Source: Maritalea porphyrae
GTDB lineage: Bacteria > Pseudomonadota > Alphaproteobacteria > Rhizobiales > Devosiaceae
Direction of reading: 5' to 3'
DNA length: 64,000 nucleotides
Assembly: GCF_030159895.1 (NCBI RefSeq)
Contig: NZ_BSNI01000002.1
Coordinates: 188,039-252,038, forward strand
Within the stretch, counting starts at the first letter, position 1. Each line of letters opens with the position of its first letter. Below the pieces are notes generated by a model, which worked only from the letters and a program-made list of their open reading frames with translations, was not told the DNA's origin and ran no database searches. This document shows positions 1-64,000 of the stretch, in pieces. The translations under genes and the position numbers were made by a program.

Positions 1-1686
1 TACAAGCTTGGTGCCCCCATCAACTTCAGCACCTGATTGCTCGATCAACACCTTCACCTCAGATGAAGCTTGTGCCGCTGATTGGGCAAGGCGTCGCACC
101 TCAACCGCCACAACCGCAAAGCCTTTACCTGCTTCACCAGCTCGTGCCGCTTCGACAGAGGCGTTAAGCGCCAGCAAGTTGGTTTGGAACGCGATATCAT
201 CAATCATGCCGATAATGTCTGAGATCTTATTGGAAGACGCTGTGATGCGCTGCATCGCCTCATTGGCTTGCGCCATCACTTCACCGCCACGCTCAGCCAC
301 CTGGCTGGCTTCTCCGGCCGACACTTGCGCGCGCTTGGCCCGCTCTGTGTTGTCCCGCACCGTTTCTGCCAATTGCTCCGTCGCCGCAGAAGTTTCTTCA
401 ATCGAAGCGGCCTGACGGGTTGTACGCTCAGACAGATCATTGGCACCCGACAAGATCTCCCCTGTCGCGTTCTTCAAAGACTTTGACGTTTCACGCAGGC
501 TAGAGATCACCTCGGTCAGCTTATCGCCTACCCGGTTGGTGTCGTTCTTTAGCTGCAGGAACGAGCCTTGATAGTCGCCTTCCATGCGCTTGGTCAGGTC
601 AGTATTGGCCAAAGCTGCCAGCACTTCACCGGTTTCTGTTACCCCGCGGTCCACGGTTTCCACCAACTCGTTCACCCCATGGGCCAAACGGTTCAGCTCT
701 TCATCAGGGAACTCGGCTTCCACCCGGCGGGTAAAGTCACCACTAACCGCTGCATCCACCACTTCACCAAAGGCACGCTGCAACTCTTGCATCATGTCTG
801 CACGCTCTGCGGTGCGCTGCTTGGCGGCCATCTTCTCTTCTTCGGTCATTTCGTTCACCCGAAGACCGTTCGCTCTGAACACCTCAACAGCACGCGCCAT
901 CTCGCCAAGCTCGTTGGTTTTTTGCGTATATGGCACTTCATAATCATAGTCGCCATTCGCAATCTCTGTCATCGCTTCAGAAATACGCGGAATTGGTCGC
1001 ATCATCACGCGAGAGACAAAGAAGGCCGCAATCGCCATCACACCAAGTACCGCAAGCGACACCAATACGATCAGCTGCAGAGTTTCCATCACTTGGCCAA
1101 TGAAGGCCGAGATTGGCGCGCCCACATAGACAGCACCGATGACCTCGTCTTTTTTGTTCTGAATTGGTTGGTATACTGCGAAGAACTTCACGCCGCGGAT
1201 CGAAACCTCGCCGGCAAATTGTTCGTTCAACAACAGTTTTTCATAAGCGGGATTTGTGGCGTCCAGCACATATTCTTTATCGCGCACACCCTCTTCGATT
1301 TCAACTGTTGTGGTGAATTGTTCAAACCCTTCAACTTCCGGGTTAAACCGCAACAGCGACACAGGACCACGCGTTACAGCGCCGATTGAATTCACCATAT
1401 CGTCGGTGCGCAGTTTCGGCATCCGGAATGTTGTGATCGTTTTAACTTCGCCATTCTCATCCCGTCCCATATCGGACCCAGGCATCTGCGTTTCAAGAAT
1501 GGCAATGGTCGTGCGCATATTCGCCAACTGCGAATCTCGTGCTTGCGCCATCACATTGGCCGATATTTGGAAATAGATTGCAGTGGCAACCGCTGCAATT
1601 GAGAGGGCAATACTCACCACAACAAACAGCGCAATGCTTGTTGTCAGCTTTGGTTGACCAATTCGAAGCTTGAATTTGTTCTGCAT
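1..1686 (-). CDS. Methyl-accepting chemotaxis protein (C-terminus beyond window edge)
   Basis: Transmembrane chemoreceptor that senses a ligand in the periplasm and controls the CheA kinase. The visible 562 codons start at an ATG and run to the left edge still open. They show an N-terminal membrane helix (about residues 14-37), a periplasmic Cache-type sensor ending in the pattern [10 protein letters not shown], a second membrane helix, a HAMP region, and a cytoplasmic signalling domain with the hairpin-tip sequence [20 protein letters not shown]. The sensor looks like a single Cache_3-Cache_2 domain, which in other receptors binds small organic ligands; the ligand here is unknown. The next gene upstream is a paralogous receptor in the same orientation. 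The ribosome-binding site is weak. The final methylation helix and any CheR-tethering tail lie outside the window. Confidence 0.93.
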
Positions 1687-1890
1687 TATATGCTGTGCGC
1701 CAACGCAATACTCATAACGTCTTGTGCACACCCCTTGTCGCTACTCTTTTGTCAAAGAGTGTAGTGCAGCTTAGTAAATTCAACTTTAATGAAGTAAGTA
1801 ACTGTAGGTTAACAACAATTCGGCGCCGATGCCTAAAAACTAGGCAAATCAGGCCGTTTTCTTTTACAAAGATTTACAAAGCGAACACAA

Positions 1891-1918
1891 AAAAGCGCCC
1901 CAAAATTGGGGCGCTTTT
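1891..1918 (-). terminator. Rho-independent terminator after the second chemoreceptor
   Basis: A GC-rich hairpin with arms GCGCCCC and GGGGCGC around a 6-nt loop is flanked by A/T runs on both sides. It lies about 30 nt past the stop codon of the receptor that ends at 1946. It can act in both directions and separates the two chemoreceptor transcription units. Confidence 0.85.
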
Positions 1919-1945
1919 CATTCAATAGAACCAAATTGATTTGGC

Positions 1946-4477
1946 TTAAAACTGCTGCCATTCATCATCCGCACTCACATCGACCGCAGCATTGCCATGG
2001 CTAAGGTACGATTTAGCGGCGGTTGCTGCACGCTTTTGAATGTCTTTGATGCCATTTTCAGGTGGCAGCTCTTTTGGCACCTCGTTGTTTGCACCAACTG
2101 GCAAACGACGTTGACCACCATTTTGAGTGACAAACACATCAACAATCCGGTCAAGTTCGGCAGCTTGGCTCTCAGTCTGCTCAATCGCTGCATTGGTTTC
2201 TTCAACCAGTGCCGCATTGTGCTGAGTTGTTTCATCCATCTCACGCACAGCGGTATTGATCTGCTCAATGGAGGAGGCCTGAGACTTGCTCTTATCGGCA
2301 ATCGACACCATCAATTCATTGTTGGCCCGCGCCGCTTCAAGCATTGTGCCAAGATTTTCAGATGCTTGGGACACGAGCTTGGTGCCGCCATCCACTTCAG
2401 ACACCGATTGCTCAATAAGCACCTTCACATCCGAAGACGCAGTTGCTGCTGATTGCGCCAATCGACGCACTTCAACAGCAACAACCGCAAAGCCTTTACC
2501 CGCTTCACCAGCCCGTGCAGCCTCAACCGAGGCGTTCAACGCAAGCAAGTTGGTTTGGAACGCAATATCATCGATCATGCCAATGATGTTTGAGATTTTG
2601 TTGGAACTTTCGGTGATCCGCTCCATAGCCTCATTGGCCTGGCGCATCACATCACCACCTTCTTCGGCCGTAATCCGAACCTTATCCGCGATCTCGCTGG
2701 CATTGTCAGCTTCTTTGGCATTTTCAAGAACGGTATCTGCCAATTGCTCCATTGCCGCTGAGGTCTCTTCAATAGTTGCCGCTTGACGAGTAGTACGTTC
2801 TGACAAATCGTTGGCGCCAGCCAAAATCTCGCTGGTCGCGTTTTTCAACGCTGTCGAAGTGGAGCGCAGCTGGCCCACCACATCAGTCAACCGATCCGCC
2901 ACACGGTTTGTGTCGTTTTTAAGCTGGAGGAACGCACCGTCATAGTTGCCTTCCATGCGCTTGGTCAAATCAGTATTGGCCAAGGCCGCAAGCACTTCGC
3001 CGGTCTCTTTAATGCCGCGATCAACAGTATCGATCAATGAGTTCACGCTGCGCGAAAGTTTGACCATCTCTTCATCAGATATGTCTTCGCTTACCCGCTG
3101 AGAGAAATCCCCTGCAGCGGCAGCGCCCACAACAATACCAAAGCTCTGTTGTAACTCTTCCATCATCTCTTGGCGTTCAGCCAGCGCTTTCTGACGCGCT
3201 GCCTCTTCAACACCCAACTCAGCGACTTTGACAGCGTTTTCGCGGAATACTTCTACCGCGCGCGCCATCGAACCTAGCTCATCGTGCCGCTCTAGTCCGT
3301 CGACAGTAACGTCCAGATCGTCACTCGACAACGACCGCATGGTCTCGGTGATGTTTGACATTGGGCGTGTAATGGTACGCGAGAAGAACCAGCCTATTGC
3401 CGCCATAATGACGAGCAAGACGCCACCGATTGCCAGCATAGTCATGCGCATCACGCCGACGCTGGCCAATGCCTCTGATTTGTCTTGCACCGCAAGTACG
3501 GCCCATGTGGTGCCTTTGAACTCCATAGGCGACGCTGCAAACAGCATGGTGGTATTGCGATATTCAGAAAACTCACCTTGTACGGCATTGCCGTTGATGG
3601 CTGCATCAATCTCGTGCGCCTCAAATGTGGTTTGCAAAATATCATTTTCTTCGCTGAACGTTGAATCGTTGCGCATCAGATGATCGGCACCAACAACCAC
3701 GGTCTCGCCAGTTTCACCCAGTCCAACCTTAGCGCCCATAATCGCATTAATGCGATCAATCGGCATTTGGAAAACAAGAACGCCAATGCGCTTATTGCCC
3801 TCAAAAATTGGCGTCGAAATAAAGCTCGCTGGTGCGTCATAGCTCGGCTTATAGGGCTTGAAGTCGAGGAAATAGCTTTCGCCCTTATTCAGCGAAATGC
3901 CGGCTCTAAACGCGTTACCAAGATCAGTATCCGCCCATTCACCACCGCCGGTTTTAAAGTTTGTGGCATAATCGAGTTCTTTGAATACGGTGTAGACAAG
4001 GTCGCCCTGATCATCGAATAGGAAAATGTCGTAATAACCACGTTGATTTAGCTGTTCGCGGAACGTTGCGTGAAATTGGCCATGCACTTTGTCATATTCT
4101 GTACCGCCAGGTGCAGCATCCAACAAATGTTTGGAACCCAGCTCATTTGGGTTTTTGTCAATATAGGCATCCTGCAAAAGCTTCGCCTGATCACCGACCA
4201 GCGTATCCCATGCCGCATCAAACGCCTTCAAAGCGGACACGGTATATGGGTTATCGGCCGTTAGAACCAAGTCTGTTTGAATATCTTCCAGATAGGCTTT
4301 CATTTCGTGCGCGCGGCCATCCGCAAGCGTTTCAAGTTTTTTTGTTTCAGATTGAGAAATGACCGAAGAACCGATCATAACGCCTGAAATACCAAGGCCT
4401 AGGCCCACAGCCACCACGCCACCGATTACAAGTGCGGGCAATTTGTGCGCAATTTTTAGTTGAGATAGAACACTCAT
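1946..4477 (-). CDS. Methyl-accepting chemotaxis protein with double-Cache-like sensor and CheR-tethering tail
   Basis: Full-length 843-residue chemoreceptor. Membrane helix 1 spans about residues 13-37. A roughly 300-residue periplasmic sensor of dCache type (patterns GYYDIFLFDDQGDLVYTV and RIGVLVFQMPIDRIN) is followed by helix 2 near residue 350, a HAMP domain, a second HAMP-like segment, and the signalling hairpin with [20 protein letters not shown]. The last five residues, EWQQF, fit the x-aromatic-x-x-aromatic pentapeptide that tethers the CheR methyltransferase and CheB methylesterase to high-abundance receptors. Its cytoplasmic part is closely similar to the receptor next door, while the sensor domains differ. 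No other che genes are in the window, so this is a receptor locus apart from the main chemotaxis operon. Confidence 0.96.
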   Translation of the reverse strand: MSVLSQLKIAHKLPALVIGGVVAVGLGLGISGVMIGSSVISQSETKKLETLADGRAHEMKAYLEDIQTDLVLTADNPYTVSALKAFDAAWDTLVGDQAKLLQDAYIDKNPNELGSKHLLDAAPGGTEYDKVHGQFHATFREQLNQRGYYDIFLFDDQGDLVYTVFKELDYATNFKTGGGEWADTDLGNAFRAGISLNKGESYFLDFKPYKPSYDAPASFISTPIFEGNKRIGVLVFQMPIDRINAIMGAKVGLGETGETVVVGADHLMRNDSTFSEENDILQTTFEAHEIDAAINGNAVQGEFSEYRNTTMLFAASPMEFKGTTWAVLAVQDKSEALASVGVMRMTMLAIGGVLLVIMAAIGWFFSRTITRPMSNITETMRSLSSDDLDVTVDGLERHDELGSMARAVEVFRENAVKVAELGVEEAARQKALAERQEMMEELQQSFGIVVGAAAAGDFSQRVSEDISDEEMVKLSRSVNSLIDTVDRGIKETGEVLAALANTDLTKRMEGNYDGAFLQLKNDTNRVADRLTDVVGQLRSTSTALKNATSEILAGANDLSERTTRQAATIEETSAAMEQLADTVLENAKEADNASEIADKVRITAEEGGDVMRQANEAMERITESSNKISNIIGMIDDIAFQTNLLALNASVEAARAGEAGKGFAVVAVEVRRLAQSAATASSDVKVLIEQSVSEVDGGTKLVSQASENLGTMLEAARANNELMVSIADKSKSQASSIEQINTAVREMDETTQHNAALVEETNAAIEQTESQAAELDRIVDVFVTQNGGQRRLPVGANNEVPKELPPENGIKDIQKRAATAAKSYLSHGNAAVDVSADDEWQQF

Positions 4478-4552
4478 CTCTCTTCACCTCTTCGACAACG
4501 CACGAATCCCCCACGCGCGTATCCTATGGATACAAAATGCCAGCCAACAGAA

Positions 4553-4573
4553 ACCAAATGGTTAACATTTGGT
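4553..4573. promoter_or_regulatory. 21-bp palindrome upstream of the chemoreceptor, containing TTAACC
   Basis: Perfect inverted repeat with 8-bp arms (ACCAAATG and CATTTGGT) and a 5-bp centre, 76 bp upstream of the receptor start. Read on the minus strand, the centre gives TTAACCAT, which resembles a half-site of CtrA, the cell-cycle and motility regulator of alphaproteobacteria. No second half-site is present at the usual 7-bp spacing, so another regulator is equally possible. Confidence 0.4.
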
Positions 4574-4702
4574 ATTGGCAATTAACTAAGTACTAATAGT
4601 TGGAAAGTGGCATTTGCAATAATTCCACAATGCGCAAAGGGGTATTAACATCATCTTACCCCCACGGTTGAACATGGTGTTTTTGAAAAATGAACAATAA
4701 AA

Positions 4703-4731
4703 AAGACCCGCACAATGATTGTACGGGTCTT
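4703..4731 (-). terminator. Terminator of the atpHAGDC operon
   Basis: Long hairpin with an 8-bp outer stem (AAGACCCG / CGGGTCTT) and an inner ACAAT/ATTGT stem, followed on the minus strand by a T-rich stretch. It lies about 30 nt past the atpC stop codon. Confidence 0.85.
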
Positions 4732-4759
4732 AATAATCTTGAAAGGCTTTGAAACCGAT

Positions 4760-5176
4760 CTAGTTCGGCAAACCTACCGCATCGATTTCCAACAATAGGT
4801 TTTTCCAACCATCAAGCGCTGTCTGTGCATCTTGCTTTGCTTGATCTGTTGTTGCTGCACTCAAAGCTGCCTGTGCTTTAACAATTGCTGCATCCAATTC
4901 AGAACGATCAAAGTCAGCGCCGGTCTTCGCCTGCTCTGCCAGAATAGTTAGGCCTGCATCAGAAACATCAGCAAAGCCGCCCTGTACATAATAGGTACGC
5001 TCCGCACCACCAGAAGTCACCGTCACAAAGCCGGCTTTGAGTGTGGTCATCAACGCCGCATGGTCGCCCATCACGGTGAAATAACCATCAGCACCTGGCA
5101 CAGTTACAGACGAAGCCTGTTCACTTAGCACCAGGTTTTCTGGTGAAACGATCTCGATTTTAATGCCGTCGGCCAT
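4760..5176 (-). CDS. atpC: F1 ATP synthase epsilon subunit
   Basis: Rotor-stalk subunit of F1Fo ATP synthase that couples rotation and can inhibit ATP hydrolysis. The 138-residue length is normal for the family. Residues 1-85 form the beta-sandwich, with the typical PGADGYFTVMGDHAAL stretch; the Ala-rich C-terminal part is the two-helix regulatory segment. It is the last gene of atpHAGDC, 15 nt after atpD, and a strong terminator follows. As in most alphaproteobacteria, the Fo genes are not in this cluster. Confidence 0.98.
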   Translation of the reverse strand: MADGIKIEIVSPENLVLSEQASSVTVPGADGYFTVMGDHAALMTTLKAGFVTVTSGGAERTYYVQGGFADVSDAGLTILAEQAKTGADFDRSELDAAIVKAQAALSAATTDQAKQDAQTALDGWKNLLLEIDAVGLPN

Positions 5177-5191
5177 TAAACCCTCGTTTCC

Positions 5192-6640
<1,449 letters not shown>

Positions 6641-7516
6641 TTAGAGCGCTTCCGCGCCTGAGATAATTTCAATCAATTCTTTAGTGATCTGAGCTTGGCG
6701 CTGACGGTTGTAGCTAATTTCAAGCTTGTTGATCATGTCGCCAGCGTTACGGGTCGCATTGTCCATCGCAGACATTTTGGCACCCATCTCACCAGCCGCA
6801 TTTTCAAGCAATGCGTGGAAAATCTGCACTGACACGTTACGTGGCAACAAATCTTCCAAAATAGCTTCTTCGCTTGGCTCATATTCGTAGTTTGTGGCTT
6901 CACCAGAAACCGCATCCTCATCAAATGAGGCAGGGATCAATTGGTGCGCAGTTGGCACCTGGCTGATCACTGATTTAAACTTTGAATAGAACAATGTAGC
7001 GACATCAAACTCACCAGCGTCAAACATTTCAAGCACGCGATCGCCAATTTCCTTAGCATTCGAATACCCAATTTGCTTCACTTCACGCAAAGTGATCAGA
7101 TCTTCCATTTGGTCGGCGAACAAACGCTTCAACACGTCATGTCCTTTTTTGCCAACGCAAAGAATTTTCACTGTTTTGCCTTCAGCAATCAACTTATTCG
7201 CATGGTCACGTGCAAGACGCGCAATTGAAGAGTTGAAGCCACCGCACAATCCGCGTTCAGCGGATGCAACGATAAGCAATTGTGTCTGGTCTTTACCGTT
7301 TCCACCAAGCAGCTGCGGTGCACCTTCACGGCCCTTATAGGCCGCGGCCAAACCAGCAAGCACATCATTCATGCGCTCTGCGTATGGCCGGGCACTTTCA
7401 GCATTTTCTTGCGCACGGCGCAGCTTTGCAGCTGCAACCATTTGCATTGCTTTAGTGATCTTCTGGGTCGACTTGACCGAAGATATCCGGTTTTTAAGGT
7501 CCTTCAATGAGGGCAT
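6641..7516 (-). CDS. atpG: F1 ATP synthase gamma subunit
   Basis: Central shaft that rotates inside the alpha3beta3 ring. The N-terminal helix ([20 protein letters not shown]) and the C-terminal helix ([20 protein letters not shown]) form the antiparallel coiled coil, with the Rossmann-like middle domain between them. Length 291 agrees with alphaproteobacterial homologues. It lies 30 nt downstream of atpA in the same operon. Confidence 0.98.
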
Positions 7517-7546
7517 AGCACCTCAGCTCCTTGTCAAAACCAAAAG

Positions 7547-9079
7547 TTACGCTGCAAAAGTCTTGGCGTAACCGCCAATCGCTGCATGCAATTTCTCACG
7601 AGTATCGTCAGAGATTGCTTTCTCTTTTGCAATCGTGCCGAGCAAATCTTTGTGCTTAGAGCGCAATGCGCCAAGCAAGCCCTGCTCAAACTTTTGAACG
7701 TCACGTACGCCAACAGCATCGATGTAGCCTTCAACACCGGCGAAAATCACAGCAACCTGCTCTTCAGTTTTCAAAGGTGAGAACTGAGGCTGTTTCAGCA
7801 ATTCAACAAGACGCGCGCCGCGGTTCAATAGCTTCTGCGTTGCCGCATCAAGGTCTGAACCAAACTGAGCAAACGCTGCCATTTCACGATACTGGGCCAA
7901 TTCACCCTTAATCGAGCCTGCAACTTGCTTCATCGCTTTGATCTGAGCTGATGAACCCACGCGAGACACTGACAAACCAACGTTCACAGCAGGACGGATA
8001 CCTTGGAAGAACAAGTCTGTTTCCAAGAAGATCTGACCATCAGTGATCGAAATCACGTTTGTTGGAATGTAAGCAGAAACGTCGTTCGCTTGTGTTTCAA
8101 TGATCGGCAGCGCAGTCAATGAGCCTGAACCGTGATCTTCGTTCAACTTCGCTGAACGCTCAAGCAAACGGGAGTGTAGATAGAACACGTCACCAGGATA
8201 AGCTTCACGTCCAGGTGGACGACGAAGAAGAAGTGACATCTGACGATAAGCTACAGCTTGCTTTGAAAGGTCATCATAACCAATCACAGCGTGCATACCG
8301 TTATCGCGGAAATATTCGCCCATTGTACAACCGGTGAACGGTGCCAAGAACTGCATAGGCGCAGGATCAGAAGCAGTCGCTGCAACAACGATTGAGTACT
8401 CAAGTGCGCCGGCGTCTTCCAACTGCTTCACGAACTGCGCAACAGTTGAACGCTTTTGGCCAACCGCAACGTAGATACAGTAAAGCTTCTCGTTCTCGTC
8501 GCCTGCATCGTGCGCTGGCTTCTGGTTCAAGAAAGTATCAAGAACAATCGCTGTTTTACCAGTTTGACGGTCACCAATGATCAATTCACGCTGGCCACGA
8601 CCAACTGGGATCATCGCATCCACTGATTTCAAACCAGTAGACATTGGCTCGTGCACAGACTTACGTGGCAAAATGCCAGGCGCCTTAACGTCAACCAATG
8701 CGCGTTTCTTTGATTTGATTGGGCCTTTACCATCAATTGGGTTACCCAAACCATCAACAACACGACCCAAAAGCTCTGGACCAACTGGAACGTCCACAAT
8801 AGCGCCTGTACGCTTAACTGTGTCGCCCTCTTTAATAGAACGGTCAGAACCGAAAATAACAACACCTACGTTGTCAGCTTCAAGGTTCAATGCCATCCCT
8901 TTAATGCCACCTGGGAACTCAACGAGCTCACCAGCCTGAACATTGTCAAGACCGTAAACACGAGCAATACCGTCACCGACGGAGAGAACTTGCCCAACTT
9001 CTGAGACTTGCGCCTCTTTCCCAAATTCTTTGATTTGATCTTTGAGAATGGCAGAAATTTCTGCAGCTTTAATATCCAT
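7547..9079 (-). CDS. atpA: F1 ATP synthase alpha subunit
   Basis: Non-catalytic nucleotide-binding subunit alternating with beta in the F1 hexamer. Residues 169-176 are the Walker A loop GDRQTGKT. The family sequence [28 protein letters not shown] is present in pieces across the middle domain. Length 510 is typical. Its ATG overlaps the stop codon of atpH by one base (TAATG), which suggests translational coupling. Confidence 0.99.
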
Positions 9080-9639
9080 TAGCCGACCTCTTTCATGGCG
9101 ATCTTCATGGCTGTCAATTTCGTCTTGAGCGAAGAGTCGATCATCTGGGAACCAACCTTAACGATTAGTCCGCCAATCAGATCAGCATCCACATGCTGCT
9201 CAAGCGTGACATCCTTACCAATCTTCTCTTTGAGAGCCTTAGCAAGGCTGTCTTGGTGTGCTTTCGAAAGCGGTTGAGCAGAAGTTACCTCGGCGTGAAC
9301 TTCACCCCGATCCTTTGCCGCAAACGCTTTGAACTGTGAAATCATTTGTGGCAACGCGAACAGACGTTGGTTCTTTGCCACTAGATTTAAGAAATTTGCT
9401 GTTAGGCCTTTAAGCTTGGCCTTTTTGATCAACGCCTCAACGACAGCGCTTTTTGCTTCACCAGAAACCACTGGGCTCTTCAAAAAGTCAGAAAAATCTT
9501 GGCTGTCATTGATCAGCTTCAAAAGGCCATCAAGGGCCTTTTCAACACCCGCAATGTCTTTTGCTTCGGACGCTAAATCAAATAGCGCCGACGCATACGG
9601 ACGGGCGATAGTTACGAGAACCGAGTTTTGTGCGCTCAA
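9079..9639 (-). CDS. atpH: F1 ATP synthase delta subunit
   Basis: Peripheral-stalk subunit that ties F1 to the Fo b/b' stator. The core begins with [11 protein letters not shown] and ends near [21 protein letters not shown], as in the OSCP/delta family. I start it at a TTG (9639) that gives 186 residues, the usual family length, with about a dozen residues before the conserved RPYA; a GGGG lies roughly 10 nt upstream. An in-frame ATG at 9723 would add 28 residues unlike the family and has no ribosome-binding site at normal spacing. It is the first gene of atpHAGDC and overlaps atpA by one base. Confidence 0.9.
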
Positions 9640-9988
9640 AGCCTCTATACCCCAATCAATTGCAAAAATTCGCTTTACCAATCCCGTCGAGCGATAGCCC
9701 GCAAAACCGGCGCGAATTTTCATGGTGTTTGGAGGCTGACGGTACCGCCCTCCTCAGATATCGCGCACCGTCTACCATAAGCATTTAGGCCGCGCAATAG
9801 ATTCGATGTCGAAATTGCCCGAGTCTTTTGTCCTATGCGGGATTTTGTGAAGATTTCACAAGAATGCGCGCTTTTTTGACAAAATCAAACCTGAACTGGG
9901 CTTTTCTGCCCATTTGCCGCCATCGTCGCTTTTGGCGATAAACCGATATGCAAAACTGCGTCAAAACAACTCACCAACGCTGAGATGC
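9640..9988. other. priA-atpH intergenic region, probable atp promoter and leader
   Basis: About 350 bp with no convincing gene. It must hold the atp operon promoter and leader, unless transcription continues from priA. A perfect 7-3-7 palindrome (TTGTGAA/TTCACAA) lies at 9845-9861. A GGAGG/CCTCC inverted repeat around a central KpnI-like palindrome occupies 9731-9753. I could not place a convincing -35/-10 pair. Confidence 0.5.
9845..9861. promoter_or_regulatory. 7-3-7 palindrome upstream of the atp operon
   Basis: Perfect inverted repeat TTGTGAA-GAT-TTCACAA. It resembles a CRP/FNR-family site (TGTGA and TCACA half-sites) but the half-sites are 5 bp apart rather than the usual 6. It sits 206 bp upstream of the preferred atpH start. 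Function not established. Confidence 0.35.
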
Positions 9989-12199
9989 TCAATAAAAACT
10001 CATCGGATCGATATCGACCTGAACGCGCAAATTGCCCGTCACTTTTGGCCCTTCATTGAGCCAATAGCGGACATATCCCGACAGATCGAATTGTTTATCC
10101 GCCTGAACCAGCAACCGCACCCGGTGCCGCCCGCGCACCATTGCAACTGGCGCGTCCGCCGGACCGAACAATTTCAACTTTGCTTCATCCGGCGCTTTTG
10201 GTGCCATTACCGCCAGACCGCGCGCGTGCCCAAACGCCACATCGTGCTCGGTCGCTGAAATGATTAAAGCCGCCAACCGACCAAATGGCGGTAAACCCGC
10301 AGCTTCTCTAGCCCGCAACTCGTGGGTGTAAAACGCCTCGCGGTCGCCGCACACCATTGCCTGCATCACAGCATGTTCTGGCACATATGTTTGCAAAAAA
10401 GCGCGCCCCGCTTTTCCGGTCCGTCCTGCGCGACCAGTCACTTGGGTGAGAATCTGAAATGTTTTTTCCGCAGCACGTGGATCACCATGCGCCAGTCCCA
10501 AATCTGCATCAAGCACACCGACCAAATTCAACTTTGGAAAATGGTGCCCCTTAGCCACCAATTGCGTGCCAATAATCAGATCATAATCGCCTCGGGCAAT
10601 TTCTTCGAACCGCTCTCGCGCCGCAACAATGCCGCCCATATCCGAGGAAAGGATCACCCGACGCGCCTCTGGAAAACGTCGCGCTGCTTCTTCCGCAATA
10701 CGCTCGATACCAGGGCCAATCGGAATGAGAGAATCTTCTGCTCCGCATTCTTTACAGGTTTTCGGCTTTTGCACTTCATGCCCACAATGGTGACACTGCA
10801 GAACGCCACGGAAGCGATGATCCACCAGCCAAGCAGAGCAATCAGGGCATTGATATTGGTATCCACAATCCCGACAAAGGGTCAGCGGCGCATAGCCACG
10901 CCGATTAAGGAACAACAGAACCTGTTCCTTCTTGTCCAGCGCCGAGAAAATCTCTCGCGCCAGTTTTGGTGCGATCCACTCACCCTTTTCTGGCCCATCT
11001 TCTTTCATATCGATAGCGGTAATGTCGGGCATTTTCGCATCGGCAAAGCGCCCCAGCATTTTCACATGGGCATAGCGACCTTGATCCGCATTATTGCGAC
11101 TTTCAACTGATGGCGTTGCTGAGGATAGGATTACCCGCGCTTTTGCCAAGTGCGCGCGCACCACCGCCATATCCCGCGCATGGTAATTCACACGATCCGC
11201 CTGCTTGAACGCTGTATCATGTTCTTCATCAATCACGATCAACCCAAGATCAGGGTAAGGCAAGAACAAAGCTGAACGTGCGCCAACCACCGCTTGAACT
11301 TTGCCCCGCGCAACTGACCGCCACATGCGCGCTCGCTGTACTGGCGTCATATCCGAGTGCCATTCGCCAGGTCGTGCGCCAAAACGATCTTCAAACCGTT
11401 TTAAGAACGTATGGGTTAGCGCAATTTCAGGCAGCAAGATCACCGCTTGTCGACCAGCGCGCAAACAATCCGCCACGGCCTCAAAGAACACTTCAGTCTT
11501 GCCTGAGCCCGTCACCCCATCCAAAAGCGATACACCAAACTCATCAGGCTTATGTTCGCGCAGCAATTCAAGCGCTGCTTTTTGCTCGTCATTAAGCTGC
11601 AACGGCGCATGATCTGGGTTGGGTGGTTGAACAATTGGCGGCGGCGGCACAAAGCTTTGCTCCAAGACGCCAAGTTTCACCATGCCTTCAATCACTGATG
11701 GGCTAACGCCGGTCTCACCGACCAAAGCGCGCTTTTGCCAGGCGAACCCATCTTGCATCACATCAATGACCCTTTGGCGCGCTGACGTCATGCGATCGGG
11801 CAGTTCACCTGTGAACCGGAACACCGCAATGGGTTTGTCTTCGCCAAATGCTTCGGGTGAACGCAACACGCCGCGCAAAACCATTCCCGGTTGCGCAAGC
11901 GTATATTTGGCGATCCAATCAACCAGCGCCATCAACTCATCGGTCAAAGGAGGTGTATCAAACGCCAAATCAATGTCTTTTAGTCTGTTGTGCGCCACTT
12001 GATCCTTTGGCTCACCCCAAACAACTCCCATGACCTTGCGCGGCCCCAATGGCACCTGCACCACGGACCCACGGCACACATCCATGCCGTCAGGGACCCG
12101 ATAAGAATAGGGCTTATCAACAGCAACGCTGACCATGACGGATACAATGTCGGCAGAAATTCGGCCCATCAGATGCTTTCTAAGAATCGTTTGTGTCAT
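9989..12199 (-). CDS. priA: Primosomal replication restart helicase PriA
   Basis: Superfamily 2 DNA helicase that recognises abandoned forks and reloads the replisome. The N-terminal DNA-binding part is followed by Walker A at 228-235 (GVTGSGKT), the DEEH box at 324-327, and eight zinc-binding cysteines at 442, 445, 451, 454, 469, 472, 482 and 485. Length 736 matches the family. An in-frame ATG at residue 11 is an alternative start, but 12199 has an AGG shortly upstream. It lies immediately upstream of the atp operon and is divergent from xerC, a typical Hyphomicrobiales order. Confidence 0.97.
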   Translation of the reverse strand: MTQTILRKHLMGRISADIVSVMVSVAVDKPYSYRVPDGMDVCRGSVVQVPLGPRKVMGVVWGEPKDQVAHNRLKDIDLAFDTPPLTDELMALVDWIAKYTLAQPGMVLRGVLRSPEAFGEDKPIAVFRFTGELPDRMTSARQRVIDVMQDGFAWQKRALVGETGVSPSVIEGMVKLGVLEQSFVPPPPIVQPPNPDHAPLQLNDEQKAALELLREHKPDEFGVSLLDGVTGSGKTEVFFEAVADCLRAGRQAVILLPEIALTHTFLKRFEDRFGARPGEWHSDMTPVQRARMWRSVARGKVQAVVGARSALFLPYPDLGLIVIDEEHDTAFKQADRVNYHARDMAVVRAHLAKARVILSSATPSVESRNNADQGRYAHVKMLGRFADAKMPDITAIDMKEDGPEKGEWIAPKLAREIFSALDKKEQVLLFLNRRGYAPLTLCRDCGYQYQCPDCSAWLVDHRFRGVLQCHHCGHEVQKPKTCKECGAEDSLIPIGPGIERIAEEAARRFPEARRVILSSDMGGIVAARERFEEIARGDYDLIIGTQLVAKGHHFPKLNLVGVLDADLGLAHGDPRAAEKTFQILTQVTGRAGRTGKAGRAFLQTYVPEHAVMQAMVCGDREAFYTHELRAREAAGLPPFGRLAALIISATEHDVAFGHARGLAVMAPKAPDEAKLKLFGPADAPVAMVRGRHRVRLLVQADKQFDLSGYVRYWLNEGPKVTGNLRVQVDIDPMSFY

Positions 12200-12269
12200 A
12201 GAGCCTAATTCGTGACCGACGAAAAAACGAGGGCGATTTCAATTTTGGTAAGCTCAAGCAACTAAACTG

Positions 12270-13208
12270 ATGCGCATGAACACGCCTTTGATCAACAAGA
12301 CCAAAAAAATCGCCAATTGGCTGGAGCAGTGGCAGGATGAATTGTCATCTTTGCGCAGACTCAGCGACAAGACTTTGCTGGCCTATGATCGGGATGTGGA
12401 GCAGATGCTGACCTTTTTTACCTCGCATCTGGGTGAACCCGTATCGCACAAGCACCTGCAAGAGCTTACCCCGTCCGACTGGCGCGCCTTTATGGCAACC
12501 CGCAGACAAAATGGTGCCGGCAACGCCACCATGGCCAGAAGCCTTTCCGGCATCAAAAGTTTCTTTTCGTTTTTGGAGAAAGAGGGTCACGCCACGGCCG
12601 ATAGCTTGGCAGCGATAAAAGCACCAAAGAAAAAGCAAACTCTGCCCAAAGCGCTCCCGGCAATTGATGCAAAGAAACTGATCGATCAAGGGGGGACTTT
12701 GGATGATGAACCCTGGGTCGCAGCACGCGATGTGGCCGTACTGGCATTATGTTATGGCGCGGGCTTGCGTATATCTGAAGCATTGGCGCTCACAAAGAAC
12801 GATCTAAAAGAGCAAAATGGCCTTCGCATTCTCGGTAAAGGCGGCAAAACCCGTATGGTGCCGATCTTGGCGGCCATAAATGATGCCATCAATGAGTATA
12901 AACGCCTTTGCCCCTTTAACCCCGGCGACAATGATCCGATCTTTCGGGGTGTGCGTGGCGGCCCGCTGAACCCAAGATTGATCCAATTAAAGATGCAAAA
13001 ACTGCGTTCCGCTTTTGGCTTGCCAAATTCTGCAACGCCCCATGCCTTGCGCCACAGCTTTGCCACCCACCTTTTGGCAGGCGGTGGCGATTTGCGCGCA
13101 ATCCAAGAACTGCTCGGCCACGCTTCACTTTCCACCACCCAGATCTATACCAAGGTCGACACGGCCCAACTTATGGACGCTTACCTAAAAGCCCACCCGC
13201 GCAGCTAG
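12270..13208 (+). CDS. xerC: Tyrosine recombinase XerC
   Basis: Site-specific recombinase that with XerD resolves chromosome dimers at dif. The N-terminal core-binding (SAM-like) domain covers about residues 15-110 and the catalytic domain about 130-305. The active-site set is visible: R167 (GAGLRISEAL), a lysine at 190 or 193 (GKGGKTR), H258 and R261 (HALRH), H284 (LGHASL) and the nucleophile Y293 (TQIYTKVD). Length 312 fits. Starts at 12270 and 12276 are both possible, neither with a strong ribosome-binding site. Its TAG stop lies in the same CTAG as the stop of the convergent nitrilase gene. Confidence 0.95.
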   Translation: MRMNTPLINKTKKIANWLEQWQDELSSLRRLSDKTLLAYDRDVEQMLTFFTSHLGEPVSHKHLQELTPSDWRAFMATRRQNGAGNATMARSLSGIKSFFSFLEKEGHATADSLAAIKAPKKKQTLPKALPAIDAKKLIDQGGTLDDEPWVAARDVAVLALCYGAGLRISEALALTKNDLKEQNGLRILGKGGKTRMVPILAAINDAINEYKRLCPFNPGDNDPIFRGVRGGPLNPRLIQLKMQKLRSAFGLPNSATPHALRHSFATHLLAGGGDLRAIQELLGHASLSTTQIYTKVDTAQLMDAYLKAHPRS

Positions 13209-14143
13209 TCCTTAAACTTCACCGGCACCTTGCGCGTGCGGTCAATTTCAAGACTAAACAAATCATGCCGTCCATAATGCCCTGCAACATCCAGCGCCTT
13301 CCGGCTTTTCTTTGCAGTCGCGGGATCAATATCGGCGTACAAGATATCCTGTTGCTGATGCATTGGCCCAGCAATAATGCCACCACCCGGTTTGGCCACC
13401 AGCGCATCACCGGCATTGATCCACTCGTCATCAGTAAACAGATTTTCCCGCCCCGGCAGATCTGCAGGCACATCGCTGCCCTTTAAGGCCGTGGCGGTTT
13501 GCAACACCCAGCACCCGCCTTCGCGTGCAATATGGCTGGCCGTCGCGGCGGCAATATCACCATTGTCCCAGGTTGGCGCCACATAGATGTCAATATCTTG
13601 GGAATACAAAGCATAGCGCGCCAAAGGCATATAGCTCTCCCAGCAAATCAAAGAACCCACACGCCCAACGGCGGTGTCCACAACCCGCAATCCGTTTGCA
13701 TCACCTGCCCCCCAAACCATGCGTTCAGGGTTCGTTGGCATCAGTTTTCGATGCACGTTCAGCAACTCGCCATTGGCATCAATAATCGCCACCGAATTAA
13801 AAAGCGTCGAGCCGCTATAGGCGCTGTCAATTTCATTCATGCCGACAACTACAACCATATCGTACTCCGCTGCCGCATCTTGAATACGCCCAAGGCCACC
13901 GCGACCAACATCAACAGCATTTTCGCGCAGCAACGCGTGGATTTCATTGCCCACCCCCATATCGCCGCCAGGCCTCAATCGCCAAATCCATGTTGGATAG
14001 CCAGGCAAAAAACATTCTGGAAATACTGTGAGCTTCGCCCCTTCATGCGCCGCTTCGGCGATAATCTCGACGCAAAGATCAATCGTGCCGTCTAAATCAA
14101 GCAGTTTTGGTGGCTTTTGCGAGATCGCTATTTTGATGTTCAT
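13205..14143 (-). CDS. Nitrilase-type carbon-nitrogen hydrolase
   Basis: Nitrilase-superfamily enzyme, expected to hydrolyse nitriles (or cyanide-like compounds) to acids and ammonia. With the chosen start the protein has 312 residues and the Glu-Lys-Cys triad is at E43 (FPECFLPGYP), K133 (HRKLMPT) and C167 (LICWESYMPL). The CWE sequence after the cysteine is the form seen in true nitrilases rather than amidases. I use the ATG at 14143 because GGGGAG is then 7 nt upstream; the ATG at 14149 is too close to it. The gene is divergent from an HxlR-type regulator, its likely controller. The substrate cannot be read from the sequence. Confidence 0.9.
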   Translation of the reverse strand: MNIKIAISQKPPKLLDLDGTIDLCVEIIAEAAHEGAKLTVFPECFLPGYPTWIWRLRPGGDMGVGNEIHALLRENAVDVGRGGLGRIQDAAAEYDMVVVVGMNEIDSAYSGSTLFNSVAIIDANGELLNVHRKLMPTNPERMVWGAGDANGLRVVDTAVGRVGSLICWESYMPLARYALYSQDIDIYVAPTWDNGDIAAATASHIAREGGCWVLQTATALKGSDVPADLPGRENLFTDDEWINAGDALVAKPGGGIIAGPMHQQQDILYADIDPATAKKSRKALDVAGHYGRHDLFSLEIDRTRKVPVKFKD

Positions 14144-14202
14144 TTGCATTCTCCCCTTGCAAAATTTCGTTCTGGGGCAGTTTCATGCAATGTTGAAAAG
14201 AC

Positions 14203-14227
14203 GGATAGTCCACCAATTGTACTACCC
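14203..14227. promoter_or_regulatory. Inverted repeat between nitrilase and HxlR-type regulator
   Basis: Arms GGATAGT and ACTACCC (one mismatch) flank an 11-bp centre, giving TAGT-N11-ACTA, between the divergent nitrilase and regulator genes. Paired TAGT/ACTA-like half-sites of this size are plausible for a dimeric winged-helix regulator. Proposed operator only. Confidence 0.35.
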
Positions 14228-14290
14228 CTCTTTTGCTCGCACAGAAGTGCCGCAACCAAGTGGCCGAGCAACAAACAGATCGGAACTAAG

Positions 14291-14983
14291 ATGAGCGATC
14301 CAATTGGCTACGGCCAATTCTGCCCGGTTTCCATGACCTCTGAAATTTTGTGCAACCGTTGGACCACATTGGTTGTGCGTGAGCTGCTGTGTGGTTCAAC
14401 CCGCTTTAATGATTTGCGCCGTGGCTTACCGCGCATGTCACCGTCGCTTCTTTCAAAACGACTGAAACAGTTGGAAAAAGCGGGCATCGTAAAAACCAAA
14501 CGAAACGACGCCAATATCGTTGAGTATCATCTATCCGAGGCAGGCGAAGAGCTGCGACCGCTGATAATTGGTATGGGAAATTGGGGCCAACGCTGGGTTC
14601 AGTCAGAACTCTCCATGCGCAATCTTGATCCCTCACTTTTGATGTGGGACATGCGGCGGAACCTTCGGCCAGAACCCATGCCGCCAAGCCGTTGCACCAT
14701 TCAATTCACCTATCCTGAATTGCCAAATGCAACACGCCATTGGTGGATGATCGTGGAAAAATCTAAGGTTGATTTATGCGGCTTTGACCCCGGATATGAA
14801 ATTGATCTGATTGTCACAACGTCTTTGCGCGATATGACTGCCATTTGGATGGGACATGCTGATATTCAATCAGAACTCAAAGCTGGGCGGCTTGCTCTTG
14901 ATGGTCATCCAACACTCGCATCAACAATTGAGCAATGGATTGGCCTGAGCGTGTTTGCGGATCAGGAACGAAAAGTCTCCTAA
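14291..14983 (+). CDS. HxlR-family transcriptional regulator with C-terminal SCP2-like extension
   Basis: Residues about 8-105 are an HxlR winged-helix domain, with the conserved cysteine (FCPVSMTSEIL), the helix-turn-helix region LRRGLPRMSPSLLSKRLKQLEKAG in pieces, and a wing ending at EYHLSEAGEEL. Classical HxlR proteins end near 110-130 residues; this one has 230. The extra part (IDLIVTTSLRDMTAIWMGHAD and following) resembles an SCP2-type lipid or sterol carrier fold, so it may sense a hydrophobic ligand. Start 14291 is chosen because translation further upstream looks noncoding. Divergent placement points to control of the nitrilase gene. Confidence 0.87.
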   Translation: MSDPIGYGQFCPVSMTSEILCNRWTTLVVRELLCGSTRFNDLRRGLPRMSPSLLSKRLKQLEKAGIVKTKRNDANIVEYHLSEAGEELRPLIIGMGNWGQRWVQSELSMRNLDPSLLMWDMRRNLRPEPMPPSRCTIQFTYPELPNATRHWWMIVEKSKVDLCGFDPGYEIDLIVTTSLRDMTAIWMGHADIQSELKAGRLALDGHPTLASTIEQWIGLSVFADQERKVS

Positions 14984-15010
14984 AAACCTATCAGCGTAGC
15001 TTTCATAGTC

Positions 15011-15030
15011 GCAAATGCAAATCATTTGCA
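15011..15030. promoter_or_regulatory. Fur-family-like operator: three GCAAAT hexamers
   Basis: GCAAAT GCAAAT C ATTTGC: two direct hexamers, one base, then an inverted hexamer. It also contains the perfect 7-1-7 palindrome TGCAAAT-C-ATTTGCA. This is the same arrangement as the classical Fur box GATAATGATAATCATTATC, with GATAAT replaced by GCAAAT. It is 58 bp upstream of the membrane-protein gene at 15088, a sensible place for an operator. The regulator (Fur, Mur, Zur or another) is inferred, not shown. Confidence 0.5.
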
Positions 15031-15087
15031 AGTAGCGTGGGTTTTAGCTACTGTTGCTTAGTCAGCTAAAGGGTTGGAGAAACCGAA

Positions 15088-15492
15088 ATGTATGCCCCAT
15101 TCGTAAGTGACGCCACATCAGCCATTCAGTTCATCATGTTCTTGTCATGCATCCTGATGGGGTTATCGCATATCTTGCAACCGCGCATGTGGGAGGAGTA
15201 TTTCACTCGCCTTCACGCTAAGGGTGAAACCGCCATCATTACCCGCACATTCACGCTCGAACTCTGGCCGGCCCTGCTTATCGTGACCCTGCATCAGGTA
15301 TGGTCAGGACCCGGCATAGTGCTTACCCTTTATGGCATCGCCCTAACCATCAAATGCACAATATCCGTTCTCGCCCCTCAAATTGGCATGCGCTCACTCA
15401 AGCAAGCGCAACGCGGCGGCAATACATTCATTTTCGCAGGCTTAATGCTCATCGTTGTCGGTATGTGTGCCGGATGGGCGCTTAGTTCGTGA
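15088..15492 (+). CDS. Small four-helix membrane protein of unknown function
   Basis: A 134-residue protein with about four hydrophobic helices (near residues 12-30, 52-70, 75-95 and 110-130) and few charged residues outside the loops. GGAG lies 8 nt before the ATG. I do not recognise the family. It stands alone between the HxlR-type gene and argE, behind an inverted repeat resembling a Fur-family operator, so a metal-related role is one possibility. There is no metal-binding motif that would prove it. Confidence 0.75.
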   Translation: MYAPFVSDATSAIQFIMFLSCILMGLSHILQPRMWEEYFTRLHAKGETAIITRTFTLELWPALLIVTLHQVWSGPGIVLTLYGIALTIKCTISVLAPQIGMRSLKQAQRGGNTFIFAGLMLIVVGMCAGWALSS

Positions 15493-15564
15493 ACCAGCGA
15501 ACGAATTCAACAAAAATGCCATTGGCAGTTCGTATTCTTTGGCGCTAGTCTGGTGCTCTGTCCT

Positions 15565-15582
15565 TTTGGTGTTGTCACCAAA
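15565..15582 (+). promoter_or_regulatory. Inverted repeat just upstream of argE
   Basis: Perfect 7-bp arms TTTGGTG/CACCAAA around a TTGT loop, 22 nt before the argE start. It could be an operator or a leader hairpin; it has no U-tract and does not cover the ribosome-binding site. Confidence 0.3.
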
Positions 15583-15604
15583 CCCTTCGCATCGGAGTTG
15601 AACA

Positions 15605-16753
15605 ATGGAACATGTCAAAGCCATGATTGCGCGCCTTGTGGCGCACGATACGGTTTCTTCAAAATCAAACCTTGGTCTAATCGAAGATGTACGCGCCTAT
15701 TTGGCAGATCATGGTATTGAAAGCCACCTGGTGCCAAACGAGGATGGGGCAAAGGCCAACCTTTACGCCACCATCGGCCCCAATGTTGCAGGCGGCATTA
15801 TCCTGAGCGGGCACACCGATGTGGTCCCGGTTGACGATCAAGACTGGTCAACTAACCCGTTTGAAGTGGTCGAGAAAGACAACCGACTTTACGGCCGCGG
15901 CACCTGCGACATGAAAGGCTTTTGCGCCATCGCCCTTGCCCTCGTCCCCGAAATGCTTGCAGCCAACCTTAAACGCCCAATCCATATTGCCCTTTCCTAT
16001 GATGAAGAATTGGGCTGTTTGGGCGCGCCTTTTATGATCAAGGAAATGGCGGCCAAGCTGCCACGCATCGATGCGGTGATCGTTGGCGAACCCACTGACA
16101 TGCAAGTGGCCGAAATGCACAAGGGCGTCTACGCCTCAACCATCCATGTACGTGGGCTTGAAGCCCATTCAAGCCAAACCCATCTGGGCGTCAGCGCTAC
16201 CCGCTATGCGGCAAAGATCATCAATTTCATCAATGATCTGCACGATGAACTTCTAGCCAACCCCTATCCGGGTCTGCCACTGTCACCCAATCACTCAACG
16301 CTCAATGTGGGCAAAGTGAATGGTGGCATCGCCGACAATATCGTCGCCCGCGATTGTATCTTCACTTATGATTATCGCGTGCTGCCGCAAGAAGACCACG
16401 CAAGCATCGTTGGCCGCATTGATGCGCTAATTGGTGAGCTTGAAGCCGAGATGAAAGCCAAACATAAAGACTGTTCTATCACGCAAAAAGTGGTGTGGAC
16501 GCCAGGCTTCGCCGCACCAGAAGATGATGAAGCCAAAAGCTTGGCCATGCGTGTTGCAGGCAAAAACCAAACTATTGGCGTACCCTATGGCACAGAGGCT
16601 GGACAGTTCCAGAATGATGGCGGATTTTCCACCATCGTCTGTGGCCCCGGTTCCATTGACCAAGCGCACAAGCCAGACGAATTTATCGAATTATCGCAAG
16701 TAGAATTGGGCACACAATTTGTGCGCGATTTGATCATCCACCAATCCAAATAG
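15605..16753 (+). CDS. argE: Acetylornithine deacetylase
   Basis: M20-family zinc hydrolase that removes acetate from N-acetylornithine in arginine biosynthesis. Metal-site motifs are present: SGHTDVVPVDD, GRGTCDMKGF, the catalytic/ligand glutamates in YDEELGCLGA, and the GTEAGQF region near the C-terminus. Length 382 is normal for ArgE. Start is set by GGAG 7 nt upstream. An EamA exporter follows after 7 nt, probably in the same transcript. Succinyl-diaminopimelate desuccinylase is related, but the overall sequence fits ArgE better. Confidence 0.92.
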   Translation: MEHVKAMIARLVAHDTVSSKSNLGLIEDVRAYLADHGIESHLVPNEDGAKANLYATIGPNVAGGIILSGHTDVVPVDDQDWSTNPFEVVEKDNRLYGRGTCDMKGFCAIALALVPEMLAANLKRPIHIALSYDEELGCLGAPFMIKEMAAKLPRIDAVIVGEPTDMQVAEMHKGVYASTIHVRGLEAHSSQTHLGVSATRYAAKIINFINDLHDELLANPYPGLPLSPNHSTLNVGKVNGGIADNIVARDCIFTYDYRVLPQEDHASIVGRIDALIGELEAEMKAKHKDCSITQKVVWTPGFAAPEDDEAKSLAMRVAGKNQTIGVPYGTEAGQFQNDGGFSTIVCGPGSIDQAHKPDEFIELSQVELGTQFVRDLIIHQSK

Positions 16754-16760
16754 GCAATTT

Positions 16761-17717
16761 ATGTCCACCACCTCGAGCAACAAGATCATCCTTGGCTATT
16801 TAATCGGCGCATTGGGCGCGAGCTTTTTTGCAACCAAAGGCATTCTGATCAAGCTGGCGCTCATTGAAGATGTGGACGCGATCACGACCCTGACATGGCG
16901 CATGATTATCGCGCTGCCATTTTTTATTCTGATCGGCTATTTCGGCTATCGCCGCCGCGTCGCCGAAACAGAGGGCAAATTGCTTACTGGCAAAGCGCTA
17001 GTTACTGTTGGGGCCATTGGCGCGCTGGGATACTACCTAGCCTCATATCTCGACTTTGCAGGGCTAACCTACATTTCGGCGCAGTTTGATCGTTTGATCT
17101 TGCTCACCTATCCAATTTTTGTAGTGCTGATCGGCGCGATTTTTCAGGGCCGACCACTTAATGCAAAAATGCTAGCGGCGCTTTTCATTTCTTATGGCGG
17201 CTTGGCATTGATCTTTGCCCGCGATCTACAGATCGACGGACGCTCAACCATTATCGGCTCGCTTTTGGTGCTTGGTGCTGCGCTCTCCTACGCGATCTAT
17301 CAAATTCTGGCCAAACCGCACATAGATCGGATCGGCGCACGGCTGTTTACCTCAATTGCCATGACGGCGGCGGGCGTGGTGGTGATCATTCACTTCTTCT
17401 TGGTCAATGATTTGTCCGACCTTATACTGCCACCGCGTGCGATGATGCTCATGTTTGCGGTCGCCACCATCTCAACGGTGATCCCAGCCTATCTAATTTC
17501 GATAAGCATCGGCATGGTGGGACCCGAACCAACGGCGGTCATTGGCAACATCTCAACATTGGTGACCATTGGTTTGGCGGTTTCGATTTTGGGCGAACCC
17601 TTTACGCTCTGGCATGCAGCAGGCGCGGCAATGGTGTTGATCGGGGTGATCAGTTTCACCCAAATGGATCGACGCGCCAAGGAAGCCGCCGCACGAAAAG
17701 TTCAATTTCCGTCCTAA
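16761..17717 (+). CDS. EamA/DMT-family transporter
   Basis: Inner-membrane permease of the drug/metabolite transporter superfamily. It has 318 residues with about ten hydrophobic helices and two EamA repeats: residues about 10-150, and 165-305 starting at GSLLVLGAALSYAIYQILAK. Family members often export amino acids or other metabolites. The close link to argE hints at an amino-acid-related substrate, but this is only context. The start lies 7 nt after the argE stop. Confidence 0.92.
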   Translation: MSTTSSNKIILGYLIGALGASFFATKGILIKLALIEDVDAITTLTWRMIIALPFFILIGYFGYRRRVAETEGKLLTGKALVTVGAIGALGYYLASYLDFAGLTYISAQFDRLILLTYPIFVVLIGAIFQGRPLNAKMLAALFISYGGLALIFARDLQIDGRSTIIGSLLVLGAALSYAIYQILAKPHIDRIGARLFTSIAMTAAGVVVIIHFFLVNDLSDLILPPRAMMLMFAVATISTVIPAYLISISIGMVGPEPTAVIGNISTLVTIGLAVSILGEPFTLWHAAGAAMVLIGVISFTQMDRRAKEAAARKVQFPS

Positions 17718-17799
17718 CCGTCATTAACGCCATTGCATTGCCATCTTGCAGCCCCAACATGGGTTCAAAGGTCGATTCGCAATTTTTTTGGAAATACAT

Positions 17800-18822
17800 A
17801 TGCTCAAAACAATCCTAGGCACCGCCCTCGCACTTACCGCAACGCTGACCAGCCAAACGGCACTGGCCAGCTCAGCCTGCACTTACACAAATCTTTATCA
17901 AGAGATGCAGCAAGCTGACCCCTCAAGCTACGCCAAAATCAAAGCGCAAGCAGATGCGACCGTAAATGGCGAAGGCATTTTTTGGCGTGTGAGCCACGAA
18001 GACGACGCACACGTCTCATACATTTTCGGCACCATGCACAAGTCCGACCCACGCATCACTACTTTGGCAAAAAATGTAGAAACTGCGCTGCTGTCATCCA
18101 AAACCTATGCCGGAGAATTGGACTGGGAAACAACCGCCTATGAGATGGGTCTCATCATGGGTAAGAACCCTGAAATGATGTTCCAGCAAAATGGCGAGAA
18201 GCTGAGCGATCAACTTGATCCGCATACGGTTGAAGTGGTGGATCAGCTACTCAATCAGCGCGGTTCTGATTTTGACCAGATCGACCCAATGCAACCTTGG
18301 CTCTCTGCTTCACTATTGGCCAACAGCCTGTGTGACATTGAAAATGGTGTGTCTGAGTTTTCCTTCTTAGACCGTGTACTTGAGATTAAAGCCCGCGAAG
18401 CTGACCTTAAAGTTGTCGGGCTGGAAACTGTTGAACAGCAATTCCGCGCCATCAACGCCATTGATGAAACCTTCTTCCTCAAGTCTTTGGAAGACGCCGC
18501 AATACAGCACGAACAAGGTATCTTTGATGATGTGCTTCAAACAGCATCAGAGCTTTACGTGTCAGAAGAAATCGGCGCGATGCTACCATTGATGATGCAC
18601 TATTCACACACCCTAAAAGATGGCGAAGCCGATTTGCTCAGCTTCCAACGCGAGCTACTCGATATCCGCAATGAAGGCATGGTGGAAAAAGCTGTTGCCC
18701 TGCACGAAGAGGGCCCAAGCTTCATTGCGGTTGGCGCATTGCACCTGATCGGTGAAACCGGACTAGTCGAAGGCTTCCGCAATGCCGGTTACGCGGTTGA
18801 GCGCGTGGAGTTGCAGCGTTAG
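17800..18822 (+). CDS. TraB/GumN family protein, secreted
   Basis: The 340-residue protein begins with a signal peptide (MLKTILGTALALTATLTSQT, cleavage after ALA near residue 23). The mature part has TraB/GumN signatures: YIFGTMHKSDPRIT near the start and FIAVGALHLIGETGLVEGF near the end. These match the GxxH motifs of the TIKI/erythromycin-esterase-like metalloprotease clan. The role in bacteria is unclear; periplasmic or envelope location is likely. Start 17800 is chosen for the signal peptide and GGAA 6 nt upstream. A strong terminator follows. Confidence 0.9.
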   Translation: MLKTILGTALALTATLTSQTALASSACTYTNLYQEMQQADPSSYAKIKAQADATVNGEGIFWRVSHEDDAHVSYIFGTMHKSDPRITTLAKNVETALLSSKTYAGELDWETTAYEMGLIMGKNPEMMFQQNGEKLSDQLDPHTVEVVDQLLNQRGSDFDQIDPMQPWLSASLLANSLCDIENGVSEFSFLDRVLEIKAREADLKVVGLETVEQQFRAINAIDETFFLKSLEDAAIQHEQGIFDDVLQTASELYVSEEIGAMLPLMMHYSHTLKDGEADLLSFQRELLDIRNEGMVEKAVALHEEGPSFIAVGALHLIGETGLVEGFRNAGYAVERVELQR

Positions 18823-18850
18823 TTTTGGATTTTCAAAATTGATGAATAAG

Positions 18851-18879
18851 AAATCCCGGCCAATCGCCGGGATTTTTAC
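18851..18879 (+). terminator. Terminator after the TraB/GumN gene
   Basis: Hairpin with 10-bp arms AAATCCCGGC and GCCGGGATTT and a 5-nt loop, ending in a T run. It lies about 30 nt past the stop codon and just before the convergent 103-residue gene. Confidence 0.9.
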
Positions 18880-18881
18880 TT

Positions 18882-19193
18882 TTAGCGATCTTCGCAAATC
18901 AGTTTCGCCTGCATCTGCGCCATAGCCTCGTACATGTCGAGGAACATGTGAAAAAGCTTCCAAGCAAGGAATATCCCTAAAATATTGAGGAAAATGGGAG
19001 CAAGAGCTGTGCTGTAAAAGCTTACAAAAAGACTATTTCTAATCGCTTCACCACCAGGTTGCAGCAAGTAATCGTGAACTCCATCCATAATCTTAAATGT
19101 TGCAAAAACGTTAGAGGAAACGGTCAGCAAGGATAGTATTGCAAGAATATTCCCAACAATCCGTAGGGCGCGGACATTCGCTTTCAATCGCAT
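18882..19193 (-). CDS. Hypothetical two-helix membrane protein
   Basis: A 103-residue protein with two hydrophobic segments: about residues 11-32 (IVGNILAILSLLTVSSNVFA) and 58-80 (FYSTALAPIFLNILGIFLAW). A short amphipathic end follows, rich in Met and Gln. GTGAGA lies a few bases before the ATG. No family recognised. It stands alone between a convergent TraB/GumN gene and the PLP dehydratase, with a terminator immediately beyond its stop. Confidence 0.65.
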   Translation of the reverse strand: MRLKANVRALRIVGNILAILSLLTVSSNVFATFKIMDGVHDYLLQPGGEAIRNSLFVSFYSTALAPIFLNILGIFLAWKLFHMFLDMYEAMAQMQAKLICEDR

Positions 19194-19271
19194 AGATTCT
19201 CACTTTAAAAAGTATTCAAATCAAAGCGCATTATCATCCTTAGATTTGTGGCAATTGCAACGTTAAAATTG

Positions 19272-20270
19272 CTAACCTAGCAGTTCGGTCATATTCGCTT
19301 GCCCACGCAAGATTTGTTCTGCGTAGGTTTGGCTATCAATATTGGCACCGCACACAATAAGCGCATGGCGTTTGCCAGCCACCTTAATGCGTAGTGGCCC
19401 AAGCGCTGCAGCCAACGTGGCGCCGGCGGCAGGTTCAACCGCCAATTTCAACTCTTCTTGGTAGAGCGCTTGCCCGGCACAAATCTGATCGTCCGATATC
19501 GTGATCACTTCGTCCACAAACGCCTGATTGAGTGCAAAACTGTAAGGCAACGAATATGGTGGCGCGAGACTATCGGCGATGGTGTTAATCTCATCCATCT
19601 TCACCGGTTCATTTGCTTTGCGCGACGCACTCATGGACGCTGCGCCCTCTGGCTCTACCCCATAGACCTTGCAATCTGGATTGATTAATTTCACTGCCGC
19701 TGCAACGCCTGAAATCAAACCGCCTCCGCCAATTGAAACGATCACAGCTTCAAGGTCTTTCACATCCCGCATCAATTCAAGGCCAACGCCTGCTGCACCC
19801 AATGTTGTGTGCGGCCCTTCAAATGGATGCACAAAGGTGCGCCCTTCTTCTTTTTCTAAGCGCTGCACTTCTGCAAAGGCGGCGGCAATATCATCGCACA
19901 AAATGACTTCTGCGCCTTCTGCTTTTGAGCGTTCAATGCGCAGCGGGTTGGCGGTTTTGGTCATCACAACTTTTGCGCTGATGCCTGCTTTGCGCGCCGC
20001 CCAACTGGCCGCAATGGCATGATTGCCAGCGCTTACCGCCGTAATGCCATTGGCCCGTTGCGCTTCATCCAAGGTGCTGACAACTGATAGTGCGCCACGC
20101 GCTTTAAACGTGCCCGTATATTGAAAAAGCTCTTGCTTAAGGAAGAGACCCGGTCCCAAAATGTTCGCCAGTTTGGCAGACGCTGCTTGCACTGTAGGCG
20201 TGTGCAACACTTGGCCCTCCAAGTCACGATAGCGGGCTTCTATCTGAGCAAGCGTTGGCAGCTGAACCAT
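19272..20270 (-). CDS. PLP-dependent threonine/serine dehydratase family enzyme
   Basis: Fold-type II PLP enzyme of 332 residues. It has the Schiff-base lysine K56 (YTGTFKARGA), the substrate-binding SAGNHA loop and the phosphate-binding SIGGGGLISG loop. There is no C-terminal ACT-like regulatory domain, so it is the short form: a catabolic threonine or serine ammonia-lyase, a serine racemase, or a related hydroxyamino-acid dehydratase such as the ectoine-pathway type. Start 20270 is fixed by GGAGGTG directly upstream. That ribosome-binding site abuts the T-run of the lpd terminator, which is unusual. Confidence 0.88.
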   Translation of the reverse strand: MVQLPTLAQIEARYRDLEGQVLHTPTVQAASAKLANILGPGLFLKQELFQYTGTFKARGALSVVSTLDEAQRANGITAVSAGNHAIAASWAARKAGISAKVVMTKTANPLRIERSKAEGAEVILCDDIAAAFAEVQRLEKEEGRTFVHPFEGPHTTLGAAGVGLELMRDVKDLEAVIVSIGGGGLISGVAAAVKLINPDCKVYGVEPEGAASMSASRKANEPVKMDEINTIADSLAPPYSLPYSFALNQAFVDEVITISDDQICAGQALYQEELKLAVEPAAGATLAAALGPLRIKVAGKRHALIVCGANIDSQTYAEQILRGQANMTELLG

Positions 20271-20280
20271 ATTCACCTCC

Positions 20281-20313
20281 AAAAAAGAAAAGTGCCGGAG
20301 AACCCCGGCACTT
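20281..20313 (-). terminator. Terminator after lpd, abutting the next gene's ribosome-binding site
   Basis: Hairpin with perfect 9-bp arms (AAGTGCCGG/CCGGCACTT) and a 6-nt loop, followed on the minus strand by TTTCTTTTTT. It ends the mdh-sucCDAB-lpd transcript. The T-run is immediately followed by GGAGGTG and the ATG of the PLP dehydratase. Confidence 0.9.
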
Positions 20314-20347
20314 CTTTTTAAACACCAATTGAGCTGAAGCTCAATGT

Positions 20348-21751
20348 CTACATGTGAATTGTCCCATCGCCACAACCAAGCGCAGCTTCGCGAACCGCTT
20401 CGGACATGGTTGGATGCGCATGACATGTTCGGGCCAAATCTTCAGCCGAACCGCCAAACTCCATCAACACCGCTAGCTCATGGATCATTTCGCCAGCGCC
20501 TTTACCGATAATATGTGCGCCGAGCACTCGATCAGTGTTTTTGTCCGCGATGATCTTCACAAAGCCGTCGGTTGAAAGCATGGCTTTTGCACGACCGTTG
20601 GCGGTGAAGTTGAATTTGCCGATTTTATAATCGATGCCAGCTTCTTTAACGTCATCTTCGGTTTGACCAACGGAAGCCACTTCTGGGTTGGTGTAAACAA
20701 CACCTGGGATCACACCATAATTCACGTGACCGGCTTGACCTGCCAAAATCTCAGCAATTGCTACGCCTTCATCTTCTGCTTTGTGCGCAAGCATCGGTCC
20801 AACAATCACGTCGCCAATGGCATAAATGCCATCAACATTTGACTTATAATGCGCGTCTGTTTTCACCCGACCGCGCTCATCAAGTTCAACGCCAACAGCT
20901 TCAAGACCCAAGCCCTGCGTATATGGTGTACGACCAATCGCCACCAAAATCACATCTGCTTCGATTTCTTCGGCGTCGCCGCCAGCGGCTGGCTCAACAG
21001 TTGCTTTGAGAACATCGCCAGACTTGTCTACACCGGTTACCTTTGTGCCAAGCTTGAATTTGAAGCCCTGCTTTTTCAAAGTGCGTTGGAAGTTTTTGGC
21101 AATCTCGCTGTCCATACCCGGAAGGATGCGATCAAGATATTCAACAACTGTGACCTCTGCGCCCAAGCGCGACCAAACCGAGCCAAGCTCCAATCCAATT
21201 ACACCTGCACCCACAACGAGCAGTTTCTTTGGCACCTCTTTAAGCTCCAAAGCACCGGTTGAGGTCACAACCCGCTCTTCGTCAATTTCAATGCCCGGCA
21301 AGTTGGCTGAATCTGAACCCGTTGCGATCACGATATTTGTGGTCTCAATGGTCTGTGTTGAACCATCATCCGCAGTGACTTTCACTTTGCCCGGTGCTTC
21401 AATGGTGCCAAGACCGAGAAACGCAGTAATTTTGTTTTTCTTGAGCAAGAACTCAATGCCGGTAGTGTTTGATTTGACCGTGTCGTCCTTGTGCTTGAGC
21501 ATATCGCCAAGGTTCAACTCTGGCTCAACCTGAATGCCCAATTTTGCAAATGTGTGGTTTGCTTCTTCAAACAGCTCGGAGGCATGCAGCAACGCTTTTG
21601 ATGGAATACAGCCAATGTTCAAGCAGGTGCCGCCATGTGTCGCGCGCTTTTCAACAACGGCCACCTTCATGCCCAATTGTGCTGCGCGGATTGCGCCAAC
21701 ATAGCCGCCAGGGCCAGTACCAATAATGGTGAGATCAAATTTGTCCGACAT
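20348..21751 (-). CDS. lpd: Dihydrolipoamide dehydrogenase (E3)
   Basis: FAD enzyme that reoxidises dihydrolipoyl groups of the 2-oxoacid dehydrogenase complexes with NAD. The N-terminal FAD dinucleotide fold is [17 protein letters not shown]. The redox disulfide is in [13 protein letters not shown], the NAD fold is [15 protein letters not shown], and the catalytic His-Glu pair is in HAHPTMSEA. Length 467 is typical. GAGG sits 5 nt before the ATG. It is the last gene of the sucCDAB-lpd run, which makes it the E3 of the 2-oxoglutarate dehydrogenase complex. Confidence 0.98.
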
Positions 21752-21826
21752 AATTGCCTCGTAAAGAATATAAACCCGATGAATTGGCGAATTGATTTCG
21801 CCTTATTTTTGGTTGGTGTAGAGGAG

Positions 21827-21860
21827 CAAACGCGCTGCCTACCCACAGGCAGCGCGTTTG
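21827..21860 (-). other. 14-bp perfect hairpin between sucB and lpd
   Basis: Arms CAAACGCGCTGCCT and AGGCAGCGCGTTTG with a 6-nt loop, 6 nt past the sucB stop codon. No T-run follows on the minus strand, so it is not a standard intrinsic terminator. It could protect or process the 3' end of the upstream mRNA, or act as a partial, Rho-assisted stop inside the operon. Confidence 0.75.
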
Positions 21861-21866
21861 AATGAC

Positions 21867-23408
21867 TTACAGATCCAAAACCAGACGCTGCGGATCTTCC
21901 AAGCTCTCTTTGATGCGTACAAGAAACGTCACCGCTTCCTTGCCATCAACAATGCGGTGGTCATAAGAAAGCGCCAAATACATCATTGGACGCACAACCA
22001 CTTCACCATTCACAACAACAGGACGCTCTTGGATTTTATGCATGCCCAAGATACCAGATTGTGGCGCATTAAGAATTGGGGTCGACATCAAAGAGCCGTA
22101 AACACCACCATTTGAAATGGTGAATGTACCACCCTGCATGTCCGCCATGGAGAGTTCGCCATCACGCGCTGCACGACCCAAACGACCAATTTCTTGCTCA
22201 ATCTCAGCAATTGACATCTGGTCCGCATCACGCACAACCGGCACCACAAGCCCCTTATCTGTGCCAACTGCCACACCAATATGTGCGTAGTTTTTATAGA
22301 TCAGGTCACTGCCATCAATCTCAGCGTTCACGGCTGGGATTTCTTTAAGCGCGTGGCACACCGCTTTGGCGAAAAAGCCCATAAAGCCAAGCTTGACGCC
22401 GTGCTTTTTCTCAAACAAATCCTTGTAGGATTTGCGCAGGTCCATCACCGGCTTCATGTCCACTTCGTTAAAGGTGGTCAACATCGCTGCGGTGTTCTGA
22501 GCTTCTTTCAAGCGCGTCGCAATAGTCTTGCGCAAGCGGGTCATCTTCACCCGCTCTTCACGCGGTGCATCATCAGCATTTGACGGTGCGCGCACTGGTG
22601 CTGGCGCGCTCGAAGTTGTCGCAACAGCCGTTGATCCAATACTTGCCGCCGCAGCAATCACATCTTCTTTCAAGACCTGACCACGTTTGCCAGAACCGGT
22701 CAGGCTTGCTGGGTCGATGTTTTTCTCAGCCATCATTTTTGAAGCGGAAGGCGCAGGTGGCATTTCAGTGCCGCTCGATGCGGGCGCTGCAGCTGGTGCT
22801 TCTTCCTTGGTCGCTGGCGCAGGAGCGGCTGCCGCAACCGCGCCGCCTTCACCAGGCTGCACACGAGCAAGCAAAGCGCCCACTTCAACAGTTTCGCCGC
22901 TTTCGGCCAAAATCTCGATCACCGTACCTGCAACAGGAGAAGACACATCCATCGCGGCTTTATCGGTTTCAAGCTCCACAATTGCTTCATCAAGCTCGAC
23001 GCGATCGCCGACCTTTTTGAACCACTCACCAACATCTGCCTCAACAACAGATTCGCCCGCTACTGGCACCACAATATCTACTGGCGCTGCATCATTTTTA
23101 TCATCGCTCGCCATGTTGGCCTCGCTTGTTTCTTGCTCGTTTTGACTTTGTTCTGCCGCTGGTGCTTCTTCACCATCAGCAATGGCACCAATTAGTGCGC
23201 CTACTTCTACCGTTTCGCCTTCTTGAAAGCTAATCGCTTCCAAAACGCCACCGGCAGGTGCAGGCACCTCAATTGTCACCTTATCCGTTTCCAGTTCAAC
23301 CACCGGTTCGTCTGCTTTTACGGCATCGCCCGGTTTTTTGAACCATTGCCCAATCGTGGCTTCTGTCACGCTCTCGCCAAGAGTGGGCACTCGAATTTCA
23401 ACAGACAT
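21867..23408 (-). CDS. sucB: 2-oxoglutarate dehydrogenase E2 (dihydrolipoyl succinyltransferase) with two lipoyl domains
   Basis: Core acyltransferase of the 2-oxoglutarate dehydrogenase complex, 513 residues. It carries two lipoyl domains: residues about 3-77 with lipoyl-lysine K43 ([11 protein letters not shown]), and about 108-183 with K150 ([11 protein letters not shown]). An acidic/Ala linker joins them. A peripheral-subunit-binding domain lies near 215-250, followed by the catalytic domain with H484 and D488 (DHRIVDG). The common form of this enzyme has one lipoyl domain and about 400 residues, so this is a duplicated-arm version. It lies between sucA and lpd. Confidence 0.97.
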
Positions 23409-23443
23409 TTTGTTCGAATTTCCTATCTAAACTCTGTTGTCAA

Positions 23444-26425
23444 TTATTCAGCAAATGCCTCATCCAAGAAGGCTTGCAACTGCGCCAAGTGTGTTCGCAT
23501 CAAACCTGTTGCTGTCGATGCAGAAGCTGCACGACCCACATAACGTGGACGTTCGCCTGCACGATCCATTTGCTCAAGCACCCATTCCACATATGGCTGG
23601 ATAAAGAACCAAGCACCCATATTTTTCGGCTCTTCTTGGCACCAGACAACTTCAGCGTTTTTGAAACGAGATAATTCGTCATGCAACGCTTTAGCTGGGA
23701 ACGGATAAAGCTGCTCAAGACGCATCAAATAGACATCGTCAATGCCGCGTTTTTCCCGGTCCTCAAGCAGGTCAAAATAGACCTTGCCCGAACATAGGAT
23801 CACACGACGGATTTTATCGTCTGATTGCAGCTTGATGTCTGTGTGGCCGTTCGGCGCCTCTGCGTCATCCCACAGCAAACGGTGGAATGTGCTGTTTGGT
23901 CCCAACTCTTCCAAAGTGGATACACAACGCTTGTGGCGCAGCAAACTCTTTGGTGTCATCAACAACAACGGCTTGCGGAAATCACGCTTTAGTTGGCGGC
24001 GCAAAATATGGAAGTAGTTCGCTGGTGTCGTACAGTTGGCCACTTGCATATTGTCTTCCGCACAAAGCTGCAAATAACGTTCCAGACGAGCTGATGAGTG
24101 TTCTGGGCCCTGCCCTTCATAACCATGAGGAAGCATCACCACCAAACCTGACATCCGCAACCACTTGCGTTCGCCCGATGAAATAAACTGATCAATCAAC
24201 ACCTGCGCGCCGTTCACAAAGTCACCAAATTGCGCTTCCCAAATGGTCAACGCGTTTGGCTCTGTGAGCGAATAGCCATACTCAAATCCAAGCACCGCTT
24301 CTTCGGACAACATTGAGTTGATCACTTCATAGCGTGCTTGCCCTGGGTCAATATTGTTCAGCGGGGTAAACTGCGCACCTGTTTCCTGGTCATGGATCAC
24401 CGTGTGGCGTTGCGAGAATGTGCCCCGCTCACAATCTTGACCTGACAAACGAACCGGATGCCCTTCGGTCACCAAAGATCCAAACGCCAAAGCTTCTGCC
24501 AATGCCCAATCAATGCCCGCTTCCGCGTCAATGGCCTTACGGCGATTGTTCATAAAACGTTTGATGGTTTTATGTGCGCTGAAACCCTCGGGCACTTCAG
24601 TAATCTTTTTACCAACTGAGCGGAGCTTATCAACATCCACACCAGAGTTGCCACGCCGTGCACCATCCTCAGCCAAAGACAGGTTTTTCCATGCCCCATC
24701 CAACCAATCGGCTTTGTTTGGTTTGTACTCATCGCCGGCATCAAATTCGCCTTGTAGGTGATTGCGCCAATCCTCGATCATGCGATCGACTTCGTCAGCG
24801 GTCAAAACACCTTCTGCAACCAAACGATCCGCATAAATCTGCAAGGTTGAACGATGCGCACGAATGCGTTTGTACATTTCAGGCTGTGTAAATGAAGGTT
24901 CGTCGCCTTCATTGTGCCCAAAACGACGGTAGCAGAACATATCAATGACCACAGGCTTGTGGAATTTCTGCCTAAATTCGATCGCCACTTTCGCTGCAAA
25001 CACAACCGCTTCTGGATCATCGCCATTTACGTGCAATACAGGCGCTTCGATCATTTTCGCCACGTCGGTTGGATATGGCGAAGAACGCGAATTCTTTGGT
25101 GCAGTTGTAAAGCCGATTTGGTTGTTGATCACAAAGTGAATCGAACCACCTGTCCGGTGACCTTTAAGGCCCGACAAACCAAAACATTCAGCGACAACGC
25201 CTTGTCCTGCAAATGCCGCATCACCGTGCAACAACAATGGCAAAACAGATGAGCGATCAACTTTCTTTGGCGGGATGAAAATGCCATTTTCCGCATTATG
25301 CTGATCTTGCTTGGCACGCGCTTTGCCCAAAACAACTGGGTTCACAATTTCAAGGTGTGATGGGTTAGCGGTCAGAGACAAGTGAACCTTGTTGTCATCA
25401 AACTCGCGGTCTGATGAAGCGCCAAGGTGATATTTCACATCGCCTGAACCTTCAACATCATCAGGAACGGCAGAGCCGCCCTTGAACTCGTTGAACAAGG
25501 CACGATGCTGTTTGCCCATCACTTGCGTCAACACGTTCAAACGACCACGGTGTGCCATGCCCAGAACAATGTCTTTGACGCCCATTGCGCCGCCGCGCTT
25601 GATGATCTGCTCAAGGGCTGGGATCAAGCTTTCGCCACCATCAAGACCAAAACGCTTGGTGCCGGTATATTTCACATCCAAAAACTTCTCAAAGCCTTCC
25701 GCTTCGATTAGTTTCTTCAAAATGGCAATTCGACCTTCTTTCGTGAAGGCGATCTCTTTGTCTGGACCTTCGATACGCTCTTGCAACCAACCCTTTTCGT
25801 CAGGGTCAGAAATGTGCATAAATTCGATGGCAAAAGTCGAACAATAAGTCCGCTTCAAAATGTCGATCATTTCTGGGATTGTTGCATATTCCAACCCTAG
25901 ATAATTATCGATGAAAATCTTGCGCTCATAATCGGCGGGCGTAAAGCCATAGCTTGCCGGATCAAGTTCTGGTGCTTCTTCCAAAACCGCCAATCCAAGC
26001 GGATCAAGATCGGCATGTAGGTGTCCCCGCATCCGGTATGCGCGGATCATCATAATCGCATGGATGGAATCGCGTGTCGCTTGCTGAACATCTGCAGATG
26101 TAAGATCGCGCCCTTCTGCCTTTGCCTTTGTGGCAACCGCCTTGGTTGACTTGGCTTCCAACTCGCCCCAGTCACCATCAAGCGCAGAAACCAGTTCGCC
26201 GCTTTCAGCCTTTGGCCAATCCTTGCGCGCCCAAGATGGACCCTTTGCGCTTTTGATGACGTCTAGTGCATCATCATCCAGTGAGCCAAAAAAAGACCGC
26301 CACGTTTCATCAACATTGGCGGGGTTTTCTTGAAATTTCGCATATAGCTCTTCGATATAGCCCGCATTGCCTCCATCAAGGAAGGAAGTGAGCAGAAACG
26401 CAGAGTTCTGTTCTTGTCGTGTCAT
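23444..26425 (-). CDS. sucA: 2-oxoglutarate dehydrogenase E1
   Basis: Thiamine-diphosphate enzyme that decarboxylates 2-oxoglutarate and transfers the succinyl group to the E2 lipoyl arm. The start at 26425 gives 993 residues; an upstream in-frame start at 26467 would add 14 atypical residues. The N-terminal segment (FLDGGNAGYIEELYAKF) is the E2/E3-binding tail seen in this family. The TPP-binding GDAAFAGQGVVAE and the pyrimidine-domain sequence MLPHGYEGQGPEHSSARLER are present in pieces. The next gene, 35 nt on, is sucB. Confidence 0.98.
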   Translation of the reverse strand: MTRQEQNSAFLLTSFLDGGNAGYIEELYAKFQENPANVDETWRSFFGSLDDDALDVIKSAKGPSWARKDWPKAESGELVSALDGDWGELEAKSTKAVATKAKAEGRDLTSADVQQATRDSIHAIMMIRAYRMRGHLHADLDPLGLAVLEEAPELDPASYGFTPADYERKIFIDNYLGLEYATIPEMIDILKRTYCSTFAIEFMHISDPDEKGWLQERIEGPDKEIAFTKEGRIAILKKLIEAEGFEKFLDVKYTGTKRFGLDGGESLIPALEQIIKRGGAMGVKDIVLGMAHRGRLNVLTQVMGKQHRALFNEFKGGSAVPDDVEGSGDVKYHLGASSDREFDDNKVHLSLTANPSHLEIVNPVVLGKARAKQDQHNAENGIFIPPKKVDRSSVLPLLLHGDAAFAGQGVVAECFGLSGLKGHRTGGSIHFVINNQIGFTTAPKNSRSSPYPTDVAKMIEAPVLHVNGDDPEAVVFAAKVAIEFRQKFHKPVVIDMFCYRRFGHNEGDEPSFTQPEMYKRIRAHRSTLQIYADRLVAEGVLTADEVDRMIEDWRNHLQGEFDAGDEYKPNKADWLDGAWKNLSLAEDGARRGNSGVDVDKLRSVGKKITEVPEGFSAHKTIKRFMNNRRKAIDAEAGIDWALAEALAFGSLVTEGHPVRLSGQDCERGTFSQRHTVIHDQETGAQFTPLNNIDPGQARYEVINSMLSEEAVLGFEYGYSLTEPNALTIWEAQFGDFVNGAQVLIDQFISSGERKWLRMSGLVVMLPHGYEGQGPEHSSARLERYLQLCAEDNMQVANCTTPANYFHILRRQLKRDFRKPLLLMTPKSLLRHKRCVSTLEELGPNSTFHRLLWDDAEAPNGHTDIKLQSDDKIRRVILCSGKVYFDLLEDREKRGIDDVYLMRLEQLYPFPAKALHDELSRFKNAEVVWCQEEPKNMGAWFFIQPYVEWVLEQMDRAGERPRYVGRAASASTATGLMRTHLAQLQAFLDEAFAE

Positions 26426-26528
26426 GACTTGCCTGGCGAGGAGTGGCCTCGTCGTCCCCTTATCCAAATACCCTCAACTATCAAGGGCATAAACAGATCG
26501 GCTAAAATTACCGATGATAGTCATTTAG

Positions 26529-26578
26529 TATCGCGCGCGATGCGTTAGGTTTCGATTAACGCTAAATCGCGCGCGATA
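26529..26578 (-). other. Large imperfect hairpin between sucD and sucA
   Basis: Outer arms TATCGCGCGCGAT and ATCGCGCGCGATA pair fully. Inner arms GCGTTA and TAACGC also pair, separated from the outer stem by a 3-nt bulge on one side, with a 9-nt loop. Each outer arm is itself nearly self-palindromic. It lies 10 nt past the sucD stop and has no T-run, so a processing or stability role, or a regulatory one, is more likely than simple termination. Confidence 0.75.
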
Positions 26579-26587
26579 TTACTCTTG

Positions 26588-27493
26588 CTAACCCTTGAGA
26601 ACTTCCAAAAGGGTTTCACCAATTTTGGCTGGTGAGCGCGAAACTTTAATGCCCGCTGCTTCCATTGCCGCAATCTTATCTTCTGCGCCGCCTTTGCCGC
26701 CAGAAATCACCGCACCAGCGTGACCCATTGTGCGGCCTGGAGGCGCCGTTAGACCCGCTATAAAGCCAGCCATTGGCTTAGAGCGGCCTTTCTTGGCTTC
26801 ATCCATGATGAATTGCGCAGCTTCTTCTTCTGCAGAACCGCCAATTTCACCAATCATGATGATGCTTTCAGTGGCATCATCAGCCAGGAACATCTCTAGC
26901 ATGTCGATAAACTCAGTGCCCTTAACCGGGTCACCACCAATACCAACAGCCGTTGTTTGACCAAGGCCAGCATTGGTTGTTTGGAACACCGCTTCATAAG
27001 TCAAAGTGCCTGAACGAGACACAATTCCCACAGAGCCTTTTTGGAAGATGTTACCGGGCATAATGCCGATTTTGCACTCTTCAGGTGTCAAAACACCTGG
27101 GCAGTTCGGGCCGATCAAGCGTGAATTAGATTTCTCAAGCGCACGTTTCACTTTCACCATGTCCATAACGGGCACGCCTTCAGTGATACATACGATCAAC
27201 TCAACTTCAGCTTCAATCGCCTCCAAAATCGCAGCAGCTGCACCAGCAGGTGGCACATAGATAACAGATGCGTTTGCACCTGTTTGCTCTTTGCCTTCTG
27301 CAACGGTTGCAAAGATTGGCAACTCAGATCCATCAACGCCAGATGTCCACTTTTCGCCACCCTTTTTAGGGTGCGTGCCGCCAACCATCTGTGTGCCATA
27401 ATAGGCAAGTGCTTGCTCAGTGTGGAATGTACCGGTTTTACCTGTAAGGCCTTGAACCAATACTTTTGTGTCTTTATCGATCAAAATAGACAT
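26588..27493 (-). CDS. sucD: Succinyl-CoA synthetase alpha subunit
   Basis: ADP-forming succinate-CoA ligase alpha subunit, 301 residues, the substrate-level phosphorylation step of the TCA cycle. It has the CoA-binding Rossmann fold ([20 protein letters not shown]-like start) and the phosphohistidine in [14 protein letters not shown]. The ATG follows the sucC stop by 3 nt, with AAGGGGGC inside the end of sucC as its ribosome-binding site, so the two subunits are translationally coupled. Confidence 0.98.
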
Positions 27494-27496
27494 TGG

Positions 27497-28693
27497 TTAT
27501 GCCCCCTTCACTGCAGCAACAATTTTCTGCGCTGCATCATCCAGATCATCCGCTGGGATCACGTTCAGGCCGCTCTCTTCAATGAGCTTTTTGCCTTCCG
27601 CAACCTTTGTGCCTTCCAAACGCACCACAAGTGGCACTTGCAAGCCAACTTCTTTCACCGCGGTCAACACACCTTCAGCGATCACATCACAGCGCATAAT
27701 GCCGCCGAAAATGTTCACCAAAATGCCCTTAACGCTCGGGTCAGCTGTAATGATCTTAAACGCTGCTGTTACTTTCTCTGCGTTCGCGCCACCGCCAACG
27801 TCGAGGAAGTTTGCAGGCTCTTCACCGTACAATTTGATGATGTCCATTGTAGACATTGCCAAACCAGCGCCGTTCACCATACAACCGATCGTGCCGTCCA
27901 AAGCGATGTAAGCAAGATCATATTTACTTGCTTCAATCTCTTTTTCGTCTTCTTCGGTCAGATCACGCAATTCAGCAATATCTGGATGACGGAACATTGC
28001 ATTATTGTCGAAGGATACTTTTGCATCCAAAACCCGCAAACGGCCATCTTTCATCACGATCAACGGGTTGATCTCCAAAAGCGCCATATCCGTTTCAACA
28101 AACGCCTTATAAAGAATTGGGAAAAGGTTCATCCCATCTTCTTTTGCAACGCCGTCAAGTTCCAATGACGCACAGATTTTTTCTGCATCATCAGCCGTAA
28201 CGCCAGCGTCTGGATCAATTGGAAGCGTGTGGATCTTTTCAGGTGTTTCTTCAGCAACAGCTTCAATGTCCATGCCGCCTTCAGTTGATGCAACAAAAGC
28301 CACGCGGCCAGTTGTGCGATCAACCAAGATTGACAAATAAAGCTCGCGCTCAATGTCAGCACCATCTTCAATATAAAGCTGGTTGACTTGCTTGCCGGCT
28401 GGGCCAGTTTGCTTGGTCACCAATGTGTTGCCCAACATCTCATCAACATGGGCTTGCATTTCGTCCATAGAAAATGCCAAGCGAACGCCGCCTTTTGCAT
28501 CTTCTGGCAATTCTTTGAATTTACCTTTGCCGCGACCACCTGCGTGGATTTGGCTTTTCACCACCCACAATGGGCCACCAAGTTCTTCCGCTGCCGCTTT
28601 GGCTTCTTCTTTCGAGAAGATCGGAATCCCTTTGGCGATTGGCGCACCAAAGGAGGCCAATAGTTTCTTGGCCTGATATTCATGAATATTCAT
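27497..28693 (-). CDS. sucC: Succinyl-CoA synthetase beta subunit
   Basis: Nucleotide-binding subunit of succinate-CoA ligase, 398 residues. The N-terminal ATP-grasp domain starts [16 protein letters not shown]. The C-terminal flavodoxin-like domain contains [17 protein letters not shown] and [20 protein letters not shown] lies upstream of the ATG. It follows mdh after 47 nt and precedes sucD after 3 nt in the TCA operon. Confidence 0.98.
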
Positions 28694-28740
28694 CGCGTCA
28701 CTCCGCTTTGGTTAGCGATTTTGTTCTATGATGCGTCCAA

Positions 28741-29796
<1,056 letters not shown>

Positions 29797-29838
29797 TCAT
29801 ACTAATGGGGGATTACAGGGCGAATTCGGCCAAAGCCA

Positions 29839-30996
29839 TTATTCCGCAGCATCTTTTCGTGGTGCCGCCAAATAGTCTTTAGACTGCATTTCGATCAGCC
29901 GGGAGATCGTCCGCTGGAACTCAAAAGCCGTTTTATCATCAAGACTTAAAGCGTCCAAATCCATCTCGAAAGAGGCCACCAATTTGTCCCCACGATCATA
30001 AAGTGTATCGATCAACAAAATGAACCGCTTCGCCGCATCGGAGCGCGCGCGGTCAAAACGAGGGATATTTTCAAGGACAAAAGTATGGAAATGGTGGGAA
30101 AGGCGCAAATAGTCTCGTGCGCCCAGCGGTGCCTCGCAAAGCTCCTTAAAGCCGAATCGCGCCGCCCCCATAAAGTGCCGCTGCACAACAAAGTCACGGC
30201 CCATCAGATCAATATGATGCGGATCCGCTTCCATACCGCCAGTTAGGGTATGCCAAGCTTGATCGATGCCAGAACGCGTTTCATTTTCTGGCCCGAAGAA
30301 AAACACCGGCTGTGTTTCAAGTTTTTGGCGACGATAGTCGGTTTGCGATGCCAAATTGAGCACGTCAGCATGTTCAAGCAGCAGGTCAATAAAAGGCAAG
30401 AACAATTGCCGATTAAGCCCATTCTTATAAAGCTGGTCCGGGACCACATTCGACGTCGCAACAACGGTGATGCCCGCGTCAAACAGCTTTTCAAATAGGC
30501 GCTTTAAAAGCATCGCATCGGTAATGTCATTGACGTGAAACTCGTCAAAACACAAAAGCCGAACCTTTTCGATTATCGGCGCAACCACGTAAGGGATTGG
30601 ATCACCCGATTTCTCTTTGTTATCACTTTTGCGAAAGGCCGAAATGCGATTATGCACTTCATCCATAAACTCGTGGAAATGCACCCGTTGTTTGCGCGGC
30701 TCTTTGACCGCATCAAAAAACATATCCATTAAAAGGGTTTTACCGCGCCCCACATCCCCCCAGACATAAAGCCCTTTGGTGAAAGGCGCACCTTTGTCGC
30801 GACCCGCAAGTTTGGAAAATAGCGAGGCTTTTTGTTTTGGTGCATCCACGCCTGCGCGCACATGGTCCAAAGCGGCAACACACTTGGCTTGCTGATGATC
30901 AGGCTGTAACACGCCATCTGCTATTAGCGCCTGATAGGCAGCGCCAACGCTGCCCTCTTCGCTATTGAGATGAACAATGTCGGCGCTATTGCTCAT
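29839..30996 (-). CDS. zapE: Cell division ATPase ZapE (AFG1-like)
   Basis: AFG1/LACE1-type AAA ATPase of 385 residues. Walker A is GDVGRGKTLLMD and Walker B is LLCFDEFHVND, followed by the sensor region VVATSNVVPDQLY. ZapE acts at the Z-ring in E. coli, and the eukaryotic homologue works in mitochondrial protein quality control. Its ATG overlaps the stop of the upstream lipoprotein gene (TAATG), so translation is probably coupled. mdh follows on the same strand after 135 bp. Confidence 0.94.
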   Translation of the reverse strand: MSNSADIVHLNSEEGSVGAAYQALIADGVLQPDHQQAKCVAALDHVRAGVDAPKQKASLFSKLAGRDKGAPFTKGLYVWGDVGRGKTLLMDMFFDAVKEPRKQRVHFHEFMDEVHNRISAFRKSDNKEKSGDPIPYVVAPIIEKVRLLCFDEFHVNDITDAMLLKRLFEKLFDAGITVVATSNVVPDQLYKNGLNRQLFLPFIDLLLEHADVLNLASQTDYRRQKLETQPVFFFGPENETRSGIDQAWHTLTGGMEADPHHIDLMGRDFVVQRHFMGAARFGFKELCEAPLGARDYLRLSHHFHTFVLENIPRFDRARSDAAKRFILLIDTLYDRGDKLVASFEMDLDALSLDDKTAFEFQRTISRLIEMQSKDYLAAPRKDAAE

Positions 30997-31634
30997 TAGC
31001 CAACCATCGAGATGCCTTGGCCGCCAACCATTGTGCCAACAAAACGATCACCATTTTGCAGCAAGGCGCCGATCAACTGACCCGCTTCGTTAAACAACTG
31101 CACTTGATTACCCGTTAGCTGCCATGAACTCACCGCTGCAATCGCTGGAACAGCACAGCCCGGTGACGAGGCGCGATAACGACCTGTTGCGCCTTTTGCA
31201 GATTGCGTCAGGTTCAAACGACAGGTTTCTTCGCCCGATTGAACTGTCCAAACGCCAAGCAACTTCAAAATGGTCAAAGGCCCAGTAAGGTCACGACCCG
31301 CCACATTTGTGTTTTCATTCAGATCATCTAGAGAAACGAATGAAGGATCCGTATCCCCGAACAGGTTCTCTGTATCATTTGCAAACTGGTCATCGGAAAA
31401 TGTCGCGTCTGCATTCGCCGTCGTTGAAATTTCACCATTGCCCGTTGGCTCCTGGCCCACCGGCGGCAAAGAAGACTTATTCACGGACCCATTATCAACC
31501 GGCGTCAATTGCTCAGGTGGTTGACTGGAAGTGGAACGTGAGGCGAAGGGAGAGGAGGTTGACGTGCAAGCAGAAAGGACCAACAGCGCAGACAAGCTTG
31601 CGCCCATTGCCAACAGCTTAACATCAAAATTCAT
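30996..31634 (-). CDS. AprI/Inh-family metalloprotease inhibitor lipoprotein
   Basis: A 212-residue lipoprotein. The signal sequence ends in the lipobox LSAC with the acylated cysteine at about residue 23. A low-complexity Ser/Thr/Pro/Asn linker follows to about residue 115. The C-terminal beta-barrel domain (LLGVWTVQSGEETCRLNLTQ to the end) is of AprI/Inh type, with the two cysteines that usually form its disulfide. Inh proteins block secreted serralysin-type proteases in the periplasm. I use the second of two adjacent ATGs, 7 nt after AAGGAG. Its stop overlaps the zapE start. Confidence 0.88.
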   Translation of the reverse strand: MNFDVKLLAMGASLSALLVLSACTSTSSPFASRSTSSQPPEQLTPVDNGSVNKSSLPPVGQEPTGNGEISTTANADATFSDDQFANDTENLFGDTDPSFVSLDDLNENTNVAGRDLTGPLTILKLLGVWTVQSGEETCRLNLTQSAKGATGRYRASSPGCAVPAIAAVSSWQLTGNQVQLFNEAGQLIGALLQNGDRFVGTMVGGQGISMVG

Positions 31635-31810
31635 CATTTAGCTCCTTTGCGCCCCCGCGCGAGTGCCCAACCTTAGCGGCAAAACCTTAAAACCGTTTCA
31701 ACCTGCATTGAGCATTTCAATTGTGTCTTCATGCCCCAACGAATGTGGCGAACATGCGGCGATGGCCGCACGCGATGGTGCTTAATTGATGCAAGGGGAA
31801 AAATAAAGCC

Positions 31811-32038
31811 CTACTTAGCGACAATATCCGCCAACAAGGCTTCGGCGAGCAACTGCGCGTCCTCCGCCTCATCTTCGGGCACTTGAATGGAAATACCGCC
31901 CGGGCCAGCCATGCCGCCCATGCCAGAAACGCCAATATCGGTGCCTTCAATAGGGTGAAAGCCATGCCCCTTTAGGGCTGGAATGAGGATGCGGGCTTGC
32001 GCCACATCCTCAACTTTGATGATTGTTTTGATCTTCAT
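31811..32038 (-). CDS. DUF2007-family small protein
   Basis: A 75-residue protein, MKIKTIIKVEDVAQARILIP at the start, with a glycine/methionine-rich centre (GVSGMGGMAGPGGISIQV) and an acidic helical end. This fits the DUF2007 fold, described in databases as a putative signal-transducing domain related to PII-like ferredoxin folds. It begins 4 nt after the stop of the DUF2059 gene, so the two are co-transcribed. Function unknown. Confidence 0.82.
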   Translation of the reverse strand: MKIKTIIKVEDVAQARILIPALKGHGFHPIEGTDIGVSGMGGMAGPGGISIQVPEDEAEDAQLLAEALLADIVAK

Positions 32039-32042
32039 AATG

Positions 32043-32525
32043 CTAGCTTATAACCAAACCCTTTTGCTTGGCCAGCTCATTGAATTTCTGCATCATGCTT
32101 GGGAGTTCCTGCTGCATTTTCTGCATCATCCCCGGCATGATTTCACCCATGAGTTTTGGCGCCGTAGCAAGCGTCTTTTGACCCAAGTCCGATTGGTAGA
32201 ATGCCATCAAATCGCGCAATTCTTGCTCGGTGTAATTGTCGGCGTAAAAATCAACCACATCGCCAATAATCGAGCCAATCAAAGCTTCAACCAAACGGCC
32301 ATATTCTGCCTTCATGGCATCCAACGCATCGTCACTAGGGTTTTCGTTTTTCGCAACAATGCTCGCTTCCAACGTCGGCCACACCGCATCCACCATCTGA
32401 TCAACCATCGCACCTGTGGTGGTCAGTTCGACAATTTCTATGGCTAATTCTTGGCGCACACTATCGTCAGCATGTGCGGCGCCAAAAGACAGAAGTAAAA
32501 TCAGTACAAAACCCAAAATTCTCAT
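32043..32525 (-). CDS. DUF2059-family secreted protein
   Basis: A 160-residue protein with an N-terminal signal peptide (MRILGFVLILLLSFGAAHA, cleavage after AHA) and a helical mature part of DUF2059 type (FYADNYTEQELRDLMAFYQS, PKLMGEIMPGMMQKMQQEL). Periplasmic location likely; function unknown. Start 32525 is chosen for the signal peptide and for AAGGA 9 nt upstream. The ribosome-binding site lies directly after the T-run of the sdhB terminator. The DUF2007 gene follows after 4 nt. Confidence 0.85.
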   Translation of the reverse strand: MRILGFVLILLLSFGAAHADDSVRQELAIEIVELTTTGAMVDQMVDAVWPTLEASIVAKNENPSDDALDAMKAEYGRLVEALIGSIIGDVVDFYADNYTEQELRDLMAFYQSDLGQKTLATAPKLMGEIMPGMMQKMQQELPSMMQKFNELAKQKGLVIS

Positions 32526-32540
32526 AAAACATATCCTTGA

Positions 32541-32570
32541 AAAAGAAAAAGCCGCCAACTGCGGCGACTT
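32541..32570 (-). terminator. Terminator after sdhB, abutting the DUF2059 leader
   Basis: Hairpin GCCGC/GCGGC with flanking A/T pairing and a 5-nt loop, followed on the minus strand by TTTTTCTTTT. It ends the sdh operon 34 nt past sdhB. The AAGGA of the DUF2059 gene begins within a few bases of the T-run. Confidence 0.85.
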
Positions 32571-32603
32571 TTTCAAACTATCAAATCATGTTGAGCGATC
32601 AAG

Positions 32604-33380
32604 CTAAACCCGGCGTTCAACCATCATTTTCTTGATCTCACCAATTGCCTTGGCTGGGTTCAACCCTTTAGGGCACGTGTTGGCACAGTTCATAATGGTA
32701 TGGCAGCGATAGAGACGGAACGGATCTTCCAAATCGTCCAAACGCTCGCCTGTCGCTTCGTCCCGGCTATCAATCAACCAGCGATAAGCTTGCAGCAAAA
32801 CTGCCGGGCCCAAATACCGATCACCATTCCACCAATAGCTTGGGCAAGATGTTGAGCAACAAGCGCAAAGAATACACTCGTAAAGGCCATCAAGCTTTTC
32901 GCGGTCTTCGCGCGCCTGCAACCATTCAGCCTGTGGCTCTGGAGATTTGGTTTTCAACCATGGCTCAATGGAACGGTGTTGTGCGTAGAAATTGGTAAGA
33001 TCTGGCACCAAGTCTTTGACCACCGGCATGTGCGGCAAAGGATATACTGCAATCGGACCATCAAACTCGTCCATGCCTTTGGTACAAGCCAGTGTATTCA
33101 TGCCGCCAACATTCATCGCGCATGATCCGCAAATCCCTTCGCGGCAAGAACGACGTAGCGTCAATGTGGGATCGATCTTATCTTTGATGTACAACAGCGC
33201 ATCCAGCACCATCGGACCGCAATCGTCCAAATCGACAAAGAACGTATCGATACGTGGATTGTCGCCACTGTCAGGATCGAACCGATAAATGTGGAACTCG
33301 CGCACATTATCGCCGGACGGCTTTGGCCACGTTTTGCCCTTAGTCGGCTGCGAGTTTTTAGGCAGGGTCAGTTGTACCAT
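32604..33380 (-). CDS. sdhB: Succinate dehydrogenase iron-sulfur subunit
   Basis: Electron-transfer subunit of respiratory complex II, 258 residues. The [2Fe-2S] ligands are in [21 protein letters not shown]-like sequence, and the [4Fe-4S] and [3Fe-4S] ligands in [12 protein letters not shown] and [17 protein letters not shown]. It passes electrons from the SdhA flavin to ubiquinone. Its start lies inside the end of the preceding DUF3052 gene (23-bp overlap). It is the last gene of the operon before a strong terminator. Confidence 0.98.
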
Positions 33381-33843
33381 CAGCTGGAGCTCCCAAATTC
33401 AATCCATAGCGGTGGCGTTTCTCTTTGCGAATGACCAGCTTCAATCCTGACCACACCGCGTCCACCGCGCAAACTTTCACATCCACCAAATCAAGGGCCA
33501 ACGCTTCAGCGCGCACCACATCTTCAGTGACATCTGTTTCAATTTTCGCCGCCTTTTTTGGCCACGAAATCCATATCATGCCCTCTGGAACAATAAGGCT
33601 TTGCAAACGCTCCAAATGGTCTTTCAACTCTTGGTGGGATTTTGTGAACCCATGGATCACATCAAACCCCGCCTCTTGTGTCGCAAGTCCCGACCATTCA
33701 CTCACTGAGTGGTCTCGATACTCGCAACATTCAAGCAAGGCAGCCTGCGTTTTGGGCAACTCCACAAACAAAACCCGCTGACCATCTTTCAATCCCAATT
33801 TTTTGGGCAATGGTGTACCGGAATATCCGTGTTGCGCTGCCAA
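33358..33843 (-). CDS. DUF3052-family protein encoded inside the sdh operon
   Basis: A 161-residue soluble protein with sequence typical of DUF3052 ([19 protein letters not shown] at the start, [11 protein letters not shown] in the middle, [14 protein letters not shown] near the end). The fold looks like an alpha/beta domain without obvious catalytic residues. The start appears to be TTG at 33843, behind AAGGCGG. It sits between sdhA (32 nt upstream) and sdhB, whose start it overlaps by 23 bp. It should therefore be made together with complex II, but its role is unknown. Confidence 0.85.
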
Positions 33844-33875
33844 ATTTGACCGCCTTTGCTCCTTGCTTCCCGTTC

Positions 33876-35681
33876 TTAGTAGACACGCGCTTTCGGCGCG
33901 ATCTTTTTCAAATCAACTTCTTCGGTAAGCGGATCAACGTGTACACCACGATAGCTCAGCTCCACCTTACCGTTCTCATCAAGGCGAGAAATGGTGTGCT
34001 TGCGCCATTTCTTATCATCACGATCTGGATAGTCTTCCCGCGCATGCGCACCGCGGCTTTCTTGACGTGCTTCAGCAGAAACTACAGTGGTCACCGCGTT
34101 AGCCATCAAGTTTTCAAGCTCTAATGTTTCAACCAAATCCGTATTCCAGATCATTGAATGATCGTGGACTTTAACGTCTGACATCTCACCAAAAATAGCG
34201 CTCATACGTTTCACGCCAGACTGCAATGTTTCTTCAGTCCGGAACACAGCTGCATCTTCTTGCATGGTGCGTTGCATCTTGTCGCGCAATGCAGCAGTTG
34301 GTGTTCCACCATCCGCATAACGCAAGCGATCCAAACGATCCAACGCCTTTTCTTCGCTTGCAGGGTTCACGCTTGGAACGGGTGTTGAAGGATCAACAAC
34401 CTTGCCTGCCTTAATGGCAGCAGCGCGACCAAATACGACCAAGTCAATCAATGAGTTTGAACCCAAACGGTTGGCACCGTGAACAGACGCACAACCAGCC
34501 TCGCCCACAGCCATAAGACCAGGAACGATCGCATCTTCATCGTCAGCTGTTGGATTGAGCACCTCACCCCAATAGTTGGTCGGAATACCGCCCATATTGT
34601 AGTGAACCGTTGGAATAACCGGAATTGGCTCTTTGGTCAGATCAACGCCAGCAAATACTTTCGCGCTTTCCGTAATGCCCGGCAAACGCTCAGCCAACAC
34701 CGCAGGATCAAGGTGATCGAGGTGCAAATAGATGTGGTCTTTGTTTGGACCAACGCCACGGCCTTCGCGAATTTCCATCGTCATGCAACGTGATACCACA
34801 TCGCGTGACGCCAGGTCTTTCGCGTTTGGCGCATAGCGCTCCATAAAGCGCTCGCCCTCAGAGTTGGTGACATAGCCACCTTCGCCGCGTGCGCCTTCAG
34901 TAATCAACACACCCGCGCCGTAAATGCCGGTTGGGTGGAACTGAACAAACTCCATATCCTGCAAAGGAAGACCAGCGCGCGCGACCATGCCACCGCCATC
35001 ACCAGTACAGGTGTGCGCAGATGTCGCTGAGAAGTAGGCGCGTCCATAGCCGCCTGTCGCCAACACTGTTTGTTTGGCGCGGAAACGGTGGATGGTGCCA
35101 TCATCCAATTTCCAAGCAATCACGCCGATACATTCGCCGTCTTCGCTCATCAGCAAATCTGTTGCGAAATATTCGATGAAAAACTCAGCATTGTTGCGCA
35201 ATGACTGTCCATAAAGCGTGTGCAAAATCGCGTGACCGGTTCTATCAGCCGCGGCACAAGTGCGCTGTACTGGCGGACCTTCGCCAAAGTTTTGCATGTG
35301 CCCACCAAACGGACGCTGGTAAATCTTACCCTCTTCTGTCCGCGAGAATGGCACACCATAGTGCTCAAGCTCATACACTGCTGCGGGCGCTTCACGCGCA
35401 AGATATTCCATCGCATCGTTGTCGCCGAGCCAATCTGAGCCTTTGACCGTGTCATACATGTGCCACTGCCAGCTATCGGGGCCCATATTGGACAAAGAAG
35501 CGGCAATGCCACCCTGCGCTGCAACTGTGTGCGAGCGCGTTGGGAAAACTTTAGAGATACAAGCGGTGCGCAAACCCTGCTCAGCCATGCCAAGCGTTGC
35601 GCGCAATCCAGCGCCACCAGCGCCAACAACAACCACATCAAATGCGTGATCGATAATTTCGTAAGAACCTTTGCGTGCCAT
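33876..35681 (-). CDS. sdhA: Succinate dehydrogenase flavoprotein subunit
   Basis: Catalytic FAD subunit of complex II, oxidising succinate to fumarate, 601 residues. The FAD fold is [20 protein letters not shown]. The histidine that covalently binds FAD is in [14 protein letters not shown]. Active-site stretches [11 protein letters not shown] and [19 protein letters not shown] are present. It follows sdhD after 6 nt and precedes the DUF3052 gene. Confidence 0.99.
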
Positions 35682-35687
35682 CAGGTC

Positions 35688-36071
35688 TTAGCCCCCAAAA
35701 CTCAGTTTAAGAAGCGAAACAACTGCAACCGCAGCGACGCCATAGGAAAAGAATGTATTGAGCAAAATCAGAACAATTTTGCTGCCCTCTGCCTGCACAT
35801 AGTCTTCAATCACCACCTGCAAGCCAAGCTTCATGTGAATGCATGCGCTCAAAACAGTAAGAATGGTCAAAGCGGTTACAAACGGATTTGCAAAGGTTGC
35901 AAGCATTTGTGCGCGATCAGCACCGACTAGCGATACGATCAGCCAAACCAGAAACAACATAAGCGGCACATTGGCCACTGCGGTCATGCGCTGGGTCCAA
36001 AAATGTCCAGTGCCTTCCTTGGCAGAACCAAGGCCCGTGACCCGAGAATAAGGGGTACGATAACTCATCAT
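35688..36071 (-). CDS. sdhD: Succinate dehydrogenase membrane anchor SdhD
   Basis: Hydrophobic anchor of complex II, 127 residues with three membrane helices (about 32-52, 60-82 and 98-120). HMKLGLQVVIEDYV carries the expected heme-ligand histidine and quinone-site residues. It lies between sdhC (15 nt upstream) and sdhA. Confidence 0.95.
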   Translation of the reverse strand: MMSYRTPYSRVTGLGSAKEGTGHFWTQRMTAVANVPLMLFLVWLIVSLVGADRAQMLATFANPFVTALTILTVLSACIHMKLGLQVVIEDYVQAEGSKIVLILLNTFFSYGVAAVAVVSLLKLSFGG

Positions 36072-36086
36072 CAGCCTCCCAAGGAA

Positions 36087-36464
36087 TTAAATAAGAACCA
36101 ACAGCCACAACAGAGCTGTCAAAACCACGCCACCAATTAGCGTCAGCCAACCGTAGGTGTACCGCTCTGGTCCATAACCTTTGCCCATGTCCCAAACAAA
36201 GTGGCGCAAGCCACCAAGCATGTGGTGGAACAATGCCCATGTGTATCCGATCAGAATGAGCCGGCCGAACCAGTGATTGAAGAAGCCTTGTGCAATATCA
36301 AATGCACCGTCGCCAATTGCAGCGGCAGCAAACCACCACGCGAGCAATGCCGTGCCAAGATAAAGACCAACACCCGTAATGCGGTGCACAATGGACATCG
36401 CCATTGTGATTTCAAACTTGTAGATCTGCAGGTGCGGCGAGAGAGGACGATTAGGTTCAGCCAT
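36087..36464 (-). CDS. sdhC: Succinate dehydrogenase cytochrome b556 subunit SdhC
   Basis: Cytochrome b subunit of complex II, 125 residues with three helices. The family signature RPLSPHLQIYKFEITMAMSI is at the start, with the quinone-site SIVHRITG and the heme histidine in HHMLGGLRHF. It is the first gene of sdhCDA-DUF3052-sdhB. A candidate promoter lies about 75-100 bp upstream. Confidence 0.97.
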   Translation of the reverse strand: MAEPNRPLSPHLQIYKFEITMAMSIVHRITGVGLYLGTALLAWWFAAAAIGDGAFDIAQGFFNHWFGRLILIGYTWALFHHMLGGLRHFVWDMGKGYGPERYTYGWLTLIGGVVLTALLWLLVLI

Positions 36465-36534
36465 TGCGACAGGGCCTCTTGATCAATTGCGTTATGCCTA
36501 TGCCCCCAAATTCGACACAAGCCTTTTATAAAGA

Positions 36535-36563
36535 CATCTACCCGTCAAACGAAGATTCGTCAA
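36535..36563 (-). promoter_or_regulatory. Candidate sigma-70 promoter for the sdh operon
   Basis: On the minus strand, TTGACG (-35) and TAGATG (-10) are separated by exactly 17 bp. The expected transcription start is about 64 nt upstream of the sdhC ATG. The -10 box is only a moderate match. Confidence 0.4.
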
Positions 36564-36647
36564 AGAAACGGGCCTTGTTCTTAAGTCGAAGCGGCAACTT
36601 TACCTATACGGAAACCGCTACGCACTTGAAGCCAATTGCATCCGCAA

Positions 36648-36854
36648 CTAGTAATCTGTCAAGGCTTTTTCCATATCGAACGGTTGATCTGGCACCTCTT
36701 TTGTCACGGCCTGGCCGCAACGCATCTTGTTTTCAGCTGCATCGAAAGTGTATTTGGGCTCACCATAGAGCGTCCAACCTTCACTCAGCGCTTTGCTCAC
36801 ACGTTTACAGAATTGGCTGTCATCATCATTGGTGATAAATCGATAGATATGCAT
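36648..36854 (-). CDS. DUF1737-family small protein
   Basis: A 68-residue protein: MHIYRFITNDDDSQFCKRVS, then a central ALSEGWTLYGEPKYTFDA and an AVTKEV stretch. This is the pattern of DUF1737 proteins. Start 36854 is chosen because AAGGGGAC lies upstream; a frame extending to 36911 lacks similarity. It stands alone between sdhC and carbonic anhydrase. Function unknown. Confidence 0.85.
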   Translation of the reverse strand: MHIYRFITNDDDSQFCKRVSKALSEGWTLYGEPKYTFDAAENKMRCGQAVTKEVPDQPFDMEKALTDY

Positions 36855-36981
36855 ATTATGTCCCCTTGTAAGGACTAGTTTTTGACTGGAATCAATGATT
36901 TGGCAAGTCAATCATTTATCACCGAACGCATTCGCCCTTTGTCGAGTTGCAAAACACAAACAATCAGGATATTTGACCGAT

Positions 36982-37626
36982 ATGAACAGCTTTCCAAATG
37001 AATTGCTCGCTGGGTACCGCGCCTTTATGGACGGCACTTACAAACAACAGCGAAACAGAATCCGGGAATTGGCTGACAAAGGCCAAACCCCATCCACAAT
37101 GATCATCGCGTGCTGTGATAGCCGCGCTGCGCCGGAGATGATATTCGACGCACATCCGGGCGAACTTTTCGTGGTCCGCAATGTGGCCAACTTGGTGCCA
37201 GAATACGCGCCCGATGGTCGACACCACTCCACCTCTGCAGCTATTGAGTTTGCGGTAAATGGACTTGGCGTTTCCAATATCGTCGTGATGGGCCACGGAC
37301 GCTGCGGCGGCATCAAAGCCGCACTTTCCGGTGGTGAAGTCAAACTCGACGAAGGCGATTTCATTGGCAAATGGATGAGCCAACTTGCCCCGGTTGCCGA
37401 AAAAGTCGCATCAGCTGGCGTGATGACAGATGGCGAACGCCAAACAGCCCTTGAGCGTGTCGGTGTGCGTCAATCGGTCAATCACCTCAAAACCTTCCCA
37501 TATGTCAACGATCTGGTTGAAAAGGGTGAATTGTCGCTTCACGGCGCTTGGTTCGACATTTCAACCGCTGAACTTTGGATTATGGACCACGAAACGGGCG
37601 ACTTTGTGCGTCCAGAAAACGACTAG
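36982..37626 (+). CDS. Beta-class carbonic anhydrase
   Basis: Zinc enzyme interconverting CO2 and bicarbonate, 214 residues. The zinc ligands and catalytic dyad are C45, D46, R48 (CDSR), H105 and C108 (GHGRCGG). The start at 36982 gives the usual family beginning; an upstream frame to 36895 adds unrelated residues. The stop codon TAG lies within a CTAG shared with the stop of the convergent GNAT gene. Confidence 0.95.
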   Translation: MNSFPNELLAGYRAFMDGTYKQQRNRIRELADKGQTPSTMIIACCDSRAAPEMIFDAHPGELFVVRNVANLVPEYAPDGRHHSTSAAIEFAVNGLGVSNIVVMGHGRCGGIKAALSGGEVKLDEGDFIGKWMSQLAPVAEKVASAGVMTDGERQTALERVGVRQSVNHLKTFPYVNDLVEKGELSLHGAWFDISTAELWIMDHETGDFVRPEND

Positions 37627-38066
37627 TTCGCACCTTTGCGCCAACGATATAGCCGATCGGGGAGCTTTTCTTCATTCTCCCCGTCGGTCTCTTTTATCGC
37701 AACGAAACCATTCTTTTCATAAAAGGCGCGCGCCGCCCAGTTTTGCTGAAAACACCATAATTCAAGTGCGTCATGACGCGCTTTGGCATCATCAATCAGC
37801 CTTTGCCCAATCCCCTGCTGTCGCCTATCCGGATCAAGATAAAGGTGGGCAATCCAACCATCCAAATCCACAATAAACCCAACAACCTGCTCAGCTTCTT
37901 CTGCCAAGGTGATGCGACCGCGTACGTGCATTTCACGCATGTGCTTACGGTCTTCTTCTGGCGAATGAACTATTGGCAAAAATGGCAATGCAACTTGCCG
38001 CGAGCGCAAAAACAACTGCGCAATCGCTTCAATATCGTCCGAAGTAGCGATGCGCAGTTGAACCAA
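37623..38066 (-). CDS. GNAT-family N-acetyltransferase
   Basis: A 147-residue acetyltransferase. It contains the acetyl-CoA-binding motif A (AHLYLDPDRRQQGIGQRLIDDA) in the typical position and the ARAFYEKNGF motif B. The start appears to be TTG (38066), with GAGG 5 nt upstream; no in-frame ATG gives a complete domain. The substrate is unknown. Its stop codon overlaps the carbonic anhydrase stop in a shared CTAG. Confidence 0.9.
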   Translation of the reverse strand: MVQLRIATSDDIEAIAQLFLRSRQVALPFLPIVHSPEEDRKHMREMHVRGRITLAEEAEQVVGFIVDLDGWIAHLYLDPDRRQQGIGQRLIDDAKARHDALELWCFQQNWAARAFYEKNGFVAIKETDGENEEKLPDRLYRWRKGAN

Positions 38067-38105
38067 AATCGCCTCTTCCCTCAGCGTTTACGTTTCAGTT
38101 GATCA

Positions 38106-38134
38106 AAGAAAAAGGCCGGGCACAATGCCCGACC
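38106..38134 (-). terminator. Terminator after asd
   Basis: GC-rich hairpin, GGCCGGGCA against TGCCCGACC with one mismatch and a short loop, followed on the minus strand by TTTTTCTTT. It lies 30 nt past the asd stop, upstream of the GNAT gene. Confidence 0.85.
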
Positions 38135-38163
38135 TAATTTCGTTAGATTCTTTTTTAAAGCGC

Positions 38164-39201
38164 TTACGCAGCCTTAGTTAGCAAGCCGCGATTGATAATG
38201 CTTTCGGCGATCTGAATAGTGTTCAACGCCGCGCCTTTGCGTAAATTGTCTGAAACAACCCAGAGGTTCAAACCATTCTCTACCGTTGTATCCTCGCGGA
38301 TTCGGCTCACATAAGTAGCGTCTTCACCTGCCGCGTCAATCGGAGTGATATAGCCGCCATCTTCACGACTATCGACAACCATCACGCCTGGTGCTTCACG
38401 CAGAATGTCACGCGCCTCATCAGCTGTGATTTCATTTTCAAACTCAAGATTGACCGCTTCAGAGTGACCAACAAACACCGGCACGCGAACCGCTGTGCAT
38501 GTCACTTTGATTTTTGGATCGAGCATTTTCTTGGTCTCAGCCAAAACCTTCCACTCTTCTTTGGTGTATCCATCTTCCATGAACACATCGATATGTGGGA
38601 TCACGTTAAAAGCGATCTGTTTTGTGTAAACCTGCGGCTCCGGCATATCTGTTACATAGATGCCTTTAGTTTGGTTCCACAGTTCATCAGATGCTTCTTT
38701 GCCCGAGCCAGAAACAGATTGATATGTGGAAATTACAGCACGCTTGATCTTTGCTTTATCATGCAACGGCTTAAGCGCCACAACCAACTGAGCTGTCGAA
38801 CAGTTTGGGTTGGCAATGATGTTCATACGTTCATTTTTCGCCATATAGGCATCCAAAACATGCGCATTTACTTCTGGCACGATCAACGGCACATCTTGGT
38901 GATAACGCCAAGCTGAGGAGTTATCGATCACAAGGCAACCTTGCGCGCCGATTTTTGGCGCCCATTTTTCAGAAATTGATCCGCCTGCAGACATCAACGC
39001 AAAATCAACGCCGGTAAAATCAAAGTGCTGCAAATCTTTGCATTTGAGCGTCTTGTCGCCAAAAGACACTTCTCTGCCCACAGAACGTGAAGACGCTAGT
39101 GCGTAAACTTCATCGGCAGGAAAGCCACGTTCAGCCAAGATTGAAAGCATTTCGCGACCGACATTACCTGTCGCGCCGACAACCGCTACTTTGTAACCCA
39201 T
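38164..39201 (-). CDS. asd: Aspartate-semialdehyde dehydrogenase
   Basis: NADP enzyme converting aspartyl phosphate to aspartate semialdehyde, the branch point to lysine, threonine and methionine and to diaminopimelate for peptidoglycan. The nucleotide fold is VAVVGATGNVGREML and the catalytic cysteine is C134 (NPNCSTAQLV). The phosphate-site sequence SGSGKEASDELW is present. Length 345 is normal. AAGGA lies 9 nt before the ATG. A 230-bp leader region with hairpins separates it from the operon upstream. Confidence 0.97.
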   Translation of the reverse strand: MGYKVAVVGATGNVGREMLSILAERGFPADEVYALASSRSVGREVSFGDKTLKCKDLQHFDFTGVDFALMSAGGSISEKWAPKIGAQGCLVIDNSSAWRYHQDVPLIVPEVNAHVLDAYMAKNERMNIIANPNCSTAQLVVALKPLHDKAKIKRAVISTYQSVSGSGKEASDELWNQTKGIYVTDMPEPQVYTKQIAFNVIPHIDVFMEDGYTKEEWKVLAETKKMLDPKIKVTCTAVRVPVFVGHSEAVNLEFENEITADEARDILREAPGVMVVDSREDGGYITPIDAAGEDATYVSRIREDTTVENGLNLWVVSDNLRKGAALNTIQIAESIINRGLLTKAA

Positions 39202-39559
39202 AGTTCGTTGATCCTTGTCTCACCCCCCGCGCAACATTTGTTGTTGCGGCCGTCGCTTTGACCCTCCTCCCTGTCGGGGGAAAGCCCAGGGAAGACGGTT
39301 AAACGGTTTTGGTGGTGGTCTTTTTTGTTGTTGCAAGTGCAATCGCCACGCCACCGAAGGTTGGCATGGTCTTCATCTTCATCGCTGTCTTTTGCAAACC
39401 GCGCATCAAATGCTCACACATTGGTCAAAAAATAACTTTGCCTTTTCTAGCGGCAAAAGATGAAGAGTCAATAACACTTTTACCCTTATCAGTTCCGCCA
39501 ATCGCCATATTGGCGCGCAATTGCGGCAAATATGAGCTGGAAAACATCGCGGGGACTGA
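39202..39559. other. Gene-free region upstream of asd
   Basis: A 358-bp stretch without a convincing gene on either strand. The half near 39560 contains the terminator of the GDYXXLXY operon. The part near asd contains a 7-bp hairpin (CGCAACA/TGTTGCG, 39230-39248) in the probable 5' leader and a CCCTG/CAGGG pairing near 39270-39292. Another short hairpin (CGCCA/TGGCG) lies at 39503-39515. I recognise no known riboswitch. Confidence 0.5.
39426..39458 (-). terminator. Terminator of the DUF2157/DUF4401/GDYXXLXY operon
   Basis: Stem TTTGCC/GGCAAA with a 9-nt loop, followed on the minus strand by GTTATTTTTTG. It lies about 100 nt past the stop of the GDYXXLXY gene. Confidence 0.7.
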
Positions 39560-40069
39560 TCAGTTCCACCCAATTGTGTCGCGTGGATTGATCAACTCTT
39601 TTCCCTCATCCGCAAGTCCGCGCAATACATAGTCACGTCGATCCGCACCGTAAATCAACACTGCGTATTTTGCGTTTTCAAAATCGCCCCCCTCACCTTC
39701 TTGGAATAGAAAACTGTTGGGGACCAATGTCGGACGTGAAGACGTTTTTGTAAAATGCACCGCAAACTCATCATCGGCCAGTTTAGACTCATCATCAAGG
39801 CGCACAAATTGTGCAACCCCGTTCGCATCCTGCTTCACAATCGCAAACCCGGATCTGATTTTCTTGCCTTCAATTGAAGACCTGAGATCGTTTTCAACCT
39901 CAAACCCTAGCCGCATAAAGTCGCCTTGTAGCAAAGAACGCGGATCAACTGGGCGCAGTTCAAGGTAAATAGATGTCCCCTCAGCGATAACCTGCTCTTT
40001 TTGCACCACCCCAAAATTGAGCAGCCCAACAATCAAAACGCCAAAACCAAGCATCAACCAATTACGCAT
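39560..40069 (-). CDS. GDYXXLXY-domain protein, membrane-anchored
   Basis: A 169-residue protein with one N-terminal hydrophobic helix (about residues 4-22) and a presumably periplasmic beta-rich domain. The namesake motif appears as GDFMRLGF (residues 49-56), with the second conserved stretch GADRRDYVLRGLADEG near the C-terminus. The ATG at 40069 has GGAGG 6 nt upstream and overlaps the end of the DUF4401 gene by 8 nt. The family commonly occurs with DUF2157 and DUF4401 proteins; no function is established. Confidence 0.9.
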   Translation of the reverse strand: MRNWLMLGFGVLIVGLLNFGVVQKEQVIAEGTSIYLELRPVDPRSLLQGDFMRLGFEVENDLRSSIEGKKIRSGFAIVKQDANGVAQFVRLDDESKLADDEFAVHFTKTSSRPTLVPNSFLFQEGEGGDFENAKYAVLIYGADRRDYVLRGLADEGKELINPRDTIGWN

Positions 40070-41249
40070 TTTCAACCTCCAAGCTGGGGTTAAAGAAACG
40101 CGTCAGTACAAATCGAGCTGCCAAAATGAAGATGCCTGAACCCAAAAGCATGTAGCTTTTGGTCAACAAAATGACGTCGAGCGAAAAGTAGAAAAGGAAC
40201 AAATAGACCGGCAAATAGATCAAGCCAACGACCCACAGAACCTTGTCATGCCGCATATGCCCCAGCGCCATCAACGCAATCGCAAACAGCACGCCATGCA
40301 TACCCAAAACGGCTAGTATGACGATGCAACAAATCACAATCACATGCTCAAGCGATTTCAGCTTTTGCCAGCCACCGATAAGGAAAGCATAGATGGCCAA
40401 CGAAGCGGCAAATAAAATCAGAGCCAATCCCCAGTTGAAAGGGAGGTCTACCTCCTTCTTGGGAATGAAAAACCTGAATATCTGGTTGTCAGCGGGCAAC
40501 AGTTTGTACGCCAAAAACAACACGACCGCATATAAGTAGACTGAAGACAAATAGCGGCGCCTCTGCCAAAGAACCAATATCGCAGCAATCACAATGAGCG
40601 TCGCGACCGCCATTGTTACAACGAGCTCACTTGCGCGCCAAAACTCAAGTCTAAAAGCATCAGATGCATTATAAGCGGGCCAAGAACTGCCTTCTGGCAT
40701 CAAAAATTTCATCATTTGGATGCCGAATGCAGCATCCACCAAAAACAGTGAGACCAACACCGCTAAAAACGCTTCCAAATACATGCGGTAATAGACGCAC
40801 GACACAATGGTTATTCCGCTGAATATTATCGCAACAATCCATGCATCCGCCCTATCAAACGGCCACGTCTCAAACCAGCCAAATAGTGCCAAAAGCAAGC
40901 ACGCCTTACCCACCAGCAAGAGCGATAGATACAAAAGCCCTCTAAAACTATATTGCTTTTCTAGTGCCTTGTAGCCGTACCGAAATTTCCACGCCGAGAA
41001 AGCTGTGGCCAGCACCCCAATCGTGCCCACCACATGTTCCCAATTATCGCTCAATCCTAGAATGGCGATAAACCCGGCAATCGAAACGATAACCATGCCC
41101 AGAATGAAAAGCCCTGCGATCACCCGAATAATGATTGCAAAGATACCAAACTCACCATCTTTTCGCTTCGACGGACTTTGCCAAACTTCTTCGGAAAACG
41201 GCACGCCATATTTGCCAAGGCGGGTTATGGCTTGCTCCCGGCTAAGCAT
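40062..41249 (-). CDS. DUF4401-family multi-helix membrane protein
   Basis: A 395-residue integral membrane protein with a short soluble N-terminus (MLSREQAITRLGKYGVPF) followed by about eleven hydrophobic segments and short loops. It matches DUF4401. I start it at 41249, where AAGGAG lies 7 nt upstream; this gives an 8-nt overlap with the DUF2157 gene. The middle gene of a three-gene operon. It may be a transporter or a membrane scaffold. No catalytic motif is visible. Confidence 0.88.
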   Translation of the reverse strand: MLSREQAITRLGKYGVPFSEEVWQSPSKRKDGEFGIFAIIIRVIAGLFILGMVIVSIAGFIAILGLSDNWEHVVGTIGVLATAFSAWKFRYGYKALEKQYSFRGLLYLSLLLVGKACLLLALFGWFETWPFDRADAWIVAIIFSGITIVSCVYYRMYLEAFLAVLVSLFLVDAAFGIQMMKFLMPEGSSWPAYNASDAFRLEFWRASELVVTMAVATLIVIAAILVLWQRRRYLSSVYLYAVVLFLAYKLLPADNQIFRFFIPKKEVDLPFNWGLALILFAASLAIYAFLIGGWQKLKSLEHVIVICCIVILAVLGMHGVLFAIALMALGHMRHDKVLWVVGLIYLPVYLFLFYFSLDVILLTKSYMLLGSGIFILAARFVLTRFFNPSLEVENA

Positions 41250-42291
41250 TCTCGTTCTCCTTTGCAGGTATTCCGACAAACTCGTGCAAGTTCAAAAACT
41301 TGATCCCGCCCCAGAAAATGCCGGCCACAACAGCCGCCATGAACAGGCCACCAAACAGCAGTCCGCCATCACCCCAATCAAAGATCCATTCAGCAAACAA
41401 GATTAAGAAAATGGTTGAAGTCAAAATTGAACTGATGAGCGTCCAAATTTGCGCCGAAACAAGATTGCGGAACAAACGGAACGCAAAATAATAGCCCAAA
41501 GCGTGAAGCACTATGCCAATTAGGCCTGCAATATCCTGCAAACGTCCATCAAATGGATCGCTATATATATTAAGTCCATAACGCAGTTTGAATATCCAAG
41601 CGCCAACTAGAAATGCGGTGAGCGTAAGGGAATAGAACAGCCAAATCCAAGAGAACCATTTATGTGCTGTCCAGCCCTTGGGATGTTTTTGAGCGTGAAA
41701 TGACTGCACCCCAAAAGCAAGCAATCCGACAATGGCGAGCGGCACATCAATTTCAAACCCATCCCCTACGGTTTGAACCCAAATTGCGACCATAAAGATA
41801 TGGGCGATCACCAGCCACAAGGTCCAATGCGCAAGCGATTTCGACAAGATCGCCCAGGGCAATATCAGGATCGCCCACATCATGAACAATTGATAGGCGT
41901 CGGCCCCCGTTTGATAAATCTGGCCAAATACGGCCATGAAGACGCCAACAAAAAGACTAGCGCCAATCGCCAGCGCTTGACCCGCAACACTGTCCAACCC
42001 ACGCACCAATGCAGCGACAAGGCAGGTGACGAGCCCAAGATTGATCAACCCAAGCTTTTGCCAGCCCGGCATTTCGCGCCAGTTAAAAGCAAAGAAAAAG
42101 ACAATTCCGGCAAGGACGAGTATGACGCCGACAACTAAGCTGAGTTTATCGGCCCACAGCCCCCATAGATTGCGCGGCGCAATCAATTGAAGCAAATGTT
42201 GCATTCCCGCGCGCGGCAGTTTGCCTTCACGGTATAATTGGTCCAAATCGCCTTCAGTCAGAGGCGCATCAAAATCTACTGTTTTCGTCAT
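41242..42291 (-). CDS. DUF2157-family membrane protein
   Basis: A 349-residue protein with a soluble N-terminal segment of DUF2157 type (TEGDLDQLYREGKLP followed by LWADKLSLVVGVILVLAGI) and about nine to ten membrane helices. The first gene of DUF2157-DUF4401-GDYXXLXY. The chosen ATG (42291) directly follows the T-run of the leuB terminator and has no ribosome-binding site of its own. An in-frame TTG at 42306, inside the terminator loop, has AAGGG about 12 nt upstream. Start choice is therefore uncertain. Confidence 0.85.
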   Translation of the reverse strand: MTKTVDFDAPLTEGDLDQLYREGKLPRAGMQHLLQLIAPRNLWGLWADKLSLVVGVILVLAGIVFFFAFNWREMPGWQKLGLINLGLVTCLVAALVRGLDSVAGQALAIGASLFVGVFMAVFGQIYQTGADAYQLFMMWAILILPWAILSKSLAHWTLWLVIAHIFMVAIWVQTVGDGFEIDVPLAIVGLLAFGVQSFHAQKHPKGWTAHKWFSWIWLFYSLTLTAFLVGAWIFKLRYGLNIYSDPFDGRLQDIAGLIGIVLHALGYYFAFRLFRNLVSAQIWTLISSILTSTIFLILFAEWIFDWGDGGLLFGGLFMAAVVAGIFWGGIKFLNLHEFVGIPAKENENA

Positions 42292-42320
42292 AAAAAAGGG
42301 CACCAATAAATGATGCCCTT
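42292..42320 (-). terminator. Terminator after leuB whose T-run touches the next start codon
   Basis: Stem AAGGGCA/TGCCCTT, extended by imperfect pairing, with a short loop and followed on the minus strand by six T residues and then directly ATG. It ends the leuB transcript about 30 nt past the stop. Confidence 0.85.
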
Positions 42321-42352
42321 ATTAAGAACCGGAAATGAACTCGGTGCAAGAC

Positions 42353-43450
42353 TTAGAGCTTGGCGATAATCGCGTCGCCCATTTCTGAAGTAGATACCTT
42401 CTTGCAACCGTCCTGCATGATGTCGCCTGTGCGCAATCCTTCATCCAAAACTGATGCAATGGCACCTTCAACTTTGTCCGCTAGCTCGACCATCTCAAAC
42501 GAATAACGCAAGGCCATGGCAAAACTGGCGATCATCGCAATTGGGTTGGCCATGCCTTGGCCAGAAATGTCAGGCGCAGAACCATGCACCGGTTCGTACA
42601 ACGCTTTGCGCTTGCCAGTTGTCGCATCAGGTGCACCCAAAGAAGCCGACGGCAACATACCCAAAGAACCGGTCAGCATCGCTGCGGCGTCGGACAAAAT
42701 ATCGCCGAACAAGTTGTCAGTCACAATCACGTCAAATTGCTTTGGATTGCGCACCAATTGCATCGCGCAATTGTCCGCAAGAATGTGATCAAGCTGAACA
42801 TCCTTATATTCATTGGCGTGAATTGCACTCACCACTTCATGCCACAAAACGCCGGATTTCATCACATTGCGTTTTTCTGAAGAATGCACACGATTATCGC
42901 GGGTTTTGGCCAGGTCAAACGCTACACGCGCAATCCGCTCAATCTCATAAGTCTCGTAGACTTGTGTATCGATTGCGCGCTTTTGGCCATTTCCTAGGTC
43001 GTGAATTTCCTTTGGTTCACCAAAATAAACGCCACCGGTAAGCTCACGCACAATCAAAATGTCCAAGCCTTCAACGACTTCGCGTTTCAGCGAAGAACCG
43101 TCGGCCAATGCTGGATAGCAAATCGCAGGGCGAAGATTGGCAAACAAACCCATATCTTTGCGCAAGCGCAACAAGCCCGCTTCAGGGCGAACTTCGTAAG
43201 GCACATCATCCCATTTTGGGCCGCCAACCGCACCAAATAAAACAGCATCGGCGGCAAGTGCTTTGGCCATGTCTTCTTCGGAAATAGCAACACCATGCGC
43301 ATCATATGCAGACCCACCAACAAGTCCTGTGTCGGTAGCAAAGTCGGACTGACCAGATGCATTGAGATGCGCAATCAGCTTTTCAACTTCCGCCATGATT
43401 TCAGTGCCGATCCCGTCGCCGGGCAACAAGAGTAGATTTTGCTGTGCCAT
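42353..43450 (-). CDS. leuB: 3-isopropylmalate dehydrogenase
   Basis: NAD-dependent oxidative decarboxylase of leucine biosynthesis, 365 residues. The family start [16 protein letters not shown], the substrate-binding [16 protein letters not shown], and the metal-binding [28 protein letters not shown] region are present. It is near asd and leuD but separated from both by accessory genes. A terminator follows. Confidence 0.98.
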
Positions 43451-43535
43451 GTTGGTGCCTATCTATAACAATTCAATTTGTCGCTTTGCTACGCGTTCAA
43501 ACCTGAGCTGACAAGGCTTTGAGCGTCAAAAACGT

Positions 43536-43949
43536 CTAGATATATATGATCCAAAAGATGTAGAGGGCCGCCAAACTATCAACTATGGCGCACATGGGTG
43601 GATACCATGCCACCACCTTCACGCCGACGTCGGTTCGATGTTTAATCCAGTCCCAAACTGCGTGAACAATTAATCCTACGCCAATCAACCATGGAGCGAA
43701 AACAAGCCCAAACAACGCAAGTCCAAGCGTTATTACAGCTGCACCGCCTTCCCACAACGCATCCACCAAAGCAACGCGTTGCGCCAACAATATGGCAGGA
43801 TAAACCGTTGCGATCGCAACAAGAATAGCAGCCGCGAGCTCTATTTTATGCGATGGAAATAGCAGATGGGTCAGCGTTATCAATAGCGCCAAAGTTACCG
43901 CGCCAACAATGTTGCCTTGCAGCGTAAACGATCTCTTGTCTTCATGCAT
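43536..43949 (-). CDS. Small multi-helix membrane protein, possibly DUF6010-like
   Basis: A 137-residue protein with four or five hydrophobic helices and CGGAG 6 nt before the ATG. The motif HAVWDWIKHRTDVGVK and the later PPMCAIVDSLAALY resemble the conserved HxxWD and CAxxD positions of DUF6010 proteins; this resemblance is from memory and is weak. It is transcribed with or near the next membrane gene (61 nt apart). Function unknown. Confidence 0.7.
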   Translation of the reverse strand: MHEDKRSFTLQGNIVGAVTLALLITLTHLLFPSHKIELAAAILVAIATVYPAILLAQRVALVDALWEGGAAVITLGLALFGLVFAPWLIGVGLIVHAVWDWIKHRTDVGVKVVAWYPPMCAIVDSLAALYIFWIIYI

Positions 43950-44010
43950 ATTTTGCTCCGTTACGTTTTACCTTCGCAACAAAGCTGTAATGTTTACGGG
44001 AACTGGAAGG

Positions 44011-44430
44011 TCAACGACGCCAAATTGCCGCGGCCAAGTGCAAACCGCCAATCCCCAACGCAGAAAGGCTGAAAATGAAGTCTCGAAGCTGTGGCACCTC
44101 GCCGTCTGATGCCAAAGTGTATCCACCAAGCTGGAAAAAGATCAAACAGCCTCTCAGCACGAAGACGCAACCAATGGCAATGACCAAGTACCGCGCAAGC
44201 CCCGACAGCTTCCGTCCGGTTCCAGCCCAATAGGTAACAAGCGCCCAAATCAAGAACACAGTTGAAACAAAGGCCGTCAACAAAGCTGGCCAACTTTCAC
44301 CATTTGTGTCCGCCTCAGCCATAACCCGACCTGCACGTAAAAATAGATAGGCTGGTTCACCAATGAAGATTGCCGCAACATGCAGCAAAAACAAAATCAG
44401 GTCAGCGAGGGCTGCGAGTAAATACAACAT
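44011..44430 (-). CDS. Small four-helix membrane protein of unknown function
   Basis: A 139-residue protein with four hydrophobic helices (about 3-25, 47-68, 80-101 and 115-135). Charged loops include an FLRAGRVMAEADTNGES segment. GAGGTGAT lies 8 nt before the ATG. The first helix carries HVAAIFIGEPAY. I do not recognise the family. It shares orientation with the neighbouring membrane-protein gene. Confidence 0.72.
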   Translation of the reverse strand: MLYLLAALADLILFLLHVAAIFIGEPAYLFLRAGRVMAEADTNGESWPALLTAFVSTVFLIWALVTYWAGTGRKLSGLARYLVIAIGCVFVLRGCLIFFQLGGYTLASDGEVPQLRDFIFSLSALGIGGLHLAAAIWRR

Positions 44431-44479
44431 AGATCATCACCTCAAGAAAAAGATACGCTACCGTATGTTATAATCTAAG

Positions 44480-44509
44480 CAAAAGAAATGGGGCAATCCG
44501 TCGCCCCAT
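44480..44509 (-). terminator. Terminator after the RidA-family gene
   Basis: Stem ATGGGGC/GCCCCAT with an 8-nt loop, followed on the minus strand by TTTCTTTT. It lies about 23 nt past the RidA stop. Confidence 0.85.
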
Positions 44510-44531
44510 AGTTTTTGTGTAACAACGCCGA

Positions 44532-44927
44532 TTAAGCTGCGGATCCAGCGCCAATACGAGCGGTCACTTCAATTTCGATTTTCATTTCAGGTTTGATCAA
44601 TCCAGCAACAACCATTGTCGCTGCGGGTCGAACTTCACCAAAATACTTGCCGGTCACCCTAAACACGTCGTCAGCAAAAGATGGATCAGTTATATAATAG
44701 CGTGCGCGTACCACATCATTGAGTGAAGACCCTGCCTCTTCAAGTGCCGCAGCAATCGTTTGAAAGCATTTTTCTGCCTGGGCTGCCACATCTTCAGGCA
44801 TCTCCATCACAGTATAGTCATAACCAGTTGTGCCCGCCACATGCACCCAATCGCCATCCTTGATGGCACGCGAATAACCTGCCTGTTTTTCAAAAGGCGA
44901 GCCTGTCGATATTTTGATAACGCTCAT
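44532..44927 (-). CDS. RidA/YjgF-family protein
   Basis: A 131-residue member of the RidA (YjgF/YER057c/UK114) superfamily, which in its best-known form deaminates reactive enamines and imines made by PLP enzymes. The signature VVRARYYITD and the C-terminal VAGLIKPEMKIEIEVTARIG are present. The typical catalytic Arg sits in the RARYYI stretch; in RidA proper the equivalent arginine is followed by other residues, so this may be a divergent subgroup. Start 44927 is fixed by GAGGATGAA; upstream residues are unrelated. Confidence 0.9.
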   Translation of the reverse strand: MSVIKISTGSPFEKQAGYSRAIKDGDWVHVAGTTGYDYTVMEMPEDVAAQAEKCFQTIAAALEEAGSSLNDVVRARYYITDPSFADDVFRVTGKYFGEVRPAATMVVAGLIKPEMKIEIEVTARIGAGSAA

Positions 44928-45127
44928 TTCATCCTCATTTATCTCATCACAACTGAGACGATTAAAGTTCCAATTTGTGACAACTAAAACAGCCAACTAG
45001 CAATCAAAATAGAACACCAAATATTCGATCCAGAATTTGAGTATTCCCCAGCCCAATACTTCAATGATGACAAATCACGCAAACAGTGTCATTATTAATT
45101 TATTGTTAACACTATAAGGAGGGCGTA

Positions 45128-45670
45128 ATGAAACATTGGACCATTTGGTTTGCGGCCGGCCTCCTGTCGGTCATTGCAGGTTTAGTAGCGTTAGCCAACC
45201 CCCTAGCGGCAACCATTGCGGTTGAACAGCTCGCCGGTTGGGCATTTCTAGTCATCGGTCTCATCGCAGGCTATGTGGCTTTTCAAGAAGAAATCCAAAA
45301 CGATCGGATATGGGGTCTTGTGGCCGCAATCGGTATCGCGCTTATCGGCGTCGTGCTATTTGCCAACCCACTTGCTGGCATCTTGTCACTCACCCTAATT
45401 GTGGCGATTTTGTTCTTGGTCACAGGCGTCTCAAAGATCTTTATGGCACTGCCAATGCGGGGCACAAATTCTTATTGGACCCTGCTGCTGTCAGGCGGAT
45501 TATCAGTTGTTTTGGCAATTATGGTATTTGCCAACTTCCCACAATCCGCTGCATCGATTTTGGGCATCATTCTTGCGGTCGAACTCATCTCAAACGGCGC
45601 CTCCTTGGTGGCGATCGCTTTGCGCAAGCGTTTGATGACATCGCAATCAGCCCAAAAGGCAACAAGCTAA
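45128..45670 (+). CDS. HdeD-family membrane protein (DUF308)
   Basis: A 180-residue integral membrane protein with six helices in three DUF308 pairs (GLLSVIAGLVALANPLAA, AAIGIALIGVVLFANPLAG and LSGGLSVVLAIMVFANFPQS). Each pair ends in an xANP-like turn. HdeD contributes to acid resistance in E. coli; in alphaproteobacteria its role is untested. AAGGAGGG upstream is one of the strongest ribosome-binding sites in the window. The long, AT-rich upstream region (200 bp) suggests its own regulation. Confidence 0.9.
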   Translation: MKHWTIWFAAGLLSVIAGLVALANPLAATIAVEQLAGWAFLVIGLIAGYVAFQEEIQNDRIWGLVAAIGIALIGVVLFANPLAGILSLTLIVAILFLVTGVSKIFMALPMRGTNSYWTLLLSGGLSVVLAIMVFANFPQSAASILGIILAVELISNGASLVAIALRKRLMTSQSAQKATS

Positions 45671-45683
45671 ATCTTGGCGAAAC

Positions 45684-45713
45684 AAAAAAGGCGAGGAAAA
45701 TCCCCGCCTTTTA
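45684..45713. terminator. Bidirectional terminator between HdeD gene and leuD
   Basis: Stem AAGGCGAGG against CCCCGCCTT (one mismatch) with a short A-rich loop, flanked by A and T runs on both sides. It can end both convergent transcripts. Confidence 0.85.
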
Positions 45714-45741
45714 CTGCAAAACTGTACTTAGTTTGTCAGCG

Positions 45742-46350
45742 CTAAATCCAAGGACGCGACGCTTCCATTTTGCTTTCAAAGCCCGAAATCGCCTCACCTT
45801 TTTCCATGGTCAGACCCACATCATCCAGACCTTGAAGCAACGCATTCCTGCGCGATGGATCAATATCAAAGCTGATTGTGCCACCGTCTGGCCCAGAAAT
45901 GGTCTGTGCTTCCAAATCAACCGTGATGGTCGCATTGGAGCCACGGTCTGCATCATCCATTAGCGCTGCCAATTGTTCTTCGGTCACAACCACAGGCAAA
46001 ATGCCATTTTTAAAGCAGTTATTGTAGAAGATGTCGGCAAAGCTGGTGGAAATGACGCAACGAATGCCAAAGTCTTTTAGCGCCCAAGGGGCATGTTCGC
46101 GGCTCGAACCGCAACCAAAATTATCGCCTGCAACGATGATCGAAGCATTGCGATAGGCGTCTTTGTTCAGCACAAATTCTGGCTTTTCGGTAACACCATC
46201 TTCTTCAAAGCGCATCTCGGCGAAAAGGGCTGAACCCAGACCGGTGCGCTTGATGGTCTTCAAATACTGCTTTGGGATGATCATATCTGTATCGATATTA
46301 ATCAATGGCAATGGCGCTGCAACGCCGGTCAATGTGGTGAACTTGTCCAT
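45742..46350 (-). CDS. leuD: 3-isopropylmalate dehydratase small subunit
   Basis: Swivel-domain subunit of isopropylmalate isomerase, 202 residues. The family start [19 protein letters not shown] and the [17 protein letters not shown] motif are present. It works with LeuC, whose gene lies 6.4 kb away on the same strand. AGGGAAG precedes the ATG. Confidence 0.98.
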
Positions 46351-46508
46351 TTGCGACTTCCCTAGTAAATTTCACCATTTCAATGCATCAGTGGTGAAAG
46401 GGCGTCAAGCCCCACACCACAAACACAAGCCATCTCGTCAATTGAAACATTGAATCTAATTTCAAAAAATGCCTAGATGCGCAAAAATATTTGACCGGGG
46501 AGTAAAAA

Positions 46509-47219
46509 ATGACACCGCACAACAACGCAAAACTTGGTGACTATGCCGAAACGGTGCTTTTGCCCGGTGATCCTTTGCGCGCAAAATGGGTGGCAGAAAC
46601 CTTTTTCGAGAACCCTAGACAAGTCAATAGCGTGCGCAATTGTCTTGGCTATACCGGCACGTTCAATGGCAAACCCGTCTCGGTGCAAGCAACAGGCATG
46701 GGCCAGCCTTCCCTATCCATCTATGTGAATGAATTGATCGACACTTATGGGGTCAAAAATCTTATTCGTATCGGCACATGCGGCGGCCTCAACAAACGCG
46801 CCAAGGTCCGTGATGTAATTCTCGCCATGTCAGCGTCGAACGAAGGTACCATGTATCATGAACTGTTCGGCAAATTCACCTTCGCACCGACCGCTGACTT
46901 TTCACTTTTGCGCAAAGCTGCGGACCTTGCCGATCAAAAAGACATGACTTGGCACGCCGGCGGCATCGTTTCTTCGGATAGTTTCTATCAACCGCTTGGC
47001 TTGGCTGCGTATAAACCGCTCACTGATCACGACATCTTGGCCGTCGAAATGGAAGCCGCTGCACTTTATACAATCGCGGCGCAAAAGGGATGCAAAGCGC
47101 TCGCGATTTGTACCATTTCTGATTGTTTGATTACCGGCGATGAAATTGATGCAGACCAACGTCAAACCTCGCTCACCGATATGGCAAAATTGTCGCTAGA
47201 ATTGGCTGCAAGTTTGTGA
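46509..47219 (+). CDS. deoD: Purine-nucleoside phosphorylase (DeoD type)
   Basis: Hexameric PNP that phosphorolyses purine nucleosides for salvage, 236 residues. The phosphate-site VLLPGDPLRAKWVAE and IGTCGGL, and the catalytic aspartate in TISDCLITGDEID, match bacterial DeoD. GGAG lies 8 nt before the ATG. It is divergent from leuD across 158 bp. No other nucleoside genes are adjacent, so its location is isolated. Confidence 0.95.
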   Translation: MTPHNNAKLGDYAETVLLPGDPLRAKWVAETFFENPRQVNSVRNCLGYTGTFNGKPVSVQATGMGQPSLSIYVNELIDTYGVKNLIRIGTCGGLNKRAKVRDVILAMSASNEGTMYHELFGKFTFAPTADFSLLRKAADLADQKDMTWHAGGIVSSDSFYQPLGLAAYKPLTDHDILAVEMEAAALYTIAAQKGCKALAICTISDCLITGDEIDADQRQTSLTDMAKLSLELAASL

Positions 47220-47259
47220 GCATTTTTAGCATTCCGAACTTATCTGGAGTGACGACACA

Positions 47260-47913
47260 ATGAGCTTAGCTGAGCAACTCGCATCAGCGTTAAATCGAGG
47301 CGATGAACAACCCAATATTGAATTGGCCAATAAGCTTGCCAAGCAGAGCGAAACAAGCAGCGAGATATTGGAATTGTTCGGGATCGTCAGACATGGTCAC
47401 AAGCCCCAGCAACATGATGCGATCAAAGTGCTCTATGAGCTGGCTTCATTAAAACCACACAGCTTTGCAGACAAGTTAGAGTTCGTCTTTGACCTTTTGC
47501 GGGCCAAAGACAACCGGGTTTTGTGGGGGACGCTGACGCTGCTTTCAAAATGCTGTCACTTAGACCGCGATGCAACCGCTGAGCAGATGTCTCTCATACT
47601 TGATGCAGCGGCGCGTGGTTCTGTCATCGCAAAAGACGCAACTTTTGATATTCTGTTGGCTGTCGCAAACGACCCTTCATATCAAGAAGCACTTCACCCA
47701 CACATCACTCAGTTCTTAAAAGACGCCAAGCCAAACCAACTGCCAATGTATGCAGAAAAGCTGGCAAACTCGACGCTGCGCTTTAAGTCGGATGAAATCA
47801 CGCACATTCTTTTTTCCCGTCTTGAGGAAATGCCGACAGAGGCGAAACGCAAACGACTTGAAAAAGCAATTGCAAAAATCTCGTTGCCGCCCACACCTTT
47901 GGCGCTTGCTTAA
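47260..47913 (+). CDS. Hypothetical all-helical protein, HEAT-repeat-like
   Basis: A 217-residue soluble protein with no signal peptide or membrane helices. It is predicted entirely helical, with repeated units of paired amphipathic helices spaced about 35-40 residues (for example LFGIVRHGHKPQQHDAIKVL, FVFDLLRAKDNRVLWGTLTL). This suggests an ARM/HEAT-like repeat scaffold. No family recognised. It begins 40 nt after deoD on the same strand and may be co-transcribed with it. Confidence 0.75.
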   Translation: MSLAEQLASALNRGDEQPNIELANKLAKQSETSSEILELFGIVRHGHKPQQHDAIKVLYELASLKPHSFADKLEFVFDLLRAKDNRVLWGTLTLLSKCCHLDRDATAEQMSLILDAAARGSVIAKDATFDILLAVANDPSYQEALHPHITQFLKDAKPNQLPMYAEKLANSTLRFKSDEITHILFSRLEEMPTEAKRKRLEKAIAKISLPPTPLALA

Positions 47914-47968
47914 ACAGTATTTGCCAATTCATAATTTCTAAGCGCGGCGGTTGAATGATCTTAACGAT

Positions 47969-47999
47969 CCCCCATATCCGTTTGGCAAAGATATGGGGG
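47969..47999 (+). promoter_or_regulatory. Hairpin enclosing the ribosome-binding site of a DUF998 gene
   Basis: A perfect 10-bp stem, CCCCCATATC paired with GATATGGGGG, with an 11-nt loop. It ends 4 nt before the ATG at 48004. The GGGGG in the 3' arm is the only ribosome-binding-site-like sequence in reach of the start, so the closed hairpin should block initiation. There is no T-run after it, so it is not a terminator. Confidence 0.55.
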
Positions 48000-48003
48000 C
48001 AAC

Positions 48004-48627
48004 ATGACAAGATCACGATTGATGATCGCACTAGCTATTGCGAGCTATTTTTGGCTGGCAGGTTCAGTGTTGCTGGGCGGCATCAACTATCCCAACTACA
48101 GCCACATCTCTCAATTCATGAGTGAACTCGGCGCTACAGGTTCGCCAATCGGACCTTATATGAACTTGTTTGGGTTCATTGGCACCGAAATACTATTGCT
48201 CTTAGGCTTGGCAATCGCATGGCAACTGCTGCCTAAAAACCCAGCGACTTTGATCGGCTTTGCATTCCTGCTTGCCTATCCAATTCTGATTGGCATCGCC
48301 GCCCTCTCTCCTTGCGATTTTCAATGTCGCCCAAAAGATCCAACGCTCTCTCATACAATCCATATTATTACAGGCTTGCTGGCCTACTTTACCGCAATAT
48401 TAGGGTTAGCAATTTTGTCCTGGCAGCAGACCAAAAGAAGCAATTCTACTTTGCTCAAGCGCATCACAATATTTCTCACGCCAGTTTTGCTGATCCTGCT
48501 TTTAGCACTAACACCCGACAACCCAATTGTCGGCGCTGTGCAACGGCTCGCCGAAACCATCATCTATCTGTGGCTCGTGACATGGCTGTTCCAACTGGCA
48601 AACGACAATCAAACAACAGCAAGCTAG
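48004..48627 (+). CDS. DUF998-family membrane protein (1 of 3)
   Basis: A 207-residue protein with six or seven hydrophobic helices. The DUF998 signature appears as YPNYSHISQFMSELGATG, and there is an SPCDFQC segment between helices. Function unknown. The ribosome-binding site is the GGGGG within a 10-bp hairpin directly upstream. Two further DUF998 genes lie 2.8-4 kb away on the other strand. Confidence 0.88.
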   Translation: MTRSRLMIALAIASYFWLAGSVLLGGINYPNYSHISQFMSELGATGSPIGPYMNLFGFIGTEILLLLGLAIAWQLLPKNPATLIGFAFLLAYPILIGIAALSPCDFQCRPKDPTLSHTIHIITGLLAYFTAILGLAILSWQQTKRSNSTLLKRITIFLTPVLLILLLALTPDNPIVGAVQRLAETIIYLWLVTWLFQLANDNQTTAS

Positions 48628-48706
48628 AACAATCCTCGACCTGCCCTTTTTCAGCCGCGATTAAACCGCTTAATATGCAGGACACAGATTTTAGGGATAG
48701 TTTCAC

Positions 48707-50035
48707 ATGCTCGACAACAATAACGCAGCGCGATTGCGCGAAGGGGTCAAAAGCCTTGAAACCATGACCCGCTTTGCTTTGGCGGTTCTGGCATTGGCGA
48801 GTGGTGTCTACACCTATCTTGGGGTGCGCAGTTTGCTTGATGGGTCGCCCGATATGGTGTTCGCAGCGGCCATCATATATTCCGTCGCCGTTTCCGTCGG
48901 TATTTACGCCTTTTGGACATATATGATGAAGTTCTTACCACTGATGCGTGACAATGCCCGACGAGGCGCGCTGATCGGCGTGATGGCTTTGGGCAGCGTC
49001 ATGATCATCGCCATGTCTTCTTGGCTCAACGCTGCCGCGCTTGCTGGTTCCGCAGCGCTTGAACAACACCTAGCGGTTACATTGGAAGACTATGTAGCTG
49101 ACCTTGATGATGCTCATGGCAACGCCCTGTCTGCACAGTCACTCCTTCCAGACGTCCAACGCGCCTCCGTTCGCTTTTCTCGTCTAGCCGATGATGAGCG
49201 ACGATCTGGCGCGCTCACCGGCACATCGGGTTCAGGTTCTGTTGTGCAGTTGCTCACGCAAATGTCCGCCCAATTGGATGAATTGGGCAGCACCATCGAC
49301 AATTCTCGCTCGACCGTTGCTGAACAGTTCGAAAAAGGCTCAACCCATTTGGCAAATATGCGCGCGCTCGTTTCAGGTGAAGGCGCGGTGCAACCAAGGG
49401 CCGACAAATTCGCCGCCGAAGCTGTCGCCCTCACGGGAGTTATCGCTTCTTTGCAAGAAACATCTATCGCCTCATCTGTTAGCCGCGCTGCGGACGACTT
49501 GTCGCTTGGCTTTATCGCCCCAGTGGCTGATGGCGGCACGCAAGACCTAGCTGACCGACAAGACGAAGTGATGCAATCTGTAATGGGCGCGGTGCAAGCC
49601 CAATCCGTGGCGCTAAAAACCGCTGCCGACAAAATCCTTGCTGAACCTCAAGTTCAACCACGCCGCTTTGTGCCGCTCTCTTCAGCAGAAGCGGTGTTGC
49701 TTTATGCACGTGACTTCCTGCCCAGCTGGGCTGGCGCGATTTCAATCGATCTGCTGCCAATGGTGCTGGTGCTAATTCTTGCTGTGGTCTACTCGGCCAG
49801 CCGCCGCGAAGCCCGCACACTAGATGCAGCAGACAAAATCACCGCCGCCGAAATGATGCGCGCGGTGTCATTGTTCAACGAAATGAACGAGGGCCACAAA
49901 TCTCAAACAGCAGCTGCCTCAATTGAAGATGTCGATGATGAAAAGTCTGCAAACGCTGAAACCGGCACCAAAAGTGACGATCCGAATGTCACACCAATCG
50001 ACGCCGCAAAACGGCAAGACAGCAAGTCATCATAG
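48707..50035 (+). CDS. Membrane protein with large periplasmic helical domain, unknown function
   Basis: A 442-residue protein. Three membrane helices lie near residues 21-42, 51-72 and 88-110. A long helical, Ala/Ser-rich region (about 115-340) with coiled-coil-like heptads follows, probably periplasmic. A fourth helix is near 343-364 (SIDLLPMVLVLILAVVY), followed by an 80-residue acidic cytoplasmic tail. I recognise no named family. AGGGA is 9 nt before the ATG. A ClpP-like protease gene starts 2 nt after its stop, so the two are almost certainly one operon and likely work together. Confidence 0.78.
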   Translation: MLDNNNAARLREGVKSLETMTRFALAVLALASGVYTYLGVRSLLDGSPDMVFAAAIIYSVAVSVGIYAFWTYMMKFLPLMRDNARRGALIGVMALGSVMIIAMSSWLNAAALAGSAALEQHLAVTLEDYVADLDDAHGNALSAQSLLPDVQRASVRFSRLADDERRSGALTGTSGSGSVVQLLTQMSAQLDELGSTIDNSRSTVAEQFEKGSTHLANMRALVSGEGAVQPRADKFAAEAVALTGVIASLQETSIASSVSRAADDLSLGFIAPVADGGTQDLADRQDEVMQSVMGAVQAQSVALKTAADKILAEPQVQPRRFVPLSSAEAVLLYARDFLPSWAGAISIDLLPMVLVLILAVVYSASRREARTLDAADKITAAEMMRAVSLFNEMNEGHKSQTAAASIEDVDDEKSANAETGTKSDDPNVTPIDAAKRQDSKSS

Positions 50036-50037
50036 CT

Positions 50038-50805
50038 ATGAGCAGCGTGGATCAAAGCAATCGACTAAGATTTGGGTGGCCAAATGACGCCAATCTAATG
50101 CGCGCCATATTTTTTGGCTTACTGATTGGTACTGGTACATTGTTGTTTTTGGACTTTCAGGCCCTAAATACATCCACCGTACAAGACTTGCCGCTTGAAC
50201 GTCCTATTCTACCGGCTATCGATCGACCTGAAATTGATCCGAACGCGCCTGAGTTTTCTCCAGACGAGCGGGTCACCGTGCAACCCGAAATTCTGTCTGC
50301 GCCGGTCACCGCAACATTGGCGCAAAATGGGATTATGTTGCTTTCTGGCTATATCGAACCCGGTGCTGCCCCGCGAATAATCGAAGAACTTGAACGCACC
50401 AAAGAATATATCAAAACTGTTCAAATCAACTCGCCCGGCGGTTCGGTGAATGACGCCCTAGCGATTTCACAGTTTATTCGATCATCGGGGTTTGAAACGC
50501 TCGTGGATGGCGGCGGTTTTTGTGCATCCTCATGCCCATTGGTCTTTGCCGGTGGCAAGACCAGAACTGCCAGCAAGAAGGCAACCATCGGGTTGCACCA
50601 GATTTACGGGGCAACGCCAGACATTACGCCACCACAGGCCATGTCGGATGCGCAAACAACAACGGCGCAAATCACAACCCATTTAGAAGAAATGGGCGTA
50701 GATACCAAAATCTGGATACACGCCTTAAAGACCCCACCCAACAAACTCTATTATCTAACAAACGACGAATTGACCGACTACAAACTGGCAACAAAACTGC
50801 GCTAG
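50038..50805 (+). CDS. Membrane-anchored ClpP-like (COG3904-type) protein
   Basis: A 255-residue protein: one membrane helix near residues 22-39, then a disordered proline-rich linker, then a ClpP/crotonase-like domain (about 95-250), probably facing the periplasm. Protease-like landmarks are the oxyanion SPGGSV (132-137), the probable nucleophile S164 in CASSC, and the probable catalytic histidine H187 in GLHQIYG. The CxSxC arrangement around the serine is seen in COG3904-type proteins. It starts 2 nt after the four-helix membrane protein gene with little ribosome-binding site of its own, implying coupled translation. The substrate is unknown. Confidence 0.85.
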   Translation: MSSVDQSNRLRFGWPNDANLMRAIFFGLLIGTGTLLFLDFQALNTSTVQDLPLERPILPAIDRPEIDPNAPEFSPDERVTVQPEILSAPVTATLAQNGIMLLSGYIEPGAAPRIIEELERTKEYIKTVQINSPGGSVNDALAISQFIRSSGFETLVDGGGFCASSCPLVFAGGKTRTASKKATIGLHQIYGATPDITPPQAMSDAQTTTAQITTHLEEMGVDTKIWIHALKTPPNKLYYLTNDELTDYKLATKLR

Positions 50806-50814
50806 TTAAGAAGG

Positions 50815-51384
50815 TTAGACAGCCCGTTTGTGAAAAAAGCAGGCCATCCATAAAAGAGCTACACCTAGCCCGAACCGCTCTAAAACCCCGGCAATGCTGG
50901 GCAAAAAGTAGATAACTGGGCCCATGCTGACAACAACCAAGAATGCAATGAAGCTGATGGCTTTTACCTTGGTATCTTCACTCGCATAGGCATGTCGGCC
51001 AATGCCGGCTGCTAAGCCAATTGCTGCGATGATAAACAAAAAACCGTGCCAATGGGCCAAAGGTTCTGCAAAAAACTGAGTGGTATCTATCGATCGTTGA
51101 TTGAATGTGCCCGCGCCGATCATGCAGATGCCAAACACGATAAATGGCATATACTCGCGTTGATGTTTCGCAACTTTTTGCAACGCATCGAAAAAAACGC
51201 CAAAGCCAAGGTTGATAAAACCAACCCGCATGATCCATGCATTTGGCATTTGTTGTCCGGCAAGCTCACCAGTTGTATGGCGCACCCAATTATAGTCTGG
51301 GTGCGTAAAAAATGGTGCAATTAACGCCGCCACAACGCAAATGCATATCCCAAATAGGCTCCAGCTTCGGTCGATTTGCACCAT
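50815..51384 (-). CDS. DUF998-family membrane protein (2 of 3)
   Basis: A 189-residue protein with about six hydrophobic helices. The conserved stretch TTGELAGQQMPNAWIMRVGF aligns with the equivalent stretch in the next gene, and FNQRSID follows. AGGGG is 8 nt before the ATG. The gene is convergent with the ClpP-like gene, with only 9 bp between stops, and in tandem with its paralogue 91 bp upstream. Function unknown. Confidence 0.85.
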   Translation of the reverse strand: MVQIDRSWSLFGICICVVAALIAPFFTHPDYNWVRHTTGELAGQQMPNAWIMRVGFINLGFGVFFDALQKVAKHQREYMPFIVFGICMIGAGTFNQRSIDTTQFFAEPLAHWHGFLFIIAAIGLAAGIGRHAYASEDTKVKAISFIAFLVVVSMGPVIYFLPSIAGVLERFGLGVALLWMACFFHKRAV

Positions 51385-51475
51385 CCACTAGCCCCTTCAA
51401 ATCGCGCCCAATTGCGACGCCATTTAAAGCATATGTTCATAATCAAATGTGTGAATTGTCAAGTGCGTTAAGCGC

Positions 51476-52042
51476 TCAACCGTCCATTTGGCGCATTGGA
51501 AGATAGATCATGAACCAAATAAAACTGATCAAAAACATCAATCTTTGCAGCAGCCCCGCATAGTTGGGTAGTTGCCACATGGCAAGCGGAAATATAATTG
51601 AAGCAGCGGCTGCGACAGCGGATAGAATGAGGGCAAGTCTTGAGCGCATATGATACATGCGCCATGCAACACCGAAACCAAAAGCAAAACCCATTGCGGT
51701 AGCAAAAAGCGAGTGCAACCAATCATCACTCATGTCATAGGCCAAACTAGCATCAATCGGACGGTGGGAGAAAACGGCAACAAGCACCATCGATAGGCCA
51801 AAAAACCAAAACAGGCTATTTTGCCACTCGCCCGCACGCAAGCGCGACGTTGCATCAAACAAAATGCCCAACCCGAACCCGACAAAACCCAACCGCATTA
51901 TCCACGCACCCGCAACCAATTGCCCTGCCTGCTGCGAGGTCGTGTGTTCAATCCAATTGAAGTTGTTTGGCGAATACGCCGGGCCAACAAGCATCGCCAG
52001 TACAATTGTATAAACCCCGATGGCAGTCGCGCTACGCCACAT
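51476..52042 (-). CDS. DUF998-family membrane protein (3 of 3)
   Basis: A 188-residue protein with about six helices, a tandem paralogue of the gene downstream. It shares TTSQQAGQ, AWIMRLGFVGFGLGILFDA and FSHRPIDAS at matching positions. GGGAGGG precedes the ATG. Together the two look like an old local duplication. Function unknown. Confidence 0.85.
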   Translation of the reverse strand: MWRSATAIGVYTIVLAMLVGPAYSPNNFNWIEHTTSQQAGQLVAGAWIMRLGFVGFGLGILFDATSRLRAGEWQNSLFWFFGLSMVLVAVFSHRPIDASLAYDMSDDWLHSLFATAMGFAFGFGVAWRMYHMRSRLALILSAVAAAASIIFPLAMWQLPNYAGLLQRLMFLISFIWFMIYLPMRQMDG

Positions 52043-52121
52043 AACTCCCTCCCACTTTGCAAATAAGCGTTACAGCAGTGCGGTTGATCATGTGATGATT
52101 TGGGTCAACAAAATAAGCAGA

Positions 52122-52709
52122 CTAGCGCAATACCAGTTCGATCACATCATGGGTTGATTCAAATTGAGGAGAAGGCAGTTCAAGCAAAAGCGAGCCTGGC
52201 TGACCCAGCGACTCAAACAAACACCCGACTTTGTTGCGGCTTTCATCGTCGCCATAGTTTCGCGGCTCTTCATAGCCATAATGGCCAGCGCCCTTAAAGG
52301 CGACGCCGCTCTCTTGCATAGTGAGGTGGCCCGTAAAGCGCTGTGAACCGGTTAACTTCTCGAGCTTTAGGTGAGAGCCCACCTTTGTGATACGGCAATC
52401 GAAATACCGATAGCTCACAAGCGCAGATATGCCGCCAAGCTTTATTGTTCGGCACCGGTAGTCACCAGCAGGCACAACCTTTGGTGCCCCTATGCCTTGG
52501 TGATAAAGTTTTGATACAGTATCACGTTCAGCCGGGTCCTCGCCAAGCATGGCCTCGGCCATTCCTTTTATGCGCGATTGGTCAATCGTCGCCAATCGAG
52601 AAAAGTCTTTTGCAGAGAGGTTTAAACCGTCTGGGACACAGGATCCCGCATAAGCCGAGGAGCAAACCAAGGCGAAAAGAGTTGAAAGAACCAGTTTCGC
52701 CTTGATCAT
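52122..52709 (-). CDS. DUF4893-family secreted protein
   Basis: A 195-residue protein with a signal peptide (MIKAKLVLSTLFALVCSSAYA, cleavage after AYA). The mature domain has the DUF4893 core pattern PAGDYRCRTIKLGG and four cysteines after cleavage that could form disulfides. Its ribosome-binding site AGGAG overlaps the leuC stop codon (TAGGAG), so it is translated right behind leuC. Function unknown, periplasmic location likely. Confidence 0.83.
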   Translation of the reverse strand: MIKAKLVLSTLFALVCSSAYAGSCVPDGLNLSAKDFSRLATIDQSRIKGMAEAMLGEDPAERDTVSKLYHQGIGAPKVVPAGDYRCRTIKLGGISALVSYRYFDCRITKVGSHLKLEKLTGSQRFTGHLTMQESGVAFKGAGHYGYEEPRNYGDDESRNKVGCLFESLGQPGSLLLELPSPQFESTHDVIELVLR

Positions 52710-52718
52710 ATCTATCTC

Positions 52719-54122
52719 CTACAGATCGCGGACATCCACAAAGTGGCCAGCAACGGCTGCCGCCGCAGCCATCGCCGGGCTAACCAAATGGGTGCGGCCC
52801 TTAAAGCCTTGGCGGCCCTCAAAGTTACGGTTCGACGTGGAAGCACACCGCTCTTCTGGTTTCAATTTGTCAGCATTCATCGCCAAGCACATTGAACAAC
52901 CAGGCTCGCGCCATTCGCAACCAGCTTCGATAAAGATCTTATCCAATCCCTCAGCTTCGGCTTGCTCTTTCACGATCCCTGAACCGGGTACAATCATTGC
53001 GCTTACGGTTGAGGCGATCTTTTTGCCCTTCAGCACTTCAGCTGCTGCACGAAAGTCTTCGATCCGGCCGTTGGTGCATGAACCAATAAACACGCGATCA
53101 ATAGTGATATCCGTAATCTTGGTGCCTGGCTTTAGGCCCATATAATCAAGCGCACGCCATTTCGAAGAACGGGTGTTTTCGTTTTCAATATCATCAGGGT
53201 TTGGCACAACACCAGTAACCGCAACAACATCCTCTGGTGAGGAACCCCATGTGACAATCGGGGTAAGGTTCGCTGCATCCAAAGTGATCTCTTTGTCAAA
53301 CACCGCGCCTTCGTCAGTCTTCAAGGTTTCCCAATAGGCTTTCGCCATATCGAACGCCTCGCCTTTCGGCGCGCGTGGTTTGCCTTGGATATAGTCAAAT
53401 GTCTTTTGGTCCGGAGCGATCAAACCAGCGCGCGCGCCGCCTTCAATCGACATGTTACAAACCGTCATCCGGCCTTCCATCGACAAAGCTTCAATTGCTT
53501 CGCCCGCATATTCGATCACATGGCCGGTACCACCAGCTGTGCCAATCTCGCCAATAATCGCGAGAACGATATCTTTTGCGGTCACGCCTTCTGGCAATTT
53601 GCCATTCACCGTCACCCGCATATTCTTGGCTTTTGATTGGATCAAGGTCTGAGTGGCAAGCACATGCTCTACCTCAGAAGTACCAATGCCATGCGCCAAT
53701 GCGCCAAACGCGCCATGAGTTGAAGTGTGGCTGTCGCCGCAAACAATGGTCATGCCTGGCAAGGTAAAGCCTTGCTCAGGTCCAACAATGTGCACAACCC
53801 CTTGGCGCTTATCCAGCTCGTCGAAATACTCAACTTCGAAATCTTTGGCGTTCTTCGCCAAAGTCTCGACTTGCAATTTGCTGTCTGGATCATCGATGCC
53901 ATTTGAGCGATCTGTCGTTGGCACATTGTGGTCCACAACCGCCAAAGTACGTTTTGGTGCACGTACTTTGCGGCCAGCCAAACGGAGCCCTTCAAACGCC
54001 TGTGGGCTCGTCACTTCGTGCACAAGGTGACGGTCAATATAAAGAAGGCTCGTGCCGTCTTCATTGTTGGTCACCAAATGATCGTCCCAGATCTTGTCGT
54101 AAAGTGTGCGTGCGCTCGTCAT
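52719..54122 (-). CDS. leuC: 3-isopropylmalate dehydratase large subunit
   Basis: Iron-sulfur subunit of isopropylmalate isomerase in leucine biosynthesis, 467 residues. The [4Fe-4S] ligands are in [13 protein letters not shown] and [11 protein letters not shown]. The family start [12 protein letters not shown] supports the ATG at 54122; a TTG at 54152 adds ten residues without a ribosome-binding site. It is separated from leuD by small membrane-protein genes. A DUF4893 gene is coupled behind it. Confidence 0.97.
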
Positions 54123-54348
54123 CGTTCGGTTTTCTCGTTCGGCTAATGTCAAAGGGATTTCGATCCATGTTTTTAAGACCCTGAACCAACCCGGTCAAGG
54201 CTGGTGGCTAAAGATCGGTTCGCCACAACACCTGCACACAAAAGTGGATAAGACCAATGGCTAGTTTTGTGCAGACCATTTCCTACTTCTTTTATTTACA
54301 ATCAAGGATTAGGCTCACCCCATGTCATCACCAAAAGGGGTCACAACG

Positions 54349-57300
54349 ATGGCGCAGGTTCAAACCTCCAATAAAGCGCATTTGGTTGCCGCAGCACATA
54401 AGCTCGGCTCCAGCGAAAAGAGTTTCGCAAATTTCCTTGTTCATCTTACAAATTCCATCGACGAAACAGACTTAAGTCATTATAATATTGATGAATTTCT
54501 AGATATTGCACGTAAGACATATGAGAATTTGGGCAAGCGGCAGTCCAAAGAACACTCAATAACCATCACGCCACTGGGCGATAAAAACAACACCCACATC
54601 ATCGACGTCTACAACGAAGACATGCCGTTTATCGTTGATTCGGGTTTGGGTGCGATCCGCGCTTGTGGAGCGGATATTCGCCTTTTTGCCCACCCGATTT
54701 TGCCAATCAAAATCGATGGCGAAAAAATTGAAGTGCTTGAAAAACTTGAAGATGGCGCCGAAACAGAAAGCCTTCTGCACGTCCATTTTGACCCCGGCCT
54801 TTCCCCAGATGCGGTTAAAGCCATAGAAACTGAAATGAACAATGTGCTTGTTCAGGTACGTCGCGCTGTTGTGGGATGGCGCCCGATGTTGGAAAAACTT
54901 GGCGATGTGGTGCGCAATTATCGCAATAATCCGCCCCAAGTTGATGAAGCCGTACTGTCAGAAAGCATGCACTTCCTTGGCTGGTTGGCCGATCACAATT
55001 TCACCTTCCTTGGAATGCGTGAATATCAATTCTCTGAAGTTGATGGTGAACCACATCTCGAGCCAATTCCAGATAGCGGTCTGGGCATCCTTTCCGATCC
55101 AAACCTATTCTTCTTGCGTCATGGCGAAGACTATGTGGAAATGACCGCACAACATGCGGACTTCTTGACCAAATCTGCACCGCTTATGGTGACCAAGGCC
55201 AATATCAAGTCAGTGGTGCACCGTCGCGCGCACATGGACTATATCGGCATCAAGCAATTCAATGAAGACGGCTCCATTGCCGGTGAATTGCGGATCATTG
55301 GCCTTTTCACATCTATGTCGCTGGCTACACCGCACACCGAAGTGCCACTTCTGCGCCGCAAGGTGATGGAAGTTATGCGCCGGTCAGGACATAATCCGAA
55401 CTCGCACTCTGGCAAAGCTTTGATGAACGCGTTGGACAATTATCCACGCGAAGAGCTCTTCCAAATTGATGAGGAGTTGCTTTTCGAATTTGCCACAACG
55501 ATTTCAGCGCTCGCTGATCGACCACGCGTGCGCGTTTTGCCCCGGATAGACCCGTTCGACAACTTTGTTTCGATTTTGATGTTCATGTCGCGGGATCGCT
55601 ACAATTCGCAGTTGCGCGAACAGGTCGGCGAATACTTGGCGCAAGAATATGATGCGCGCGTGTCCACTTATTACCCCAATTTCCCGGAAGGGGAATTGGT
55701 GTCCGTGCATTTCATCCTTGGCCGCAATGGTGGTGTCACCCCACGCCCAAGCCGCGACGAGCTAGAAGCGTACATCACAGAGATGACATACTCCTATGGG
55801 GACCGTCTTTTGGCAGCCGCCGAAGATCCACGGGATGTCATCGACTATGCGAACGCGTTCACCAACGCTTATCAGGAAAAATACGACCACGCTGAAGCGC
55901 TAAGAGACATTGAACAATTCCAGCTCTTAATGGACGATCGGCAAATTGCGGTACGCCTAAGCAAACATGCACGCCGCGAAGGGGCTTATTCGCTCAAGCT
56001 ATACCACCGCACAACAGCTATTCCATTGAGCGCTCGCGTGCCAATGCTTGAAAACTTTGGCTTTAAAGTGGTCAATGAGCGCACCTACACGGTGACCCCA
56101 AAGAACACTGATGATCGCGTCATGCACGATATGACGATCAAAGCGCCAGGCATCAAACAAGACCTGACGCAAATCGACAACGTCATAGAACGCGCGATTA
56201 AAGCGGTGTGGTACAAAGACGTCGAAAATGATGGCTTCAACAGACTAACCGTAAGGGCAGCACTTGAATGGGATGATGTGTCTATCATCCGCGCGCTCGG
56301 TCGCTACCTAAAGCAGACGGGCATCACCTACTCGCAACGCTATATGTGGGACACGCTGTCCAAACATCCAGATGTTGCCTTGGCAATTGTTGACCTGTTC
56401 CATGTCCGCCACGCCCCTGATTTTGTTGGTGATCGCACCAGCGTTGAAGCAAAAGCACGCGAAACTGTGTCGGCCACATTGGAAGCCATCACCTCACTTG
56501 ATGACGACACAATTGTGCGGCGCTATGTGAACCTGGTTGATTCAAGTCTTCGCACCAACTTCTTCCAACGTGTTGACGATAAACGTCGCCCAGCCCTAGC
56601 CATCAAATATGATGCGTCCAAAGTGGACGGACTACCTGAGCCACGTCCTTTCCGCGAAATCCATGTCTATAGCCCACGGGTTGAAGGCGTACATTTGCGC
56701 GGCGGCATGATCGCTCGTGGTGGCTTGCGTTGGTCGGATCGACCAGAAGATTTCCGCACCGAGGTCTTGGGACTTGTGAAAGCCCAAATGGTGAAGAACG
56801 CGGTGATCGTTCCAGTAGGCGCCAAAGGCGGCTTTGTGCCAAAGCAAATCAAATCCAGCGCCACGCGCGAAGAGTTCATTGCTGAAGGCACAGAAAGCTA
56901 CAAAATCTTTATTGGCTCTTTGCTCGACATAACGGACAATCTGGACGGCGATGCGGTCATTCCACCGAAAAACGTCGTCCGCCAAGATGGCGATGACCCC
57001 TATTTGGTTGTTGCCGCCGACAAAGGTACTGCCACGTTCTCTGATACTGCGAATGCGATATCAGATGAACGCAATTTCTGGCTCTCTGATGCATTTGCCT
57101 CTGGTGGCTCTGTTGGTTACGACCACAAAAAGATGGGCATCACCGCGCGCGGTGGCTGGGAGGCGGTAAAACGCCACTTCCGCGAACTGGATAAAGACAT
57201 TCAAAACGAACCATTCACCGCCGTCGGTGTTGGTGATATGTCAGGCGATGTGTTCGGCAACGGCATGCTTTTGTCAAAAGCAACAAAACTTGTGGCCGCG

Positions 57301-59103
57301 TTTGATCACCGCGATATCTTTATCGACCCGAACCCAGACCCTGCAACCACGTGGGAAGAACGCAAACGTATCTTTGATATGGGGCGTTCGAGCTGGCAGG
57401 ACTATGATCAATCACTACTGTCTGAAGGTGGTGCGATTTATCCGCGCTCATCTAAGTCGATCAAATTGTCTCCCGAGGCCGTTGAAGCGCTAGGTCTTGA
57501 AAAAGACGAAATGACCCCGAATGAATTGATGCGAGCCATTTTGGTTTCAAAAGTCGATCTATTGTGGTTCGGCGGCATCGGCACTTATGTACGGGCATCG
57601 ACCGAAACAGACGCAGATGCCGGTGACCGCGCCAACGATGCAATCCGTATTACTGGCTCTGAAGTCGGCGCCAAAGTTATTGGCGAAGGCGCGAACCTTG
57701 GCATCACCCAATTGGGCCGTGTCGAGTTTGCAAAGAGCGGTGGCCGCATCAACACAGATGCGATTGACAACTCAGCCGGCGTAAACTCGTCTGACTTGGA
57801 AGTGAACATTAAAATCGCACTTGGCACATTGGTGCGCGAAGGCACTTTCACTTACGAAGAGCGCAATGCATTCCTTGCAGCGATGACCGATGAAGTGGCT
57901 GAACTGTGCTTGCGCAATAACTATTTGCAGACACTGGCCATCTCCTTGGCCGAACGCCGCAATTTGGCAGACTTGCCCTATCATGCCGACTTTATGAAAG
58001 CACTCGAAGCGGCAGGCCACCTCAACCGCAAGGTTGAATATTTGCCAAAACATGTGGACTTGATGGAGCGCGAAGAACAAGGCGAAGGGCTCTATCGACC
58101 CGAACTCGCGGTTATTTTGGCATATGCCAAAAACACGCTCTATGCTGAGTTGCTGGAAAGCGAAGTGCCGGACGATCCATATCTGGGCAAAGAACTGTTC
58201 CGCTACTTCCCTGATCAATTGGCAGACGAGCATCCCGATACCATCAAAAATCACCGCCTTCGTCGGGAAGTAATTGCAACGGTATTGTGCAACGCCATGA
58301 TCAACCGCGGCGGGCCAGATTTTGTGCATCGCATTTCAGCCGCAACAGGCGCTGTGCCATCCCAGGTCGCGGCAGCTTACGCCGCTGCTCGTGATAGTTT
58401 TGGCCTCACCGATATGAACCTTGCCATCGACGCTTTGGACACAAAGATGAATGGTGAGACGCAACTTAAACTCTATGACGAGTTGCGCACATTGCTCCTT
58501 CAGCAAACCGCTTGGTTCTTGCGGAACGTCAACTTTGCCGATGGCATATCAACGGTTGTCGAAACCTATTCAAAAGGCATCGAAGTCATTAGATCAATGC
58601 TCGACGATGTTTTGCCAGCCTTTGTGTCCAACTCTGTCTCTGAACAGGCACAGAGCTTTAAAGATGGTGGCACACCAGATGCACTGGCGAAGCGTATTGC
58701 TCAGCTCTCCGCGCTGACGCTCGCCACCGAAGTGGTGCTGGTCAGCGAACGGGCGGAAATCTCGGTTGAAGACGCAGCAAAGACCTATTTTGCTGTTCTT
58801 GAAACCTTCCAGTTGGGTCACATCACCGAGCAAGTCCATACCATTGAGGTGAAAGACTATTATGACCGCATGGCACTTGATCGCGCGATTGCCAACCTGA
58901 TGCGCGCACAACGGGACATCACATTGGATGTGCTCAGCTTTGACAGTGCGGATGTCGATACAGGGCTGGCGGCATGGCACGAAGCTCGTCGAGAAGATAT
59001 TGAGCGTAGCCGCGAAATGGTCGCCAATATCACTGAAAGCACGCTGAGCGTGTCGCGGCTTTCCGTAGCGGCTGGTCTCTTGTCAGATTTGGCACGAGGC
59101 TAA
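54349..59103 (+). CDS. NAD-specific glutamate dehydrogenase, large (about 1600-residue) type
   Basis: Very large catabolic glutamate dehydrogenase that deaminates glutamate to 2-oxoglutarate with NAD, feeding the TCA cycle. The long N-terminal part has ACT-like regulatory repeats. The catalytic core holds [39 protein letters not shown] and [17 protein letters not shown]. The C-terminal helical part is also typical. I prefer the ATG at 54349, which has AAGGGG 8 nt upstream; an in-frame ATG at 54322 is possible. The length is 1584 or 1593 residues. A terminator follows. Confidence 0.97.
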   Translation: [1584 protein letters not shown]

Positions 59104-59126
59104 ACAACAACCAAAAACAATGTTTG

Positions 59127-59158
59127 GCCCCGGTGATTTCTTCTCGCCGGGGCTTTTT
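59127..59158 (+). terminator. Terminator after NAD-glutamate dehydrogenase
   Basis: Stem GCCCCGG/CCGGGGC with a 13-nt loop followed by TTTTT, 24 nt past the stop codon. Confidence 0.9.
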
Positions 59159-59236
59159 CATGCACACGTCACAAATCTCGCCTATTCCCCAAACCACAAA
59201 TGCGCACTAAGCTACATCAAAGCCTGGGGGGGAACC

Positions 59237-60610
59237 ATGAGCGAAACAGCAGCAACGGCACAGCCGCATGCAGGTGCCGACAAGAAAGCACGCGTAAGCT
59301 GGATGCTATTTGATTGGGCAGCACAGCCCTTCCACACTGTCATTCTCACCTTCATTTTTGGTCCCTACTTCGCCCACCATATCGCTGCATCGGGCGCTGA
59401 GGCGCAGACCTGGTGGGGTTGGGCTGTAGCCATAGGTGGCCTCATCATTGCATTTCTCGCCCCAATTCTAGGCGCAATTTCAGACGCAACTGGTCCACGT
59501 AAGCCCTATATCGCTTTGTTTTCAGTCCTCGCCATAGCTGGTGCCTTCAGCATGTTTTTCGCAACACCCGGTACCGAGAATGCGGTCATGATCGCGCTCG
59601 TTGGCTTGGTTATTGCGATGATTGGCTTTGAATTTGCCGCAATTTTCAACAACGCAATGATGCCCGATCTGGTCAGCCGCAAAGACCTTGGTGAGCTATC
59701 CGGCAATGGTTGGGCACTTGGTTATGTGGGTGGCGTGACATCGCTTATTTTTATTCTTGCCTTTATGGCCACCTCAGATCCAGAAACTGGCAAAACCCTT
59801 TTTGGCTTCACGCCTCTATTTGGTCTTGATGGATTTAACTATGAAGGTGATCGTGCTTCAGGGCCCTTCACGGCCATTTGGTATTTGATCTTCGTTATTC
59901 CGCTGTTCTTGTTTGTGCCAGACGCAGCGAAGAAGCGCGCAGCGAAAAATGCGATTTCGCTTGGGCTACATAAACTCTGGGCCACCATAAAGACATTGCC
60001 TGAGCGCAGGAGCTATTTTGCGTTCCTAGCATCCTCGCTTTTCTATCGCGACGGACTGAACGCGCTTTATGCCTTTGGCGGCATCTATGCGGCTGGCGTC
60101 TTGGGTCTAAGCGTTACGCAGGTCGGCATCTTTGGTATTATTGCCGCTATTGCAGGCGCGCTCGGTGCGTTTTTGGGCGGCAAAGCAGATAAGAAGTTTG
60201 GTCCTAAACCGGTTGTCGCGGCCTCTTGCTTGATCCTTGTGCTAGCCTGTTTGTTGGTAGTTTCGACAACCCAGACTTATGTTCTGTTCGCATTTCCCGT
60301 TGATCCCGCAAGCAGTGCACCACTACTCACTTTCTATTTTGCAGGCACTCTAATCGGCGCCTTTGGCGGCTCCATTCAAGCGGCATCACGCACATTGCTA
60401 GTCCATCAAGTGCGTCACGAAGAAGTAACCGAAGCCTTTGGCCTTTACGCCTTCTCCGGCCGCGCAACGGCCTTTATCGGCCCATTTGCCGTGGCGATCG
60501 CCACGGGCATATCCGGCTCTCAGCAAATTGGCATATCGCCAATTGTCGTGTTGATGTTGCTTGGCCTAATTGGACTATATTTCGTCAAACAAAAAGGGCC
60601 GGCTGATTAA
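59237..60610 (+). CDS. MFS transporter of the UMF1 (Atg22-like) family
   Basis: A 457-residue integral membrane protein with about twelve helices. The UMF1/vacuole-effluxer signature near the start is SWMLFDWAAQPFHTVILTF. The bacterial substrates of this family are mostly uncharacterised; the eukaryotic relative Atg22 exports amino acids. Start 59237 is set by the GGGGGGAA upstream. Its position directly after a glutamate dehydrogenase could point to an amino-acid-related role, but this is weak. Its last codons overlap the terminator of the convergent ppa gene. Confidence 0.9.
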   Translation: MSETAATAQPHAGADKKARVSWMLFDWAAQPFHTVILTFIFGPYFAHHIAASGAEAQTWWGWAVAIGGLIIAFLAPILGAISDATGPRKPYIALFSVLAIAGAFSMFFATPGTENAVMIALVGLVIAMIGFEFAAIFNNAMMPDLVSRKDLGELSGNGWALGYVGGVTSLIFILAFMATSDPETGKTLFGFTPLFGLDGFNYEGDRASGPFTAIWYLIFVIPLFLFVPDAAKKRAAKNAISLGLHKLWATIKTLPERRSYFAFLASSLFYRDGLNALYAFGGIYAAGVLGLSVTQVGIFGIIAAIAGALGAFLGGKADKKFGPKPVVAASCLILVLACLLVVSTTQTYVLFAFPVDPASSAPLLTFYFAGTLIGAFGGSIQAASRTLLVHQVRHEEVTEAFGLYAFSGRATAFIGPFAVAIATGISGSQQIGISPIVVLMLLGLIGLYFVKQKGPAD

Positions 60611-60618
60611 GCCGACCC
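60591..60618 (-). terminator. Terminator of ppa, overlapping the end of the MFS gene
   Basis: Stem GGGCCGGCT against AGCCGACCC (one mismatch) with a 5-nt loop, followed on the minus strand by TTTTTG. It lies 30 nt past the ppa stop but covers the last codons and stop of the convergent MFS gene. Confidence 0.75.
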
Positions 60619-60647
60619 CTAAATTCGTCACTTGCTAGCAGCGCTAA

Positions 60648-61181
60648 CTAGCCTTGTTTGTTGTGCAGCTCGATGCTGTCCAAAATAATCTGCTTGGCCA
60701 CATCAACACCCTTGATGCCCTCAATCTTTGCCCACTTGCCCGGCTCAAGATCTTTATAGTGCTTGAAGAAGTGCTCAACTTTAGCCACTTCAATCTCAGG
60801 CATATCAGATACATCATTGATGCCTTCAAATGACTTTGTGAGCTTTGAAATTGGTAGAGCGAGCAGCTTTTCGTCCATGCCGCCATCATCTTCCATCACC
60901 AAAACACCAATTGGGCGACACTTGATCACCGCACCTGGCATAATTGGGCGTGAATTCATCACCACAACGTCCAATGGATCGCCATCACCACACAAAGTGT
61001 TTGGCACAAAGCCATAGTTGCCTGGGTAGCGCATCGGTGTGTGCAAGAAACGGTCTACAAAAATTGCACCGCTATCTTTATCGAATTCATACTTGATCGG
61101 CTCGCCGCCAATCGGCACCTCGATCACAACATTGATTTCCTCTGGTGGATTTTTACCCGCACCAATTGCATTGAGATCCAT
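60648..61181 (-). CDS. ppa: Inorganic pyrophosphatase
   Basis: Family I soluble pyrophosphatase, hydrolysing PPi to drive biosynthetic reactions, 177 residues. The metal-binding signature DGDPLDVVV and the RYPGNYGFVP stretch are present. Start 61181 is fixed by AAGGGAG upstream and the family-typical MDLNAIGAGKNPP beginning. Confidence 0.97.
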   Translation of the reverse strand: MDLNAIGAGKNPPEEINVVIEVPIGGEPIKYEFDKDSGAIFVDRFLHTPMRYPGNYGFVPNTLCGDGDPLDVVVMNSRPIMPGAVIKCRPIGVLVMEDDGGMDEKLLALPISKLTKSFEGINDVSDMPEIEVAKVEHFFKHYKDLEPGKWAKIEGIKGVDVAKQIILDSIELHNKQG

Positions 61182-61305
61182 CAATCTGCTCCCTTTGATG
61201 ATCATTTATCAGATTTCGCCAGAACTAATGCCTAGCCGATGCCATGATTGCAAGCCATAATGGGGTAATTGCGATATTTTGACCGGTTCGGGAGGATAAT
61301 CTGTC

Positions 61306-61857
61306 ATGCGGAAAACCATTTTTGGCACCATTTTGGCCAATCTCACCTTTTTAGCTCTATTGAGCACGGGCGCATTCGCCCAATCAAACGACAGCGTTTA
61401 CACCAAAATTAATTTGGATGAAGATTGCTCGCTAACCGAAGCACACGAAATGGGTGCCACTTTTGCCTGTCCTGGATATAAAGGCTATCCGGTGATGGTG
61501 GCGGAAGGTGACCTGCGCATGTTTGTCAGTTTCGGCCTTGATTCACTAAACGAAGTCGCGGCAGAGCAAACGCTACCAGCATTTAATACGATAAACGACA
61601 CTTTGGAATGGCGGTTGGCGAAAAGAGAATTTGGCTGGACGCCTATTGCGACGATTTTGCGCTATTACACAGATGATGGCATGGGCGACAAACAACAGCA
61701 TCTAATTGTCACCAAAATCAAACAAGGCTCCACCTGCCAAGTCGCGCGCGTCAACGCCAGCAAGTACAAAAACGCCAATCAAATTGCACGCGACCTTGCC
61801 GACAGTGTTGCGGAAACATTTGACTGTTCTAACCAGCCCATTGAATGGGGCCAGTAA
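61306..61857 (+). CDS. Hypothetical secreted protein
   Basis: A 183-residue protein with a signal peptide (about residues 1-25, ending GAFA-QSND). The mature part has five cysteines, including the CSLTEAH, FACPGYKGY and DCSN stretches, which may form disulfides. GGGAGGAT lies about 11 nt before the ATG. No family recognised. It is divergent from ppa and convergent with purH, with no operon partner. Confidence 0.75.
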   Translation: MRKTIFGTILANLTFLALLSTGAFAQSNDSVYTKINLDEDCSLTEAHEMGATFACPGYKGYPVMVAEGDLRMFVSFGLDSLNEVAAEQTLPAFNTINDTLEWRLAKREFGWTPIATILRYYTDDGMGDKQQHLIVTKIKQGSTCQVARVNASKYKNANQIARDLADSVAETFDCSNQPIEWGQ

Positions 61858-62024
61858 GAGCTGGTTGCATCCTTTGGAATCAGTCTGAGCGCCCGTAGCC
61901 GCCAAACCCAAAGGTTTTGATGGCTTGAGTGTGATTTGGAAGATGCGAGAACCGCATAATATCATTGATATTTGAGGATCGCAGCGCCAACAAATCGCAC
62001 TCAAGGCGCAAAAGAATGGGTTTG

Positions 62025-63611
62025 CTAGTGCCGGAAGTGACGCATCCCGGTAAACACCATTGCAATCCCAGCTTCGTCTGCAGCTGCAATCACTTCGTCA
62101 TCCCGAATTGAACCGCCAGGTTGAATAACGGCAGTTGCACCAGCATCTACTGCTGCCAACAATCCGTCAGCGAATGGGAAGAACGCATCAGATGCGACAA
62201 CCGAACCTTCAGTCAACGCACCCTTTTGCTTCATCGCTTTTGCAGCATCTTTAGATTTTCTGTGCGCTGTACGAGATGAATCTACACGGCTCATTTGCCC
62301 AGCACCAATGCCAACCGTCGCACCATCTTTGGTGTAAATAACGGCATTTGATTTCACATGTTTGGCGACAATCGCGGCAACCTTTAGATCAAGCATTTCT
62401 TGCTCGGTTGGCTGTCGTTTCGTGACAACATTGAGGTCACAATCAGCAACACTCTTATTGTCTCGAGACTGTACCAGCAATCCACCTGAAACTGACTTTA
62501 CGGTGAGCCCTTCAGCTTTTGTGTTCGTCAGATCACCTGTTAGAAGCAAGCGAAGGTTTTTCTTCGCCTCAAAAACCGCCAACGCCTGTGGTGTCGCGCT
62601 CGGCGCAATAATCACTTCTGTAAAGACTTCCACGATTTTCTCAGCCACATCGGCATCGATCTCGCGGTTCAACGCCACAATGCCGCCAAACGCTGAAACG
62701 GGATCACAGCGCAAAGCCTTCTCATAGGCTTCTGCCAGATCTGCACCCAGACCAACACCACATGGATTAGCATGCTTGATGATGGCAACTGCGGCGTGCT
62801 CCTTGGGATCAAACTCAGAAACCAATTCAAACGCAGCATCTGTGTCGTTGATATTGTTGTATGAAAGCGCCTTACCCTGAATTTGCTCAGCAGTTGCAAC
62901 CCCAACGCGATCAGAACCATCTTTGTAAAACGCTGCCCACTGATGTGGGTTTTCGCCATAGCGCATCACCTGATCAAGTTTGCCCGAAAAGCTGCGATAA
63001 GGAATATCGTCAAATTCTAGCGTTTCAGCAAACCAGCTTGAAATAGCGGCATCATATGCTGCGGTACGCGCATAGGCTTTGGCAGCGAAACGTTGGCGAG
63101 ACTTGAGCGGCACTTCGCCGTGCTCATTGATCTCTTCCATCACCTTTTCATAGTCGTCAGGATCAACAATAACGGTGACTGCGGCGTGGTTCTTTGCCGC
63201 TGCGCGGATCATCGCTGGGCCACCAATGTCGATATTTTCGATCACCGTATCGTAGTCAGCACCGGACTTAACGGTTGCCACAAACGGATAAAGGTTTGAA
63301 ACCAGCATATCGATGTTTGAAATCTGATGAATGCGCATTGCGCTTTTGTGACTATCGCTATCGCGTCGGCCCAACAATCCGCCATGGATTTTGGGGTGCA
63401 ATGTTTTCACACGTCCATCCATGATTTCTGGAAAACCTGTCACCTCGGCCACATCCACAACGGGGATGTTTTCGTCCTCCAACATTTTCTTTGTGCCGCC
63501 AGTTGAGATCAACTCAACTCCATTGGCAACAAGATGACGGGCGAAGTCGGCAAGGCCGGTTTTGTCTGATACGGAAAGAAGGGCGCGTTTGATGGTCACG
63601 GAGAAACTCAT
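62025..63611 (-). CDS. purH: Bifunctional AICAR transformylase / IMP cyclohydrolase
   Basis: Performs the last two steps of de novo IMP synthesis, 528 residues. The N-terminal cyclohydrolase (MGS-like) domain starts [21 protein letters not shown] and contains [21 protein letters not shown] in pieces. The C-terminal transformylase has the [10 protein letters not shown] motif and [11 protein letters not shown]. It is preceded by a heparinase-like gene, a pairing common in Hyphomicrobiales. Confidence 0.98.
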
Positions 63612-63720
63612 CTGTTGTTGGGTCCAAATAGCGCTATAAGCGCTGAAGCCGCTTGGCTAGCACGAACTTTTTCAAAAAGAAACCATTGCTGCACGGTTTT
63701 TGCCGAACAAACCAACCAAT

Positions 63721-64000
63721 TTATGCCCGTGGCATAAAGGTCCATACCACTTCTTGGTGAGCGCTGATATTGCCGCTCAACACAATTTGTCGAATTGGTT
63801 CTAGACCCTTGTGGGCCGAATAGCGCACACTTTCTTCAATCATCGCGTCCGCTCCTTCCCAAATAAAGGCCCAAGTCGAACCCGAGCGTAATTGCAGCTC
63901 AATTTGGTTTAGACTGTCGTCAAGCGCCGCTTCAATCCCCGGCCCTAGGTGAAAGCGCAGCAAAAACTGATCCGGGGCACTCTTGTGGTTAAGGTCACAT
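63721..64000 (-). CDS. Heparinase II/III-like protein, C-terminal fragment
   Basis: About 93 codons of the C-terminus, open to the right window edge. The pattern QFLLRFHLGPGIEA, then IELQLRSGSTWAF and a final IVLSGNISAHQEVVWTF, matches the C-terminal beta-sandwich of heparinase II/III-family proteins. Genes of this family lie directly upstream of purH in many Hyphomicrobiales. The catalytic N-terminal part is outside the window, so activity on a polysaccharide cannot be assessed. Confidence 0.8.
   Translation of the reverse strand, partial: CDLNHKSAPDQFLLRFHLGPGIEAALDDSLNQIELQLRSGSTWAFIWEGADAMIEESVRYSAHKGLEPIRQIVLSGNISAHQEVVWTFMPRA

Follow-up and report, generated by a model that had tools for sequence, protein, structure and literature searches.

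An operon of DUF2157, DUF4401 and GDYXXLXY genes in Maritalea porphyrae and a candidate split-subunit model for a probable, uncharacterised membrane complex

Introduction

Among the closest described systems are those of the LiaI-LiaF-TM type (PSP/Lia). LiaF has four transmembrane (TM) helices and a Toastrack domain (DUF2154/DUF4097), and a survey of PSP/Lia systems applies the name DUF2157 to its N-terminal TM helices (PMC11237479). By contrast, the DUF2157 protein analysed here has 10 predicted TM helices, matched only PF09925 and lacks a Toastrack domain, and its operon includes no PspA, kinase or regulator partner. The family DUF2339 (PF10101) gave a weak match in one of 73 DUF2157 relatives (E = 0.02), which is not significant and serves as a lead only. 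Although GDYXXLXY is widespread (about 13% of the class sample and 18% of the phylum sample), literature searches by family name, accession or COG returned only passing mentions, namely the use of the name DUF2157 in that survey, an expression table (PMC9848294) and a study in which a GDYXXLXY protein of Fusobacterium co-purified with FtsX and EnvC (PMC5915739). Here we describe a DUF2157-DUF4401-GDYXXLXY operon found in a window of 64,000 nucleotides, i.e. the whole stretch of DNA that was analysed (assembly GCF_030159895.1, contig NZ_BSNI01000002.1, positions 188,039 to 252,038).

Results

Layout of the operon and its overlapping junctions

The three genes lie at the positions given in the earlier note, on the minus strand, which the note had left unstated, and each product scored above the Pfam curated cut-off:

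41242 to 42291, minus strand: DUF2157 gene, 349 aa, 10 predicted TM helices, N and C termini predicted to be cytoplasmic (PF09925, E = 7.5e-24, 84.5 bits, cut-off 32.4).
40062 to 41249, minus strand: DUF4401 gene, 395 aa, 12 TM helices in modelled relatives, N and C termini predicted to be cytoplasmic (PF14351, E = 2e-13, 50.9 bits, cut-off 30.4).
39560 to 40069, minus strand: GDYXXLXY gene, 169 aa, predicted N-terminal signal anchor (one TM helix) followed by a predicted extracytoplasmic beta-rich domain (PF14345, E = 4.6e-25, 88.6 bits, cut-off 27).
41242 to 41249, minus strand: DUF2157/DUF4401 overlap, ATGCTTAG, 8 nt.
40062 to 40069, minus strand: DUF4401/GDYXXLXY overlap, ATGCGTAA, 8 nt.

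The operon is flanked by leuB upstream and asd downstream, with a GNAT acetyltransferase gene and small membrane-protein genes also nearby in the window. Gene order and overlapping junctions are those usual for this gene set. The operon is ordinary-looking, made up of families that are known but uncharacterised. The window copy is divergent, with a median identity to relatives of 18% for DUF4401 and 35% for GDYXXLXY, and the motif that gives the latter family its name reads GDFMRLGF.

Both internal junctions measured 8 nt, as claimed before, and the sequence ATGCGTAA arises because the encoded protein starts with Met-Arg-Lys/Asn. Relatives were sampled as the best 80 of at least 590 matches to the GDYXXLXY protein, a query biased towards the three-gene subtype. 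Nearly all junctions of these 80 loci overlap or touch, the commonest overlap being 4 nt (30 and 25 junctions), followed by 8 nt (15 and 10 junctions) and then by 11 and 14 nt. The combination 8/8 recurred in only one of the 80 distant loci (L148), and the two congeners carrying the operon have overlaps of 11/8 and 8/1 nt as against 8/8 in the window. The tight coupling of the junctions is thus conserved, and the equality of the two overlaps is a matter of chance and uninformative on stoichiometry; the proposal that equal overlaps reflect a fixed stoichiometry was rejected.

The operon is gained or lost as a unit within the genus

Three of six genomes of the genus carry the operon, each time between leuB and asd. 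In the other three, asd comes directly after leuB, separated from it by only about 320-350 nt, and this clean empty site indicates that the operon can be dispensed with and is acquired or lost as a whole. It also diverges faster than its neighbours: within the genus, DUF4401 is 53-68% identical, compared with 93-95% for LeuB. In dN/dS comparisons synonymous sites were saturated, and they support no more than a general statement of purifying selection. An Rfam search over positions 38000-44000 gave no match. Two further elements border the operon:

42292 to 42320, minus strand: terminator-like hairpin AAGGGCATCA...TGGTGCCCTT with a T run, abutting the DUF2157 start codon.
39299 to 39382, minus strand: short Thr/Lys-rich ORF, MKMKTMPTFGGVAIALATTKKTTTKTV, followed by GC-rich inverted repeats, ahead of asd (38164-39201).

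The hairpin stem is kept in the two operon-bearing congeners and absent from the three without the operon. Because the T run abuts the start codon, there is no space for a normal Shine-Dalgarno sequence after the hairpin, and either read-through or the masking of GGTG may provide control. The short ORF has Thr/Lys-rich counterparts in five congeners and is a candidate attenuator leader peptide for asd, a reading suggested by its composition and by the asd pathway making Lys and Thr. Upstream of leuB lie two small membrane-protein genes (43536-43949 and 44011-44430, minus strand), one weakly DUF6010-like and one that matched nothing in Pfam; the two have relatives near leuB in congeners that lack the operon. 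The same genome also encodes another LeuB-like dehydrogenase, only distantly related (37% identity, G000:C2:914272-915327).

The three families occur together and are fused in several lineages

The 80 loci, the best of at least 590 relatives, come from Alpha-, Beta- and Gammaproteobacteria, Bacteroidota, Fibrobacter, Planctomycetota, Verrucomicrobiota and Campylobacter- and Bdellovibrio-type bacteria, and the order DUF2157-DUF4401-GDYXXLXY on one strand is kept across them. DUF2157 was present in 75 and DUF4401 in 78 of these 80, some of the absences being due to contig ends. GDYXXLXY was also found in Bacteroidota, Fibrobacter, Planctomycetota, Fusobacterium and the archaeon Methanosarcina. 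Among 240 evenly sampled genomes of the class, 32 contained GDYXXLXY, 45 DUF2157 and 13 DUF4401. In line with the co-occurrence that had been put forward for these families, DUF2157 accompanied GDYXXLXY in 31 of the 32 genomes (expected 6, P = 5e-27), and all 14 genomes of the phylum sample with an above-cut-off DUF4401 also had GDYXXLXY. DUF2157 without a detected GDYXXLXY was seen in 14 of the 240 class genomes, mostly as weak matches, and one of these (G310) does carry a divergent GDYXXLXY partner. Independent occurrence in most genomes, named earlier as evidence against a complex, was found for neither GDYXXLXY nor DUF4401; DUF2157 stood alone in some genomes.

Neighbouring genes of the set are also fused in frame: DUF4401-GDYXXLXY in 11 of the 80 best-matching loci and in L163 and L164, and DUF2157-DUF4401 in L161, L162, Duffyella gerundensis (740 aa) and Acinetobacter baumannii (593 aa).

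Two variants of GDYXXLXY were noted. A third, short subtype (~140-170 aa, GYDPRDLLSGHY...FYVPE; loci L165, L028, L031-L033 and L064) is barely detected or missed by the Pfam model, which also missed the G310 copy, and at locus L025 a single 320-aa frame encodes one GDYXXLXY protein in which two separate stretches match.

Conserved residues are predicted to face outwards

The AlphaFold2 model of DUF2157 has 10 long helices (pLDDT 84, pTM 0.75), and the model of a natural DUF4401-GDYXXLXY fusion (L142, pLDDT 86) has 12 helices, the GDYXXLXY anchor and then a beta-rich domain, the GDYXXLXY part spanning residues 366-517; all models are of single chains. Mean Lys+Arg counts alternate along the DUF4401 loops, fitting cytoplasmic N and C termini, and DUF2157 follows a similar but weaker positive-inside trend. 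Apart from a short N-terminal helical stretch, no cytoplasmic domain was found, nor was a conserved acidic pair or other transporter signature in the membrane helices. The most conserved positions are as follows:

42079 to 42084, minus strand: Asn-Trp pair of the N-core, N70-W71 of DUF2157, predicted extracytoplasmic end of TM1; invariant in 73 sequences.
41899 to 41925, minus strand: N-core motif GQIYQTGAD, DUF2157 residues 123-131, predicted extracytoplasmic end of TM3; G123, Q124, Y126 and A130 invariant in 73 sequences.
40134 to 40190, minus strand: C-core motif YFSLDVILLTKSYMLLGSG, DUF4401 residues 354-372, predicted extracytoplasmic TM11-TM12 turn; conservation of Y354 0.99, L361 1.00, K364 0.99 and G372 0.96 in 72 sequences.
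39908 to 39952, minus strand: conserved PVDPRSLLQGDFMRL motif, GDYXXLXY residues 40-54; P40, D42, P43, R44, S45, Q48, G49 and D50 invariant in 80 sequences.
39695 to 39715, minus strand: SFLFQEG motif, GDYXXLXY residues 119-125; F122 and G125 invariant, E124 0.97.

Judged from the predicted helices and positive-inside counts, the conserved motifs of all three proteins are predicted to map to the extracytoplasmic side.

A two-gene form and the partition of motifs between DUF2157 and DUF4401

Many genomes of the class contain a two-gene form in which a long DUF2157 protein (about 370-470 aa) is directly followed by GDYXXLXY and DUF4401 is missing; this form is frequent in the class and also elsewhere in the order. 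It shares with the window operon the N-core motif, the C-core motif, the anchored outer partner and the tight coupling, but differs in having one membrane protein instead of two, with DUF4401 not matched at the Pfam cut-off. The N-core pattern ([GAS][QH]x[YF][QHN], GQxYQ) was present in all 73 short DUF2157 and all 21 long DUF2157 proteins and in none of 72 DUF4401 proteins. Conversely, the C-core pattern (Yx5[TSG]LL, YxxxxxTLL) was found in 0 of 73 short DUF2157, 13 of 21 long DUF2157 and 48 of 72 DUF4401 proteins, counts obtained with a simple regular expression that misses one third of DUF4401 and long DUF2157.

Profile comparison with hhalign aligned the last 72-75 residues of long DUF2157 with the end of DUF4401 (E = 1.2e-8; E = 3.8e-10 with all long DUF2157 proteins against the DUF4401 C-terminus), and one long-DUF2157 subtype aligned with DUF4401 over its full length (E = 9e-8), the best of the reversed and block-shuffled controls reaching 0.002. 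DUF4401 and short DUF2157 aligned in register over their N-terminal halves, with a weak score (E = 9.4e-5, probability 59%; best controls 0.023 shuffled and 0.005 reversed). Domain-only profiles missed the relation, which was found with full-length profiles. These comparisons support a common ancestry of DUF2157 and DUF4401, which look like the specialised halves of one ancestral protein, and the partition of motifs is the pattern expected if a duplicated subunit loses complementary parts. On this sequence evidence, we consider a history of duplication and split probable. The complementary losses would imply a heteromer whose two proteins each contribute one half of the former single protein's share.

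That the three membrane proteins act separately and merely share a co-regulated operon is very improbable: DUF2157 does at times occur without the other two, but both neighbouring pairs are fused in several lineages, the two homologous subunits have lost complementary motifs, and a two-gene equivalent exists. Fixed gene order in the 80 loci (the best of at least 590), co-occurrence, both types of fusion and the motif split together lend strong support to the earlier suggestion of one membrane complex, and the three genes very probably encode one obligate inner-membrane complex.

Functional leads and alternative roles

Sequence and fold searches of Pfam, NCBIfam, PDB sequences and PDB folds turned up no relative whose structure or function is known; the best Foldseek E-values were 0.37 and 0.55, the outer domain being covered only within the fusion chain. 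No recurrent genomic partner emerged from 60 same-strand neighbours, which were scattered, with at most four sharing any family. A signal-peptidase-like fold, which the GD motif resembles, was unsupported by sequence search, and in the fold search the signal of the membrane part prevailed. Searches of PADLOC, PHROG and viral carriage, directed at a viral or anti-phage defence role, gave no match.

One alternative is a membrane-embedded enzyme, in which the polar and aromatic motifs of all three proteins would form a catalytic site that modifies a glycan or lipid of the envelope. GDYXXLXY would serve as the outer subunit, either catalytic or binding the acceptor, an arrangement comparable to the pairs of polytopic and anchored periplasmic proteins in MBOAT systems. 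The strictly invariant polar residues, predicted to be extracytoplasmic in all three proteins, are consistent with such a role, and the sporadic, dispensable distribution suits an accessory envelope modification. The lack of any enzyme-family match in the four databases named above argues against it, as do the neighbours, which as a rule are not envelope-biosynthesis genes, and the presence in Methanosarcina would limit such an enzyme to molecules common to archaea. We regard this role as unlikely.

Comparably unlikely is a sensor or adaptor of envelope state, in which GDYXXLXY would sense outside and the membrane pair would relay to another protein in a LiaI/LiaF-like manner. The use of the name DUF2157 for the TM part of LiaF and the co-purification with FtsX and EnvC cited above point in this direction, and three of the 60 scanned neighbours are histidine kinases. 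However, the proteins have no cytoplasmic output domain, their invariant residues are predicted to lie outside and not in cytoplasmic loops, no kinase, regulator, PspA or Toastrack gene recurred among the 60 neighbours, and no PspA, PspC or LiaRS partner lies next to the operon in the window.

Discussion

We propose that DUF2157 (10 TM) and DUF4401 (12 TM) both derive by divergence from a single long protein of the DUF2157 type and that, after duplication, DUF2157 would have retained the N-core site (NW, GQxYQTGAD) and DUF4401 the C-core site (YYxLxxxLLxKS). We infer that the two may pair as a pseudo-heterodimer that shares a single composite site on its extracytoplasmic face. GDYXXLXY, anchored by its single helix, would dock over this face and place two conserved loops there (PxDPRSxxQGDY and FFFQEG), acting either as a lid or as a binding subunit. 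The module would most probably bind a molecule of the envelope, be it an ion or a ligand of lipid or glycan type, and move or modify it in an ATP-free manner. Its polytopic architecture, the lack of an ATPase or cytoplasmic output domain and the restriction of conserved residues to the outside would favour such handling of envelope ligands over cytoplasmic signalling. Ligand transport or flipping as the actual activity is put forward tentatively. Taken as a whole, the account of an obligate complex with duplicated and split subunits, a composite outer site, a GDYXXLXY lid and ligand handling seems to us evenly poised between right and wrong.

New here are the two-gene form and the subunit-split model, which is testable: the motif partition points to residues to mutate and makes a clear prediction, a heterodimer with one composite site, so that a long-ignored system becomes accessible to experiment. 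With slightly less assurance than the account as a whole, we suggest that these genes may represent a membrane machine, widespread and so far undescribed, that works on the extracytoplasmic side and whose membrane fold has no match. It would exist in a two-gene form built on identical membrane subunits and in a three-gene form in which the subunit, once duplicated, was split into two proteins with complementary half-sites.
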